Source of the DNA: Bartonella krasnovii
Lineage (GTDB): Bacteria > Pseudomonadota > Alphaproteobacteria > Rhizobiales > Rhizobiaceae
DNA length: 64,000 bases
Direction: 5' to 3'
NCBI RefSeq assembly: GCF_003606345.3
Contig: NZ_CP031844.2
Span: 1,967,001-2,031,000, forward strand
Shown: piece by piece, positions 1 through 64,000 of the stretch
How positions within the stretch are numbered: the stretch's first letter is position 1
Layout of the letters: each line of letters opens with the position of its first letter
Notes under the pieces: model-generated
What the model was told of the DNA's origin: nothing
The model's input: only the letters and a program-made list of their open reading frames with translations
Databases searched by the model: none
Made by a program: the position numbers and the translations under genes

Positions 1-421
1 CAGCTTTACGATATCCTTCTGGACGTGCAGAACCAAAATTATAGCGCAAACGTGTTTGCGTATCGTGACCTTTCTCTTGACCAATGTAAGCTACTGCTTC
101 CCCCTTAAAGCGCGCGAACCCAGCTTGAACAGCCTCATCTTCAGCAAACTTTCGATCGCCTGCCAAAGGTGTAACATCACTCAATAGGCGTTTAGAATAG
201 TCCATAAAATGCGGACGGTCAGGATGACGAGCAACTTGTGTTTTTTGCCACGGAGATAATTTTTTATAGAGATCGCGCAATGCCGTTTTGGAACGTGTTT
301 CAAGACGTGCAATCTCGTCACTCATATCAAGACTGTCTTTTTCCTGAGAAATTTTTTTTAATTCAAGAATTTTTCCATCAAGATCAGCAACTGGTTTTTC
401 AAAATCAAGATAATTATGCAT
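1..421 (-). CDS. accA: Acetyl-CoA carboxylase carboxyltransferase alpha subunit, N-terminal part
   Basis: The reverse strand translates without a stop from the ATG at 421 to the window edge. The product opens MHNYLDFEKPVADLDGKI, the usual AccA N-terminus, followed by a charged helical segment and then by SPWQKTQVARHPDRPHFMDY, typical of alpha carboxyltransferase subunits. AccA pairs with AccD in the cytoplasm to move the carboxyl group from biotin to acetyl-CoA, making malonyl-CoA for fatty acid synthesis. About 140 of the expected 315-320 residues are visible; the catalytic part lies outside the window. An in-frame ATG five codons upstream exists, but the family normally starts at this Met. 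It follows xerD on the same strand, a common rhizobial arrangement. Confidence 0.93.
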   Translation of the reverse strand, partial: MHNYLDFEKPVADLDGKILELKKISQEKDSLDMSDEIARLETRSKTALRDLYKKLSPWQKTQVARHPDRPHFMDYSKRLLSDVTPLAGDRKFAEDEAVQAGFARFKGEAVAYIGQEKGHDTQTRLRYNFGSARPEGYRKA

Positions 422-499
422 TCTGTACCAACTCATTCAGTGTCACTTATACACTTATAATTTTCTTTATAAAGTCTTTTCTAAAACATCACCTTTTCT

Positions 500-1438
500 T
501 TAGCGAGCCTTTTGCTCATCGGCAAGTGGATGATGCTCATTAACGAGACGATAAAGTCCTTCTTCCAACACATGGGTATAAATCTGAGTGGTAGAAATAT
601 CAGAATGGCCTAACAAATGTTGAACGGCACGCAAATCAGCACCATTTTGCAAAAGATGGCTAGCAAAAGCATGACGCAATACATGGGGAGAAAAGCTTTC
701 ACTTTTTATTCCAGCCCTTTTAGCAAGATTTTTTAATTCCCGCGCAACAACTTGACGTGCAATATAGCCTGTTTCTGAATGGGCCGGAAAAAGATAAAGG
801 CTTTTCGCATCTTCTCCCTGATCACGTAAATCCAACCACTGCAAAAGAACTTGATAGGCTTTTTTTGATAACAGCACCATTCGTTCTTTTTTTCCCTTAC
901 CGCGAACCAAAATACTGTATGCTTTCCCTCGAACAGCCTGCACAGGCAGACTCACCAACTCACTAATGCGTAATCCTGTTGCATAAAGCATTTCGCTCAA
1001 CAGCTGAAGACGCAATGCGCGCAGATAATCCTTAGATCCATAATCTGCTTGATTAACCTCCACCTGCGCCAAATCAAGAAATTTTATCACCGCATCTTCA
1101 CTGATAATTTTGGGCAAAGGACGCCCTTGGCGAGGGGCATCAATATCATTGGAAGGATCATCTACTCTTAATCCCTCTGCATAAAGAAACTGATAAAATT
1201 GACGCAATGTTGATAAACGGCGCGCTTGTGACGTTGCTGCAAAACCAAATGTATGCATGAGCGACAAAAGACCAATGAGGTCCCCTTTTTGTGCTGAAAG
1301 GAGCGAAACCGAATGCGAAGACAATTCCTCTTGCGCCCACTGTAAATCATGCTGATAAGCCGCAAGTGTATGAGCAGAAGCGCCTCGCTCAGCACTCATC
1401 ATTTCAAGAAAACGCTCTATCACAATATTACTTTTCAT
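500..1438 (-). CDS. xerD: Site-specific tyrosine recombinase XerD
   Basis: This 312-residue protein has the size and layout of XerC/XerD: an N-terminal SAM-like core-binding domain (about 1-100) and a C-terminal catalytic domain. The expected active-site residues are visible: Arg157 in YATGLRISEL, His252 and Arg255 in HVLRHAFASH, His278 in LLGHSD and the nucleophile Tyr287 in TTQIYTHV. With its partner XerC it resolves chromosome dimers at dif during division. XerD rather than XerC is inferred from position next to accA and from overall similarity. The ATG overlaps the stop of a small upstream membrane-protein gene, so the two are probably co-transcribed. Confidence 0.93.
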   Translation of the reverse strand: MKSNIVIERFLEMMSAERGASAHTLAAYQHDLQWAQEELSSHSVSLLSAQKGDLIGLLSLMHTFGFAATSQARRLSTLRQFYQFLYAEGLRVDDPSNDIDAPRQGRPLPKIISEDAVIKFLDLAQVEVNQADYGSKDYLRALRLQLLSEMLYATGLRISELVSLPVQAVRGKAYSILVRGKGKKERMVLLSKKAYQVLLQWLDLRDQGEDAKSLYLFPAHSETGYIARQVVARELKNLAKRAGIKSESFSPHVLRHAFASHLLQNGADLRAVQHLLGHSDISTTQIYTHVLEEGLYRLVNEHHPLADEQKAR

Positions 1439-1596
1439 TGATTCATTCTCAAAGAAAGAGCCTGCGAATCTAAAGGGACATCAACAGACATATCCACAGT
1501 TACAGGTTCAACAAAAACGACAAGAATGATCATTATACTAAAAAGAATAGCAAACAAAATGAAAAGAATCATCAAAAGTCTGGTTAATGTTGGCAT
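1435..1596 (-). CDS. Small single-pass membrane protein upstream of xerD
   Basis: A 53-residue reading frame starts at the ATG at 1596 and ends with a TGA that overlaps the xerD start (ATGA). Residues 7-30 form one strongly hydrophobic segment, followed by a short acidic tail (EPVTVDMSVDVPLDSQAL), so an inner-membrane anchor with a periplasmic tail is likely. A purine-rich GGGGAAG lies about 11 nt before the ATG and could be the ribosome binding site. The coupled stop-start with xerD is the best sign that it is real. I do not recognise a family, and no function is proposed. Confidence 0.6.
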   Translation of the reverse strand: MPTLTRLLMILFILFAILFSIMIILVVFVEPVTVDMSVDVPLDSQALSLRMNQ

Positions 1597-1691
1597 AAAA
1601 TAATAAACTTCCCCAAATACTCTATCTCTTATTTTATCTTATAAAGATTAACAGGAATTGACTTTAAAACAGATAAATGCCGAAATAAGCT

Positions 1692-2282
1692 ATGAAAAGT
1701 AACCGACCCCAACATCCGTCTCTCTTACAAATAAAAAGACAAATCTTATCATCTCTTGATAAACGCGCTCTTGTGTTTGTTGGTCTTATGGGAGCAGGAA
1801 AATCAGTCATCGGAAAACGCGTTGCCACCATGCTTGATTTACCCTTTTATGATTCTGATCAAGAAATTGAAAAAGCTTCAAAAATGACCATCACCGAACT
1901 CTTTAAAATTTATGGTGAATCAGAATTCCGCGCTCTTGAACAGCGTGTTATTCTCAATCTTATAAAAAAAAGTCCTCTCATTTTAGCAACGGGTGGCGGT
2001 GCTTACATAAATCAATATACACGAAAAGCCATTCATCAAAATGCTATATCGATCTGGCTCAAAGCCGACCTTGATATCCTCATGCAACGTGTCTCAAAGC
2101 GCAAAACGCGCCCCCTTCTCCAAACAGAAAACCCTAAAGAAACCATGCAAAAGCTCATGGACCAGCGTTATCCTATTTATGCAAAGGCAAACTTAACAAT
2201 TCACACGCATAAAGAAAGCTGTCTTACCGTGGCAAAAAATGTCATACGGTCTATACATCACTACCTCGATACAGAAAAATAA
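1692..2282 (+). CDS. aroK: Shikimate kinase
   Basis: The 196-residue protein phosphorylates shikimate at the 3-hydroxyl with ATP, the fifth step of chorismate synthesis. A P-loop is clear at residues 31-38 (GLMGAGKS). The shikimate-binding DSD at 54-56 and the GGG of the substrate loop at 101-103 are both present. The N-terminus is about 20 residues longer than the E. coli enzyme, which is common in rhizobia, and the C-terminal R-x-P-L-L lid motif is present (TRPLLQ). It lies 17 nt before aroB, a conserved pair, and is divergent from the xerD unit; the shared 1597-1691 spacer should hold both promoters. Confidence 0.95.
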
Positions 2283-2299
2283 CCACAGGAACAACAAGC

Positions 2300-3433
2300 A
2301 TGCAAACCAAAACCGTTACTGTTAAACTGGACAAGCGCTGTTACGATATCATCATTGGACCCAATCTCATTGAGCAAGCAGCTTTACAAATTAAGCATTC
2401 TCTTCAGAAAACGGATTTTCATCAAACACGTTTGGCAATTGTTACAGATAGCAATGTTGCACCTCTCCATTTGGATCCATTACAAGCAGAATTAACCAAA
2501 AATAAAATCCATACTGTCCCTATTATTGTAGAAGCAGGGGAACAATCAAAGTCATTTTCAACCTTGCAAACTGTCATCGATCAAATTCTTGCCGCACGCT
2601 TAGAAAGAGGTGACTGTGTGATTGCTTTTGGTGGCGGTGTCATTGGAGATCTAGCAGGATTTGCCGCAAGTATGATACGCCGCGGCATGAATTTCATTCA
2701 GATGCCCACAACGCTTCTTGCACAAATTGATTCTTCTGTTGGTGGCAAAACAGGCATCAACAGCCGATATGGTAAAAATCTTATTGGTGCTTTTTATCAA
2801 CCGCAATGCGTTATTGCTGACACATCTGTTCTTGATACACTCCCACCACGCCAATTTCGCGCAGGTTATGCAGAAATGGTCAAATATGGTCTTATTAACC
2901 AACCTGAATTCTTTGCATGGCTTGAAAAAAACGGACAAAAAATTTTCTCCAATGGCCCCATGCGAACAGAAGCCATTGTTCGCTCATGCCAATTTAAAGC
3001 AGCCATAGTCGCCCGCGATGAATACGAAACAGGAGAGCGCGCACTCTTAAATCTCGGTCATACCTTTGGACATATGCTTGAAACAGCAACCTCTTATGAT
3101 TCTAAGCGTTTAATTCACGGTGAAGCTGTAGCAATTGGAATGATTCTGGCACATCAATTCTCTTCACAACTGAATCTATGTGACCCCACACTCATAGATC
3201 GTATCGAAACACACCTTAAAGCTGTAGGTTTACCTACACGGTTAAAGGATATCCCAGGAGATCTACCAAATGTTGAAACATTGATGACTCTCATTGCTCA
3301 AGATAAAAAAGTTTCACAAAACAATTTGACCTTTATTTTAACACGAGGACTTGGCCAATCATTTATTGCAAAAAATATTCCATCAGATGCAGTTTTATCC
3401 TTTTTGGAACAAAAATTAACAGAAATTCGTTAA
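2300..3433 (+). CDS. aroB: 3-Dehydroquinate synthase
   Basis: This 377-residue cytoplasmic enzyme converts DAHP to 3-dehydroquinate, the second shikimate-pathway step, using NAD and a divalent metal. The NAD-binding glycine stretch [14 protein letters not shown] and the following [18 protein letters not shown] are diagnostic. The metal-binding histidines are in [11 protein letters not shown] and [12 protein letters not shown]. Length is normal for the family. It follows aroK with 17 nt between them, so the two are likely one transcript. In many rhizobia a CBS-domain or HlyC-type gene follows; here aroB is followed at once by an intron-containing tRNA gene. Confidence 0.96.
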
Positions 3434-3493
3434 TTCATATTGAATATAATTGATTCGTTTTTATACTTCTATTAAAGGAATAGTTATGATGAT

Positions 3494-3798
3494 GTCTGCG
3501 TAGCTCAGTAGGATAGAGCACAGGATTCCTAAAGTAATTGGGCGCCTTGAGGAGAAATCCTCAAAGCGGATCTGCTCAAATTCGGGGAAAGCTTCATGGG
3601 CAAAGCTATATGCCAATCCCGAGCCAAGCCTCTCCTCACATGAGAGGAAGGTGTAGAGACTGAACGGGCAGCACCTAAAAGGCGCAAGCTTTATGGTGAA
3701 GAGACAGTCCAGACCACAAACAGCTTTTAACGCTGGCGGTGAAAACCGAAGTGGTATGAATCCTGGGGTCGCAGGTTCGAATCCTGCCGTAGACACCA
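3494..3798 (+). tRNA. tRNA-Arg(CCU), interrupted by a group I intron
   Basis: The two exons (3494-3530 and 3759-3798) join into a complete cloverleaf. The acceptor strands GTCTGCG and CGTAGAC pair through all seven positions with one G-U. The D stem is GCTC/GAGC. The anticodon stem is CAGGA/TCCTG around the loop TTCCTAA, which gives anticodon CCU. The T arm is GCAGG-TTCGAAT-CCTGC, and CCA is encoded at 3796-3798. The intervening 228 nt enter directly after the anticodon's third base. Standard tRNA searches may miss it or report a fragment. It would decode AGG. Confidence 0.93.
3531..3758 (+). ncRNA. Group I self-splicing intron in the tRNA-Arg(CCU) anticodon loop
   Basis: The 5' exon ends in U and the intron ends in G, as group I splicing requires. 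A P1 helix can form between CCU|AA (3528-3532) and UUGGG (3538-3542), placing a U-G wobble at the 5' splice site. Next comes a perfect 7-bp hairpin capped by a GAAA tetraloop (3547-3564). A further hairpin, CCTCTC/GAGAGG, lies at 3629-3647. The segment around 3700-3720 (AGACAGTCCAGACCACAA) resembles the conserved P7 core, and CAGC/GCTG at 3721-3735 could be P9. No homing endonuclease is encoded. A group I intron at this tRNA-Arg(CCU) site is known in Agrobacterium, so this is probably the orthologous small IC3-type intron. The subgroup is an inference. Confidence 0.88.
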
Positions 3799-3837
3799 TC
3801 TTATTAAGACAAATCACTTTTCATATAGGGAAGCGTT

Positions 3838-4221
3838 ATGAAAAAAACTCTACAAATTTTAGGATTTTTTTCCTCTTTATTATTTTTCAATGTTAGCAGC
3901 ACCTTCGCTGCTGCTTTAGTCATTGAAGTGTCAGGTAATCCAGAAAAACAAACCATAACCTATCAATGTGAGATGGGTACAAATAAAGAACGCGTTGAAG
4001 CAACCTATTACAACGCTGACGATATTTCATTGGTTGATTTTAAATGGCAAGGCGATCGTATTATCGCTGCGAATGTTATTGCTGCTTCTGGGGCAAAATA
4101 TGTAGGGGAGCAGTATATCTGGTGGGAGAAAAATAAAGAAGTAACACTTTATGATCTTACCCAAGATCCAGAAGAAAAAAAGCCCATCCTCTGTAAGGAT
4201 GAATCACTGTTGTTATTTTAA
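3838..4221 (+). CDS. MliC/PliC-type C-type lysozyme inhibitor, copy 1
   Basis: This 127-residue protein carries a Sec signal peptide (hydrophobic residues 7-24, probable cleavage after Ala25 or Ala26) and should reach the periplasm. The mature part fits the MliC domain: YQC at 42-44, alternating strands, then AASGAKYVG (82-90) and WWEKNKEVTL (95-104). A second Cys at 119 probably pairs with Cys44. The family binds the active site of C-type lysozyme and protects peptidoglycan from host lysozyme. The usual WWTKG is changed to WWEKN here, so activity is less certain than for copy 2. No lipobox is present, so it is soluble (PliC-like). The next gene is a close paralogue. Confidence 0.78.
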   Translation: MKKTLQILGFFSSLLFFNVSSTFAAALVIEVSGNPEKQTITYQCEMGTNKERVEATYYNADDISLVDFKWQGDRIIAANVIAASGAKYVGEQYIWWEKNKEVTLYDLTQDPEEKKPILCKDESLLLF

Positions 4222-4238
4222 ATAACTGAGGAAATATC

Positions 4239-4631
4239 ATGAAAAAAATTGCTTTTATTGTAGGATTTTTTATTTCTTTCAGCCTACCGCTATTCAATTC
4301 ACTTAATGCTTTTGCTGGCTCTTTAGTTATTGAGGTGCCAGATGATCCAGAGCCAACAACAGAAGTTACGACCTATCAATGCGGAACAGGTACAAGTAAA
4401 GAGCATGTTGAAGTAACCTATCTCAATGCGGGTAGTATTTCACTTGTTGATTTCAAATGGCAAGAAAAGCGCATCATCGCTTCCCGCAGCATAAGTGCTT
4501 CTGGAGCAAAATATATGGGAGGACCCTATATATGGTGGACAAAAGGAAACGAAGCTACGCTTTCTGATCTCATTAATGATCCAGAAGAAAAAAATCTTAT
4601 TCAATGTGTAGAAGAACAAAAAACAGAATAA
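4239..4631 (+). CDS. MliC/PliC-type C-type lysozyme inhibitor, copy 2
   Basis: A 130-residue paralogue of the preceding gene, starting 17 nt after it with GAGGAAAT as a ribosome binding site. It has a signal peptide (residues 1-27, cleavage probably after Ala27), YQC at 46-48, SASGAKYMG (86-94) and the intact WWTKGNEATL (99-108) typical of MliC. Cys48 and Cys123 are the likely disulfide. The inferred role is periplasmic inhibition of host C-type lysozyme, useful for a blood- and cell-invading bacterium. Copies 1 and 2 share long blocks (SLVDFKW, ASGAKY, DPEEK) and clearly arose by tandem duplication. The gene converges on phaG with only 16 nt between the stops. Confidence 0.82.
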   Translation: MKKIAFIVGFFISFSLPLFNSLNAFAGSLVIEVPDDPEPTTEVTTYQCGTGTSKEHVEVTYLNAGSISLVDFKWQEKRIIASRSISASGAKYMGGPYIWWTKGNEATLSDLINDPEEKNLIQCVEEQKTE

Positions 4632-4647
4632 AAAAAGCTTATGGGTT

Positions 4648-5058
4648 TTAAGAATCGCTCTGGCTCGTGTCACATGACGTTTCGTCGGAAGCGGAGGTTT
4701 GTTTTTCCATCTGACGTGATAAAAGGGCCAGCGGTTTTTCTAATTTATTTTCTGAATAGTGTCGATAAGCCGCTGCTTGTGATACCAACATAGAAGCGGC
4801 CGGTATTGTTACAAGTAAAAAAATCATCAACAAAAATTCGTGAAAAACAAAATGATGATCTACAAAAGTTGAATAAAGAAACGACGCAACAAGAATACTA
4901 CCAGCGCCCCAACTTGTACTGAGTGAAAGCATATGTAAACGCTTATAAAATGTGGGAAGGCGCACCAATCCTATCGTTCCAATCAACGTGAGTCCCGATC
5001 CTAAGATCAAAAAAACCGTAACGGCAATAGCAACAATAAGCGATACATCATCCTTCAT
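4648..5058 (-). CDS. phaG: Pha/Mrp cation:proton antiporter subunit G
   Basis: This 136-residue membrane protein is the last gene of the pha operon. It shows three hydrophobic helices and the MnhG/PhaG signature: a GSGLTLIGTIGLVRLPTFYKRLH segment near residues 20-42, followed by a short C-terminal hydrophilic tail. PhaG is a small accessory subunit of the multi-subunit Mrp-type monovalent cation/proton antiporter in the inner membrane. Its ATG overlaps the phaF stop by 4 nt, which suggests translational coupling. In Sinorhizobium the Pha system exports K+ and supports growth at raised pH and during infection; which ion is moved here cannot be read from the sequence. Confidence 0.9.
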   Translation of the reverse strand: MKDDVSLIVAIAVTVFLILGSGLTLIGTIGLVRLPTFYKRLHMLSLSTSWGAGSILVASFLYSTFVDHHFVFHEFLLMIFLLVTIPAASMLVSQAAAYRHYSENKLEKPLALLSRQMEKQTSASDETSCDTSQSDS

Positions 5059-5336
5059 TCAATAATCTCCCCTCGCATGAGGAATTTTGCCAACGCAATA
5101 CTTGATACAGGACCTAATAAGCCGACAATAAGAGCTGCCACAAAATAAATGGTTGTCCCTGACCGGATATCGAATGTCAGAAATAAAAGAATAGTGATTA
5201 TATAAAGGGCATCCAACCCCACAATCCGATCTTGCGCTCGTGGACCACGAATCAACCGAAACAGTGCGAGAATCATTGCCAAACTTAAAAAAAATTGTGA
5301 AAGATAAAGCCCCCAATAAAGGATCACCATACTCAT
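5055..5336 (-). CDS. phaF: Pha/Mrp cation:proton antiporter subunit F
   Basis: A 93-residue protein with three predicted transmembrane helices, the normal form of MrpF/PhaF. The family-typical stretch FRLIRGPRAQDRIVGLDALY (about residues 26-45) is present, including the conserved Arg-Gly-Pro and Asp-Arg. It is a structural subunit of the inner-membrane antiporter complex. The gene abuts phaE (the stop and start share a base) and overlaps phaG by 4 nt, so it is translated within the operon. Another frame over the same bases is open but has no family signature and is not counted. Confidence 0.9.
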   Translation of the reverse strand: MSMVILYWGLYLSQFFLSLAMILALFRLIRGPRAQDRIVGLDALYIITILLFLTFDIRSGTTIYFVAALIVGLLGPVSSIALAKFLMRGEIIE

Positions 5337-5818
5337 TAAAAAATCTCCAAAAGTAATTGCTCATAGCGTTTTTTGATCAATTTTTGGTAATTATATCCAT
5401 TTTCAAAATTTAAGACATGAAGCAAAAGTTCACTATTCTTTCTATTATAGGCAATCCAAATAGTCCCTGGAGTTGCTGAAAGAATACATGCCAAAACAGC
5501 TAAAGCTGTGCGACTTTCAAGCGAAATGGGCACCACAATAAAACCAGACTGCTGTGTTCGAGATCTTTTGGTTAAAACGAAGTAAGCCACAGCAATATTT
5601 GAAATAATAGAATCAATAAATACACGAAAAAACAGTTTAAAAACGGCACGCCAACTTTTAATCGTTATTTTTTCCGGCTCAAGAAGCCGCATCATCCAGC
5701 CCCCAAATAAAGCAATGATAATGCCTAAAAGCAGTTGACCAAAACTAAAACCATTTAAGATCAGCCACATAAAAATAATTGCCAAGCTAGAAAAAGAGAA
5801 AAAATAACGGTATTTCAC
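5336..5818 (-). CDS. phaE: Pha/Mrp cation:proton antiporter subunit E
   Basis: This 160-residue protein matches MrpE/PhaE: two N-terminal hydrophobic helices, a short basic loop, and the C-terminal domain with VPISLESRTALAVLACILS followed by TPGTIWI, which is the conserved MrpE core. MrpE supports assembly of the antiporter complex rather than carrying ions. Both ends touch its neighbours: a 4-nt overlap with phaD and a one-base junction with phaF. Length is normal for the family. Confidence 0.9.
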   Translation of the reverse strand: MKYRYFFSFSSLAIIFMWLILNGFSFGQLLLGIIIALFGGWMMRLLEPEKITIKSWRAVFKLFFRVFIDSIISNIAVAYFVLTKRSRTQQSGFIVVPISLESRTALAVLACILSATPGTIWIAYNRKNSELLLHVLNFENGYNYQKLIKKRYEQLLLEIF

Positions 5819-7440
5819 TGATAAATCCCTCTATTTTCAAGAGAAAAATCATCTAAAACGCTGCCAATATAATTTTGAGGCTCATGCAAAGTTTTAGCTG
5901 TTTCAAACATATAACGACTAACAGGACCAGCAACAATTGTAATAAGAAAACACAAAGCAAGCAGAACGGCAATAGGGGCAAATTCAATCACTTGCACCCG
6001 TGGAATCCTCCCTTCAAGAGAGATCCAGAAAGTTCGAATGCCCGTTCGTGTCATCGCAATAAACGCCGCAAAACCAGAGAGAGTGACAAAAATCATAAAA
6101 AGCCAATCATAATAAGCGGGTAGAGAGGGAGAAATATTTTCTTTACTATGGTTTAAGAGTGCCACAAACATCATAAATTTAGAAACAAAACCAGAAAAAG
6201 GAGGCAGACCAATAATCAAAAGTGCACAAAAGCCAAAACAAGCTCCAAGAATTGCCAAAGTTACGGGTAAATAAGTTCCTACTTCATCTTCTTCCTCTTC
6301 TTCATCGTCCCCATAAACTTCCATTGTCACCGTCAAAACATTAGCTGCAACATCTTGACAGCGTTCAACCAACTCCACCAAAAGAAAAAAAGCACCCAGT
6401 GCCAAAGTTGAGGAAACAATATAAAAGAGTGCTCCTGCGATCAGCGCTGTATTACCGATCCCAATTGCGCTCAACAATGTCCCAGAAGAGACCAAAACAC
6501 TATAAGCTACCAAACGTACCAAGATTTGGCTTGCCAACACCCCAATAAAACCAAAAGCCATAGTGGCAAGCCCACCGTAAAACAAAACCGTTTGACCAAA
6601 ATGGTTAAAATGTCCACTTTCTGGTCCAAACCATAACAATGTTAAGCGTAAAATAATATAAATACCGACTTTGCTTAAAAGTGCAAAAGAAGCCCCAACA
6701 GGTGCTACCGCTGCACTATAAGTTGGCATCAACCAAAAATTCAATGGCCACACCCCTGCTTTAATTAAGAAAGCAATTCCCAAAAAGGCCGCCCCTATTT
6801 CAAATAAAGTCATATCGCTAGAAGCTATATATTGCATTTTTACAGCCAAATCAGCCATATTGAGGGTACCTACAATTCCATAAATAAGTGCCGTACCAAC
6901 GAGAAAAAACAACGAAGCAACCAGATTAATCACGATATAATGCAACCCAGCACGCACACGTAACGGGCCAGAACCATGCAACGCAAGCCCATAAGAGGCT
7001 GTTAACATCACTTCAAAAAATACAAATAAATTAAATAAATCACCTGTTAAAAAAGCACCATTTATTCCAACCATGAAAAATTGCATCAATGACTGAAAAT
7101 GAGGACCCGCTTTATACCAATGAGCCCGCGCAAAAACCAACGAGGCGCTGATCAACAAGCTAGAAAGCAAAAGCATCATAGCACTTAAGCGATCAAGCAC
7201 CAAAACAATACCAAAAGGAGAAGGCCAATTACCAAGCCGATAAACATCCACAGCTGGCGCAACTTCAAGAGCACGCATCACCAATAAAACAGCAATAACA
7301 ACCAACAATACGGCAGAAAAAATACTTATGAGTGATTTCAGTTTTGAACGACGTTCATCATAGAAAAGAAGAAGGGCTCCAGTACTTAACGGCAAAAGAA
7401 TCGGCACGATAAGAAGGTGATGCACACAAGCTTCCATCAC
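5815..7440 (-). CDS. phaD: Pha/Mrp cation:proton antiporter subunit D
   Basis: A 541-residue polytopic protein of the NuoN/NuoM-like antiporter family with about 14 transmembrane helices. Conserved charged residues of the proton channel are visible: Glu143 in LFVFFEVML, Lys227 in AFLIKAGVWPLNFW, and Lys257 in ALLSKVGIY. PhaD and PhaA are thought to form the ion-translocating units. The loop at residues 378-386 carries a run of Asp and Glu (DDEEEEEDE) that I do not expect in the family. The gene sits between phaC and phaE with 4-nt overlaps on both sides. Confidence 0.94.
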   Translation of the reverse strand: MMEACVHHLLIVPILLPLSTGALLLFYDERRSKLKSLISIFSAVLLVVIAVLLVMRALEVAPAVDVYRLGNWPSPFGIVLVLDRLSAMMLLLSSLLISASLVFARAHWYKAGPHFQSLMQFFMVGINGAFLTGDLFNLFVFFEVMLTASYGLALHGSGPLRVRAGLHYIVINLVASLFFLVGTALIYGIVGTLNMADLAVKMQYIASSDMTLFEIGAAFLGIAFLIKAGVWPLNFWLMPTYSAAVAPVGASFALLSKVGIYIILRLTLLWFGPESGHFNHFGQTVLFYGGLATMAFGFIGVLASQILVRLVAYSVLVSSGTLLSAIGIGNTALIAGALFYIVSSTLALGAFFLLVELVERCQDVAANVLTVTMEVYGDDEEEEEDEVGTYLPVTLAILGACFGFCALLIIGLPPFSGFVSKFMMFVALLNHSKENISPSLPAYYDWLFMIFVTLSGFAAFIAMTRTGIRTFWISLEGRIPRVQVIEFAPIAVLLALCFLITIVAGPVSRYMFETAKTLHEPQNYIGSVLDDFSLENRGIYQ

Positions 7441-7778
7441 TGTACCTCACGTCCATCAACGTGATCTGAGCCTGTTAAACCGCGTGAAACCAACAAGATA
7501 ACCAAAAAGAGGGCTGTCGTTGCAAAACCGATCACAATTGAAGTTAAAACCAAAGCCTGAGGAAGAGGATCAACATAATTCGCCGGATTGATAGCCATCG
7601 TAGGATCAACAATTGGCGCTGCATTACTGCGTGGTCTACTCATTGCAAAGATGAAAAGATTAACACCATAGGATATCAAGGATAAACCAAGAATGACTTG
7701 AAAAGTTCGGGGGCGCAAAATGAGCCAAATTCCAGATCCGACAAGAACGCCAATGGCCAAAGAAAGAATAATTTCCAT
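7437..7778 (-). CDS. phaC: Pha/Mrp cation:proton antiporter subunit C
   Basis: This 113-residue protein is the NuoK-like subunit MrpC/PhaC, with three transmembrane helices. Typical features are GIWLILRPRTFQVILGLSLI near the N-terminus, the short loop DPLPQALVLTSIVIGFATTA, and a hydrophobic C-terminal helix. NuoK-type subunits contribute to the membrane ion path of the complex. It overlaps phaD by 4 nt and joins phaAB at a shared base. The symbol here means the K+/H+ antiporter gene, not polyhydroxyalkanoate synthase. Confidence 0.93.
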   Translation of the reverse strand: MEIILSLAIGVLVGSGIWLILRPRTFQVILGLSLISYGVNLFIFAMSRPRSNAAPIVDPTMAINPANYVDPLPQALVLTSIVIGFATTALFLVILLVSRGLTGSDHVDGREVQ

Positions 7779-10699
7779 TAATTTTCCTTCTCTTTTAAAG
7801 TAGGTTTTTTACCGATTCGGTAACTACGAATGGATTGATGTGCAAGGGCAATTAAAATGAGAATTGTTGCTCCCAACACAAGGGAAAACACACCAAAATC
7901 AAACAAAAAAGCAGATGCTATAGGAATCTTTCCAATCAATGGCATATGAATATATTGGAAAAATGATGTTAAAAAAGGGTACCCAACAAACAAAGCCCCT
8001 GCTCCCGTGACAACCGATAGCAATAAGCCAAAGCCCATCCAGCGTAAAGGCAAAACTCTTAAATGATTTTCCACCCAACGAATATCACGCGCAAGATACT
8101 GCAAAATAAAGCCTATAGCTAAAGTTACCCCTCCGACAAATCCCCCTCCAGGAAGATCATGTCCTCGCACAAATAAATAAAAGGAAAAAGCAATAATAAC
8201 GGAAAAGAGCCACCCCATAATAACAGAAGGAATAGCCAGATAGTTTAAGATTGTATCCCCCACGTTTCGATCCGGTTGTGCTTTATCAAAAGCTTCCTGA
8301 ACACGTTGTTGAAACGGCGGCTCAATACTTTCAGGAGCAGGACGGAATCGACGCAAAAGAGCAAAGACAGTTAAAGAAACACCCACCAAAACCACAACTT
8401 CTCCCATCGTATCAAAACCACGAAAATCCACTAACAATACGTTCACAACATTGCGACCACCAGCACCAGAGTAAGCATTTTTCAGAAAAAAATTAGAAAC
8501 CGTTGTCCCTTGAGGACGTGTCATCATCGCAAAAGAGAGCCATGCAACACCAGCACCTCCTATAATTGCTAAGATGAAATCACGGGCGCGACGTAAACGC
8601 ACTCCAAAATGAACAGACGTTGGAGAAGAGTTATACACACGCTTAGGCAACCAACGCAAACCAAGCAATAATAAAACAGCTGTCACCACTTCAACAACCA
8701 ATTGTGTTATAGCCAAATCGGGCGCAGAAAGCCATAAAAAGGTTGCACACATCATTAACCCTGCTCCCCCCAAAAGCATGAGAGATGCAAGACGATGAAA
8801 CTTTGCTTGCCAAGCGACTAAAAGCGCGCACAATCCACCGACCAGCCAAATAACAAGGAAAGGAATGTCAAGTGGAAAAAGCGGTAGCCCTCCTAGTACA
8901 ATTAAACCATCATGCCAAAGCAAAAGACCAACAAAAATAAAACATACAGTAAAAATCCAGTGTAACTGAATTTGCAAACGACGTGTTGACAAAAGAGCTT
9001 CCACCGCACGTGCCCATTTCCAAGAAATAATCACAAGAATGCGTTCAAAAATACGCGGTCCTTTCAAATGACGAAAAAAGGGAGCACCATCATCACAAGA
9101 TAAAAAATAACGCCGCCCGACAACATAGAGCAAGCCCCCTCCTAATAAAGCCACCAAGCTCATCATTAATGGCGTATTAAACCCATGCCAAACAGCCAAG
9201 CTATAAGAGATCGTCATCGGTCCCAAAACAGATACAACAGCATTATCTAAGATAGGCCCGATTGTAAAATTAGGAAAAATACCAACGGCCAAACAAATAA
9301 ACACCAAAAGTTCCATGGGTAAACGCATAAAGTGTGGTGGTTCATGCGGTATTTTAGGTAATTCGTCCGATTTTGGTCCCCAAAAGACCCCATGAATAAA
9401 ACGTATAGAATAGGTTACACTAAACAGGCTAGCAAGTGTTGCTACATAGGGAGAAATCCAGTCAAGCCATGATTCCATGTGCGTTTCAACAGCTTCAGCA
9501 AAAAACATTTCTTTTGATAAAAAACCATTGAGCAAAGGAACACCAGCCATTGCCGCACTTGCTACTAAAGCAAGCGTTGCTGTAATCGGCATAGAGCGAT
9601 AAAGACCTGTTAGCTTACGCATATCACGTGTTCCCGTTTCGTGATCAATAATGCCGGCCGCCATAAATAAAGACGCTTTAAAAGTAGCATGATTGGCCAT
9701 ATGAAAGATTGCTGCAACACACGCAAGGGGACTCCCAAGACTTAAAAGCGTGGTAATCAATCCAAGATGACTAATCGTTGAGTAAGCAAGCAGTCCCTTT
9801 AAATCTTGCTGAAACATAGAAAAATAGGCGCCAAGCAACAATGTTGAAAGTCCTGAAAAGCCAACCATCCAAAACCAAGATTCTGTCCCAGAAAGCACGG
9901 GCCATAAACGAACTAACAAAAACAACCCTGCTTTCACCATCGTTGCCGAATGCAAATAAGCCGATACGGGTGTTGGAGCTGCCATCGCATTAGGCAACCA
10001 AAAATGAAAAGGAAACTGTGCGCTTTTTGTTAATCCACCCAATAAAATACAAATAAGGGCAGGGATATAAAGCGAACTTGATCGGATTACATCTCCAGAC
10101 TGTAAAATTTTATCCAGATCAAAACTACCAACAATATACCCAATCAATAAAATCCCAATAAAAAGGGCAAAACCACCAAAACCTGTAATCGTTAAAGCCA
10201 TACGCGCCCCTTCACGCGCACTGGCATTATGATACCAATAACCAATCAACAAAAAAGAAAAAATACTGGTGAGTTCCCAGAAAACAACCAAAAAGATGAG
10301 ATTACCTGATAAAACAACCCCTGTCATTGAGCCCATAAAGGCTAGAAAAAAAGAAAAAAAACGTGGTACAGAATCCGCAGGATCCATATAATAACGGGCA
10401 TAAACAACGACAAGCAGCCCAATTCCTGTAATGAGCAAGCAAAAAAGCCACGACAGACCATCCATCCGGAGGATCAAATCACCTCCCCATTCTGGAAGCC
10501 AAGGAATATTTAAACGAATAATATGATTGCCGCGAATTGCTGGATAAAGCATGATTGTAAAAAGAAGGCTAAAAAGAGCAATGCCTCCAGCAAACCACGC
10601 TTCATTATTTTTTGCTGTCGAACGAAAAAAGCCAATAATAGCACTTCCACCAAAGGGAAGCAAAATGAGCAATATCAACATTGCTTCCCGTATTGTCAT
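7778..10699 (-). CDS. phaAB: Pha/Mrp cation:proton antiporter, fused A and B subunits
   Basis: At 973 residues this is the fused form (PhaAB) found in rhizobia. The N-terminal part is NuoL-like, with VVFWELTSIFSFLLIGYWY and KSAQFPFHFWLPNAMAAPTP carrying the conserved Glu and Lys of the proton path, then HSATMVKAGLFL. A MrpB-like domain closes the protein, with FVRGHDLPGGGFVGGVTLA near residues 865-885. It is the first gene of a six-gene operon, phaAB-C-D-E-F-G. The start ATG at 10699 follows an AT-rich leader that contains a run of eight C. Role: the large ion-translocating subunit in the inner membrane, coupling proton entry to K+ or Na+ export. Confidence 0.95.
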   Translation of the reverse strand: MTIREAMLILLILLPFGGSAIIGFFRSTAKNNEAWFAGGIALFSLLFTIMLYPAIRGNHIIRLNIPWLPEWGGDLILRMDGLSWLFCLLITGIGLLVVVYARYYMDPADSVPRFFSFFLAFMGSMTGVVLSGNLIFLVVFWELTSIFSFLLIGYWYHNASAREGARMALTITGFGGFALFIGILLIGYIVGSFDLDKILQSGDVIRSSSLYIPALICILLGGLTKSAQFPFHFWLPNAMAAPTPVSAYLHSATMVKAGLFLLVRLWPVLSGTESWFWMVGFSGLSTLLLGAYFSMFQQDLKGLLAYSTISHLGLITTLLSLGSPLACVAAIFHMANHATFKASLFMAAGIIDHETGTRDMRKLTGLYRSMPITATLALVASAAMAGVPLLNGFLSKEMFFAEAVETHMESWLDWISPYVATLASLFSVTYSIRFIHGVFWGPKSDELPKIPHEPPHFMRLPMELLVFICLAVGIFPNFTIGPILDNAVVSVLGPMTISYSLAVWHGFNTPLMMSLVALLGGGLLYVVGRRYFLSCDDGAPFFRHLKGPRIFERILVIISWKWARAVEALLSTRRLQIQLHWIFTVCFIFVGLLLWHDGLIVLGGLPLFPLDIPFLVIWLVGGLCALLVAWQAKFHRLASLMLLGGAGLMMCATFLWLSAPDLAITQLVVEVVTAVLLLLGLRWLPKRVYNSSPTSVHFGVRLRRARDFILAIIGGAGVAWLSFAMMTRPQGTTVSNFFLKNAYSGAGGRNVVNVLLVDFRGFDTMGEVVVLVGVSLTVFALLRRFRPAPESIEPPFQQRVQEAFDKAQPDRNVGDTILNYLAIPSVIMGWLFSVIIAFSFYLFVRGHDLPGGGFVGGVTLAIGFILQYLARDIRWVENHLRVLPLRWMGFGLLLSVVTGAGALFVGYPFLTSFFQYIHMPLIGKIPIASAFLFDFGVFSLVLGATILILIALAHQSIRSYRIGKKPTLKEKEN

Positions 10700-10759
10700 T
10701 CTTTCAGCTCCATCCTATCTTTAATATTTTGTCATTGACAAAACAAAAGTTTATATCTT

Positions 10760-10767
10760 CCCCCCCC
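10760..10767. repeat. C8 homopolymer upstream of the pha operon
   Basis: Eight consecutive C lie about 60 nt upstream of the phaAB start, inside an otherwise AT-rich spacer (10700-10932). Read on the gene's strand it is G8. Such tracts can slip during replication and change promoter spacing, but no promoter elements could be assigned with confidence. The rest of the spacer holds no recognisable gene. Confidence 0.6.
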
Positions 10768-10932
10768 ATTTTACACTTAACGATAATAAGATTTAATAAA
10801 ACTTAAAAGTATTTAAATTTTTCAAAAAAACAATGCTTGCATGAAAATGCTGCATACCAAACAAGCTTTCTTTTTATTGTAAGAACAATAACACTCACGA
10901 CAAGAAGCAATTAAAATTTTATTTAATTATTT

Positions 10933-11430
10933 CTATCCTTTAAAAAAGTGCGATAAGCACTGTTTACGAGGACCATGAAAAGGCTGAAAACTATTATCAT
11001 TTTTATTATAAGAGCGATAACGGGAACGACAAGATTCGATATGCTTTTTAAGCATCCATGGCTCTTCTTTTTCTAATTTTTCTGAAGAAGACGTTAAAAA
11101 GATTCTTTTCGCACCTGATACAACTTTTAATGACGCACCTTTTGTGCTTAAGTGCGGTGATATAACAAAAGCCGCTTCAGGATACCACCAGTTATCTTTA
11201 TACTTAACATAACCACGCCGATAATGATGATAACCCTTAAAACCATTAAGTTCTCTACGCCCCGTAAAAATCAAAGGCTCCGAACTCTCTTGGACAGAGG
11301 TCTGAGAAACCAGTTTGGCTTTAGCATCACCTTTATTTTGCCCCAAATGAACAAGAGCAGTTGTTATAATGAAAATACTGCTCATAAATAAAAAAGCTAA
11401 AGCATAATATAATTTTTTTTTCATACGCAA
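10933..11430 (-). CDS. BA14K-type envelope protein
   Basis: A 165-residue protein with a positively charged start and one hydrophobic segment (residues 6-27), either a signal peptide or membrane anchor. The C-terminal part HIESCRSRYRSYNKNDNSF, followed by QPFHGPRKQC, fits the BA14K motif first described in a 14-kDa immunoreactive Brucella protein, in which Cys, RYRSY and a final Cys recur. The central YHHYRRGYVKYKDNWWYP is also family-like. BA14K proteins are linked to lectin-like activity and envelope integrity. This version is longer than the usual BA14K, with a Ser/Lys-rich middle. It is a single gene, with AT-rich spacers on both sides. Confidence 0.8.
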   Translation of the reverse strand: MRMKKKLYYALAFLFMSSIFIITTALVHLGQNKGDAKAKLVSQTSVQESSEPLIFTGRRELNGFKGYHHYRRGYVKYKDNWWYPEAAFVISPHLSTKGASLKVVSGAKRIFLTSSSEKLEKEEPWMLKKHIESCRSRYRSYNKNDNSFQPFHGPRKQCLSHFFKG

Positions 11431-11581
11431 AACTCAAACTAATAAATGACAGCCGTTACAGAAAGTTTTTCTATTACTAGACAGAAACAGTTTCTTTTCT
11501 TAAGATTCTTTTTTCTTGAGACATTCTGTTTGTACTAAACGCTGATCTCAAGAATAAGATCCTTAAAAAAAGAATGAATAA

Positions 11582-12682
11582 ATGATGATAAAAACCCCCT
11601 ACTATCTTATAGACAAATCAAAACTCATCAAAAATATGCAAATAATTTCTCGTTTACGAGAAATGTCCGGAGCAAAAGTTTTGCTTGCTTTGAAATGTTT
11701 TGCCACATGGAGTGTTTTTGATGTCATGTCTGAATTTATGGATGGAACCACCTCATCATCTCTTTATGAACTGCGTTTAGGAAGAGAAAAATTTGGCAAA
11801 GAAACCCATGCCTATTCGGTTGCTTGGGCTGATCACGAAATTGATGAAGCCTGTGGTTATGCAGATAAAATTATCTTTAACTCAATCCAGCAACTTCAAC
11901 GCTTTTCTAATGCAACAAAAACCATTCAACGAGGTTTAAGATTAAATCCAGGCATCAGTGCATCCAATTTTGATCTTGCTAATCCCGCCCGCCCTTTTAG
12001 TCGCTTAGGAGAAACAAACCAAAGCGCTATTAAAGAAGTCCTACCTCTCATCAACGGCTTGATGATCCATAACAATTGTGAAAATGCTGACTTTAATCTT
12101 TTTAACCAAATGCTTGGAGTTATGGAAGAAAAGTTTTCAGAACTTTTTTCTGACGTAGATTGGATAAGCCTTGGTGGTGGAATTCATTTTACAGCTGAAA
12201 ATTATCCTCTAGAAGCTTTCGCAGAACGCTTAAAACAATTTTCAGAAACTCATGGTGTCACTATTTTTCTAGAACCAGGAGAAGCCGCTATCACCAAAAG
12301 CACCACTTTAGAAGTCAGTGTTCTTGATACATTGTATAATGAAAAGAATCTTGCCATCGTTGATAGCTCAATCGAAGCACATATGCTTGATCTTCTCATT
12401 TACCGCGAAAATGCGAAATTAGAACCCAATCAAGGTCCGTATGAAATTATGGTCTGCGGCAAATCTTGCCTTGCTGGCGATATTTTTGGAACGTTTCAGT
12501 TTCAAAAACCTCTTAAAATAGGGGATAGACTGTCTTTTCAAGATGCAGCAGGTTATACAATGGTCAAGAAAAACTGGTTTAATGGCGTTGCAATGCCTGC
12601 CATTGTCATAAAAGAATTTGATGGTACACTAACGCTTCAACGTCAATTTAACTATCATGATTATCAGATAAGTCTTTCATGA
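11582..12682 (+). CDS. nspC: Carboxynorspermidine/carboxyspermidine decarboxylase
   Basis: This 366-residue PLP enzyme has the fold III decarboxylase layout. Lys38 in LLALKCFATW should bind PLP; SLGGG (196-200) and EPGEA (231-235) hold the phosphate; CGKSCLAGD (292-300) carries the active-site Cys296 from the partner subunit. It removes CO2 from carboxyspermidine or carboxynorspermidine to give spermidine or norspermidine, a route that avoids S-adenosylmethionine decarboxylase. The next gene encodes the dehydrogenase that makes its substrate. Two ATG codons open the frame, and either could be used. Confidence 0.92.
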   Translation: MMIKTPYYLIDKSKLIKNMQIISRLREMSGAKVLLALKCFATWSVFDVMSEFMDGTTSSSLYELRLGREKFGKETHAYSVAWADHEIDEACGYADKIIFNSIQQLQRFSNATKTIQRGLRLNPGISASNFDLANPARPFSRLGETNQSAIKEVLPLINGLMIHNNCENADFNLFNQMLGVMEEKFSELFSDVDWISLGGGIHFTAENYPLEAFAERLKQFSETHGVTIFLEPGEAAITKSTTLEVSVLDTLYNEKNLAIVDSSIEAHMLDLLIYRENAKLEPNQGPYEIMVCGKSCLAGDIFGTFQFQKPLKIGDRLSFQDAAGYTMVKKNWFNGVAMPAIVIKEFDGTLTLQRQFNYHDYQISLS

Positions 12683-12742
12683 AAGAATAACCGTAAAAAA
12701 CGATTATACAACAAACAGTATTGAAAAGGAGATGATCCCACG

Positions 12743-13981
12743 ATGAAGAAAAATATTCTCATTATTGGTGCTGGAGGTGTTGCACAAGTTGTTGCCCACA
12801 AATGTGCTCAAAACAACGATATTCTTGGTGAAATTCATATTGCTTCACGAACTCTCAAAAAGTGTGAAGCCATTATTGCTTCCATTAAAGAAAAAAACAC
12901 AATGAAAGAACAAGGTGTTCTTCAGAGTCACAAACTTGATGCAATGAATATAGAAGAAACTGTAAAACTTATCCAAAAAATCAAATGTGAAATTGTCATC
13001 AATGTTGGTTCAGCCTTTCTTAATATGTCTGTTCTTTCAGCTTGTATCGAAACCAAATGTGCTTATATCGATACTGCCATTCATGAAGATCCTCTTAAAA
13101 TTTGTGAAACACCACCTTGGTATGGCAATTATGAATGGCCTCGGCGTCAAGAATGTGAACAAGCTGGTATCACGGCTATTTTAGGCGCTGGTTTTGATCC
13201 AGGCGTTGTAAATTCTTATGCAGCGTTAGCGCATAAATCTTATTTTGATAAGATCACTGATATCGATATCATTGACATTAATGCTGGAAGTCACGGACGT
13301 TGGTTTGCCACGAATTTTGATCCAGAAATTAACTTTCGTGAATTTACAGGACAAGTATGGTCATGGCAAAATAAAAAGTGGGTTTCCAATAAAATGTTTG
13401 AAATCAGCCATGAATGGGATCTTCCTGTTGTTGGAAAACAAAAAGCCTATATGACAGGACATGATGAAATTCATTCACTTTCCAAAAATCTTGATGTCCA
13501 AAATGTCCGCTTCTGGATGGGTTTTAGTGATCGTTACATCACTGTTTTTACCGTTTTGAAAAATCTTGGTCTCTTATCCGAACAGCCTGTTACAACAGCA
13601 GAGGGTCAAGAAGTCATTCCTTTAAAAGTTGTAAAAGCTGTCTTACCCGATCCTTCTTCTCTCGCTCCTGAATACACAGGAAAAACCTGTATCGGGGATC
13701 TTATCAAAGGTGAAAAAGATGGAAAACCAAAAGAAATTTTTATCTATAACATAGCCGATCACAAACAAGCTTTTCATGAAACCGGAGCACAAGGTATTTC
13801 CTATACAGCTGGTGTACCAGCAGCTGCAACAGCCCTTCTCATTGCCACAGGCGAATGGGATGTTAAAACAATGGTCAATGTAGAAGAATTACCTCCCCAC
13901 CCTTTCCTCAAATATCTTGATCATATGGGGCTTCCCACCTTTATAAGAGAACAAGAAGAGAATAAAAAATTACAATTTTAA
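12743..13981 (+). CDS. Carboxynorspermidine/carboxyspermidine dehydrogenase (saccharopine dehydrogenase family)
   Basis: A 412-residue protein of the saccharopine dehydrogenase family. The N-terminal NAD(P)-binding GAGGVAQ is at residues 9-15, followed by ASRTLKKC, and the middle has AGFDPGVVNSYAA, typical of carboxynorspermidine dehydrogenase. It condenses aspartate semialdehyde with putrescine or diaminopropane and reduces the imine to the carboxy-polyamine used by the upstream decarboxylase. The ribosome binding site AAAGGAGAT precedes the ATG. The 60-nt spacing to nspC suggests one transcript, ending at the terminator at 14206-14236. The length and the paired context exclude a true lysine-pathway enzyme. 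Confidence 0.9.
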   Translation: MKKNILIIGAGGVAQVVAHKCAQNNDILGEIHIASRTLKKCEAIIASIKEKNTMKEQGVLQSHKLDAMNIEETVKLIQKIKCEIVINVGSAFLNMSVLSACIETKCAYIDTAIHEDPLKICETPPWYGNYEWPRRQECEQAGITAILGAGFDPGVVNSYAALAHKSYFDKITDIDIIDINAGSHGRWFATNFDPEINFREFTGQVWSWQNKKWVSNKMFEISHEWDLPVVGKQKAYMTGHDEIHSLSKNLDVQNVRFWMGFSDRYITVFTVLKNLGLLSEQPVTTAEGQEVIPLKVVKAVLPDPSSLAPEYTGKTCIGDLIKGEKDGKPKEIFIYNIADHKQAFHETGAQGISYTAGVPAAATALLIATGEWDVKTMVNVEELPPHPFLKYLDHMGLPTFIREQEENKKLQF

Positions 13982-14205
13982 ATTTATCTCTATAGAAAAC
14001 ATAGGTCTGTTTTTTTAATTATTACAAAACTGCCTCATGAAAAAAACTTCATATTCTTATGAAATTATGTTTTTTTCAAAAGTTTTAACTATGGGGCATG
14101 TTTTGGCAATATTGGGATTTCTTAAAAACTTTAAAGAAGATCCAGATCATCTTTTTAAGACAGAGCAAGCAACGATTAAAAAGAGAGTATTTCAATAAAA
14201 GATAT

Positions 14206-14236
14206 AAAAATACCACCTTAAAAGGTGGTATTTTTC
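14206..14236. terminator. Rho-independent terminator after the polyamine genes
   Basis: A perfect 9-bp stem TACCACCTT/AAGGTGGTA with a two-base loop is flanked by A5 on the left and T5 on the right. It can therefore terminate transcription in both directions; the plus-strand polyamine pair is the nearest user. Confidence 0.85.
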
Positions 14237-14546
14237 AAAATATTTAGAACCCTCTTGATCTTAAAAAGCAAAGATTCTTAACCCACACCAATCATTAAAC
14301 AATCAGATTTCTTTTAAGAAAACGCCACTTTCCTTCACGCTTCATGTGTCTCGCATCATCTATAACTCATTAATTTATAACAATAAAACATCGTTTCTCT
14401 AAACAACGGTTTATAAATAATCCAGCTTCTTATCGAATACCTTTCGCTTGGCTTTCCACTGCATGAACTCTATAAGCAAACTTTTCTCTTAATATAAATT
14501 ATAAGTATAATTTATTGTTGCGCACATTGAATGAGAGCTCCATACC

Positions 14547-14602
14547 CGTAGGATTTTCTCATAACAAATCTATTTATATTGAATTAATCAAAACCATTTT
14601 TT
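14547..14602 (+). repeat. Dispersed degenerate repeat, copy A
   Basis: The core matches copy B at 48502 in roughly three quarters of its positions and copy C at 61691 somewhat less. Shared words are ATTTTCT, ACAAATCT, TTTATATT and AATCAA followed by CATTTT. Weaker similarity appears to continue about 80 nt downstream. Read as codons, copies A and B give related peptides (SHNKSIYIELIKTIF and SDDKSVYIKAIKIIF), so the repeat may descend from a gene. Confidence 0.55.
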
Positions 14603-15154
14603 CTACATGTCAAAGCGGGAGGAATTCATATGAATAAAAGGATCGGCAAGAAAAAATACCTCTTATAAATGCTTTCAAATAGCCGAAAATTGTATAATTT
14701 TGAAGGCCCATAATTATAACTTATGGCGCCGATTTATACCTTTTATGAAGTATAAAGATGATAGCGCATAATAGGTTTTATATATTTCACGAAGAGCTTT
14801 ACAGTTATACCATTCACGAGCATACTATCGCGAATAGATTTGAGAGATGTTTCCTTAAAACAAAGCACGCAAATGGGCTGAAAATCCTATCCCCAAATTT
14901 ATAACAGGATAAAAATACCTCATATGTCAAATTTGATATAGACTAAATACAACTTCTTTAAACGAATGTGCACAACAGGGCAATTAATCAAAACAGCACA
15001 ACAGAGATTTAAAACAAAAATTATTGAAAAGCACACAACAAATTAAGGAGAACACCTCGTACGATTGTTTTTATTCTCTCTCAAAACTTGTTGCATGCTT
15101 CACAAATATTTACTGTCCTCTTTGATCTTTTAAAATGTACGTTTTAAAAGCTTT

Positions 15155-16561
15155 TTAAATATGAAGCGGTTTAGCAAATGTTGCCAAGGCTGCTTCACGA
15201 ACTGCTTCTGATAAGGTAGGATGAGCATGACAACAGCGCCCTAGATCCTCTGATGAACCACCAAATTCCATTAAAACCGCAATTTCGTGAATCATTTCAC
15301 CGGCACCAAACCCAAGAATATGCCCCCCCAAAACCCGATCTGTTTTCTTATCAGCAAGGATTTTAACAAACCCATCACTCTTTTGCATTGCACGTGCACG
15401 ACCATTGGCCATAAAAGGAAATTTGCCAACATTATATTCAATACCAGCTTCTTTCAGTTCTTCTTCTGTCTTTCCTACACTCGCAATTTCCGGCTGTGTA
15501 TAAACAACACTAGGAATAACATCAAAATTAACATGCCCTTTTTGACCTGCCAAAATTTCTGCCACAGCAACGCCTTCTTCCTCTGCTTTATGCGCTAACA
15601 TTGGTCCTTTTACGACATCACCAATCGCATAAATTCCAGGAACATTTGTCTGCCAATGAGCATCAATTGCAATAAAGCCGCGTTCATCTACCTGAACACC
15701 AGCCTCACTTAAGCCAAGCCCCTCCGTATACGGAGAACGCCCAGTCGCAATAAGCACAACATCAGCCTCTACGGTTTCAGATTCACCACCTTTAACAGAT
15801 TCAAAGCTCACCTGAGCCGTTGAGCCCGATTGTGTAATGGCTGTTACCTTTGCACCCGTTTTATATTCAATCCCCTGTTTTTCCATTAACTTTTGAAACT
15901 GCCGTGAAACTTCACCATCCATTGAGCCCAAAACCTTATTCAGATATTCAATAATGGTCACCTTAGCCCCTAAACGGCTCCAAACTGAACCAAGTTCTGA
16001 ACCAATGACGCCAGCACCCACGACAATCATACGCGATGGTACTTTTTCAAGAGAAAGAGCTCCGGTAGAAGAAACAATAGTCTTTTCATCAATTTCAACA
16101 TTCACCCCTGGAATGCTTGAACTCTCTGAACCTGTAGCAATAATAATATTTTTTGTTTCAATTGTTTGTTTGTTACCATCTCTAGCAACAACTTCCACAT
16201 GACCCGCACTCAAAATTTTGGCTGTTCCAAAAAAAGTATCAACTTTATTTTTTTTCATCAAAAAAGATACGCCACTTGTATTGGCTGTCACTACAGCTTT
16301 CTTATGAACCATCATTTGTTCAAGATTAAGCTTAGATTTGCCAATAGAAATCCCAAGCGTTTCAAAACCATGCTGGGTTTCAGCAAACACTTCTGAAGCG
16401 TGTAACAATGCTTTAGAAGGTATACAACCAACATTGAGACATGTTCCCCCTAATGTTGTACGTTTTTCAATAATCGCTACTTTAAGCCCTAGTTGTGCCG
16501 CCTTTATTGCCGCGACATAACCACCTGGCCCCGCTCCGATCACAGCCACATCATAAGACAT
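15155..16561 (-). CDS. lpd: Dihydrolipoamide dehydrogenase (E3)
   Basis: This 468-residue flavoprotein reoxidises dihydrolipoamide on E2 subunits using NAD+. The FAD-binding IGAGPGGY is at 8-15, and the redox-active disulfide is Cys41/Cys46 in TCLNVGC. A second GxGxxG (VVGAGVIGSELGS) binds NAD. The C-terminal His-Glu pair is in AHPTLSE (His447, Glu452). It is the last gene of the mdh-sucCD-odhAB-lpd run and starts 31 nt after odhB, so it is probably the E3 of 2-oxoglutarate dehydrogenase. Confidence 0.96.
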   Translation of the reverse strand: MSYDVAVIGAGPGGYVAAIKAAQLGLKVAIIEKRTTLGGTCLNVGCIPSKALLHASEVFAETQHGFETLGISIGKSKLNLEQMMVHKKAVVTANTSGVSFLMKKNKVDTFFGTAKILSAGHVEVVARDGNKQTIETKNIIIATGSESSSIPGVNVEIDEKTIVSSTGALSLEKVPSRMIVVGAGVIGSELGSVWSRLGAKVTIIEYLNKVLGSMDGEVSRQFQKLMEKQGIEYKTGAKVTAITQSGSTAQVSFESVKGGESETVEADVVLIATGRSPYTEGLGLSEAGVQVDERGFIAIDAHWQTNVPGIYAIGDVVKGPMLAHKAEEEGVAVAEILAGQKGHVNFDVIPSVVYTQPEIASVGKTEEELKEAGIEYNVGKFPFMANGRARAMQKSDGFVKILADKKTDRVLGGHILGFGAGEMIHEIAVLMEFGGSSEDLGRCCHAHPTLSEAVREAALATFAKPLHI

Positions 16562-16592
16562 CCGTTTCTCCTTTCATCCTGAAAACTGTATT

Positions 16593-17804
16593 TTACAAGT
16601 CAAGAACAAGGCGTTCCGGATCTTCTAAGCTTTCCTTAACACGCACAAGGAAAGTTACAGCTTCTTGCCCATCCACAATACGGTGATCATAAGAAAGCGC
16701 TAAATACATCATGGGGCGGATTACAACTTGGCCCTCGATAACCATTGCTCGCTCTTTAATCGCATGCATTCCCAAAATACCAGATTGTGGTGCATTCAAA
16801 ATCGGTGTTGACATCAACGATCCATACACACCACCATTGGTAATGGTAAAAGTTCCGCCTTGCATATCAGAAACGGCTAATTTCCCATCACGCGCAAGAC
16901 GTCCCAAACGACCAATCTCCTTTTCAATCTCTGCCAATGACATTTGATCTGCATCACGCACCACTGGAACGACAAGACCTTTATCCGTTCCAACAGCAAT
17001 TCCAACATTGACATAGTTTTTGTAAACAATATCTGTTCCATCAATTTCGGCATTAACAGCAGGAAGTTCTTTTAATGCATGACAAACAGCTTTGGTAAAA
17101 AATCCCATAAAACCAAGTTTAACGCCATGCTTCTTTTCAAAAAGATCCTTATAACGCTTGCGCAAATCCATTATCGCCGACATATCAACCTCATTAAATG
17201 TGGTTAACATTGCAGCTACATTTTGCGCATCTTTAAGACGACGAGCAATTGTTTGACGCAATTTCGTCATACGAACCCGCTCTTCACGTGTTTCTGGGAC
17301 AGAAACCATTGAAGAACCAGTTTCAGAGGAAGAAGGAGTAGGCGTTTTTGTTCCTTGTTCTAATCCACCAATAACATCTTCTTTAAGAATTTGTCCACGT
17401 TTTCCAGAACCTGAAATATCACTTTTTGCTACATTATTTTCAGCCATCAACTTTGCTGCTGAGGGTGAAGGAGGCATAGCACTACTCGAAGCAAGCTTCT
17501 CTGATTCAGATGAAACCTCTGGAACAGGTGTGACAGAAGGTGAAAATGATTGGCTAACACCGGCTTGGCCAGCTTCTACCGTTCCTAAAAGAGCTTTCAC
17601 TTCAACCGTATCGCCTTCTTTTGCGATAATTTCAGATAATTTTCCAGCAACAGGAGAAGGAACTTCAACAGTTACCTTATCAGTTTCTAATTCAACCAAA
17701 GGCTCATCCATAGCGACAGCTTCACCCAGTTTTTTAAACCATTTGCCAACCGTTGCTTCGGTAACCGATTCGCCCAAAGTAGGAACACGGATTTCAGTAG
17801 TCAT
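16593..17804 (-). CDS. odhB: 2-Oxoglutarate dehydrogenase E2, dihydrolipoamide succinyltransferase
   Basis: A 403-residue E2 with one N-terminal lipoyl domain (Lys43 in ETDKVTVE is the lipoylated residue) and a Ser/Pro-rich linker. A peripheral-subunit-binding domain follows ([20 protein letters not shown]), then the catalytic acyltransferase domain. The catalytic His374 and Asp378 are in SYDHRIVDG. The single lipoyl domain and the position after odhA identify it as the succinyltransferase rather than the pyruvate complex E2. It transfers the succinyl group to CoA in the TCA cycle. Confidence 0.96.
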
Positions 17805-17836
17805 AATATTTTTCCATACATCAGAGTAGTAACAAA

Positions 17837-20836
17837 TTAAGAACCTAACGCGTCTTTAAGAAACGCAGCCAGTTGTTCAAGGTGTTTCACCATTAACCCA
17901 GAGGCCGGTGATGCGCTCGCCGGACGTCCTGCATAACGAGCACGTGAATATTGCGCATTAATATGCGTCAAAACCCATTCCAAATAAGGCTCAATAAATG
18001 ACCAAGCCCCCATGTTTTTTGGTTCCTCTTGACACCAAAAAACTTCTGCCTGCAAAAAGCGCGATAACACATTCACTAAAACTTTTGCAGGGAAAGGATA
18101 CAACTGTTCAATACGAAGAAGATAAACATCATCAATACCCTTTTTTTCACGTTCTTCATAAAGGTCGTAATAAACCTTTCCTGTACAAAGAACGACACGG
18201 CGAATTTTATTATCTTTCTGCAACTTCACGACAGAATCTTTAAGACATTCTGCATCATCAAGCAATACACGAGAGAAGCTCGTTTCTGGCCCCATTTCAT
18301 TGAGAAGAGAAACAGCTCGTTTATGACGCAAAAGTGATTTAGGTGTCATTAAAATCAATGGCTTACGAAAATCACGCTTAATTTGTCGACGCAAAATATG
18401 AAAATAATTTGCAGGTGTTGTACAATTAGCAACCTGCATATTATCTTCCGCACAAAGCTGAAGAAACCGCTCCAAACGCGCAGAAGAATGCTCTGGTCCT
18501 TGTCCTTCAAAACCATGAGGCAATAAGCACACAAGACCAGACATACGAAGCCATTTACGCTCTGCAGATGAAATAAATTGATCAAAAATGACCTGTGCAC
18601 CATTAGAAAAGTCACCAAATTGTGCTTCCCAAAGTATTAATCCTCGTGGTTCAGCAAGAGAATATCCATATTCAAAACCAAGAACAGCTTCTTCAGAAAG
18701 CATGGAATTAACAACTTCATAAAGCGCTTGCCCCTTTTGTAAATGATTCAAGGGAATATAACGCGCTTCATTTTCTTGGTCATAAAGAACTGAATGACGT
18801 TGTGAAAAAGTTCCCCGTTCAACATCTTCACCCGAAAGACGAACCGGTGCTCCTTCTAAACAAAGTGAGCCAAAAGCGAGAGCCTCAGCGGTGGCCCAGT
18901 CAACACCCTCACCGGTTTCGAAAATTTTAGCACGATTGTTTAAAAAACGCTGTATCGTTTTATGAACATGAAAATTCTCTGGAATTTCGACAAGTTTCTG
19001 ACCAATTTCCTTTAAAGTTTTTAATTCAACACCCGTTGTTCTAGAATGTTGCTCATCAGCATTATTAAAAGCTTTGAGCCCCGTCCAGCTTCCATCAAGC
19101 CAATCAGCCTTATTAGGTTTATAAGAAGCACTTGCTTCAAGCTCACTTTCAAGTTTATCGCGCCATGACTTTTTTTGTTGCTCAATCTCTTCTGAAGAAA
19201 TCAGTCCTTCTGCGATCAATTGATCACTATAAAGCTGAAGAGTTGTTTTATGATTACGAATTGCTTTATACATAAGTGGCTGCGTAAAGGAAGGTTCATC
19301 GCCCTCATTATGTCCATAACGGCGATAACAAAACATATCAATGACCACCGGTTTATGGAAAATTTGACGAAACTCCATTGCTATTTTTGCAACAAAAACA
19401 ACAGCTTCAGGATCATCACCATTCACATGGAAAATGGGAGCATCAATCATTTTTGCAACATCAGATGGATAAGGCGAAGAACGTGAAAAACGTGGCGCTG
19501 TTGTAAAACCAATCTGATTATTGATAATAACATGAAGTGAACCTGCAACACGATAGCCTTTAAGACCTGAAAGACCAAAAGTTTCTTGGATAACGCCTTG
19601 TCCTGCAAAAGCAGCATCACCATGAATAAGCAATGGCAACACTTTTGAGCGCTCACTCAATGGGAGTGAATCAGTGTGTGTGGGTCCAACAAGTTGATCT
19701 TGTTTAGCACGTGCTTTTCCCATAACAACCGGATCAACAATTTCAAGATGAGAGGGGTTAGCTAAAAGTGATAAATGCACTTTATTACCATCAAAATCCA
19801 AATCTGCCGTCGTTCCTAAATGATATTTAACATCACCTGATCCCTCTACATCATCAGGCTTATAAGATCCCCCTTTGAATTCATGAAAGATAGCTCTATG
19901 TGGCTTAGCGAGAACTTGTGAAAGAACATTTAAACGACCACGATGAGCCATTCCTAAGATAACTTCTTGCACCCCTAAAGCACTACCGCATTTAATAATC
20001 TGTTCAAGAGCAGGAATCAGCGCTTCACCACCATCAAGTCCAAAACGTTTTGTTCCTTTATATTTCGTATCTAAAAACTGTTCGAATCCTTCTGCTTCAA
20101 TCAGTTTATTCAGGATAGCCTTCTTGTCTTGCTGTGTGAAAGCAATTTTTTTATCTCGCCCTTCAATACGTTCTTGAAGCCATGCTTTCTGGACAGGATC
20201 AGAAACATGCATATATTCTACACCGATTGTTGAACAATAGGTACGATTGAGAATTTCAAGCATTTGCGGAATAGTTGCATATTCCAATCCTAAAACATTA
20301 TCAATAAAAATGGGACGCTCATAATCAGCAGGAGTAAAACCATAAGCTTCCGGAGAAAGCTCTTTATAATCTTCCAGCTTTTCTGCCAATTGAAGAGGAT
20401 CAAGCTTTGCTCGAAGATGCCCCCGTGCTCGAAACGCCCGAATCATCATAATGGCATGAACAGAATCACGCGTTGCACGAATAATATCTTGCTCACTGAA
20501 AGTTTTTCCCTTTTGAGCGCCCCCTTTTGCTGCTTTTTCTTTTAATTTATCACCAAGATATTTTTCAAGAGAAGACCAATCACCATCAAGAGCAGAAACC
20601 AATTCACCATCTGGCTTTAATGGCCAATGATCACGCTGCCACGTTGCTCCTTCAGCATTTTTGAGAACATCTTCTTTGTTATCATGAAGGCCTTCAAAAA
20701 AAGCACGCCACTGTGAATCAACACTGGTAGGATCTTTTTCATACTGAGCATAAAGTTGATCTATATAATCCGCATTCCCACCATAAAGAAATGACGTTTG
20801 CGCAAAAAGACTATTTATCTCGTCCTGCCTTGCCAT
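17837..20836 (-). CDS. odhA: 2-Oxoglutarate dehydrogenase E1
   Basis: The 999-residue thiamine-diphosphate enzyme decarboxylates 2-oxoglutarate. Conserved blocks include the N-terminal E2-contact region ([16 protein letters not shown]), [22 protein letters not shown], the ThDP-binding [10 protein letters not shown] with NNQIGFTT, and [15 protein letters not shown]. Length matches rhizobial SucA. It is separated from sucD by 165 nt containing a long hairpin and lies 32 nt before odhB. The start [16 protein letters not shown] is normal for the family. Confidence 0.96.
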
Positions 20837-20950
20837 ATACCTCTCCGGAACATCTATTCCGTCTCCTTATATCTTTCTTCGACCTTTAAATGCTTACAAA
20901 GCAGATAAGGAGTCGAACATTTAAAAAGTTTTACCTTTTTTATACTCAAG

Positions 20951-21000
20951 TTTTTTCACCTGAATTTAAGAAAATATTTCTTATTCAGGTGAAATTTTCT
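20951..21000. terminator. Long stem-loop between sucD and odhA
   Basis: TTTCACCTGAAT (20954-20965) pairs perfectly with ATTCAGGTGAAA (20983-20994), with an inner AAGAAA/TTTCTT stem. It starts 8 nt beyond the sucD stop. The T-rich flank (ATTTTCTTTT) is on the plus-strand side. For the minus-strand suc transcript the base after the stem is A-rich, so an RNA-stabilising or partial-terminator role between sucD and odhA is as likely as full termination. Confidence 0.6.
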
Positions 21001-21001
21001 T

Positions 21002-21904
21002 TTAGCCTTTCAAAACTGACATCAAAGTCTTACCTATCTGTGATGGTGAAGGAGACACACGAATCCCTGCTGATTCCATTGCCGCAATTTTATCTTCTGC
21101 TCCACCTTTACCACCAGAAATAACAGCACCAGCATGCCCCATTGTGCGTCCTGGAGGAGCCGTACGACCAGCAATAAAGCCAACAACTGGCTTTTTACGA
21201 CCTTTTCTTGCTTCATCTTGGAGAAACTGTGCAGCTTCTTCTTCAGCAGAACCACCAATTTCACCAATCATAACAATAGATTGAGTTTCATCATCCGCTA
21301 GAAACATTTCCAACACATCAATAAATTCAGTCCCCTTAACAGGATCACCCCCAATTCCTATAGCAGTTGTTTGTCCAAGACCTTCCTGACTCGTTTGAAA
21401 AACAGCTTCATAAGTTAAAGTTCCCGACCTTGAAACAACACCAACTGAGCCTTTTCTAAAAATAGAACCAGGCATAATACCAATTTTACATTCGTTTGGT
21501 GTAAGAATACCAGGACAATTAGGGCCAATAAGACGAGATTTTGAATTTTCTAATCGCGCCTTTACCTTGACCATATCCATAACGGGAATACCTTCCGTAA
21601 TACAGATAATTAAACGAACTTCAGCTTCAATAGCTTCTATAATAGCTGCCGCAGCCCCTGCAGGAGGAACATAAATAACGGAAGCATCAGCACCTGTTTT
21701 TTCTTTTGCTTCTGCAACACTAGCAAAGATAGGAAGAGTTTCACCTTTTGACCCCTCCCATGTTTCTCCACCCTTTTTAGGATTAACACCACCAACCATT
21801 TGCGTACCATGATAAGCAAGCGCCTGTTCTGTATGAAATGTTCCTGTTTTTCCTGTAAGCCCTTGAACGAGAACTTTCGTCTCTTTATTCACAAGAATCG
21901 ACAT
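21002..21904 (-). CDS. sucD: Succinyl-CoA synthetase alpha subunit
   Basis: This 300-residue subunit binds CoA and carries the phosphorylated histidine. The CoA-binding [11 protein letters not shown] is near the N-terminus, IGPNCPGI is in the middle, and His257 in [14 protein letters not shown] is the expected phospho-histidine. With SucC it converts succinyl-CoA to succinate with ATP or GTP formation. Only 3 nt separate it from sucC, so the two are co-translated. Confidence 0.97.
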
Positions 21905-21907
21905 AAC

Positions 21908-23104
21908 TTAAGCTCCCTTCACGGCTGCAACAATTTTTTGAGCAGCATCATCTAAATCATCAGCGGAAATAACATTCAAACCACTATCCTTGATAATTGC
22001 TTTACCCTGCTCAACATTTGTTCCTTCAAGACGAACAACTAAGGGAACCTTTAAACCAACTTCACGCACAGCAGCAACCACACCTTCAGCAATGACATCA
22101 CAACGCATAATACCACCAAAAATGTTAACCAAAATGCCTTTAACATTTGGATCAGCTGTAATAATCTTAAAAGCAGCTGTCACCTTTTCTTTTGATGCGC
22201 CACCCCCAACATCCAAAAAATTTGCTGGTTCAGCTCCGTAAAGCTTAATGATATCCATGGTTGCCATTGCAAGACCCGCACCATTGACCATACAACCAAT
22301 TGTACCCTCAAGAGCAACATAAGCAAGATCATGCTTTGAGGCTTCAATTTCTTTTGGATCTTCTTCTGAAAGATCGCGTAATTCTAAAATATCTGGATGA
22401 CGAAACAATGAATTATTATCAAAAGAAACTTTTGCATCCAGGACGCGCAAGTGACCATCTTTCATCACAATAAGCGGATTAATTTCTAAAAGACTCATAT
22501 CTTTTTCACAGAATGCCTTATAAAGAATTGGAAAAAGCTTTTCACCATCTTCTCGTGCACACCCTTGCAATCCCAATGCATCACAAAGTCTTCCACAATC
22601 AGCTGAGGTAACACCTTCGACAACCTCAATAGGAAGAGTGAAGATTTTTTCTGGTGTCTCTTCAGCAACCGCTTCAATATCCATTCCACCTTCTGTTGAA
22701 ACAACAAAAGCAATCCGACCAACACTCCGATCAACCAAAAGTGAAAGATAAAGCTCGCGTTCAATATCGGCACCATCTTCAATATAAAGACGATTGACCT
22801 GTTTACCTTCTGGACCAGTTTGTTTGGTTACCAAAGTTTTACCCAACATTTCTTGAACATTTGCAACAACTTCTTCAACAGAATGTGCAAGCCGAACACC
22901 ACCCTTTGCATCAGAACCAAGTTCTTTAAACTTACCCTTACCACGACCACCAGCGTGTATCTGACTTTTAACCACATAGAGAGGTCCGGGCAATTTTTTT
23001 GCCCATTTTTCAGCTTGCTCTACAGAATAAACAGCAACACCATTTGCAATGGGCGCTCCATATTCATGAAGAAGACGTTTAGCCTGATACTCATGGATAT
23101 TCAT
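21908..23104 (-). CDS. sucC: Succinyl-CoA synthetase beta subunit
   Basis: A 398-residue ATP-grasp protein opening with [16 protein letters not shown], the standard SucC start. It contains [12 protein letters not shown] for nucleotide binding, the metal- and phosphate-binding LEINPLIV, and [16 protein letters not shown] near the C-terminus. It provides the nucleotide site of the TCA-cycle enzyme. It follows mdh with 90 nt between and precedes sucD with 3 nt, the usual rhizobial order. Confidence 0.97.
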
Positions 23105-23194
23105 GCATTTGTCCTTTTCTTTTATAGATTATCATTAATCCTAAAATTCTAATATTCTCAATATTTTACTTTAGTGAACGAAAACTTGTTTTTT

Positions 23195-24175
<981 letters not shown>

Positions 24176-24445
24176 TTAAATAATTCAGCGCACACTCATC
24201 AGCGCTCATATACTGAAATTTTTTGACTTAAACCACATTTAAACAATATCATAAAAAGCAGTAAAGAAATGAATTTTACAAATTTCTCTTCTTACAGAAA
24301 CAACAACCCTCCGTAGAAACAACTATTAGAAAATTATCATGATGTATCGATAAAGTGAATTAAAAAAAAATACAACAGAATTATTACATTTCTTTAATTT
24401 CAAAGAGTTATTGTTTTTACAGTTTACGTAAAGGTAAAAGTATAA

Positions 24446-25645
24446 TCAAAGCTTCTTCTTTAAAAGAAAACGTTCTTTCCAAAGTTTCAAATAATCGTAG
24501 CTTTGCATTTCAAAAAGACGTGACTGTGTTCTTTGAAATTCAAATGTTTCAGCAGTCTGAGCATGCCCCTTATACAAATCCTCCACCCTTTCTGCTGCCG
24601 ACATAAATAATCGGATGTGACGTTCATAAAGAATATCAATAAGTAAAATAAACCGTTTTGTTTCATTGCGACATGTGTCATCCATGATTGGTACATTATC
24701 GATAAAAATCGTATGATAATGCTCTCCTAACACCAAATACTCAGATGCAGCCAAAGGCTTTGCACACAAGTCTCGATAATCAAAGCGTGCACAACCCGCA
24801 GCAAAACGTGGAATAGGAATAAGGCGACCTCTTATAGAAAGCTCATCAGATCTTTCTTTATGTCCTTGCAACACAAGTGCCCATGCTTGGTCCATAGATT
24901 CATCTGCTTTTTTCCCTAATGGCGTTACATACACAGACTGTAGATTCGATTTTTCAAGACGATAATCTGTTTTTGCATCAAGATTAACAACACGAACATA
25001 TGCTTTTAAAGTTTGAATAAAAGGCAAAAAGAGCTCACGATTTAAACCGTTATAATAAAGGTTATTCGGCGCCACATTTGAAGTCGCAATAAAGAAAATT
25101 TCTTTATCAAACAAAGCAGAAATAAGCCGCCCCAACACCATAGCATCAGCAATATCTGTTACACTAAATTCATCAAAACAAAGCACCTTTGCTTCTCGTG
25201 AAAGATCTTCAGCAACAGCTAAAATAGGATTATCTTGTTTAAACTTTGCATGCCCAGATGCTTGACGATAAAAATTAATACGTTCATGCACATCAGCCAT
25301 AAAATCATTAAAATGAGCGCGTTTTTTATTACTCTCAGGCAAACAAGAAAAGAACAAATCCATCAACATGGTTTTGCCTCGTCCTACTTCACCATAAATA
25401 TATAATCCCTGAAAAGAGCTACTTTCATCCTCTTGTTTTGTAATACGAGTAAAATTTTGTCTTTTCCTTTTAAATATCCTTTTTAAAAAAGACCAAAATA
25501 TCCAAGACCAAGAACGAGAAGTATTTTGTTCCGAAATTTTCTTTAATAAATGATCAAAGTGCTCTGTTACGGCCAATTGAGCTGGATCAAAGCGGACTTT
25601 TCCTTTAGAAACCAGCTCCTTATAGCGCGTTGAAACGAGAATCAT
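24446..25645 (-). CDS. zapE: AFG1-like ATPase ZapE
   Basis: A 399-residue AAA-type ATPase of the AFG1/ZapE family. The P-loop is in YIYGEVGRGKTMLMDLFF, Walker B in LCFDEFSVTDIADAM, and the sensor segment in IFFIATSNVAPNNLYYNGLNR, all diagnostic. In E. coli ZapE acts at the Z-ring under stress; in mitochondria AFG1 helps degrade misassembled respiratory subunits. An odd basic insert (FKRKRQNFTRITKQEDES) precedes the P-loop. The location beside mdh and the TCA operon is common in rhizobia. It stands alone, with gaps of 288 and 98 nt. Confidence 0.92.
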   Translation of the reverse strand: MILVSTRYKELVSKGKVRFDPAQLAVTEHFDHLLKKISEQNTSRSWSWIFWSFLKRIFKRKRQNFTRITKQEDESSSFQGLYIYGEVGRGKTMLMDLFFSCLPESNKKRAHFNDFMADVHERINFYRQASGHAKFKQDNPILAVAEDLSREAKVLCFDEFSVTDIADAMVLGRLISALFDKEIFFIATSNVAPNNLYYNGLNRELFLPFIQTLKAYVRVVNLDAKTDYRLEKSNLQSVYVTPLGKKADESMDQAWALVLQGHKERSDELSIRGRLIPIPRFAAGCARFDYRDLCAKPLAASEYLVLGEHYHTIFIDNVPIMDDTCRNETKRFILLIDILYERHIRLFMSAAERVEDLYKGHAQTAETFEFQRTQSRLFEMQSYDYLKLWKERFLLKKKL

Positions 25646-25743
25646 CCAAACAACCTTTTTCCAACCGTTTTCAATAAAGAATACAAATTCTTTTCACGAA
25701 TTTGTTCATATAGCTTATTTTTTTATAAACGGTCAAAAATGAT

Positions 25744-26289
25744 CTAACGGCTTAAAACAACAGGATGATCATCAAGTGTACGTCCCTCAAAATGATCAAC
25801 ATTTGAAGAATAAAGAGCAACGATAACACGTCCAGAACTATTATAAAAATATAATCTTTTTCCTTTAACAGCCCACGACCTCACCTGGGAAACAATTCCT
25901 GAGCAGTGTAAAGGACCAGCTCGGTACCCTTGTCCAAACTTTGTTTGTGGCGTTGCAATCCGACAAACCTTCCCCCCCATAGAAAGATTCCATACCCCAG
26001 CAATACTTGCAGGAAACAAATCATTAGCATTGCTTGGTAATTCAAGACTAGCCATTCGCCCATCGCTCTGAGAATCCCCTTTCTCATACATTGAAGCGTT
26101 TGCAGCTTCAGATGCCGACGAAGAAGTAGACGATAAATCAGATACTTCCAAGGTTGTCACTGGTTGAGATGGATAAAAAACTTCTAATGCGTTACTATTA
26201 TAATTACTGTCAAACCGCGTTGTTGAACATCCTCCTAAAAGCATTACAGTTGACATTGCAACGAAAAACGAATTTTTTGAAAACGACAT
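25744..26289 (-). CDS. omp19: Omp19-type outer-membrane lipoprotein, protease-inhibitor (AprI/Inh) fold
   Basis: I place the start at the ATG at 26289, which has GGGAGAG nine bases upstream and gives 181 residues; a longer frame starts 12 codons earlier. The signal peptide ends in a lipobox (MLLGGCSTT), so the Cys is lipidated. The C-terminal half has AGVWNLSMGGKVCRIATPQ and PLHCSGIVSQVRSWAVKGKR, matching the Inh/AprI beta-barrel of Brucella Omp19, with two Cys likely forming its disulfide. Omp19 inhibits host proteases and is a strong antigen. The middle is Ser/Ala-rich and probably flexible. Confidence 0.85.
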   Translation of the reverse strand: MSFSKNSFFVAMSTVMLLGGCSTTRFDSNYNSNALEVFYPSQPVTTLEVSDLSSTSSSASEAANASMYEKGDSQSDGRMASLELPSNANDLFPASIAGVWNLSMGGKVCRIATPQTKFGQGYRAGPLHCSGIVSQVRSWAVKGKRLYFYNSSGRVIVALYSSNVDHFEGRTLDDHPVVLSR

Positions 26290-26511
26290 ATCTGTACTCT
26301 CTCCCATGACAATAAATAAACTCACAAAAAGTTAAGTGAATATTTTTATAATTACAAAGATAAATTAACAAATTAAAAAAACAGGATTTAAATTCCTTAT
26401 TTTAAACGAAATAATTTATGTACCTAGGTTTATATTTATTAAACACTAGAAATTTATAATATTTTTAGTCATATATCCTTTGATAAGTAATCTTTAGAAT
26501 AGAGAAATTTC

Positions 26512-27363
26512 ATGAAAACGCCATTTAGCAAAATGGATGGTCTTGGAAATCAAATTATTGTTGCCGATATGCGCGAAAGCACACAGGATTTTACACCACA
26601 AGCAATTCTTGCTTTATCGGCAGATCCTGAAATGCATTTTGATCAAATCATGGCTATCCACACACCAACTGAGAATGAAGCCGACTTCCGCATCAAAATA
26701 TGGAATGCTGATGGTTCAGAGGCTAAAGCTTGTGGCAATGGCACCCGCTGCGTCATTGCATGGCTTAAAGATCACAATTTTGGTGAAGTTTTTCGTTTAG
26801 AAACCCCCGTTGGAGTGATCGAAGGAAAATACCAAACCGACAATCTCATTTCTGTTGATATGGGATGCCCAAATTTCAACGCAAAAGAGATGCCTGTTTC
26901 ACGTGAAATAGTTGATACCAATCACGTAGAAATTACAGCTGGTCCCCTAAAAGATGCTTGTCTTGTCTCTATTGGCAATCTCCACGCTATCTTTTTTGTT
27001 GAAAGTGATCTTCAACATATTCCATTAGAAAAATACGGACCAATACTTGAACATGATTCCCTTTTTCCAGAACGGTGCAATATTTCCATTGCTTGCATAA
27101 CGTCAAAGAAAAGTCTAAATTTACGTACATGGGAGCGTGGAGCAGGATTAACACAAGCATGTGGGAGTGCTGCATGTGCCAGTGCAGTGGCCGCTTACCG
27201 ACGTGGTCTGGCACAGCGCCATATTGATGTAAACTTACCAAGGGGAACACTTAATATTTTTTACCGAGAAGATAATCACATTATTATGACAGGACCCATA
27301 AAATATCAATTTAGTGGTTTTTTAAACCCTTTAACAGGGTGTTACAAAAAGGATCACTTTTGA
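26512..27363 (+). CDS. dapF: Diaminopimelate epimerase
   Basis: This 283-residue enzyme interconverts LL- and meso-diaminopimelate for lysine and peptidoglycan synthesis without cofactors. The two catalytic cysteines are visible: Cys74 in AKACGNGTRC and Cys217 in TQACGSAACA. The start MKTPFSKMDGLGN is standard. It overlaps the preferred mtaB start by one base (TGATG), and dapF-mtaB-ftsY-yciB form one compact unit conserved in rhizobia. The 222-nt AT-rich region upstream, shared with the divergent omp19, should contain both promoters. Confidence 0.96.
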   Translation: MKTPFSKMDGLGNQIIVADMRESTQDFTPQAILALSADPEMHFDQIMAIHTPTENEADFRIKIWNADGSEAKACGNGTRCVIAWLKDHNFGEVFRLETPVGVIEGKYQTDNLISVDMGCPNFNAKEMPVSREIVDTNHVEITAGPLKDACLVSIGNLHAIFFVESDLQHIPLEKYGPILEHDSLFPERCNISIACITSKKSLNLRTWERGAGLTQACGSAACASAVAAYRRGLAQRHIDVNLPRGTLNIFYREDNHIIMTGPIKYQFSGFLNPLTGCYKKDHF

Positions 27364-28646
27364 TGGCGATAGAAATTGTAACTTTCGGTTGTCGACTCAA
27401 TAGCTACGAATCGGAAATTATTCGTAAAGAAAGTGCTTCTTCAGGTCTAGGCCAGCTCAAAGATGGTGCTATTATTTTTAATACCTGTGCTGTCACAGCT
27501 GAAGCTGTGCGACAAGCAAAACAAGCTATCCGCAAAGCAAAACGGGAAAATCCTCATGCCCGCATTATTGTCACAGGATGTGCAGCTCAAACAGAAGGAC
27601 AAAATTTTGCCTCCATGACAGAAGTCGATCTCGTTTTAGGGAACGAAGATAAACTTCACGCCCATTCTTATCGTCAACTTCCTGATTTTGGCATAAACCA
27701 TTCCGAAAAGGTGCGTATCAATGACATCATGGAAGTGCAAAAAATTGCTCCCCATATGGTCAGTGCAATGCAAGAACGCACCCGCGCTTTTGTACAGGTA
27801 CAAAATGGATGCGATCATCGCTGTACATTTTGCATTATCCCTTATGGACGCGGACCATCACGTTCAGTCCCTATGGGAGCTGTCATTGAACAAATTAAAA
27901 AGCTGACGGGCGAGGGGATTCAAGAAGTGGTCCTTACAGGTGTTGACCTTACAAGTTATGGTCACGATCTTCCTGGAAAAGCAACTCTAGGAAAATTAAC
28001 ATCAGCCATTTTACATCATGTCCCTGATTTGGCCCGATTACGCCTCTCATCTATTGACTCCATTGAAGCAGACGAAGAACTTATCAACCTTTTAGCCTAT
28101 GAGAAAAGGATCATGCCCCATTTGCATTTATCCTTACAAGCAGGCGATAATATGATTTTAAAACGGATGAAACGTCGTCATTTGCGTGAACATGCTATTC
28201 AATTTTGCCAAGAATTGCGTTCCAAACGTCCTACAATGGTTTATGGTGCCGACTTAATAGCTGGTTTTCCTACGGAAACAGAAGAGATGTTTCAAAACAG
28301 TCTTGCTTTAATCAAAGATTGTAATTTGACCCACCTTCATGTTTTCCCCTTTAGTCCAAGAGAAGGAACACCTGCCGCACGAATGCCACAAGTTAACCGT
28401 AAAATAGTTAAGGTGCGTGCTGAAAGATTGCGTAAAGCAGGTGAAGAGGCCTATCAAAAACATCTTTCTCGTCTACAAAATAGTCAGCAAACAATTCTCG
28501 TTGAAAAAGATGAAATTGGACGAACAGAAGATTATACTCTGACACAAATTAAAGGTGCAAAAGCAGGAACAATTGTTCAAGCTCTTATCATTGACCATGA
28601 TAGCAATAAATTGATTGCTGTCCTTCCAAAATTAAACGCTGCTTGA
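27363..28646 (+). CDS. mtaB: tRNA t6A37 methylthiotransferase MtaB
   Basis: From the preferred ATG at 27363, which has AAAAAGGAT upstream, the protein is 427 residues; an upstream in-frame codon at 27339 would add 8. It has the MiaB-family layout. The N-terminal domain has Cys10, Cys42 and Cys73 for one 4Fe-4S cluster. The radical-SAM motif is Cys150, Cys154 and Cys157 (NGCDHRCTFCIIPYG), and a TRAM-like tail follows. The absence of MiaB-type features and the position after dapF indicate MtaB, which makes ms2t6A37 in tRNAs reading ANN codons. Confidence 0.9.
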   Translation: MAIEIVTFGCRLNSYESEIIRKESASSGLGQLKDGAIIFNTCAVTAEAVRQAKQAIRKAKRENPHARIIVTGCAAQTEGQNFASMTEVDLVLGNEDKLHAHSYRQLPDFGINHSEKVRINDIMEVQKIAPHMVSAMQERTRAFVQVQNGCDHRCTFCIIPYGRGPSRSVPMGAVIEQIKKLTGEGIQEVVLTGVDLTSYGHDLPGKATLGKLTSAILHHVPDLARLRLSSIDSIEADEELINLLAYEKRIMPHLHLSLQAGDNMILKRMKRRHLREHAIQFCQELRSKRPTMVYGADLIAGFPTETEEMFQNSLALIKDCNLTHLHVFPFSPREGTPAARMPQVNRKIVKVRAERLRKAGEEAYQKHLSRLQNSQQTILVEKDEIGRTEDYTLTQIKGAKAGTIVQALIIDHDSNKLIAVLPKLNAA

Positions 28647-28660
28647 ACAGGAAAACTCTT

Positions 28661-29917
28661 ATGACGAAATCTTTCATAAAAAAAATATTTTCTTTTAAAA
28701 AATCTGAAGATCAGGAAATAGAACAAATTTCCACTCCTGATAAAAGCAATATGATAGAAAAAAATGAAAGGACAAAAAATAGCCAAACCTCTATAGAGGT
28801 AGAAAAAGAAGAAAAACCAAAAAATCAAAAATCAACACTAATAAAACGCGATGCTCCTCCCTCATCTTTAGAACTCCATTTTGATAAAGCTCCTCTTTCT
28901 GGTAAAGTTCCCCCTTATGGCAAAGTTATTGTCACAAATACTATTCATGAAAAAAAGAGTGAAGAAACTTTACCTGAATCCTCTGTTGAACAAAAAAAGA
29001 CAGCATGGTTTGGACGCCTTAAAAAAGGTTTAGCCCTTTCTTCACAACGCCTAAGCGGATCAATTAGCGACCTCTTTGTTAAAAGAAAACTTGATGAAGA
29101 GACATTGCAAGAGCTCGAAGATATTCTTATTCAAGCTGATCTTGGTGTAGAAACGGCAACACACATCACAAATACTTTAGCTTCCAGTCGTTATGAAAAA
29201 GATCTTTCCCCAGGTGATATTCATACGATTGTTGCTGATGAAATTAAAAAGGTTTTGGAGCCTGTAGCAATACCATTAGAGCTTGATCTCAGTCATAAGC
29301 CTCATGTTATTTTGCTGGTCGGTGTAAATGGTACTGGAAAAACGACAACTATTGGAAAACTTGCGGCAAAATTAACGGAGGGAGGACTAAAAGTTATGCT
29401 TGCTGCTGGTGATACTTTCCGAGCCGCAGCGATTGAACAATTACATATTTGGGGTGAACGCACAACTTCTCCTGTTATTTCCACCAAACTAGGAGCAGAC
29501 GCGGCTAGTTTAGCGTTTGATGCTTTTGAGAAAGCAAAAACGGTAAACAGTGATGTATTAATTATTGATACAGCAGGACGTTTACAAAATAAAACTGAAT
29601 TGATGGATGAGTTGGCAAAAATTATTCGTGTTTTAAGAAAACACTCTCCCCAAGCGCCGCATACAATCCTTCAAACGCTTGATGCAACCACCGGGCAAAA
29701 TGCACTCAGCCAAGTAGATATTTTCCGCGATATTGCAGGTGTAAATGGTTTAGTCATGACAAAACTAGATGGGACTGCACGCGGAGGAATTCTTGTCGCA
29801 ATCGCAGCAAAATATAAATTACCCATTTATTTTATCGGTGTAGGAGAGAATATTGAAGACCTTCAACCTTTTTCTGCTTCTGACTTTGCCGAAACTATTG
29901 TAGGAAAACATGTATGA
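28661..29917 (+). CDS. ftsY: Signal recognition particle receptor FtsY
   Basis: I choose the ATG at 28661, which is preceded by AGGA at a good distance, giving 418 residues; a TTG further upstream would add six. The first 120 residues are a Lys/Glu-rich A domain. The NG domain follows: N-domain helices (EETLQELEDILIQADLG), the P-loop GVNGTGKTTTIGKLA, DTFRAAAIEQL, DTAGRLQNK and TKLDGTARGG. FtsY docks SRP-ribosome complexes at the membrane Sec translocon. It overlaps the next gene by 4 nt. Confidence 0.96.
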   Translation: MTKSFIKKIFSFKKSEDQEIEQISTPDKSNMIEKNERTKNSQTSIEVEKEEKPKNQKSTLIKRDAPPSSLELHFDKAPLSGKVPPYGKVIVTNTIHEKKSEETLPESSVEQKKTAWFGRLKKGLALSSQRLSGSISDLFVKRKLDEETLQELEDILIQADLGVETATHITNTLASSRYEKDLSPGDIHTIVADEIKKVLEPVAIPLELDLSHKPHVILLVGVNGTGKTTTIGKLAAKLTEGGLKVMLAAGDTFRAAAIEQLHIWGERTTSPVISTKLGADAASLAFDAFEKAKTVNSDVLIIDTAGRLQNKTELMDELAKIIRVLRKHSPQAPHTILQTLDATTGQNALSQVDIFRDIAGVNGLVMTKLDGTARGGILVAIAAKYKLPIYFIGVGENIEDLQPFSASDFAETIVGKHV

Positions 29918-30600
29918 AACAACCTTTAACGAACCCTAATTCACACAATAATTCTGAGAAAAATATGAACAACAATAAAAAAACGCATCTCACACCAACA
30001 TTTAAGTTTCTCTTAGAAATGGGACCATTAGTCGCCTTCTTTTTTGCCAATTATAAGGGAGAATGGTTAATAAGAAACATTGAATTTTTTCAAAATTTTA
30101 GCAAACCCATTTTCCCAGCAACAGCTATTTTTATGGTAGCGATTATTATTTCTCTAAGCTTATCATGGATCCTTGCAAGACAAATTCCTATTATGCCTCT
30201 TATTTCGGGAATATTTGTTCTCGTTTTTGGCTTTTTAACGCTCTGGCTTCATAATGAAACTTTTATAAAGATGAAGCCAACAATCATTAATAGTTTATTT
30301 GCTGTTATTCTTTTTGGTGGGATGTTTTTTAAAAAGCCACTATTGCGTTATGCGCTTGATTCTACTTTAACACTCGATGATTTAGGATGGCAAAAACTGA
30401 CCTATCGTTGGGCATTTTTTTTCGTTTTTCTTGCTCTTTTGAATGAGATCATTTGGCGCAATTTTAGCGATAATTTTTGGACGAGTTTTAAGGTATTTGG
30501 TGTGATGCCTATAACGGTTATTTTCATGCTTACCCAAATGCCTCTTATATTAAAACATTCACAGGGACTTTTTCCAGAAAAGGACAAATCTGATTCTTAA
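29914..30600 (+). CDS. yciB: Inner-membrane septation protein YciB/IspZ family
   Basis: A 228-residue protein with five or six hydrophobic helices and the YciB family blocks: FKFLLEMGPLVAFFFANYKG and the C-terminal KLTYRWAFFFVFLALLNEIIWRNF. YciB contributes to envelope synthesis and cell elongation or septation. The N-terminal 28 residues are hydrophilic and Asn/Lys-rich. The ATG overlaps the ftsY stop (ATGA), so it is coupled to ftsY, as in related genomes. Confidence 0.9.
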   Translation: MKQPLTNPNSHNNSEKNMNNNKKTHLTPTFKFLLEMGPLVAFFFANYKGEWLIRNIEFFQNFSKPIFPATAIFMVAIIISLSLSWILARQIPIMPLISGIFVLVFGFLTLWLHNETFIKMKPTIINSLFAVILFGGMFFKKPLLRYALDSTLTLDDLGWQKLTYRWAFFFVFLALLNEIIWRNFSDNFWTSFKVFGVMPITVIFMLTQMPLILKHSQGLFPEKDKSDS

Positions 30601-30669
30601 ACAAAATGCATCTATCATTATAAATCATGTTTTAAATTTATCGCTGTACACTGTTCATGGAGAAAAGAC

Positions 30670-31431
30670 ATGTTAATTGAACAGTTCATTTGTCGAGAAG
30701 ATAATTTCGGTATACTCATTCATGATGAAAAAAGCGGCTATACAGCCGCTATTGATGCTCCTGAAAGTAAAGCTATCCATAATGCTTTAAAACGCCGTAA
30801 TTGGACACTTCAGACTATTTTTATAACACACCATCATCATGACCATGTGGAAGCACTAGCTGAGTTAAAACAAGTCTATAAGACTATTGTTATTGGACCA
30901 GAGGCAGAAAAAGAAAAAATTTGTCACCTTGATAAAACACTTCAGCCTGACGAAAGATTTTTCTTTGGTAACCAAACAATTTTAGCACTTTCAACACCTG
31001 GTCATACACTAGGCGCCTTATCTTATTATTTTCCTGAAAAAAAACTACTCTTTGCTGGAGATACGCTTTTTTCACTTGGCTGCGGACGTCTTTTTGAAGG
31101 AACACCAGCACAAATGCTGGATTCTTTAAAAAAACTTCGTCAACTTCCTGATGAAACACTTCTTTATTGTGGTCATGAATACACCAAAAACAATGCTCTT
31201 TTCGCATTGATGCTTGATCCACATAATCAAAAACTTCAACAAAGAGCAGAAGAAGTTTTTTTGTTACGCAAAAAAAACGCCATGACTCTTCCTGTTACTT
31301 TAGGTCAAGAAAAAGCAACAAATCCTTTTCTTCGTTGGGATAATCATATAATCAGAAAAAATCTTGCCATGGAGGATGCAACAGATGAAGAAGTCTTTGC
31401 TGAAATTCGGAAAAAAAAGGATAATTTTTAA
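30670..31431 (+). CDS. gloB: Hydroxyacylglutathione hydrolase (glyoxalase II)
   Basis: The 253-residue metallo-beta-lactamase-fold enzyme hydrolyses S-lactoylglutathione to lactate and glutathione. The binuclear metal motif THHHHDHVE is at residues 53-61, and further ligands are in STPGHTLGALSY, FAGDTLFSLGCGR and YCGHEYT. The C-terminal glutathione-binding domain is present (TNPFLRWDN). Size is normal. GGAGAAAAG precedes the ATG. It is probably a single-gene unit. Confidence 0.95.
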   Translation: MLIEQFICREDNFGILIHDEKSGYTAAIDAPESKAIHNALKRRNWTLQTIFITHHHHDHVEALAELKQVYKTIVIGPEAEKEKICHLDKTLQPDERFFFGNQTILALSTPGHTLGALSYYFPEKKLLFAGDTLFSLGCGRLFEGTPAQMLDSLKKLRQLPDETLLYCGHEYTKNNALFALMLDPHNQKLQQRAEEVFLLRKKNAMTLPVTLGQEKATNPFLRWDNHIIRKNLAMEDATDEEVFAEIRKKKDNF

Positions 31432-31450
31432 TCATATTTAGATTTTCATT

Positions 31451-31899
31451 ATGCTTTCTATTCCTTTTCTTCTTTGCGTTATATACTCAAGAAATAAAAA
31501 AAAACAGATAATCATTCTTCTCTATCACCCCTCGTTGCCAATTATCCTCTAACAGAGGATTTTATTTTAAAGTTGGAAAAAATAGGAAAAGAATTTCAAA
31601 ATTTATTTCCAAAACCAGAAACAGCTAAGATCAAAAATGATCCACCCACTCATAAGAAGTGTATTGAAGGATATATTACTTATATTTCTCGTAAACCAAA
31701 ACTTGTAAATATTTTAAGAAAAAATAATCTCACACTTAAAGATTTTGTTGTTGGTCACTTAGCACTTCAAATAACACTAAATATCCTTACAAACGAAGAA
31801 ATTTCCCTTCAGAAGCAAAACATTATACCTTTAAGAAATATTGAATTTGCTAAAAAACATATGTATAGAATAATTAAAATATTAAGAGACAATTGTTAA
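31451..31899 (+). pseudogene. Hypothetical exported protein, frameshifted at an A9 run
   Basis: The ATG at 31451 opens a hydrophobic, signal-like peptide (MLSIPFLLCVIYSRNKKK), but this frame stops at 31551-31553. The neighbouring frame, closed upstream by TAA at 31495, continues to the TAA at 31899 as a Lys-rich, mostly helical protein without a good start codon. The two frames meet at nine A (31496-31504). One extra A, or a -1 ribosomal slip on the A run, would join them into one protein of about 149 residues. It may be a pseudogene, a phase-variable gene or a programmed frameshift. The family is not recognised. Confidence 0.55.
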
Positions 31900-31926
31900 A
31901 AGAACTTTTTTATTTCAAACAATTGA

Positions 31927-32832
31927 TTAGCTTTGTAAACGCCGACAAATATCATCTAATTGTTCTAATGAAGAGTAGTGTATTTTTAAATCACCACCTT
32001 TTTTCCCATGCCTAATAATAACTTTCATTCCAATTACATTTGCAAGCAACTTTTCTAAAGATTTAGTTTCCGCATCTTTTTCTACAGAGGTTCGTTTTTT
32101 GACCTTCGGATTAGCCTGTTCATAGGCAAGTACTTCAGTTTGACGCACAGAAAGACCTTCACGAATAATTTTTTCGGCCAAGTCTTGTGGATTATCGACA
32201 GTTATAAGACAACGTGCATGACCAGCAGAGAGTTGGCCATCAGTTAAAAATTGTTGCACTTTTTCTGGCAATTTTAACAAACGAAGCGTATTTGCAACAT
32301 GACTTCGACTTTTTCCAATGACCTGGGCTAAATCTACTTGCGTATAACCATGTTCATTCAGCAAAAGTTCATATCCCATTGCTTCTTCAATAGGATTAAG
32401 ATCGGCACGCTGAACATTTTCAATTATTGCCAATTCTAAAGCCGTTTTATCATCCACATCGCGAATAATTACTGGCAATTGACTTAAATGAGCACGCTGT
32501 GCAGCACGCCATCGCCGTTCACCAGCAATTAATTCAAATCGCTGAGGATTTTCGCGTAAAGGTCTTACAATAACAGGTTGAACAATACCGTGTTGACGAA
32601 TTGATTGTGCTAAATTATCAAGTTCTGCTTCAGTAAAATGGCGCCGTGGATTATGGGGATTACATGAAATAGCTTCAAGTGGAATAAACCGCTCAAAATT
32701 TGGAGAAACTGAACCAAACTCTGCTAATTTTTCAACACCTGGCGAACGTGTAAGACTGTTGTTTAAACTCATATCACCAATCAATGCTGCTAATCCACGT
32801 CCCAGTCTTTTTTTTGATTGATCATCATTCAT
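31927..32832 (-). CDS. parB: Chromosome partitioning protein ParB
   Basis: A 301-residue ParB/Spo0J protein. It shows the KRLGRGLAALIGD start, the CTP-binding and ParB motif GERRWRAAQRA after PHNPRRHF, then the helix-turn-helix GYTQVDLAQVIGKSRSHVANTLRLLKL. A C-terminal dimerisation domain follows. ParB loads at parS sites and segregates the origin region with ParA. It lies 47 nt after parA. Three parS-like palindromes occur within 5 kb, consistent with an origin-proximal location. Confidence 0.96.
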   Translation of the reverse strand: MNDDQSKKRLGRGLAALIGDMSLNNSLTRSPGVEKLAEFGSVSPNFERFIPLEAISCNPHNPRRHFTEAELDNLAQSIRQHGIVQPVIVRPLRENPQRFELIAGERRWRAAQRAHLSQLPVIIRDVDDKTALELAIIENVQRADLNPIEEAMGYELLLNEHGYTQVDLAQVIGKSRSHVANTLRLLKLPEKVQQFLTDGQLSAGHARCLITVDNPQDLAEKIIREGLSVRQTEVLAYEQANPKVKKRTSVEKDAETKSLEKLLANVIGMKVIIRHGKKGGDLKIHYSSLEQLDDICRRLQS

Positions 32833-32879
32833 AATTTCACTCTTTGAGTTTTCTTTACAAAAATTATTTTTTCACATTT

Positions 32880-33677
32880 TTAAGCAGCAGCATGTGCTTG
32901 TTTTTCACGTTGTATGACCTCTGATGCTAGACGTAAATAAGCCTGACTTCCTGCACATTTGAGATCATAAAGCAATACGGGTTTACCAAAAGAAGGTGCT
33001 TCTGATACCCGCACATTTCTTGGAATAACGGTACGATAAACTTTATCTCCCATAAAAGAACGTACATCTTCAACAACTTGATTTGAAAGATTATTCCGTC
33101 CATCATACATGGTAAGAACAATACCTTGAATTTCCAGAGATGGATTGAGCACGGATCGTACTTGTTTGACCGTTTCAAGCAATTGACTTAATCCCTCAAG
33201 TGCTAAAAATTCACATTGCATAGGCACCAAAACAGAATCTGCAGCTCCCATAGCATTCAATGTCAGAAGATTAAGAGATGGGGGACAATCAATCAAAATA
33301 TAACTGAATTTTTTCTCCATTCTTGGATCATCGTAGAGAGCTTTACGTAACCGTTGAATACGATCTTTTGATGAAGAAATTTCCATTTCAACACCTAACA
33401 AATCAAGTGTAGAAGGAACTATATGAAGATTGGGAACTGCTGTTTTTAAAGCGGCTTTTGTCACTGAAACCCCTGAAACCAAAACATCATAAGAAGATAA
33501 AGGACGGTTATTACGATCTATTCCCAATCCTGTACTTGCATTTCCTTGTGGATCAACATCCATAATAAGAACATTTTCCCCAATGGCTGCTAAAGCTGTT
33601 GCAAGATTAATTGCTGTGGTTGTTTTTCCTACCCCACCTTTTTGGTTTGCAATAGCGATAATTCGTGTTTCGCTCAT
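32880..33677 (-). CDS. parA: Chromosome partitioning ATPase ParA
   Basis: The 265-residue MinD/ParA-type ATPase has the deviant Walker A KGGVGKTTT (from residue 13), a switch motif DVDPQGNASTGLG and Walker B ILIDCPPSLNLLT. It forms the DNA-bound gradient that pulls ParB-parS complexes. Short ParA without an N-terminal HTH is the chromosomal type. The gene lies 6 nt after rsmG in the conserved order mnmE-mnmG-rsmG-parA-parB. Confidence 0.97.
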   Translation of the reverse strand: MSETRIIAIANQKGGVGKTTTAINLATALAAIGENVLIMDVDPQGNASTGLGIDRNNRPLSSYDVLVSGVSVTKAALKTAVPNLHIVPSTLDLLGVEMEISSSKDRIQRLRKALYDDPRMEKKFSYILIDCPPSLNLLTLNAMGAADSVLVPMQCEFLALEGLSQLLETVKQVRSVLNPSLEIQGIVLTMYDGRNNLSNQVVEDVRSFMGDKVYRTVIPRNVRVSEAPSFGKPVLLYDLKCAGSQAYLRLASEVIQREKQAHAAA

Positions 33678-33683
33678 TTTGCT

Positions 33684-34331
33684 TTACCCTCTACATGATC
33701 GAAGATGAGAAATTTCCAAAATAACAGAATTTTCATCAATTTTGCTTTTATGTTTTAGCAGATCAAATTGCCAATTGGCAGAGGCATTTTCTATTTCTGT
33801 AGAATAATCCCGTCCTTTTTGCAAAAGAGCGATTGTTTTTTGTGTGAATAAAGGAAAAATAAGTCTTAAAAGTTCATCAAGTGAAGCTAATCCCCGTGCA
33901 GTTATCACCTCTGGTTTTACTATTTTTTTGTATACATCCTCGATTCTGTGATGATAAACTGTCGCTGGAAGATCAAACTCAGCAATAACTGTGCGTAAAA
34001 AAGAAACTTTTTTTCCATTACTTTCAATAAGATCAATATGTCCTGTTTTTTTTTCTTTCATAAAGAGAGCAATAACAATTGCAGGAAAACCACCACCTGA
34101 TCCAAGATCACACCAATGTAGTAAATCACTATATAAAGGATAGATTTGTGCTGAATCCAAAATATGACGTGTCCACAGTAGAGGTATTGTTGAAGAAGAT
34201 ATTAAATTAATATGCTTATTCCACTGCATTATTAAAGTCTCAAATTGCATTAATTTTTCCATCGTTTCACGTGAAACAGAAGGAACAATATCTGAGAGTA
34301 GTTGATATTTTTGTTCTATAGAAAGATTCAT
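33684..34331 (-). CDS. rsmG: 16S rRNA (guanine527-N7)-methyltransferase
   Basis: A 215-residue class I methyltransferase of the GidB family. The SAM-binding glycine motif DLGSGGGFPAIVIAL is central, with LIESNGKKVSFLR after it, and VITARGLASLDELL near the C-terminal side is also family-typical. It methylates G527 of 16S rRNA. The N-terminal VSRETM codons contain a parS-like palindrome (34263-34278). The ATG overlaps or touches the mnmG stop at 34331, indicating co-translation. Confidence 0.96.
   Translation of the reverse strand: MNLSIEQKYQLLSDIVPSVSRETMEKLMQFETLIMQWNKHINLISSSTIPLLWTRHILDSAQIYPLYSDLLHWCDLGSGGGFPAIVIALFMKEKKTGHIDLIESNGKKVSFLRTVIAEFDLPATVYHHRIEDVYKKIVKPEVITARGLASLDELLRLIFPLFTQKTIALLQKGRDYSTEIENASANWQFDLLKHKSKIDENSVILEISHLRSCRG
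34263..34278. promoter_or_regulatory. parS-like site within rsmG
   Basis: CGTTTCACGTGAAACA matches the ParB consensus TGTTTCACGTGAAACA at 15 of 16 positions. It lies inside the rsmG codons for Val-Ser-Arg-Glu-Thr. ParB is encoded 1.4 kb away. Confidence 0.85.
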
Positions 34332-36199
34332 TAAGCTATTTTAGCCTTTTCACGCCGTTGACGTTGAATATATGTAATAATAAGCGACAATGCTGCGGGT
34401 GTCATACCATCAATTTTTTGTGCATCAGCAATTGAACGCGGTGAAATTTCCTGAATTTTTGTTTTAAGTTCATTTGAAAGACCAGAAATTGACTGAATAT
34501 CAAGAGAAGAAGGAATTTCTAAACGCTCATCACGTTGAAGAGACGCAATATCTTGTGCTTGTTTTTCTAAATAAACTGCATATTGTGCTTCAATTTCTAA
34601 ATCTTCAACAGTTTTAGAATCAATTGACTGTAATTGTGGCCAAAAATGTGAAAGACGCTCTAAAGTCATATGAGGATAAGCAAGAAAATCATACGCCGAA
34701 CGCCGAATTCCATCATGATTCACATGTAATCCATGAGCAGAAGCTTCATTCGGTGTTAAAAAGAGATTTTGGCATATTGATCGTGCTTGATCAAGACGTT
34801 GTTGTTTTTTCTGATAACAATCCCAACGTATTTTACTAACAATCCCCCATTCTTGTGCCAAAGGTGTCAAACGCGTATCAGCATTATCAGATCGTAAAGA
34901 TAAACGAAACTCAGCACGCGATGTAAACATCCGATAAGGCTCACACACACCACGTGAAACCAAATCATCGACCATAACACCAATATAAGCTGTAGAACGA
35001 CTTATAAGTATTTCATCTAAACCACCCACCTTGCGTGCTGCATTTAACCCTGCCAAAAGCCCCTGTGCTGCTGCTTCCTCATACCCTGTTGTACCATTAA
35101 TTTGCCCCGCTAAAAAGAGTCCTGGCAAACAGCGTAATTCTAAATTTCTCGTCAACTGCTGTGGATTAACAAAATCATATTCAATAGCATAACCAGATTG
35201 TAAAATTTTCACATTTTCCAACCCTTCAATAGTTCTCAATAAAGAAATTTGTACATCCTCAGGAAGAGAAGTAGAAAGCCCATTTGGATAAATAGTATCA
35301 TCATTTAATCCCTCTGGTTCCAGAAAAATCTGATGTCCATCACGTTCACCAAATTTAACAATTTTATCTTCAATAGAAGGACAATAACGCGGACCTAATC
35401 CTTCAATATTTCCAGAATACAAAGCAGAACGATGAATATTTTCACGAATAACTTGATGTGTTTGTGTATTTGTGCGTGTTATTGCACATTCAATTTGCGG
35501 TTGCTGAATTTTTTCTGTCAAAAAAGAAAAGGGAACTGGATCTTCATCTGCTTGTTGTTTTGCAAGAGATTCCCAACGAATTGTTTTTTTACTAAGACGG
35601 GCAGGCGTTCCTGTTTTTAATCTTCCAAGCTTTATATCATAACTTTTCAAACGCTCAGCAAGTTGAACACTTGACTGATCTCCCATACGTCCAGCAGCCC
35701 ATGTTTTATCACCAATATGAATAAAACCATTTAAAAATGTCCCCGTTGTTAAAACAACAGCCCCAGAAAAAACTTCTCCTTGATTTTTTAAAACAACACC
35801 TGAAACACTCTTATCTTTAACAATCAAATCAACAGCCTCATCTTCAATGAGAATAAGATTATCTTGTTCTTTCAAAAGTTTTTGAATTGCTTCTTTATAA
35901 AGCTGTCTATCAGCTTGTGTACGTGGTCCTCTTACTGCTGGACCTTTTCGTCTATTAAGAAGTCTAAATTGAATTCCAGCAGCATCTGCTGCACGTCCCA
36001 TAATACCATCCAAGGCATCTATTTCACGAACCAGATGCCCTTTTCCAAGCCCACCAATAGCAGGATTACACGACATTGTTCCCAATGCTGCTATTTTATG
36101 TGTAACAAGAGCTGTCTTTGCCCCAACACGCGCCGAAGCACAAGCTGCTTCACAGCCAGCATGGCCACCCCCAACAATGATAACATCATACGAGTGCAT
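34331..36199 (-). CDS. mnmG: tRNA 5-carboxymethylaminomethyluridine modification protein MnmG
   Basis: The 622-residue FAD enzyme begins with the dinucleotide motif [18 protein letters not shown]. It has [16 protein letters not shown], the family motif [11 protein letters not shown] and a C-terminal helical domain that contacts MnmE. With MnmE it adds the cmnm5 group to U34 of certain tRNAs. Length is normal. Two parS-like sites lie in the 111-nt spacer between mnmG and mnmE. Confidence 0.97.
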
Positions 36200-36230
36200 T
36201 TGAATTTATCCTATAGAGAATCTATTTTCA

Positions 36231-36246
36231 AGTTTCACGTGAAACA
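36231..36246. promoter_or_regulatory. parS-like site in the mnmG-mnmE spacer
   Basis: AGTTTCACGTGAAACA differs from the consensus TGTTTCACGTGAAACA at one position and is a full palindrome over its central 14 bases. It lies just upstream of mnmG. Confidence 0.88.
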
Positions 36247-36294
36247 GAACTTATAAAATACATAATCTTTTGAATCTGTCTATGAAATAATCAA

Positions 36295-36310
36295 TGTTTC
36301 ACGTGAATCA
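36295..36310. promoter_or_regulatory. Second parS-like site in the mnmG-mnmE spacer
   Basis: TGTTTCACGTGAATCA matches the parS consensus at 15 of 16 positions, with one mismatch in the right arm. It ends at the base before the mnmE stop and lies 48 bases from the previous site. Confidence 0.82.
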
Positions 36311-37636
36311 TTATTTACCAATACAAAATTCCGAAAAAATAATATCAAGTAAATCTTCAACATCTATATCACCCGTAATTTTTCCAAGAAAATCACTGGC
36401 ACGACGAAGATGTTCTGCACGTAAACTGAGATCAAGAGAAGTGTAATTCACAGAAGCCTCAATTTCTTTAACAGCCTCTTTTAAGAGTTGAAGTTGCCTT
36501 TTGCGCGCCGGAACAAGATTTCCAATTTCAGAAGCACGACGTGAACAAAATGTCTCAAGTTCCTTAATAAAATAGTCAAAATTCAAACCTGTTGATGCAG
36601 AAAACTGTATAAAAAAATCAAATTCACTTTTTTCACAAAGATCAAGTTTATTACCAATATGCCATATTTCAGCTGAAGTTTCTGGTAGTTCAATTTCCTT
36701 TGGCTTTGTCATATCATAAACAAAAATAACCAAATCAGCTTCTCTAACATGCTGCCTTGCAACTTCTATTCCTAATTGCTCAATTTTATTTTCTGTCTCT
36801 CTAAAACCAGCAGTATCTGTCAAAAAAACTGGTAAACCACCAAAAACAAGCCTCATCTCTAAAGCATCACGCGTCGTTCCTGCCTCATCTGTCACAATAG
36901 CAACAGATCTTCCGGCCAAACGATTCATGATACTTGATTTTCCAGAATTTGGAGCACCAGCAATAACAATTTTTAACCCATCACGTAAGATACTTGCACG
37001 TTCTCCCTCATCAATATGTTTTTGAAGAGAACGACAAAGATCTTCTACATCTTTCCAAACTTTATCAGATAGTGAATTTGGAACATCAGCTTCATCAGAA
37101 AAGTCAAGTTCTGCTTCAATAAAAGCACGTGCTTTCATAAGTTTATGCCGCCAATCGCGATAAAGTTCTGTTAAATGCCCACTAGCACCCATAACTGCCA
37201 AACGCCGCTGACTTTCCGTTTCTGCTTCTATTAAATCAGCAAGACCTTCTGCTTGAACAAGATCTAATTTTCCTTCCATAAAAGCACGACGAGAAAACTC
37301 ACCTGCTTCAGCCATACGACATCCAGAAAATGTAGACAATTCATCAAGAAAACGATTTACAACCGCTTTTCCTCCATGCAAATGAAACTCTGCACAATCT
37401 TCTCCTGTAAAACTATGAGGAGCAGGAAAAAAAACCGTCAAAGCAGCATCCAAAAAGCTACCATCACGAGCCGTAAGGTTCCCATAATGCATAAAACGCG
37501 GCTTAGGCAAACAACCACAAAGCGTTTTAACAACATTTACAACGTGAGAACCAGAAACTCGAATGACTGCAACCCCTGAAGGCAACAATCCACTCGAAAC
37601 GGCAAAGATTGTATCCACAGGATGTATCCTAACCAA
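36311..37636 (-). CDS. mnmE: tRNA modification GTPase MnmE
   Basis: A 441-residue protein with the formyl-THF-binding N-terminal domain (TIFAVSSGLLPSGVAVIRVSG), a helical domain and an inserted G domain. G1 is GAPNSGKS (227-234) and G3 is DTAG (274-277). The protein ends in FCIGK, the conserved CxGK motif. A GTG six codons into the frame is an alternative start, close to the usual family N-terminus. It works with MnmG at tRNA wobble U34. The gene lies 14 nt after rho. Confidence 0.95.
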   Translation of the reverse strand: MVRIHPVDTIFAVSSGLLPSGVAVIRVSGSHVVNVVKTLCGCLPKPRFMHYGNLTARDGSFLDAALTVFFPAPHSFTGEDCAEFHLHGGKAVVNRFLDELSTFSGCRMAEAGEFSRRAFMEGKLDLVQAEGLADLIEAETESQRRLAVMGASGHLTELYRDWRHKLMKARAFIEAELDFSDEADVPNSLSDKVWKDVEDLCRSLQKHIDEGERASILRDGLKIVIAGAPNSGKSSIMNRLAGRSVAIVTDEAGTTRDALEMRLVFGGLPVFLTDTAGFRETENKIEQLGIEVARQHVREADLVIFVYDMTKPKEIELPETSAEIWHIGNKLDLCEKSEFDFFIQFSASTGLNFDYFIKELETFCSRRASEIGNLVPARKRQLQLLKEAVKEIEASVNYTSLDLSLRAEHLRRASDFLGKITGDIDVEDLLDIIFSEFCIGK

Positions 37637-37650
37637 AAAACTTAGTGTTT

Positions 37651-38916
37651 CTATGTATTCATTGAATCAAAGAATTCACTATTGTTTTTCGTTTGTTTTA
37701 ATTTATCAATTAAAAATTCAATTGCATCCGTTACATTCATAGGTGCTAAAATACGACGAAGCACGAAAATTTTATGTAAATCTTGCCGTGCTACTAAAAG
37801 TTCTTCCTTACGTGTCCCTGACTTCAAAATATCCATAGCAGGAAAAATACGCTTATCAGCAACCTTACGATCAAGAACGATTTCCGAATTACCAGTTCCT
37901 TTAAATTCTTCGAAAATAACCTCATCCATACGACTACCGGTATCAATCAAAGCTGTAGCAATAATGGTTAAAGACCCACCTTCTTCAATATTGCGCGCTG
38001 CACCAAAAAAACGTTTAGGACGCTGTAGAGCATTCGCATCCACACCACCTGTTAAAACCTTACCAGAGGAAGGAACAACCGTATTATAGGCACGCCCCAA
38101 ACGTGTAATAGAATCAAGAAGAATAACAACATCACGCCCATATTCAACGAGGCGTTTGGCTTTTTCTATAACCATTTCAGCCACCTGTACATGACGTATT
38201 GCTGGTTCATCAAAAGTAGAAGAAACAACTTCTCCTTTTACAGAACGCTGCATATCGGTAACTTCTTCTGGCCGTTCATCAATTAAAAGAACGATAAGAT
38301 AACATTCAGGATGATTAGTAGTAATAGAATGAGCAATATTTTGAAGGAGAACTGTTTTTCCCGTCCGAGGTGGTGCAACAATTAATCCTCTTTGTCCTTT
38401 TCCCAATGGAGATATCAAATCAATTACGCGCGATGACATATCCTTCTCTGTAGGATCTTGTATTTCCATTTGGAAGCGCTCATTTGAATAAAGAGGTGTA
38501 AGATTATCAAAGTGAATTTTATAACGAATTTTTTCAGGTTTCTCAAAATTAATAGTATTAATTTTAAGAAGAGCAAAATAACGTTCCCCTTCTTTTGGAC
38601 TCCGTATAGGACCTTCAATGGTATCGCCAGTTTTTAAAGAAAATGACTGAATTTGCGCAGGTGAAAGATAAATATCATCAGGTCCAGGAAGATAATTAGC
38701 ATCAGCAGATCTCAAAAATCCAAATCCATCTTGTAAAACTTCAACAACGCCTTCTCCTATAATTTCTACATCTTGTAGAGCTAGTTTTTTCAAGATAGCA
38801 AACATTAATTCTTGTTTGCGCATCAGGGAAGCATTTTCAACCTCTAATGTTTCAGCAAAAGAAACAAGTTCAACAGGATTTTTGCTTTTAAGTTCTTGTA
38901 GTTTCATTTTTTGCAT
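37651..38916 (-). CDS. rho: Transcription termination factor Rho
   Basis: The 421-residue hexameric RNA helicase has the N-terminal cold-shock-like RNA-binding domain ([21 protein letters not shown]), the P-loop [15 protein letters not shown], and the Walker B region [38 protein letters not shown] is also strictly typical. The start [14 protein letters not shown] is normal. In many alphaproteobacteria hemE or hemH lies between rho and the origin; here rho directly borders the origin-like spacer, in line with heme-gene loss in Bartonella. Confidence 0.97.
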
Positions 38917-39213
38917 GAAATATGCTCTTTAAATTAAGGAGAGAATTACCTTGAACAATTTATGGAGATTTTATAGAACGAAATATTCTCAAGAAAAGAA
39001 CATCTTACACTCAATCTTTAAAATCTGCAAGTACCATTTATATGAAATTTATTTGTATAATATTATATAAAAAATATGATTTTAACTTATAGCATTCATG
39101 AAGTACCATTCAAGAGTATTTTTTATTAATAAATTTATATTATAGAAAGGATTCTTTTTATTTAAGACTGTGTTTAGTGTGAATTATTATTTACACTTTA
39201 TTTATTCTCAATT

Positions 39214-39222
39214 TTATCCACA
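39214..39222 (+). promoter_or_regulatory. DnaA box
   Basis: TTATCCACA, the perfect DnaA consensus, within the candidate oriC. Confidence 0.8.
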
Positions 39223-39319
39223 AAAGAGAAGAAAAAAAAGATAAAAATAACACTATCTTAAAGATGTTATCCCCCTTTTTCTCTTACAAGAGGTTTTAGA
39301 TTATCACAAGGGATTTATC

Positions 39320-39328
39320 TGTGTATAA
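39320..39328 (-). promoter_or_regulatory. DnaA box, reverse orientation
   Basis: Read on the minus strand the site is TTATACACA, matching the general consensus TTWTNCACA. It lies 98 bases from the first box and 85 bases before ppsR. Confidence 0.6.
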
Positions 39329-39412
39329 TAATGGAAGATTTTTTCTAAATTTTAGTTTTATAAAAAAGCCTAAGGATATATACACATGTCTTAACAAGGA
39401 GTTAAATTTTTT

Positions 39413-40237
39413 GTGACAAAAGAAAAAAAGTTCTTTCATTTACACATGCTTTCTGATGCAACGGGGGAAACATTAATTTCTGTTGGAAGAGCTGTAGCAT
39501 CGCAGTATACAACGAGTCAGGCAACAGAGCATATCTATCCTATGATTCGTAATAAAATACAGTTACAAAAGGCTCTTGATGAAATACAACAAGAGCCTGG
39601 TATTGTTCTTTACACAATAATTGATGAAAAACTTAAACTTCTTCTTCAAAAAAGATGCGAAAAAATAAAAGTTCCTTATATTGATATATTACATCCTGTT
39701 TTAAATGCTTTTCAGTCTTACCTTGGGATGCCAACCCACTTACGTGCAAGTGCACAACATGATCTTAATGCAGATTATTTTCGCCGTATTGAGGCATTGG
39801 ATTTTACAATAGAGCATGATGACGGACAATCTTTCAGTAGCTTATCTGAAGCGGATGTAATTCTTGTAGGAATTTCAAGGACATCTAAAACGCCAACAAG
39901 TATCTACTTAGCAAATCGTGGAATAAAAACGGCCAATGTCCCTCTTATTCCTAATATTGATTTACCAGAATCCCTTTTAGAGGCAAAAAATTCTTTAATT
40001 ATTGGTTTAATTGCTTCAGCTGAAAGAATCTCACATATTCGCCAAAATCGTGATTTGGGACAAGGTTTTGCTCTTGATAGTTATACAAATCGTATTAACA
40101 TAGCTGAAGAATTAATCTATGCAAAACGCATTTGCGAACGTTTTAATTGGCCTATTATTGATGTCACAAGGCGCTCTATTGAAGAAACTGCAGCGGCAAT
40201 ATTTGAACTTTTGTCACGATTTCGTGAAGGAAAGTGA
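39413..40237 (+). CDS. ppsR: Pyruvate, phosphate dikinase regulatory protein (DUF299)
   Basis: A 274-residue bifunctional Ser/Thr kinase-pyrophosphorylase. It starts with GTG, preceded by AAGGAG about 11 nt upstream. The family signature HLHMLSDATGETLISVGRA is at the N-terminus, and the P-loop-like GISRTSKTPTSIYLANRG near residue 160 is diagnostic. It switches pyruvate phosphate dikinase (or PEP synthase) on and off by phosphorylation. The gene borders the candidate origin, the position this family also holds in other alphaproteobacteria, and leads the ppsR-maf-aroE-coaE-dnaQ unit. Confidence 0.94.
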   Translation: MTKEKKFFHLHMLSDATGETLISVGRAVASQYTTSQATEHIYPMIRNKIQLQKALDEIQQEPGIVLYTIIDEKLKLLLQKRCEKIKVPYIDILHPVLNAFQSYLGMPTHLRASAQHDLNADYFRRIEALDFTIEHDDGQSFSSLSEADVILVGISRTSKTPTSIYLANRGIKTANVPLIPNIDLPESLLEAKNSLIIGLIASAERISHIRQNRDLGQGFALDSYTNRINIAEELIYAKRICERFNWPIIDVTRRSIEETAAAIFELLSRFREGK

Positions 40238-40246
40238 AAGAATCCC

Positions 40247-40843
40247 ATGGTAATAAATAGGTTAATATTAGCATCTCTTAGTTTTTATCGTGCACAATTA
40301 TTTAAAAAAGCGGGTTTAAATTTTTTGATTGAAGGAGCTTCTTTTGATGAAAGAGAAGTAGAAAAAGAAGCAAAAGAAAAAACACCTAAAGAACTCAGCT
40401 GTTTTCTTGCGAGTGCAAAAGCAAAAAATGTTTCTGATCGTTTTCCTGGTGCTTTTGTTATTGGTTGCGATCAAGTGCTTGATTTGGAAGGTCAAGTTCT
40501 TCATAAAGTTATAAATAGTAAGGAAGCACATCAACGTTTATGTGAGTTATCAGGAAAAAAACATTCTCTTCATAGTGCAGTAGCTTTATTTCATAATGGC
40601 CGAGAAATTTGGGTAGAATCTTTTAGTGCACATATGTCAGTACGTCCTCTTTCATCAGAGTTTATTGAATGTTATTTAGCGCGCGTGGGAACAGATGTTT
40701 TAAATAGTGTGGGGGTCTATCAAATTGAAGGGGAAGGGATCCAACTATTTGAAAAAATTGATGGAGATTTTTTTACCATTGTTGGTTTACCTTTATTGCC
40801 CTTACTCATAAAATTGCGTCATTTAGGGGTTATTGATGGCTAA
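40247..40843 (+). CDS. maf: Maf-family nucleoside-triphosphate pyrophosphatase
   Basis: A 198-residue Maf/YhdE-type protein. The core [15 protein letters not shown] near residues 67-82, the SAVALFHNG strand, and [20 protein letters not shown] are typical. These enzymes hydrolyse non-canonical or excess nucleoside triphosphates and can affect septation. The N-terminal motif, usually S-x-R-R after LAS, reads [12 protein letters not shown] here, so one of the usual Arg is replaced. It overlaps aroE by 8 nt. Confidence 0.88.
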
Positions 40844-41717
40844 TTTAACAAGAAAGCACAAAACAACAAAAGTTCCATGTGCTTTTGTTGTTGGTACTCC
40901 TATTAATCACTCAAAATCGCCAAAAATTCATAATTTTTGGCTTAAACAATATAATCTACAAGGCGAATATATTGCGCAAGAAGTAAGCTCTGAAGAATTT
41001 AAAGATTTTTTCACATCTATAAAAAAAAGGGGGTTTTGTGGGGGGAATATTACACTACCCCATAAACAGGAAGCTTTTCATTTAGCAAATTATAAAGATG
41101 ATGTAGCAACAATGATTGGTGCTGTTAATACGCTTTGGTATGAAGGAAATAAACTTTGTGCCACCAATAGTGATTCTTATGGTTTTAGTGCTAATCTTGA
41201 TGATTTTGCTCCTGATTGGGTGGGAGAAACAGCAATTATTTTTGGGGCAGGTGGTGCAGCACGTGCTATTCTGTACGCCTTAAAAAAACGTGGATTTGAA
41301 CGCATCTGCTTAGTTAATCGTACAAAGAGACGAGCAGAGGATTTAGCACAGCATTTCGGAAAACCTGTGGAAGTTCACGATTGGCAGAATATAGATAAAA
41401 TACTTTACCAAGCTGATTTAATTGTCAATACGACCTCTATAGGTATAACAACTTCATCTGAGGAAAAAGAAAGTTCTTTTTTTTGTGATTTTCATAAAGC
41501 AAAAACAACGGCATTAGTAACAGATATTGTTTACACACCATTGTTAACACCTTTTCTACAACAAGCAAAAGCACATGGTTTAAGGACTGTTGATGGGCTT
41601 GGCATGCTTTTACATCAGGCTGTTTTCGGGTTTGAACGGTGGTTTGGAATAAGACCACAGGTTACAAAAGCATTACGAGCAGAAATTTTACAGGATATGG
41701 GTGAAAAGACAGAATGA
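40836..41717 (+). CDS. aroE: Shikimate dehydrogenase
   Basis: I choose the ATG at 40836, giving 293 residues; a TTG one codon earlier is less likely. Substrate-binding [16 protein letters not shown] and NITLPHK (with the catalytic Lys) are clear. The NADP-binding [13 protein letters not shown] with [11 protein letters not shown] follows. It reduces 3-dehydroshikimate to shikimate, completing with aroK and aroB three chorismate-pathway steps in this window. It overlaps maf and is joined to coaE by a 4-nt overlap. Confidence 0.94.
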
Positions 41718-42301
41718 AAGTCATAGGATTGACCGGATCAATTGCTATGGGAAAATCGACAGTTGCTGATTTTTTCAAACAAGCGGGTGTTCCTGTTTTT
41801 AGTGCTGATGAAGCAGTACATCAACTTTATAAGAGTGAACCGGTTGTATCACTTATAACACATATGTTTCCCAATGTTATTGAGGATGGGAAGATTAACC
41901 GACTAAAGCTTTCTAAAGTTTTGATTGGTGATAAGGAAAAATTACAAACATTAGAAAAAATAATACATCCTTTAGTGCAAAAAAAAGAAGAAGAATTTAT
42001 TGAGACAGCACGCCGACAGGAAAAAGAATTAGTTGTTCTTGAGATTCCACTTCTTTTTGAAACAAATGGTGAAAAACGTGTAGACAGTGTTGTTGTTGTC
42101 TCTGCGACACGAGCAATACAAAAAGCACGTGTAATGATTCGCCAAGATATGAATGAAGAAAAATTTTCTTTTATTGATGCCAGGCAAATGTCTGATGAAG
42201 AAAAACGTAAACGTGCTGATTTTATTATTGATACAGGAAAAGATTTAGAGAATACACGTAAACAAGTTTTGTACGTGATAAAAAATTTACTAAAGAATTG
42301 A
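41714..42301 (+). CDS. coaE: Dephospho-CoA kinase
   Basis: The 195-residue kinase performs the last step of coenzyme A synthesis. The P-loop GSIAMGKS is at residues 8-15, followed by DEAVHQLY and EIPLLFE, both typical CoaE motifs. The family usually has GSIGMGKS; the Ala is a mild change. Its ATG overlaps the aroE stop and dnaQ follows after 4 nt, the conserved rhizobial order near the origin. Confidence 0.93.
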
Positions 42302-42305
42302 AGTC

Positions 42306-43013
42306 ATGCGTGAAGTTATTTTTGATACAGAAACAACAGGTTTAGATAAAGAAAAAGATCGCATAATCGAAATCGGTTGTGTTGAGATGGTTGATCGTTA
42401 TCTTACAGAACGCCGATTCCACGTTTATTTAAATCCACAAGGTGTTATTATTCCTGATGAAGTTGTAGCAATTCATGGATTGACCAATGAACGCCTAAAA
42501 AATGAAAAAAGCTTTAGCGATATTGCTGATGAATTTTTGGAGTTTATCAATGGTGCAACAATGATTGCCCATAATGCAAGTTTTGATATAGGTTTTATTA
42601 ATGCAGAATTAAAACGCGTCAATAAGCCGCTTATCAGTGTTGATAATATTCTTGATACATTGGCTATGGCGCGGCGTAAATTTCCTATGGGTCCTAATTC
42701 TCTTGATATTTTATGTAAACGTTTTGGAATTGATAATAGTCATCGTGTTCTTCATGGCGCTTTGCTTGATGCGGAGATTTTAGCCGATGTTTATATTGAA
42801 CTGATTGGTGGAAAGCAGGGTGTATTGGGTTTTGAGAACAAAAGAAATGTTAATGAACATATCAAAAATGATAAAGATACGCCTTATACAGTTAAATCTC
42901 GTCTACAAGCTTTACCTTCAAGATTGAGTGCACAGGAAATAAAATTGCATGCTGATTTTATCAATAAAATGGGTGAAAAAGCTCTGTGGAATAATTTCAA
43001 AATTCATGAATAA
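42306..43013 (+). CDS. dnaQ: DNA polymerase III epsilon subunit (proofreading exonuclease)
   Basis: A 235-residue DEDDh 3'-5' exonuclease. Exo I is FDTETTGLD with Asp7 and Glu9, Exo II is AHNASFDIGFI, and Exo III has HRVLHGALLDAEILA with His and Asp. The C-terminal tail should bind the polymerase alpha subunit. It supplies proofreading for the replicative polymerase. It ends the ppsR-dnaQ unit and is followed by a 329-nt spacer that contains a hairpin and a very short ORF. Confidence 0.95.
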   Translation: MREVIFDTETTGLDKEKDRIIEIGCVEMVDRYLTERRFHVYLNPQGVIIPDEVVAIHGLTNERLKNEKSFSDIADEFLEFINGATMIAHNASFDIGFINAELKRVNKPLISVDNILDTLAMARRKFPMGPNSLDILCKRFGIDNSHRVLHGALLDAEILADVYIELIGGKQGVLGFENKRNVNEHIKNDKDTPYTVKSRLQALPSRLSAQEIKLHADFINKMGEKALWNNFKIHE

Positions 43014-43081
43014 TATCCCTACCTTTTTTCTAAAAAGGTTATTTAAGATTAAAAACATAAAACACGGATATCAAAAAAAAC

Positions 43082-43114
43082 GGTCGTTGTGGGGAGGGGA
43101 ACACCACAACGACC
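43082..43114 (+). ncRNA. Strong hairpin in the dnaQ-polA spacer
   Basis: GGTCGTTGTGG (43082-43092) pairs perfectly with CCACAACGACC (43104-43114) across an 11-nt purine-rich loop (GGAGGGGAACA). It is far more GC-rich than its surroundings. No U-run follows, so a simple rho-independent terminator is unlikely. It lies 42 nt upstream of a 17-codon ORF with a strong ribosome binding site, which suggests a structured leader or small RNA. Confidence 0.6.
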
Positions 43115-43155
43115 TTGTCGCTACATCGTACCCCAGCTATCATAGGAGGAGCAAA

Positions 43156-43209
43156 ATGAAAGCTATTAATCCTGTAACAGCAAAGAAAAGCTCTAGGTAC
43201 GTAATATAA
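43156..43209 (+). CDS. 17-codon ORF with a very strong ribosome binding site
   Basis: AGGAGGAG sits at ideal distance before an ATG. The frame reads MKAINPVTAKKSSRYVI and stops at TAA. The peptide is basic and has no repeated amino acid of an attenuator type. With the hairpin before it and polA 133 nt after it, it could be a leader peptide or a small protein expressed on its own. I know no family, and expression is unproven. Confidence 0.4.
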   Translation: MKAINPVTAKKSSRYVI

Positions 43210-43342
43210 AATGTAACGACTTCATGTCTTATGAAAAGAAAAAATGGCTTTTTAGAGGCAAAATGAAAAAAATAAAATAAAAGTGAAAAAAATATATAAG
43301 GGGAATGTATTTTTTTAGCTGAAATGGAGAAATAAAATTGTC

Positions 43343-46249
43343 ATGAAAGCAACAGATCATCTTTTGTTGGTTGATGGGTCAGGCTATGTTTTTCGTGCTT
43401 ACTATGCTTTACCGCCTTTAAAACGTAAAAAGGACGGACTTCCTATAGGAGCAGTAGCTGGTTTTTGTAATATGTTATGGAAATTACTCTGTGATGCTCG
43501 TAACACAAAGACAGGTATTATTCCAACACATTTTGCTGTTATTTTTGATTATTCATCTGATACTTTTCGAAAACAAATCTACCCTCAGTATAAAGCGAAT
43601 CGCTCTGAACCTCCCGAAGATTTAATTCCTCAATTCGCGTTAATACGCCAAGCAACAAAAGCTTTTAATTTGCCTTGTATTGAAAAGGAAGGTTTTGAAG
43701 CGGATGATTTAATAGCGACCTATGCAACATTAGCAACAAAGGTTGGTGCAAAAACAACGATTATTTCTTCTGATAAGGATCTTATGCAACTCGTCAATAA
43801 GCATGTATCCTTGTATGATGGAATGAAAGACAAGCATATAGGTGTCTCAGAAGTTATAGAAAAATGGGGTGTTTTTCCTGAAAAGATGATCGATTTACAA
43901 GCATTAATTGGAGATGCAACAGATAATGTACCAGGTATTCCAGGCATTGGTCCCAAAATTGCTGCCCAATTATTGAATCAATTTGATTCTCTTGATCTTT
44001 TGTTACAACGTGTGACTGAAGTTAAACAAACAAAAAGACGTGAAAACATACAAGCTTATAGTGAACAGGTTAAGATTTCTCGTGAACTTGTTAGACTTAA
44101 AACAGATGTTCCTATAGACAGTGATTTAGATGATTTTATTTTAGAACCCCAAGATGGACCACGCTTAATTTCTTTTTTGAAAGCGATGGAATTTTCAACA
44201 CTCACGCGTCGCGTGGCAGAAGCAACGTCATGTGATGCAACAGCTATTGATGCCCTTGATATAGCTGTTGACTGGGAAAAATCTAAAAAGGAGCACGATT
44301 CTAATGTAAAGGAAGAAGATAGCACACTTCCCCATAATTTTTCAGAGAATTCTCCACAACAGCTAGCAGAAAAACGAAAAGATCAAGCACTAACTCAAAA
44401 AATTACAAGAGATGCTTATACAACGATTCTCGATGAAGGCGTTTTGCAAGAGTGGTTATGGCAAGCAGAAGAGCAAGGCTTTTTTGCATTTGATACTGAA
44501 ACAACATCCCTTGATCCCATGCAAGCAAAGCTTGTTGGCTTTTCATTAGCATTACAACCGGAAAAAGCGGCTTATATACCTCTTGAACATGTTGAAGGGG
44601 AAGATGATCTTTTGGGAGGGGCACGCATTGCAGAACAGATTAAAACCGAGAAGGCTTTAGCACTTTTAAAGCCAATATTGGAAGATTCTGCGGTGTTAAA
44701 AATAGGTCAGAATATAAAATATGATTGGTTGGTGATGAAACAATATGGCATCGTGATGCGTTGTTTTGATGACACTATGTTGTTTTCCTATGCTTTAGAT
44801 GCTGGAACATTAACACATAATATGGATGATTTATCTAAGCGTTGGCTTGGACATACACCAATTGCCTATAAGGATTTAACACATAACGGAAAAAAGATCA
44901 CTTCTTTTGCACAAGTAGATTTGAAACAAGCGACGCTTTACGCGGCTGAAGATGCTGATGTAACACTCCGTTTGTGGCAAGTTTTAAAACCACAACTTGT
45001 CTCTCAAGGAATGACTAAAATCTATGAACGTCTTGATAAACCACTCATAGATGTTCTTGCAAGAATGGAAGAACGTGGAATTCTTATTGATAAGAAGATT
45101 TTATTGCGTCTTTCAGGAGAATTAGCGCAGGCTGCTGCTCTTTTAGAAGAGGAAATTTATCAACTCGCGGATGAGAAATTCAATCTTGCTTCACCAAAGC
45201 AATTAGGTGATATTCTTTTTGGTAAAATGGGATTGCCTGGAGGCGCTAAAACCAAGGGGGGGCAGTGGTCAACTTCTGCACAGACCTTAGAAGAATTGGC
45301 AGCTGAAGGTCATATTTTGCCACGTAAAATTATTGATTGGCGCCAGCTTACAAAACTAAAGTCGACTTATACAGATGCTTTACCCTCTTATATTTTACCA
45401 AAAACAGGACGTGTTCATACGAATTATTCTTTGGCAACAACATCAACGGGACGGTTATCATCATCAGAACCAAATTTGCAAAATATTCCGGTACGGACCG
45501 TGGAGGGACGTAAAATCCGCACAGCTTTTATTGCTCCCAAAGGACATGTGTTGCTTTCGGCAGATTATAGTCAGATTGAATTGCGTATTCTTGCCCATAT
45601 TGCGGATATAAAAGCATTAAAAGAAGCTTTTGCTAAAGGACATGATATTCACGCTATAACGGCGTCAGAAATGTTTGGCGTTGCGATAGAGGGAATGCCT
45701 TCAGATACACGACGGCGTGCAAAAGCGATTAATTTTGGTATTATTTATGGTATTTCAGCTTTTGGATTAGCCAATCAATTAGGAATTTCACGTCAAGAAG
45801 CAGGTCGTTATATTCAACTTTATTTTGAAAGATTTCCAGGAATTAAAGATTATATGGAAAAGACTAAAAGTTTTGCGCGTGAGAATGGTTATGTAGAAAC
45901 AATTTTTGGACGTCGTATCCATTATCCAGAAATAAAAGCAAAGAATGTAAAAATTCGTTCTCTTAATGAGAGAGCGGCTATCAATGCTCCTATTCAAGGT
46001 TCTGCGGCCGATATTATTCGCCGGGCTATGATACAGATGGAAGATGCTTTAAAAGAAAAAAATCTATCAGCAAAAATGTTGCTGCAAGTGCATGATGAAC
46101 TGATTTTTGAAGTACCAGAAGAGGAGAGTAAAAAAACCATGGATGTTGTTAAAAATGTTATGGAAAATGCTACAATGCCTGTTCTCTCTTTGTCTGTACC
46201 CCTTGAAGTGAAAGTCATGACGGCTCAAAATTGGGATGAGGCACATTAA
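43343..46249 (+). CDS. polA: DNA polymerase I
   Basis: The 968-residue protein has all three domains. The N-terminal 5' nuclease (1-300) contains YKANRSEPPEDL and GDATDNVPGIPGIGPK. The 3'-5' exonuclease is intact, with Asp384 and Glu386 in AFDTETTSLD. The polymerase domain has catalytic Asp741 in SADYSQIELR and Asp918 in VHDELIFE, plus RRRAKAINFGIIYG. It fills gaps and removes RNA primers. It converges on an EEP-family gene, with 6 nt between stops. Confidence 0.97.
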   Translation: MKATDHLLLVDGSGYVFRAYYALPPLKRKKDGLPIGAVAGFCNMLWKLLCDARNTKTGIIPTHFAVIFDYSSDTFRKQIYPQYKANRSEPPEDLIPQFALIRQATKAFNLPCIEKEGFEADDLIATYATLATKVGAKTTIISSDKDLMQLVNKHVSLYDGMKDKHIGVSEVIEKWGVFPEKMIDLQALIGDATDNVPGIPGIGPKIAAQLLNQFDSLDLLLQRVTEVKQTKRRENIQAYSEQVKISRELVRLKTDVPIDSDLDDFILEPQDGPRLISFLKAMEFSTLTRRVAEATSCDATAIDALDIAVDWEKSKKEHDSNVKEEDSTLPHNFSENSPQQLAEKRKDQALTQKITRDAYTTILDEGVLQEWLWQAEEQGFFAFDTETTSLDPMQAKLVGFSLALQPEKAAYIPLEHVEGEDDLLGGARIAEQIKTEKALALLKPILEDSAVLKIGQNIKYDWLVMKQYGIVMRCFDDTMLFSYALDAGTLTHNMDDLSKRWLGHTPIAYKDLTHNGKKITSFAQVDLKQATLYAAEDADVTLRLWQVLKPQLVSQGMTKIYERLDKPLIDVLARMEERGILIDKKILLRLSGELAQAAALLEEEIYQLADEKFNLASPKQLGDILFGKMGLPGGAKTKGGQWSTSAQTLEELAAEGHILPRKIIDWRQLTKLKSTYTDALPSYILPKTGRVHTNYSLATTSTGRLSSSEPNLQNIPVRTVEGRKIRTAFIAPKGHVLLSADYSQIELRILAHIADIKALKEAFAKGHDIHAITASEMFGVAIEGMPSDTRRRAKAINFGIIYGISAFGLANQLGISRQEAGRYIQLYFERFPGIKDYMEKTKSFARENGYVETIFGRRIHYPEIKAKNVKIRSLNERAAINAPIQGSAADIIRRAMIQMEDALKEKNLSAKMLLQVHDELIFEVPEEESKKTMDVVKNVMENATMPVLSLSVPLEVKVMTAQNWDEAH

Positions 46250-46255
46250 CTTTTT

Positions 46256-47119
46256 TCATTTATTTTTAAGGATATTTATTGCATTAGCAAGATTAAGATA
46301 AGCTTTGATTGGCAAATGATCTGAGGCAATGCGCGCAAGTGGTGAATGGTGATTTTCAAGATTTGTTACCAATTGGTGAGGAAAGGCAAAAATTCTATCA
46401 AGAGCAAGAAAAGGAAAGCGAGAGGGAAAGCTTGGTACAACTTTAAATGTGCTATCAAAATAGGGATAAAAATGGTTTAAAGATGAGCCTTTTCCCATCC
46501 GCCATTCGTTAAAATCTCCAATAAGGAGTGTAGGCATAAGGGAGCGTTTTTGCAAAATTGCAAGGAGCATTTTTGTTTGTTGTTTACGAGAATAACGTAA
46601 TAAGCCAAAATGAGCTGCGATAATACGAATAGGTCCTGCTGCCATTTCCAGCTCGACAATGATAGCTCCACGTGGTTCAATACCAGGAAGAGAGACTTGT
46701 AAAGTATCACGTACATATCCCTTTCGCAAAAAGAGAGCGTTCCCATGCCAACCGTGACCATGGGGTGACATAGTATTGAGAGGTACAGGGATCAAACTGG
46801 TTTCAGCTTTTAACAGCTGAAGATCAATCAAACCAATACGTTCTCCAAAACGTTTATCTGCTTCTTGAAGAGCAAGGATATCAACTTGTAATTCAGTAAT
46901 AACACGGACAATTCGTGTAGGATTAAAAATTTTATCAACACCTACACATTTATGCACATTATAAGAGGCAATGGTTAGATCATAATGATTATTGGGGTTG
47001 AGGATATTTGATGGATGGTGAGAGCGGCTATGGATTGCTTTTAAAAGGCTATTATGGAGCTTTTGTTGAATAAAATCGCTAAACCAAGGGAGTTTTTGCT
47101 TGTAAAGTACTTTTGCCAT
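46256..47119 (-). CDS. Endonuclease/exonuclease/phosphatase family protein
   Basis: A 287-residue protein with the EEP fold motifs in order: TIASYNVHKCVGVD, the metal-binding Glu in ILALQEADKRF, AAHFGLL, GDFNEW and the final SDHLPIKAYL. The family includes DNA repair nucleases and phospholipid or inositol phosphatases; nothing here fixes the substrate. No signal peptide is visible. It is a single gene between polA, which converges on it, and a shared bidirectional terminator with the BI-1 gene. Confidence 0.85.
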   Translation of the reverse strand: MAKVLYKQKLPWFSDFIQQKLHNSLLKAIHSRSHHPSNILNPNNHYDLTIASYNVHKCVGVDKIFNPTRIVRVITELQVDILALQEADKRFGERIGLIDLQLLKAETSLIPVPLNTMSPHGHGWHGNALFLRKGYVRDTLQVSLPGIEPRGAIIVELEMAAGPIRIIAAHFGLLRYSRKQQTKMLLAILQKRSLMPTLLIGDFNEWRMGKGSSLNHFYPYFDSTFKVVPSFPSRFPFLALDRIFAFPHQLVTNLENHHSPLARIASDHLPIKAYLNLANAINILKNK

Positions 47120-47174
47120 TTTACGAAAAGAATAATCCCTAAAAGGTAAAGGATAAAAACTTACACTAAAAACA

Positions 47175-47209
47175 AAAGAACCTTGTTTCTAAATGAAACA
47201 AGGTTCTTT
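47175..47209. terminator. Terminator downstream of the BI-1 gene
   Basis: A perfect 15-bp stem AAAGAACCTTGTTTC/GAAACAAGGTTCTTT with a 5-base loop lies 22 bases beyond the BI-1 stop. Read on the minus strand, it is followed by TTGTTTTTAG, a good U-rich end. Confidence 0.88.
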
Positions 47210-47231
47210 CATTAAGCGATGATTTCTGCAA

Positions 47232-48005
47232 TCAATCACGGTTTGAACCGAGAAATTGTAACAAGAAAACAAACATATTGATGAAATCAAGATAAAGACT
47301 CAACGCGCCCATAATAACTTTACGACCTCTGGTGTCGCCTTGATCTCCTTCATAATACATCAATTTAATGTTTTGTGTGTCGTAAGCTGTTAAACCAGCA
47401 AAGATAAAAACACCAATAACGGAGATAGCAAATTGCAAAGCGCTTGATCCAAGAAAAATATTCACAACCATGGAAAGCATCAAACCGATCAAACCTATGA
47501 AAAAGAATGAACCCATCGCTGTAAGATCACGCTTTGTTGTGTATCCATAAAGTGAAAGAGCTCCAAAAGTTGCAGCGGAAATGACGAAGGTTTGTACAAT
47601 GCTTTCCGTCGTATAACGTAAAACGATTGAAGATAATGAAAGCCCAACCAGAGCAGCATAACCAAAAAAGAGGCTACGAGCAGCATTTGTACTCAGTGTA
47701 TTAATTTTAAAACTAAGGAATAAAACTGCAATAAGGGGTGCAAACATCACAATATAAGAGAATGGCGATGTATAAAATGTTACTCCAAATGATGTTAAAT
47801 AAACACTGCTATTGATCTGAGCGGCTGCTTGGCTCATATCTGTTGTCGTTGCTAATGATACAATTGCATAGGCAGCAGCAGCTGTAATAAGCAAACCAAT
47901 GGCCATTGTATTATAAACACCCAACATATAGTCACGCAATCCCTGATCAATCGATGCATCAGCATGAGAAGCAGGCGCTGAACGTAAATTTTTAAAATTA
48001 GCCAT
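47232..48005 (-). CDS. Bax inhibitor-1/YccA family membrane protein
   Basis: I place the start at the ATG at 48005, which has AAAGGA nine bases before it, giving 257 residues; a longer frame would add 40 unlikely residues. Seven transmembrane helices are apparent. The BI-1 core GVFIFAGLTAYDTQNIK with the conserved Asp and the C-terminal LSLYLDFINMFVFLLQFLG are diagnostic. Family members act as pH-sensitive ion leak channels or interact with membrane proteases such as FtsH. It is a single gene followed by a strong terminator. Confidence 0.92.
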   Translation of the reverse strand: MANFKNLRSAPASHADASIDQGLRDYMLGVYNTMAIGLLITAAAAYAIVSLATTTDMSQAAAQINSSVYLTSFGVTFYTSPFSYIVMFAPLIAVLFLSFKINTLSTNAARSLFFGYAALVGLSLSSIVLRYTTESIVQTFVISAATFGALSLYGYTTKRDLTAMGSFFFIGLIGLMLSMVVNIFLGSSALQFAISVIGVFIFAGLTAYDTQNIKLMYYEGDQGDTRGRKVIMGALSLYLDFINMFVFLLQFLGSNRD

Positions 48006-49471
48006 AATATAAAATCCTTTAGCATATGTCCCGTCAGGTATTGGGTTTTTAAATGTCTCTCTCTTTGAAGAGACAAGCTCTGTATAAGCCTTAATTTGGC
48101 GAATACAAAAAACCTTCAGAATCACTGGCGGAATTCCAGCATATCTCCTCTTATTATGGAGATTTATTTAAAAATTACAAGAGATTTATCAAAGCAATGA
48201 ACCTTACAAATTGGTAAGGAAAAAATTCATTTCCATGAAAAATACTTCTGTCTTCATCGTATTTTACAAAAGAAAAAGATGAAATTAAGAAGTTTTTTAT
48301 TATTCACAGGAATCCTATAATTTCCACTTATAAAATATCTATCTTTAAGGTGATAAGAAAAGTGACACGTAACATCACGCTATTTTTCAATTTTCAAGAT
48401 TGCATCTGCTCTACCCAGCCAGAAAATCTAATTGGGTTGAGTTTTTATATAACCTATTAATATATAAAGATATATTAATTCTAAATACCCTTAAAAAATA
48501 TCGTAAGGTTTTCTGATGACAAATCTGTTTATATTAAAGCAATCAAGATCATTTTCCTGTACGATACGATTAGGATTGGTATGCGGATAAAAAGCTCTAA
48601 AAAGGAGTAAAAATATCGCTCATAAATTCTCTAAAATGCAAGGAGCTATAAGACAACACTGAGAGCTGTAAAATAATACGATGATGCTAAATTGTTTTTT
48701 CATAGCCATAAAAATGGTGCGCACAGTGGTTTTTACATTATGAAACAAAAAAACATATGACTGTAGGTCTATCACTTTGATTTGTTAGATTTTTTTGCAT
48801 TAAAAATAAAAAGATTTGAAACAATGAAAAAAAACAATTTAAAGCAGCTTAAATTCAATATAAAGTTATAATTTATAATCAATATATTAACTTCATAGTT
48901 TATTAAGAAAAGAAGAAGAGCATAGAAATTAAAATCAAAAAAAACGGATAACAAGTATTTTTTTACTCAATTGTAATCATTTAATAAACACTTTTAATAT
49001 TTCAAATTCTATTTATCGATGGTGATAAGGGTGTAGCATCATATACATCTCAGCTTGACTTAACAAAGGTGCAAACTGCTACCTACCATTGTATTCTTTT
49101 TTGTCTCTGATGTTGCGGCAAACTTTGTATATGAAAGTTTTCGTAAGGGGTATTTTTATTTATCCGCTCATCATACCTTTTATGAGAAAAAGAGTATCAT
49201 TGGATACTCAATTTATTTACTTATTTTAGAGATATTTTCAATGCTTTCCAAGCTCATTTTACGACGGTGTCAGTAGAAATAGTATAGTGTAAAAGCCATC
49301 TGAAGCCAGTTCTTTTGTATTGAGCAAAGATGGACATGTAAAGTTGAAGAAAAAATAAAACTCTCATAAAGAAAAAATATGTAAAATAATCAGTCGAAAG
49401 AATTATCTAAGAGAGTTTTTAATCAGGCTTATGATGGTTAAAAATCTCTGTTTTTTAAGGCGATGAGAACA
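48006..49471. other. 1.47-kb AT-rich spacer with a degenerate repeat
   Basis: This spacer lies between the BI-1 start and the lspA stop. It contains copy B of the dispersed repeat (48502-48557) with weaker similarity downstream. A possible long-loop hairpin AAAACTCTC/GAGAGTTTT is at 49357-49419 and could end the lspA transcript. Other open frames are short, AT-driven and without ribosome binding sites. No RNA gene was recognised. Confidence 0.55.
48502..48557 (+). repeat. Dispersed degenerate repeat, copy B
   Basis: It aligns without gaps to copy A at 14547, differing at about a quarter of positions. Downstream, GATAAAAAGCTC and CTCATAAATTCTC correspond loosely to GAATAAAAGGATC and CTTATAAATGCTT near copy A. 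Confidence 0.55.
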
Positions 49472-49975
49472 TTAATGGGAAGATGTATGGTTGAAGTGAC
49501 GTTTTGCTTTCATCCAAGTGCGCAGTTCCTCAATAAGAATAACAATAACACCAAGCGTGATAAAACTATCTGCAAGATTGAAAATAGCAAAATAAAAAAT
49601 ATCATCAATGTAAAAAAGTATATAATCAGTGACATGATGAAAGCGAATACGATCAATAAGGTTGCCAATTGCTCCCCCAATAATAAGGACAAGACCGAAG
49701 CGCGTTAAAAATTTATTATATTCAGTATTTTTCCATAACCATAGAAGAAAGATAATTACAATAATCGTTATGGCAATGATTCCCCAGTGAGAAAAGGAAG
49801 AAAAAAACGAAAATGCAATACCAGAATTACGCACATGATAAAGGGAAAGGAAAGGAATAAGCGGGATTTCTGTTCCTAAAGGCATATTGTGCATAACCCA
49901 GTACTTAACAGCTTGGTCAAGCCCGACTGTAAGGGCTAAGCCAAGGAGAAGAAAAGGGAGTGATTTGCGGATCAT
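49472..49975 (-). CDS. lspA: Lipoprotein signal peptidase (signal peptidase II)
   Basis: The ATG at 49975 has GAGGA at good distance and gives 167 residues; an ATG five codons upstream is less likely. The two catalytic Asp blocks are intact: GGAIGNLIDRIRFHHVTDYI and FNLADSFITLGV. Four transmembrane helices are expected. It cleaves prolipoprotein signal peptides after lipidation, as needed for lipoproteins such as the Omp19-type protein here. Its ATG overlaps the stop of the upstream methyltransferase gene. Confidence 0.95.
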   Translation of the reverse strand: MIRKSLPFLLLGLALTVGLDQAVKYWVMHNMPLGTEIPLIPFLSLYHVRNSGIAFSFFSSFSHWGIIAITIIVIIFLLWLWKNTEYNKFLTRFGLVLIIGGAIGNLIDRIRFHHVTDYILFYIDDIFYFAIFNLADSFITLGVIVILIEELRTWMKAKRHFNHTSSH

Positions 49976-50820
49976 ATTTTTTCCTCGCATGGTTCCAGTG
50001 TTAAATAAGGGCGACGGATTTCATAAAGCATGACAGCTGTTGCTACTGCCAGATTAAGCGAGTCAGCACGTCCACTTTGTGGAATACGTGCAAGTTTATC
50101 ACATCGATGTGTAAGAGTATCTGATAGTCCCTGTTTTTCATTTCCCATTAAAAGGATTATCGGACCATTTTTGAAATCAAGTGTCCGATAATCCAGAGAT
50201 CCTTTGAGATGCGTGCCAACAATCATACCTTTAAAGTGAGCCGACCAGTTTAAAAAGGCGCTTTCATCAAAACGATAAAGGGGTATAGAGAAAATAGATC
50301 CCATGGTTGCACGAACTGTCTCAGGTGAGAAAGGATCTGTTGTTTCGCCAATTAAAAGAACACCTTTGGCACCTACAGCATCAGCAGTGCGAATAATGGT
50401 CCCAAGATTTCCAGGATCACGCACACGATCAAGCGCGATGTAAACATCTTTAGTTTGCCCTTGTATTGTTTCCAGAGGTTGCCATTTTTGTTTAAAAATA
50501 CCAATAACTGTTTGTGGGTTATCACGTCGAGTAAGTGATTCCATAACCTTTAGTGAGGCTTTGATAACAAAAGCACCATTGGCTACAGCGCGTGCAGCAG
50601 TATTTTCGATAATGGTATTACCAATTTCGCTTTTAGAAAAAATAAGTGTCTGTATTGTCCAACCGAGATTGAGAGCATCAATGACCAATTTCAATCCCTC
50701 TGCCATAAAAAGACCTTCGCGATTACGGTTTTTCTTTTGGTTAAGTGCTTTAAGATCTTTTATGATAGGATTGCTAAGGGAGGTAATTTCTTTCACTTTA
50801 CCAGTTTTGGTTCTACACAT
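49972..50820 (-). CDS. TrmH/SpoU-family RNA 2'-O-methyltransferase
   Basis: I choose the ATG at 50820, giving 282 residues; a TTG five codons earlier is less likely. The N-terminal substrate-binding domain (SLSNPIIKDLKALNQKKNR, then FMAEGLKLV) is followed by the SPOUT domain with its trefoil-knot motifs: DRVRDPGNLGTIIRTADAVG, LLMGNEKQGLS, and IPQSGRADSLNLAVATAVMLYE. It methylates a ribose in rRNA or tRNA; the target cannot be told. It lies 2 nt after another methyltransferase gene and overlaps lspA. Confidence 0.9.
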   Translation of the reverse strand: MCRTKTGKVKEITSLSNPIIKDLKALNQKKNRNREGLFMAEGLKLVIDALNLGWTIQTLIFSKSEIGNTIIENTAARAVANGAFVIKASLKVMESLTRRDNPQTVIGIFKQKWQPLETIQGQTKDVYIALDRVRDPGNLGTIIRTADAVGAKGVLLIGETTDPFSPETVRATMGSIFSIPLYRFDESAFLNWSAHFKGMIVGTHLKGSLDYRTLDFKNGPIILLMGNEKQGLSDTLTHRCDKLARIPQSGRADSLNLAVATAVMLYEIRRPYLTLEPCEEKI

Positions 50821-50822
50821 AT

Positions 50823-51767
50823 TCAAGCAATCCAACGGCTAAAAAGAGAAGTAGAAAGGGCGCGTCCTGCAACTTCTTCACGCAAAATGAGTTCTCCCGA
50901 TTCGACTGTGCCACCAAGATTTACAAATGTATCGCGCATTAAAGTATGAAGTGCAAAGAAGGAAGCACGAATGGAATAAGCTGTAAGGACAACAGAGAGA
51001 GGTTTATCAGAGAGGAGTTTACGACAATTTGTTATCATGGCTGGTAAATGATCAAACAGTTGCCAAATTTCGCCATGGGTTCCACGTCCATAAGCAGGGG
51101 GATCAAGCAGGATCATATCATAGCTCTTTTTGCGACGGAGTTCTCGCTCGACAAATTTGACAGCATCATCACAAATCCAGCGAATAGAATGATCTGGTAA
51201 TCCTGCTCTTTTCTGATTAGCTTTTGCCCACGCAATGGCCTTTTTAGAAGCATCAACATGAGTAACGTTTGCACCCGCTCGTGCTCCAATCAAAGAGGCA
51301 ACACCTGTATAGCCAAAAAGATTCAATAGTTTTATAGGGCGTGCGGCTTTTATGATTTGTTCTTCCATAGAGCGCCAATGGGCATCTTGTTCAGGAAAAA
51401 CACCTACATGACGAAAGGAAGTAAAACGCCCCAGAAAAGACAATCCATTCCAAGAAAGGGGCCATGTTTCATCAAGTAGCTTTTTAGGAAAATGCCAACG
51501 ACCAATACCCTCTTCATCACGGTTTCCTGTAAAAATAGCATCAACATCAGCCCATTGTTTTTGTGATAAAGCAGGTTTCCATAGTGCTTGGCCTTCTGGA
51601 CGAATAATTCGATAATCTCCATAACGCTCTAATTTTTGTCCATTTCCAGAATCAATGAGAGCATAGTTCTCACTCACACCCGTTTCCAAAATAAGAGGCA
51701 ACTTTTCCTGCGGATATCTATTCTTGTAGGAGGATTGAAAACATTGTGCAGGCATGTTCTGTATCAT
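50823..51767 (-). CDS. Class I SAM-dependent methyltransferase, RlmI/RlmK-like
   Basis: The 314-residue protein has a class I Rossmann methyltransferase domain. LLNLFGYTGVASLIGARAGA is the SAM-binding motif I, THVDASKKAIAWAKAN motif II, and ILLDPPAYGRG the catalytic NPPY-like motif. Relatives methylate cytosine or guanine in 23S rRNA. There is no PUA domain, and the N-terminal 100 residues are a small separate domain. It leads the short unit MTase-TrmH-lspA. Confidence 0.85.
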   Translation of the reverse strand: MIQNMPAQCFQSSYKNRYPQEKLPLILETGVSENYALIDSGNGQKLERYGDYRIIRPEGQALWKPALSQKQWADVDAIFTGNRDEEGIGRWHFPKKLLDETWPLSWNGLSFLGRFTSFRHVGVFPEQDAHWRSMEEQIIKAARPIKLLNLFGYTGVASLIGARAGANVTHVDASKKAIAWAKANQKRAGLPDHSIRWICDDAVKFVERELRRKKSYDMILLDPPAYGRGTHGEIWQLFDHLPAMITNCRKLLSDKPLSVVLTAYSIRASFFALHTLMRDTFVNLGGTVESGELILREEVAGRALSTSLFSRWIA

Positions 51768-51915
51768 GGTATATGAGGTATAAAAAAATACATTATAAAG
51801 CTCTTAAATGTTTCGTAAAAGAGAAAAAGAACTAAAATCAATTAAAACACGTATAGAAAAAAACTCTGTATTGACTACAAAATATTAAAGGGAAAACGAT
51901 TTCATTAAAAGACCA

Positions 51916-52212
51916 TTACACCAGATTTGTGATAGACGTTTTCAATTTTTCAATCTCGGCTTTACTTTTTTTGAGAGCTTTTTTGCATTTGCGATAGGAA
52001 AACCAACGGATCAGACTTCCTAATAAAATACCAAAACCAAAAAAAATAAAAAGCCATATAAAGAGAGGAGCGCGATAAGTAAAACTTTCAGAGTTTTCTC
52101 GAAAAGGATCAAGGGTTAACGGAACCATTTGACGATTAGCTACGATAAAAACAATTAAAAGCGCTGTAATAATCACACCGATACTTGTTAGAAGAATACG
52201 TTTAATAATCAT
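51916..52212 (-). CDS. LapA-domain (DUF1049) membrane protein
   Basis: The ATG at 52212 has GAGAAAC upstream and gives 98 residues; the longer frame starts inside ihfB and is not believed. Two transmembrane helices (about 3-22 and 46-66) flank a short loop, RQMVPLTLDPF, typical of LapA, then a Lys-rich coiled C-terminus. E. coli LapA with LapB regulates LPS synthesis. In rhizobia it follows ihfB, as here (7 nt), and trp genes come next; in this window they are missing. Confidence 0.82.
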   Translation of the reverse strand: MIIKRILLTSIGVIITALLIVFIVANRQMVPLTLDPFRENSESFTYRAPLFIWLFIFFGFGILLGSLIRWFSYRKCKKALKKSKAEIEKLKTSITNLV

Positions 52213-52219
52213 AAGTTTC

Positions 52220-52498
52220 TCACTGATTAAGACGGTCGCGTAAATCTTTGCCAGTTTTAAAAAAAGGAATCCACTTTTCTTCAACAGTAACGGCTTCTCC
52301 AGTTCGTGGGTTACGTCCATTCCGAGCTGAACGGCTTTTTACAGAAAAAGCTCCAAATCCACGAAGTTCAACACGATCGCCATTGGCAAGAGCTGTTGAA
52401 ATTTCTTCAAAAATAGCGTTTACAATATTTTCCACATCTCGTTGAAAAAGATGCGGGTTATGGCGAGCAATAATTTGCACAAGTTCTGATTTAACCAC
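52220..52498 (-). CDS. ihfB: Integration host factor beta subunit
   Basis: I choose the GTG at 52498, preceded by AGTGAGG, so the protein is 92 residues starting [10 protein letters not shown] as in relatives; the upstream TTG gives an unlikely extension. It has the HU/IHF fold with [20 protein letters not shown] and the arm-tip NPRTGEAV. With IhfA it bends DNA in replication, recombination and transcription. Confidence 0.94.
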
Positions 52499-52683
52499 AA
52501 TAGCCTCACTTTCACACAAAAAACTTTTTTATAATTGTGCACTTCATGCATATTACAATATATAAATGGATAAAAGCAAAATAAAACAAAGAAAAAACAA
52601 ATTTCAAGAAACAAAATTTGAAAATACCTCTTATAAAGGTTATACAGATTAAAAATGCGGAATATTTAAGAGATTAGGAGAGT

Positions 52684-53325
52684 ATGTCCGTCCACAATCA
52701 TTATGAAGTCTTTTCAACGCAATCATCAGTTGGAGATGTTTTTAAAAAGGCATCTCGTCATTCGCGTCGCATTAGCCTATTAAAAATTTTTTTACCGCTC
52801 TTAGCGTTAGTTTTATCGCTGGTTTTTTGCTGGTTTACGTTTTTCTTAGTTCCCGTTACTTCTGATCCTATGCCTTTAAATAATGAAGAGAATGGAGTGA
52901 GAAACTTGACAATGCTCAATCCAAAATTAGAAGGTTATACGCGTGCTCATGAACCTTATTGGCTTAAAGCAGAAAAAGCATTTCAAGATCAAACGCGCTC
53001 TGGAATAATTGGATTACAAAACATCACAGCAAAAGCATCTATGGGCCAGAAAAGACAATTTTTTCTTGCTGCACAAAGGGGTATTTACGATAACATTCAT
53101 GGTTTTTTACAGTTGGATAAGCCATTCACCATTACGACAAATGATGGGATGATGGCGCAATTTATGTCGGCTAATATTAATTTATCTGAGGGACAGTTAA
53201 AAACGGATCAACGCGTTAAGATTCAGCGAGCCGGTTTTCATCTTGCTGCCAATGCCTTACAAATTCGAGAAAAAGGAAAAAACATGTATTTCCATGGTGG
53301 TGTGCATTTAGTGTTTCAAAAGTAA
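52684..53325 (+). CDS. lptC: LPS export protein LptC
   Basis: A 213-residue protein with one N-terminal transmembrane helix (about residues 33-57) and a periplasmic domain made of beta strands, the LptC layout. GGAGAG lies directly upstream of the ATG. LptC connects the LptBFG transporter in the inner membrane to LptA in the periplasmic bridge. Sequence conservation in this family is weak, so the call relies on layout and on the lptC-lptA-lptB order. Confidence 0.85.
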   Translation: MSVHNHYEVFSTQSSVGDVFKKASRHSRRISLLKIFLPLLALVLSLVFCWFTFFLVPVTSDPMPLNNEENGVRNLTMLNPKLEGYTRAHEPYWLKAEKAFQDQTRSGIIGLQNITAKASMGQKRQFFLAAQRGIYDNIHGFLQLDKPFTITTNDGMMAQFMSANINLSEGQLKTDQRVKIQRAGFHLAANALQIREKGKNMYFHGGVHLVFQK

Positions 53326-53404
53326 TGATGCAATATCAACACGAATTTTTAAGGGATTTTAAAAAGAGAATTCATACGTATATACAAACAGAAGAATTGA
53401 AAGA

Positions 53405-54004
53405 ATGAGATCATACAAAAGATGGATAGGTATGACGTTGGCTTTTAGCATGGGAATGTTAGGAGGAGGAGCGTTTTTAGTATATGCTGAAGGGACCCAT
53501 TTGGGAATAAGTCTATCAAACGACAAAGAACCGGTAGAACTTCATGCAGATTCTTTAGAAATACGTGATAAAGAAGGGATAGCACTTTTTAAGGGTGATG
53601 TTTCAGTGGTGCAAGGTGAACGTCTTTTACGGACGGCAAAATTAATTGTTTATTACGATAAAGCCCATAAAGAAGCAGATAGAAACAAAGAAGATATGAA
53701 GACATCATCTTTTACTTTGTTTGATTCGTCGGGTATACAAAAAATGGAAGCCTTAGGAAAAGTTTATATAAAAATAGCGACGCAAATTGCTACGGGGGAT
53801 AAAGGCGTTTTTGATGGAAAAACAAAAATGATGAGCTTGACAGGGAATCATGTTGTATTAACGGATGGTGATAATGTGGCAACAGGATGTAAATTAACGG
53901 CAAATATGGAAAGCGGAAAGGCTTTTTTAGAAGGTTGTGAGACGACTAAGAAAAAAGGTCGCGTTTCTATTATTTTTAAACAAAATAAACAAAATGGCCA
54001 TTAA
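53405..54004 (+). CDS. lptA: LPS transport periplasmic protein LptA
   Basis: The 199-residue protein has a signal peptide (hydrophobic residues 9-28, cleavage near Ala29) and an OstA domain. LHADSLEIRDKEGIALFKGD is the classical start of the LptA repeat, followed by MEALGKVYIKIATQIATGD and the closing LTGNHVVLTDGDN. It forms the periplasmic bridge that carries LPS to the outer membrane. It lies 79 nt after lptC and 6 nt before lptB. Confidence 0.92.
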   Translation: MRSYKRWIGMTLAFSMGMLGGGAFLVYAEGTHLGISLSNDKEPVELHADSLEIRDKEGIALFKGDVSVVQGERLLRTAKLIVYYDKAHKEADRNKEDMKTSSFTLFDSSGIQKMEALGKVYIKIATQIATGDKGVFDGKTKMMSLTGNHVVLTDGDNVATGCKLTANMESGKAFLEGCETTKKKGRVSIIFKQNKQNGH

Positions 54005-54010
54005 GGTTTT

Positions 54011-54805
54011 ATGTTTGGAATCAAAAGAAAAAAACAGGCTGATCAGCATGATCTTGTAAGTGAAGCTTCAAAAAAGCGTTTAAAAGGGACTTTGATTGCT
54101 AGTCATTTGATTAAAGTTTATCGAGGAAGACCGACAGTTAATGGCGTTTCTTTTGGTATTCGTACGGGAGAAGCGGTGGGTATTTTAGGTCCTAATGGAG
54201 CTGGTAAAACAACTTGTTTTTATATGGTTACAGGGCTCATAAAGTCTGATGGAGGATCCATTAAAATTGATGGATTTGATGTTACGCATCTTCCGATGTA
54301 TCGACGGGCGCGTTTAGGTATTGGGTATCTTCCCCAAGAAGCATCTATTTTTCGTGGTCTTTCAGTGGAAAATAACATTAAAGCTGTTTTAGAAGTCGTT
54401 GAAAAAGATCATCTTAAACAACGTGAAGAGCTTGATAGCCTTTTACATGAATTTAAAATTGATCATTTACGTAAAATGTCTGCGCTTTCGTTATCTGGGG
54501 GTGAGCGTCGACGACTTGAAATTGCGCGTGCTTTAGCTTCTCGTCCTCATTTTATGTTACTTGATGAACCATTTGCGGGGATTGATCCTATCGCTATTTT
54601 TGATATTCAACAACTTATTCGTCATTTAACGAGGCGTGGCATCGGTGTTTTAATAACAGATCATAATGTACGCGAGACATTGGGGCTTGTCGACCGCGCT
54701 TATATTATTCACACCGGCAAAGTGTTAGTTCATGGTCGTCCTAATGATATTATCAATAACGTTGATGTCCGCAGAATTTATTTGGGGCATCAGTTTTCTC
54801 TATGA
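54011..54805 (+). CDS. lptB: LPS export ABC transporter ATPase LptB
   Basis: A 264-residue ABC ATPase with Walker A GPNGAGKTT (60-68), the signature LSGGERRR (161-168) and Walker B LLDEP (183-187). TDHNVRETLGLVDRAYIIH near the C-terminal side is specific to LptB. The N-terminal 25 residues are a basic extension. It powers LPS extraction from the inner membrane. In most rhizobia rpoN follows; here a 1.1-kb spacer does. Confidence 0.96.
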   Translation: MFGIKRKKQADQHDLVSEASKKRLKGTLIASHLIKVYRGRPTVNGVSFGIRTGEAVGILGPNGAGKTTCFYMVTGLIKSDGGSIKIDGFDVTHLPMYRRARLGIGYLPQEASIFRGLSVENNIKAVLEVVEKDHLKQREELDSLLHEFKIDHLRKMSALSLSGGERRRLEIARALASRPHFMLLDEPFAGIDPIAIFDIQQLIRHLTRRGIGVLITDHNVRETLGLVDRAYIIHTGKVLVHGRPNDIINNVDVRRIYLGHQFSL

Positions 54806-55923
54806 TTTTACAGCTTTCATACGGTTCTATTTAAGTTTAATAAAAACAGCATAGTCGTCACAAACACATTTCAAAGGATGTCGATAAGGTTTTGTTGTAA
54901 TTATTAGTAAAGCATATTATTAATATATATTTCCATTACAGAAACAAATGAAATTGTTACCTTATTGTAGAAACGATGATAATTTTATCAAAGTTTTGTA
55001 AATCAATAAAAGAATACGATTTTAGGATAAAGTTTTTTAATTAAAGGTGTGCAATAGAATTTTCTCTGGTAGCTGTATTCATTACGTTATTATTGAAAAT
55101 CTCCTTATTTATGCCAAAACTTTTTTTATGAATATAATCTAATAAATTTTTATTGAGTGGAGCAAAAGGCTTCATCACTATAAAGTGAATTTGTTGTTTT
55201 ATTGGTTGAGCTTACTCATGATTGTGTCATAGAAAAGATATCATTAGATGAACTTGATAATAAGTGATAAATGAGGCTGTAAATAAAAATGCATGTGTTA
55301 TTGAAAGGTGAGAGATATTCATCATATTTTTCTTTGTCAAATTAAATAACATGTTGATGATGCTGTTTTTGGTATTTTGATTGGAGCGTCCATCCGTTAT
55401 ATATTGCATATTATATATCGCGTTTATTTAATAGGGATTGTCGTGTTTTATTGGTTTGTATGGCGTATTTAAAAGAGGAGCAAAACGCCTTTAGGTTCTT
55501 GTTATAAGGCTTTGTTTAAGCTATACAGTAATTTTCAAACTAAAGGTCCATTTTGCTCAATATGCTTCTCATTCTATTAAGGGCTTATTTTAAAAGAAAG
55601 AAAAAAATCTAATGGGGAGTTATACATTAACTCTTGTGACAAGTTTAATAAATTTATAAATAATGCCCTTTTCTAGGGTTTTAAGGAAATTAATTTCATG
55701 AACAACTTCATTTCTTTTTTTCTTTTCTCATGCTGTTAATGAGGAGCTAAACACTATTTATTGTTCTGTTAAAAGTGATATGAGACATATTAAGCCTTCA
55801 CTCATTATAAATTAAAAAATAAAAGCACATGCGATGTTGTGAAAAGTGAAAGAACTTTAAGGTTGAATATCGTTTATAGGGTTTATTAGTGAGCATTTGA
55901 GCGTGTAAGAGGAAAATTAAAGG
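54806..55923. other. 1.1-kb spacer in the usual place of rpoN and hpf
   Basis: No open frame here has a coding look, a ribosome binding site or a recognisable domain. Related rhizobia carry rpoN and the ribosome hibernation factor gene hpf between lptB and ptsN. The sequence is AT-rich with scattered stops in all frames, as expected for an old deletion with decayed remains. I could not identify any fragment of either gene by eye. Confidence 0.55.
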
Positions 55924-56388
55924 ATGAATTTGAGTGAGTTAATAGCACCGGAAGCAATTATTCCGGCTCTTAAGGCTAATTCGAAAAAACAAGTTCTGCA
56001 AATTTTAGCCGAAAAAGCGTCTCAGCTAACAGGTCTTAGTGAGCATGTAATTTTTGATATTGTTTTGCAACGCGAGAAACTTGGTTCAACGGGGCTGGGT
56101 GGTGGTATTGCGATTCCTCATGGAAAATTACCTGATATTAATCGGATTATTGGTATATTTGCACGTCTTGAAAGTCCTGTTGATTTTGAAGCTCTCGATG
56201 ATGAGCCTATAGACCTTGTTTTTCTTCTTTTGGCACCTGAAAATGCGGGTGCAGATCACTTAAAAGCTTTATCACAGATTGCACGTGTTTTGCGTCATGC
56301 TGATGTTGTGCAAAAATTACGCAATACGCATAATGCCAATGCGCTTTACACTTTATTGATTCAAACTTCAGAATCAAACGCAGCTTAA
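55924..56388 (+). CDS. ptsN: PTS IIA-like nitrogen-regulatory protein PtsN
   Basis: A 154-residue EIIA-Ntr protein. The phosphorylated His66 is in GGGIAIPHGKLP, and QREKLGSTGLGGG and DLVFLLLAPE are typical. Through PTS-Ntr it regulates K+ transport and nitrogen or stress responses by protein contacts. In relatives it sits with rpoN, whose sigma-54 genes it was named for. That gene is not present here, so its targets must be other proteins. AGAGG precedes the ATG at some distance. Confidence 0.94.
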   Translation: MNLSELIAPEAIIPALKANSKKQVLQILAEKASQLTGLSEHVIFDIVLQREKLGSTGLGGGIAIPHGKLPDINRIIGIFARLESPVDFEALDDEPIDLVFLLLAPENAGADHLKALSQIARVLRHADVVQKLRNTHNANALYTLLIQTSESNAA

Positions 56389-57110
56389 AAAGGATTATAA
56401 GTGCATAAATTGTGAAGGGTACATCATAGAGTTTAGAAATAATATAATTTGTATCTTAAAGGGCTGATAGTAAAAGATTACGTTATACAATTTGCCATTG
56501 AGACAGAGTTTAAGGCTTCTCTGTTTTATAATCTAATATATTGATAATATTTGGTTATTTTTGCGAGATCTTTTTAAGATTATAACAATAAGATATCAGG
56601 ACGATATTGAATACGACGTATGAATACACTATAATAGTTGAAAGGTGGAGTATCTTATGGATATGCGTGTATTGAATGTGTAGAGTTGAGAAATGATATT
56701 CTCAAGGCTATGAGATGCTGTGAAATTTTTTGGGGGAGTATAGGGTGCCTTTTCAAGTTTTTGCATTAGATTGCTTGTGATGTAAAGAGTATGGTTTATT
56801 TCTCAGCAGAGTAGTGGTATATTTTCACTTTGTTTTAAAATCCTATTGCTTAAAGAAATCCTTTTTTATGAAAAAACGAAAGGAGTAGTGTGAAATCAGA
56901 AATATTGTTTTTTAATGTGATTATTGAATAAAAAGTTCATATTTTGGTAACGACTAAAAGGTCACAATGGAACATAAAATCTATTCTGATTACTGTGAAG
57001 ATATTTCTCTTATTGAAGGAATTAGGATGATTACACATGAGTATCGAGGAGTTTTTGTTTGAACTTTTCCAATGAAGAGAATCTTGTTAGAGACTAAAGA
57101 AGTGAGCTAA
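56389..57110. other. 0.72-kb AT-rich spacer without recognised features
   Basis: No credible ORF, RNA gene or strong hairpin was found between ptsN and the IalB-family gene. The last part presumably contains the promoter of the latter. Confidence 0.6.
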
Positions 57111-57620
57111 ATGAAGATGTTTGAAAAGACTGTTATTGCTGCATCTGTAATAGTTCTTGTTACAGGTGGGATCGCATGCGCACAAACGCCAAGCCGTTTA
57201 AACCAATTTGAAGCGTGGGGAACCTATTCTTATAAATCGTCCCAAAATACGATTTGCTATGTGTTATCTGTTCCTTTGAATGCTCTTCCAACAACGGTTA
57301 ATCATGGCGATAATTTTTTCTTAGTTACTAAGCGTTCTCAATCACCTGTTTCATTTGAACCGCAGTTTATGGCTGGTTATACGCTTAAAGAAGGGTCAAA
57401 AGTGACAGTAACCATTGGAGGTAAGGACTTTGATTTTTTCACGAAGGATTCCTCAGCTTGGTTGGCGTCATCAGAGCAGGAAAAACAGCTTGTTTCTGCT
57501 ATGCGTGCTGGAAACAATATGACAGTGAAAGCGATATCAAAACGGGGAACGCATACGACCTATACTTATTCCTTAAAAGGGGTCACTGCTGCATTAAATA
57601 CGGCTCAAAAGTGCCATTAA
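57111..57620 (+). CDS. Invasion-associated locus B (IalB) family protein
   Basis: The 169-residue protein has a signal peptide (hydrophobic residues 8-24, cleavage near Ala24) and a compact mature domain. AWGTYSYKSSQNTICYVLS, then FEPQFMAGYTLKEGSKVTVT and FFTKDSSAWLAS, match the IalB family. Two Cys (the ICY and C-terminal KCH) probably pair. The founding Bartonella IalB is a surface-linked factor for erythrocyte entry; this copy is not next to the nudix gene ialA and so is a paralogue of unknown role. GAAGTGAG lies upstream. Confidence 0.85.
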   Translation: MKMFEKTVIAASVIVLVTGGIACAQTPSRLNQFEAWGTYSYKSSQNTICYVLSVPLNALPTTVNHGDNFFLVTKRSQSPVSFEPQFMAGYTLKEGSKVTVTIGGKDFDFFTKDSSAWLASSEQEKQLVSAMRAGNNMTVKAISKRGTHTTYTYSLKGVTAALNTAQKCH

Positions 57621-57662
57621 AGTTTTTATAATTTCTACAAGAATGATGTAAATTGGAAAGCA

Positions 57663-58889
57663 ATGGCTATTTCCTATGATCTTAGACCTGTTGGTTCATG
57701 TTTAGCACAAAAAACAGATAATGTGGTGGTAAAGGAGAGCTCTAAGCTCTCTTTAATTGGATTATCGCAAGATGAAATAGTGCAAACTTTAAAGACACTT
57801 GGTATACCAGAGCGTCAAACGCGTATGCGTGCTCGTCAGCTTTGGCATTGGCTTTATGTCCGTGGCGTTTCAAATTTTGATGAAATGCTAAATATTTCAA
57901 AAGCAATGCAGGAAACACTTAAACGTCATTTTTCCATTGCACGTCCGGAAATTGTTGGAGAACAAGTATCAAAGGATGGTACACGTAAATGGCTCTTACG
58001 TTTTCCAGCCCGTGGGGCAGGAAGGCCTGTTGAAATTGAAACGGTTTATATTCCTGAAGAAGGACGTGGTACTTTATGTCTTTCATCGCAAGTTGGGTGT
58101 ACGTTAACCTGCTCTTTTTGTCATACAGGAACGCAGATGCTTGTTCGCAATCTGACGGCAGAAGAAATTTTGGCACAATTATTAGTCGCACGTGATTGTT
58201 TGGGTGATTTTCCTGATAAGGATACGCCTGATGGGGCAATTGTTCCTGTTGAAGGGCGCAAAATTACCAATATTGTTATGATGGGAATGGGAGAACCTCT
58301 TTATAACTTTGAAGCTGTAAAAAAAGCTTTATTGATTGCTTCTGATGGCGATGGACTTTCTTTATCAAAACGTCGGATTACGCTTTCAACCAGTGGGGTT
58401 GTTCCTGGAATTATTCGGACTGGGGAAGAAATAGGTGTGATGTTAGCAATTTCATTGCACGCCGTACACGATCCACTAAGAGATATGCTTGTTCCTATCA
58501 ATAAAAAATATCCGCTTGCTCTGCTCATGGATGCTTGCCGTAATTATCCTGGTCTGTCTAATGCAAAACGAATTACATTTGAATATGTTATGCTGAAAGA
58601 TATCAATGATAGTTTAGATGATGCTAAGCGATTAATACAGTTGCTAAAAGGTATTCCAGCGAAGATCAATTTAATCCCTTTTAATCCGTGGCCAGGGAGT
58701 AATTATCAATGTTCTGATTGGGAGCAAATCGAACGTTTTGCTGATATTGTTAATCAAGCAGGTTATGCTTCTCCTATTCGGATACCGCGTGGACGCGATA
58801 TTTTAGCTGCATGTGGACAGCTTAAATCGGCTTCAGAGCGCTTACGAAAATCTGAACGTTTAAAACTTGAAAATGCCATTGGTCATTAG
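57663..58889 (+). CDS. rlmN: 23S rRNA (adenine2503-C2)/tRNA A37 methyltransferase RlmN
   Basis: A 408-residue radical-SAM enzyme. The cluster motif is Cys146, Cys150 and Cys153 ([15 protein letters not shown]), followed by [13 protein letters not shown] and [15 protein letters not shown]. The conserved C-terminal Cys of the methylation cycle is in ILAACGQL. It methylates A2503 of 23S rRNA and A37 of some tRNAs. The N-terminal 30 residues extend beyond the E. coli protein. GGAAAG precedes the ATG; it lies 42 nt after the IalB-family gene. Confidence 0.96.
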
Positions 58890-59452
58890 TTAATATAATT
58901 TTCAGTGCTATAAAGTCTGAATTTTTTCTGTAAATCAACAACCTCATATAGAGGCATGTGTGAAACAGGGATTAAGATGGATCAATGCTAGATGAATAGT
59001 CTTTGCTTTATAGGTTCTCAATAGGGGGAAATATATTGTATAAAGTCTGTTTGCATAATCTCTGAAATGAGGAAGCAGCCTAATTTAGAGGAAAGTCTCA
59101 AGAGACTATACATTGCCACCTCACTTCACATTCTTTATTTCGGTTTTATGACTTTTAAAAACGTCGACGGTAATAAATTTTAAAGAGTGGAGATATATTT
59201 CTTGATGCTTTTGTTTATTACGTTCTTTAGCAAGACTACGCTTTACATATAAACGGCGTGTCTAAAATATAAATACTCCTCACCATAAATACCATTGTTA
59301 TCCATTGACATGTTTTTAAAAAAGCATTTCTTAATATACTCTCCATCTCACGACAACGCCTGTGAAAACTATAGCAAAAAAGCTTCTGTGAAATATATGA
59401 TACCATCCATATTTTCAGGTTTCATATAAGGTGTGTAAGTTGGTACGAGCAT
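58890..59452. other. 0.56-kb spacer without recognised genes
   Basis: It lies between convergent rlmN and the LysE-type gene. GAGGAAAGTCTC near 59090 recalls the RNase P RNA core but lacks its continuation. No terminator hairpin with a clear U-run was identified. Confidence 0.55.
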
Positions 59453-60094
59453 TTAATTTTTTGTAACGATAAGAAGATGGAGAGCAAAGCTGGTAAAAGT
59501 ACCAGCAATAAGCCAGTCGAGAAAGCGAATATAAAGAGGATTTTTTTTAAGGATTTTGGTAAGTTTATGCGCTGTAAAAACAACAGAAATCGTAATAGGG
59601 AAAGAAATAGGAATGTAAGAGAGTCCTAAAAAAAGTAACTTTTGTGTTGCCATAGGATCATTCTCATTGATAAATTGTGGTAAGAATGTTGCGTTAAAGA
59701 GTATAACTTTAGGATTGAGAAGATTAATTCCAATACCAGCAAGATAGTTACGTTTAGAGCTTTGAGATTTAGAAGATGTTTGTTCAAAGGAAAATGTCGG
59801 TTTTCTCCGTAAAGCTTGGAAGGAAAACCATAAAAGATAAAAGGCACCAACAATTTTCAGAAGAACAAAGGCGTGTGGCGCAGCAAAAATAAGTGCTGAC
59901 AAGCCAAGTGCTACGGCAATCACTTGAATAGCAAATCCTGTTGCACTTCCTAAGGCACACATAATTCCAGCTTTTTTGCTTTGTGTGATGGTTCTTCCTA
60001 CAGAAAGCATCATATCTGGTCCTGGGATAAGCGCTAAAATCAACGATGCTAAAGCAAATTGTACAATAATAGACCACTCCGGTAGAAATGACAC
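59453..60094 (-). CDS. LysE/RhtB-family amino-acid exporter
   Basis: This 213-residue membrane protein has six hydrophobic helices and the LysE signature LILALIPGPDMMLSVGRTI at the N-terminus, with GIMCALGSATGFAIQ and GINLLNPKVILFNATFLPQF further on. Family members export amino acids such as lysine, threonine or homoserine lactone; the substrate is not predictable. It is transcribed away from argG, with a 173-nt divergent spacer. Confidence 0.9.
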   Translation of the reverse strand: MSFLPEWSIIVQFALASLILALIPGPDMMLSVGRTITQSKKAGIMCALGSATGFAIQVIAVALGLSALIFAAPHAFVLLKIVGAFYLLWFSFQALRRKPTFSFEQTSSKSQSSKRNYLAGIGINLLNPKVILFNATFLPQFINENDPMATQKLLFLGLSYIPISFPITISVVFTAHKLTKILKKNPLYIRFLDWLIAGTFTSFALHLLIVTKN

Positions 60095-60267
60095 CTAAAT
60101 CTCCTCTTATTTTTAAGTAGTGTTCACGCTATTTATAGCCCGAGGCGCCTTTATTTACGCTTTTTGAGTCTTTTTAATGTTTCTTAAAAAGAATTTATTT
60201 TTATATTTCTTGCATTGTTTAAATTTTTAGGAAAAGATGAAAGAAGCAGCTCACATGGAACTTTAAA

Positions 60268-61503
60268 ATGAAAAAATGGCAAAATATCAGAAAAGTTGTT
60301 TTGGCTTATTCAGGGGGATTGGATACGTCAATTATTCTCAAATGGTTGCAAAGTAGATTAGGCGTTGAAGTTGTAACTTTTACAGCAGATTTAGGGCAGG
60401 GGGAAGAGCTAGAGTTTGCTCGTCATAAAGCTGAAACGTTAGGTGTTAAAGAAATCTACATTGAAGATTTGCGTGAAGAATTTGTGCGTGATTTTGTCTT
60501 TCCGATGTTTCGAGCCAATACGGTTTATGAGGGGAGTTATCTTTTAGGAACATCAATTGCACGTCCACTTATTTCAAAACGTTTAATTGAAATTGCTGAG
60601 GAAACAGGAGCAGATGCAATTGCTCATGGGGCGACAGGAAAAGGCAATGATCAGGTACGCTTTGAGCTTTCTGCTTATGCACTTAATCCTGATATCAAAA
60701 TTATTGCCCCATGGCGTGATTGGGATTTTAAGAGTCGAACAGATTTGCTTAACTTTGCACATACCCATCAAATTCCGGTAGAGCGGGATAAACAAGGTGA
60801 AGCACCTTTTTCGGTTGATGCAAATTTGTTACATTCATCATCAGAAGGAAAAATTTTGGAAGATCCAGCGACACCTGCTCCCGAATATGTGCACATGCGG
60901 ACTCTTTCGCCGGAAGCTGCTCCAGATCAAGCAACTATCATCACTATTGGTTTTAAAAAAGGTGATGCGGTTTCGATCAACGGAAAAAGTCTCTCTCCTG
61001 CGAGTTTACTTTCTGAATTGAATGGTTATGGACGCGATAATGGTATCGGCCGGTTAGATTTGGTAGAAAATCGTTTTGTTGGTATGAAATCGCGTGGCAT
61101 TTATGAAACCCCAGGAGGAACCATTCTTTTGACAGCTCATCGAGCAATGGAATCTTTGACATTGGATCGTGGTGCAGCGCATTTGAAAGATGAGTTAATG
61201 CCCCGTTATGCAGAACTTATTTATTATGGCTTTTGGTTTTCACCTGAACGTAAAATGTTGCAAGCTGCTATTGATTTATCTCAAGAAAATGTTGAAGGCG
61301 AAGTGACACTCAAACTTTATAAGGGTAATGTGATTGTTGAAGGACGCCAGAGCCAAAAATCACTTTACTCTAGTCAATTGGTTACCTTTGAGGATGATGA
61401 AGGAGCTTATGACCAAAAAGATGCTGCCGGCTTTATTAAATTAAATGCTCTGCGTTTGCGTACATTAGCCATGCGACATAAAGGTGATAAAGAAAAGAAA
61501 TAA
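60268..61503 (+). CDS. argG: Argininosuccinate synthase
   Basis: A 411-residue enzyme joining citrulline and aspartate with ATP. The P-loop [17 protein letters not shown] is at the N-terminus; [13 protein letters not shown] and the C-terminal YDPGxx-like region ([19 protein letters not shown]) are present. Length is normal. Bartonella have reduced amino-acid pathways, so the gene may work in a partial arginine or citrulline pathway. No argH or other arg gene is within the window. Confidence 0.95.
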
Positions 61504-62117
61504 AGATTTTTTTGAAAGTATCATGTGGGGCAGTACTTTTGTATAAAACGATTTATTAAAGTATTTTTATCTATTAATGTTTTGCAGTTCTTTCGTTCGC
61601 TATTAGAGATTTCATTTTTATGATTTATCACATTGTTTTATAATGATAATTTATCTTTTTTCTATTGAGTTAGAGTCTTGAAGATTCTAAAATTTTCTCA
61701 TTTCAAATGTCTCGCATATCGAATCAATCAAAATCATTTTTTGCACATTACAAGCTGATGAGCCATGTGGGAAAAATTGTACAAGAAAGGCATATCTTTA
61801 ATGAATCATCTCAAGCGCTAAGAATTGTATCAACATTAGGGAGAAAAATTTGTGATGATATTGGTTTGCTCATCAATATAATAAGCGTGCCTTATGATTA
61901 AGGGCAAAGCAGGCTTTGATAATCAAAACAAGATACTTTTGCTTTATAATATTGAATGTTTTTTATTTTTATCAAAATAAAATATGTTTACAGCACGGTT
62001 TGTTTTTATATTGTGAGTATAAAGAAATTTCCAAATTTTTGCTTGCTATTATTGACGAATAAATTCAAGAACCATACACCCTAATTTGAAAAGAATATAA
62101 TTTTTAGGATAAAGATA
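61504..62117. other. 0.61-kb AT-rich spacer with repeat copy C
   Basis: Between argG and lysS lies a third copy of the degenerate repeat (61691-61742). A 64-codon frame (61707-61901) overlaps it but has no ribosome binding site or known family. The end of the spacer should hold the lysS promoter. Confidence 0.55.
61691..61742 (+). repeat. Dispersed degenerate repeat, copy C
   Basis: ATTTTCTCAT is identical to copy A, and after a one-base gap AATCAATCAAAATCATTTTT matches AATTAATCAAAACCATTTTT. It is the most diverged of the three copies. Confidence 0.45.
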
Positions 62118-63779
62118 ATGATGCGTGATCAGTGTGATGCCCTTAGCCTTACGCCAGAATTAAAAGATGCAGCTGCTCAATCAAGAGCTTGGCCCTTTGA
62201 AGAAGCACGTAAGATTATCAAACGCTATGAAAAAACAGGTTATCCAGAGAGTGTAATATTTGAAACGGGCTATGGGCCTTCTGGTTTGCCGCATATTGGC
62301 ACTTTTGGGGAGGTAGCACGTACTACTATGGTGCGTCATGCTTTTCATATTCTCACAGAGAATAAAGTGAAAACAAAATTACTTTGTTTTTCTGATGATA
62401 TGGATGGTTTGCGTAAGGTTCCAGATAATGTACCTGATCGTGAGAAGATGGAAAGCTATCTTGGTCAACCGTTGAGTCGTGTCCCTGATCCTTTTGGAGA
62501 TGACTATCCTTCTTTTGGAGCGGCAAATAATGCACGTTTACGGGCTTTTCTTGATCGTTTTGGTTTTGATTATGAATTTGCAAGTGCTACGGATTATTAC
62601 AGTTCCGGTCGTTTTGATGAAACACTTTTAAAAATCCTTGCTTGTTATGACAAGGTGATGGCAATTGTTTTACCAACCTTGGGTGAAGAACGACAGGCGA
62701 CTTATTCTCTCTTTTTACCGATTTCTCCCTTTTCTGGAAAAGTATTACAAGTACCGATGATTGCGCGTAATGTTGAAAAAGGAACGGTTACTTATATCGA
62801 ACCTGAAACAGGAGAAACTATAGAAACGGAGGTTACAGGGGGAAAGATCAAGTGTCAGTGGAAGGTGGATTGGGCAATGCGTTGGACAGCGCTTGGCATT
62901 GATTATGAAATGGCAGGAAAAGATCTTATCGATTCCACAAATCTTTCTTCTAAAATTTGTAAAGTATTGGGTGGGAAGCCTCCAGAAGGATTTAACTATG
63001 AGCTCTTTTTGGATGAGAAGGGTCAGAAAATTTCTAAATCCAAGGGAAATGGTTTAACCATTGATGAATGGCTTACTTACGCTCCAACGGAGAGCTTAGG
63101 GCTTTATATGTTTTCAAAGCCCAAAACAGCCAAAAGGCTTTATTTTGATGTGATTCCAAAAGTTGTGGATGAGTATTATGCGCATCTTTCTGCCTATGGT
63201 CGTCAAAGTTGGCAAGAACGGCTTAATAATCCAGTATGGCATATCCATAACGGTTGTCCTCCACAGGTTGATTTACCGGTACCCTTTGCCCTTCTGTTGA
63301 ATTTAGTAAGTGCTTCAAATGCAGAAAATAAAGAGGTTCTCTGGGGGTTTATTTCTCGCTATGCTCAAGGAGCCAATGCGCAAACTTATCCAGAACTTGA
63401 TCAATTAGTGCAATTTGCTCTGAAATATTTTGATGTTTTTGTTAAACCTAACAAAAAATTTCGAATGGCAGATGATAATGAACGGACAACATTAGCACAA
63501 ATTGATGCAAAATTAGCCAGTTTACCTGAAACTGCTGATAGCAATATGATTCAAAATGCACTTCTTGATGTTGCACGTTTAATAGAACGCTATCAAGATC
63601 ATAATAAAAAAAGCCCTGAAGGGGGTCCTGGTGTTTCAAATGTCTTTTTTCAAATGATCTATGAAGTCCTTTTAGGGCAAGAAAGAGGACCACGATTGGG
63701 ATCATTTATTGCTTTGTATGGGATTAATGAAATGCGTGCATTGATTGCTGAAGCGCTTGCGCGACCTGTGGGGAAATAA
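62118..63779 (+). CDS. lysS: Class I lysyl-tRNA synthetase
   Basis: A 553-residue class I synthetase, unrelated to the common class II LysRS. The HIGH-type motif is [11 protein letters not shown] (His59-Gly61), and the KMSKS-type motif is KISKS (304-308) before KGNGL. AHGxx-type zinc motifs are not obvious. This form occurs in archaea, spirochaetes and alphaproteobacteria. AGGATAAAG precedes two ATGs. It charges tRNA-Lys. The stop overlaps the prfC start (TAATG). Confidence 0.95.
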
Positions 63780-64000
63780 TGGAAAAGCGCGTGCAAGAAG
63801 TAAAACGGCGTCGCACATTTGCAATTATCGCCCATCCAGATGCGGGAAAAACAACACTAACAGAAAAGCTGTTATTATTTGGTGGAGCTATTCAGCTTGC
63901 TGGTGAGGTAAAAGCAAAAAAAGACCGTATTCAAACCCGTTCTGATTGGATGCATATTGAACGTGATCGGGGTATTTCAGTTGTAACATCGGTGATGACA
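63779..64000 (+). CDS. prfC: Peptide chain release factor 3, N-terminal part
   Basis: The frame is open from the ATG at 63779 to the window edge, 74 codons. It shows the translational GTPase G1 [16 protein letters not shown], followed by [14 protein letters not shown] and [18 protein letters not shown], which distinguishes RF3 from EF-G and LepA. RF3 recycles RF1 and RF2 after termination. The remaining three quarters or more lie outside the window. The start overlaps the lysS stop by one base. Confidence 0.93.

Follow-up and report, generated by a model that had tools for sequence, protein, structure and literature searches.

Group I introns in the tRNA-Arg(CCU) genes of alpha-proteobacteria, including Agrobacterium, were reportedly described by Reinhold-Hurek and Shub in 1992, and Paquin is said to have argued in 1999 for horizontal movement of such introns. 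The tRNA group I intron of Azoarcus, which is compact like the one analysed here, resides in a different host tRNA, which we take to be tRNA-Ile(CAU). Crystal structures of the Azoarcus intron are reported in PMC3984707, and the introns reported for IOLA are located in 23S rRNA. For Bartonella bacilliformis, PMC7717549 describes BbgpI, a group I intron in tRNA-Arg(CCU) at coordinates c42404-42711, which is spliced in vivo and self-splices in vitro.

The intron found in the window, i.e. in the whole 64-kb stretch of Bartonella krasnovii DNA analysed here, adds a further member to this known family; its orthologue within the genus has been characterised, and the finding is mostly ordinary. It is almost certainly a small self-splicing group I intron without an endonuclease gene, located in the anticodon loop of a tRNA-Arg(CCU) for which the genome yielded no second gene. 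The sequence used for comparison with B. bacilliformis was L012, whose coordinates agree within 2 bp with those in PMC7717549; in genome G050 the gene is located at 42403-42709 on the minus strand. Genus, tRNA and, by extraction, insertion site are the same as for the window's gene. The L012 intron has 230 nt compared with 228 nt, the exons differ by one base, and the aligned stretch is 84.9% identical. Splicing has been demonstrated for BbgpI, whereas it is predicted for the window's intron. The likeness to the Agrobacterium introns is one of description, i.e. the host tRNA is the same and the family is that described in PMC7717549.

The split tRNA-Arg(CCU) gene

An earlier note on this DNA had claimed a tRNA-Arg(CCU) gene with a complete cloverleaf that is split by 228 nt, and the gene was found exactly where it had been placed (Table 1). 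A finder that assembles tRNAs stem by stem joined the two exons, 3494-3530 and 3759-3798, to a 77-nt tRNA with the anticodon CCU, in which all stems are fully paired (acceptor stem seven, D stem four, anticodon stem five, and T stem five pairs). Splicing had been proposed to run from U|A to G|A; the junctions U3530|A3531 and G3758|A3759 agree with this and give the anticodon loop UUCCUAA. The finder demanded a U before the intron and a G at its end, and the place of this 3′-terminal guanosine (omega-G), G3758, is fixed by the cloverleaf. An alternative "AUG" cut at another position of the loop, which came from the first version of the finder, was set aside because it yields neither an arginine tRNA nor an arginine anticodon. 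Both the host, tRNA-Arg(CCU), and the insertion between nucleotides 36 and 37 are those of the alphaproteobacterial tRNA-Arg(CCU) intron family. The intron may belong to subgroup IC3.

A covariance search with the Rfam group I model, as the earlier note had proposed, gave a match of RF00028 at 3518-3730 over the full model length (54.4 bits, gathering score 50, E 4.7e-11). RF00028 was the sole Rfam family above its cut-off within the 64-kb window, and all other Rfam matches near the gene were below theirs. A scan for promoters and terminators returned nothing above chance, a promoter-like site upstream being at chance level. No homing-endonuclease gene typical of a mobile intron was seen in the 228 nt, where the sole listed ORF of at least 100 aa is antisense, an open frame of 118 aa that covers the split tRNA on the minus strand (window 3461-3817).

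The expectation that the gene is easily missed by annotation was confirmed, as ARAGORN calls zero tRNAs in the 64-kb window; according to the authors of tRNAscan-SE 2.0, that program was not built to detect such introns. With the split gene missed by ARAGORN, the genome appears to be devoid of its only dedicated decoder of AGG. Further tRNA-Arg genes, with the anticodons ACG, CCG, and UCU, are among the 37 Rfam tRNA matches of the genome, a list that contains neither Ala(UGC) nor Ile(GAU) and is therefore an incomplete census. A second, intact tRNA-Arg(CCU), which would have weighed against the earlier reading, was found neither among these matches nor in a search of the genome with the joined exons, which returned the two halves of the gene and nine weaker matches, eight of them on other isoacceptors or other tRNAs.

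Table 1. Positions of the split gene, its drawn helices and its upstream neighbour, and loci of related introns in other hosts. Percentages are the fractions of paired cells in the alignment of 86 introns.
Feature	Position or loci	Strand	Remarks
aroB, 3-dehydroquinate synthase	2300-3433	+	Pfam; upstream neighbour in most Bartonella loci examined (synteny)
tRNA-Arg(CCU) 5′ exon	3494-3530	+	ends at anticodon U36
Group I intron, 228 nt	3531-3758	+	ends in omega-G 3758; RF00028 54.4 bits
tRNA-Arg(CCU) 3′ exon	3759-3798	+	encoded CCA at 3796-3798
P1	3528-3532/3538-3542	+	U3530-G3540 at the 5′ splice site; guide GGG 3540-3542; 99.3%
P2 hairpin, GAAA loop	3543-3568	+	both-side changes in 10 of 10 drawn pairs; 88.5%
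P3	3572-3577/3666-3671	+	100%; both-side changes in 2 of 6 pairs
P4	3582-3586/3618-3622	+	invariant across 86 sequences
P5; P5a	3591-3592/3612-3613; 3596-3599/3606-3609	+	100%; 83.0%
P6; P6a	3624-3625/3650-3651; 3629-3634/3642-3647	+	100%; 91.8%
P7, G-binding helix	3658-3662/3705-3709	+	100%; both-side changes in 2 pairs
P8	3672-3698, base 3672-3675/3695-3698	+	four foot pairs hold in 86 of 86
P9	3713-3717/3751-3755	+	96.5%; no pair changed on both sides
P9.1; P9.2 (GAAA loop)	3721-3735; 3737-3748	+	93.0%; 100%
tRNA-Leu(UAA) on plasmid pCTX-M3, NC_004464.2	L156, 2948-3246		
Lys(UUU) hosts	L276, L280, L282-L285, L288		
Lys(CUU) hosts	L238, L239, L295		
Thr(CGU) hosts	L287, L290		
Leu(CAA) hosts	L278, L279, L286, L292		
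Thr(GGU) hosts	L083, L085, L088, L089, L093, L095, L096, L112; L151-L153		guide fits Thr exon

Structure and covariation of the intron

The helices P1 to P9, together with P5a, P6a, P9.1, and P9.2, were drawn on the sequence of the window, in which all drawn pairs are standard pairs. For comparison, 86 of 91 extracted introns were aligned; those omitted were three duplicates and the two aberrant rows L076 and L101. Thirteen loci for which the first finder found no acceptable host were left out of the alignment (L064, L074, L080, L087, L090, L092, L094, L109, L119, L126, L129, L141, and L149). For the 66 pairs of the structure, 92.7% of 5531 cells are paired, compared with 80.0% in shuffles, and sliding the partners by one to three columns lowers the pairing to 28.3-44.9%. 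Changes on both sides were observed for 43 of the 66 pairs. The covariation score is 0.377, compared with a shuffled mean of 0.148, and was equalled in none of 500 shuffles; the structure was drawn on one of the aligned sequences, and kinship among the rows inflates this comparison with shuffles. Folding of the single sequence gave an energy z of −3.39, with one of 100 shuffles folding as well.

The P3-P8 core, on which the earlier note had staked its reading, is present with its P3/P7 pseudoknot, and P3 and P7 covary with two pairs each that changed on both sides. One of the P7 pairs shows an exchange of G-C for A-U in 24 of the 86 introns. P4 is invariant and therefore neutral as evidence for the drawn fold. 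In the upper part of P8, two of the four drawn pairs fail in 63 and 61 of the 86 rows, respectively. The 7-bp hairpin with a GAAA loop at 3547-3564, which had been noticed before as fitting a group I core, turned out to be part of P2, and the segment AGACAGTCC at 3702-3710, noticed along with it, contains the 3′ strand of P7.

P1 exists as previously drawn, including the U-G pair at the 5′ splice site. This pair is found in 86 of 86 introns; the U was demanded by the finder, the partner G was not, and the independent evidence in P1 consists of the partner G and the remaining guide letters only. The first pair of P1 is C-G in 78 and G-C in eight of the 86 introns, and the second is C-G in 59, U-A in 19, and G-C in eight. 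The two pairs before the splice site differ with the host: both are C-G in Arg(CCU) introns and both are G-C in Thr(GGU) introns, and Leu(UAA) introns have C-G followed by U-A.

Conservation and inheritance within Bartonella

The intron is present in all 61 sampled Bartonella genomes. RF00028 matches 60 of them, 51 above the cut-off, and the last one (G033) matches at the DNA level over the whole 305 bases at 84%, which rules it out as an intron-less genome. Inspection of the loci of 38 out of 62 Bartonella genomes (the 61 and G565), 37 by script and L064, a normal split tRNA-Arg, by eye, showed the anticodon CCU and the identical insertion site in every case. Across the 37 loci the intron length ranges from 220 to 253 nt, and the exon pair is identical in 12, the window's own included.

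The upstream aroB gave a long match at 30 of the 37 Bartonella loci, pieces only at four (L002, L005, L006, and L008), and none at three (L004, L016, and L062); the split tRNA is retained in all seven loci with a fragmentary aroB or none found. Outside of Bartonella, eight loci have aroB at this place (L124, L127, L130, L132, L135, L140, L145, and L146), and the remaining 18 distinct Arg(CCU) loci that were inspected lack it. Intron distances and aroB distances are correlated, with r values of 0.87 for the 37 loci with a near-complete aroB, 0.93 for 29 Bartonella loci, and 0.80 for 25 core Bartonella loci (permutation p 0.0001 each). Downstream of the split gene, two tandem paralogues (window 3838-4221 and 4239-4631) are 59% identical, contain an MliC domain (lysozyme-inhibitor family), and have by eye a signal-like start; no match to them was found in the flanks of L031, L063, L065, and L125.

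At 29 aroB loci outside the window's genome, the flank of 1.5 kb was inspected. L184, from a 1.9-Mb genome of another genus of the family, carries an intact, intron-less tRNA-Arg(CCU) just downstream of aroB, and therefore the site exists empty in kin. L178 and L197 contain an intron core by pattern, L174 was missed by the core pattern, yet its genome, G510, carries the intron, and the other 25 flanks have neither an intact tRNA-Arg(CCU) nor an intron core.

For a tree of the 86 introns, the exon and guide columns were removed. On the window's side of a 99/94 branch, in a tree for which the bootstrap had not settled, there are 43 rows, all Arg(CCU), while the other side holds 16 further Arg(CCU) rows together with the Leu and Thr rows. 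The window's intron thus groups by sequence with other tRNA-Arg(CCU) introns, as is characteristic of the family. The Bartonella rows are not a single clade, as two long branches of other genera, L124 and L132, are interspersed with them, and five rows from two other genera share the Bartonella side. All eight Thr(GGU) rows cluster together (99/95) next to Leu(UAA) rows, and the tree requires no more than two changes of host.

Inheritance of the intron within Bartonella and its near kin is supported by these results. The earlier suggestion of an ancient, inherited element stands for Bartonella and its nearest kin, with their common aroB neighbour and with intron distances that track those of aroB. 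For the family as a whole it is not supported, as an Arg(CCU) intron occurs there patchily, in 32 of 297 genomes, and Paquin reportedly argued for horizontal movement.

Splicing and alternative explanations

AGG accounts for 13 of the 11,076 codons in 25 window ORFs and is used less than any other arginine codon. This rarity, the presence of a tRNA-Arg(UCU) gene in the genome, and an RF00028 score only modestly above the cut-off would all be compatible with decay of the intron and death of the tRNA gene, i.e. a core that is still recognisable after splicing was lost, with AGG being read by tRNA-Arg(UCU) alone. However, all drawn pairs of the intron are intact in the window, the exons pair faultlessly, and all 61 Bartonella genomes sampled have kept the intron, even where the neighbouring aroB is fragmentary or not found, and we regard decay as very improbable. 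The same retention, compared with just 27 Arg(CCU) introns among the 292 genomes of the family outside Bartonella (four more matches had no assigned host), could be ascribed to a regulatory role of a functional intron, e.g. an AGG decoding that depends on GTP or magnesium, which would be the reason why it is kept in Bartonella. Yet universal presence in Bartonella need not indicate selection, because sister species share a common ancestry, and we regard such a role as improbable.

Introns of tRNA genes that are cut by proteins are usually located close to the position directly 3′ of the anticodon. The window's intron sits directly 3′ of the anticodon, as it might if it were removed by a protein tRNA endonuclease of the archaeal kind. 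This is hardly credible for an intron of 228 nt that has the complete fold of group I and lies on a bacterial chromosome, and the orthologue of which is published as self-splicing.

For the self-splicing group I intron that we favour, the precursor RNA would fold into P1 to P9, a guanosine bound in P7 would attack after U3530 in P1, and the freed 5′ exon would then attack after omega-G 3758; the ligated exons would form a 77-nt tRNA by which AGG is decoded. Judged from group I biochemistry and the published orthologue, the RNA of the window itself very probably is spliced.

Related introns in other tRNA genes

A covariance model of the core, R1, was built from 54 of the 86 rows; of the genomes sampled, it matches 51 of 297 in the family and 49 of 385 in the class. 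The tRNA finder placed the 51 family matches in Arg(CCU) (32, five of them Bartonella) and Leu(UAA) (15), leaving four with no host assigned. The 55 class loci besides the window's were distributed over Leu(UAA) (16), Arg(CCU) (8), Lys(UUU) (7), Thr(GGU) (5), Leu(CAA) (4), Lys(CUU) (3), and Thr(CGU) (2), in addition to a doubtful one (L277) and nine without an assigned host, some of which are cut by contig ends and one of which (L226) is an Arg(CCU) just under the threshold. Brute-force joining of candidate exons scored by ARAGORN produced many false tRNAs and was replaced by the stem-by-stem finder. In a control for its last, stricter version, and for that version only, 216 off-centre windows gave a best score of 25 and none of at least 26; this control is somewhat lenient, with one centre per control window compared with every core motif at the real loci.

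The alpha-proteobacterial tRNA-Leu(UAA) introns have the same core and a DNA identity of 67-80% to the window's intron, many of the matches being partial. They differ in being cut after nucleotide 34 instead of 36 and in a guide that fits the Leu exon. Where cuts were tied, the one giving a conventional anticodon loop was chosen, and the exact cut in Lys(UUU) is ambiguous because of a run of U. Of the four Leu(CAA) loci, three did not pass a simple check of whether the guide fits. Acuticoccus is among the Thr(GGU) hosts, with a split gene by the finder at L152 and L153 and by pattern only at L154; the underlying pattern scan also returned L150 and L155. Across the intron family, a change of target tRNA goes with a change of the guide sequence, which makes the family a natural series. 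Searches of open-licence papers brought up no account of introns in Thr or Lys tRNA genes or in plasmid-borne hosts, and the Thr and Lys hosts may well be published or present in databases. In another family of the order, contig G227:C36 has two strong group I matches (L074 and L109) 1.5 kb apart, for which the finder gave no convincing host tRNA.

A tRNA-Leu(UAA) relative on plasmids

When plasmids were searched for distant matches to the window's gene, 1272 records were returned, the best matches being at about 72%. In the three records that were inspected (L156-L158), the match is a tRNA-Leu(UAA) gene with a group I intron of 211-214 nt beside the resistance gene aac(3)-IId. No annotation covers the gene in two of the records and a hypothetical protein does in CP033563.1, according to a plasmid gene table that describes itself as incomplete. 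The nearest chromosomal relative found is the gene of a family member, with 95% identity over 299 bases; in a sister genome, the similarity to the plasmid stretch runs 167 bases further upstream (86% over 471 bases).

In a near search of 72,556 plasmid records 1280 matched, 1257 of them with at least 80% of the tRNA-Leu(UAA) gene. Of the 1808 bases that span the tRNA and aac(3)-IId, at least 80% are present in 1230 plasmid records, and 2381 have any match to them. The plasmid-type gene was also found in 635 of 5426 complete E. coli genomes, in 624 of them with at least 80%, and no annotated feature lies underneath among the 10 matches listed. No near match to the window's own split gene was found in the E. 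coli genomes.

With the hosts placed by our scans, i.e. Arg(CCU), Leu(UAA), Leu(CAA), Thr(GGU), Thr(CGU), Lys(UUU), and Lys(CUU), there is an even chance that this ribozyme family moves between alphaproteobacterial tRNA genes, refitting its guide, and that its Leu(UAA) branch travelled with aac(3)-IId onto clinical plasmids. If so, many E. coli would bear an unannotated, foreign and probably self-splicing tRNA gene, and the gene would be a pointer to an alphaproteobacterial origin of the DNA stretch linked to aac(3)-IId. Matches in phages numbered three, all of them partial and two from the same phage.
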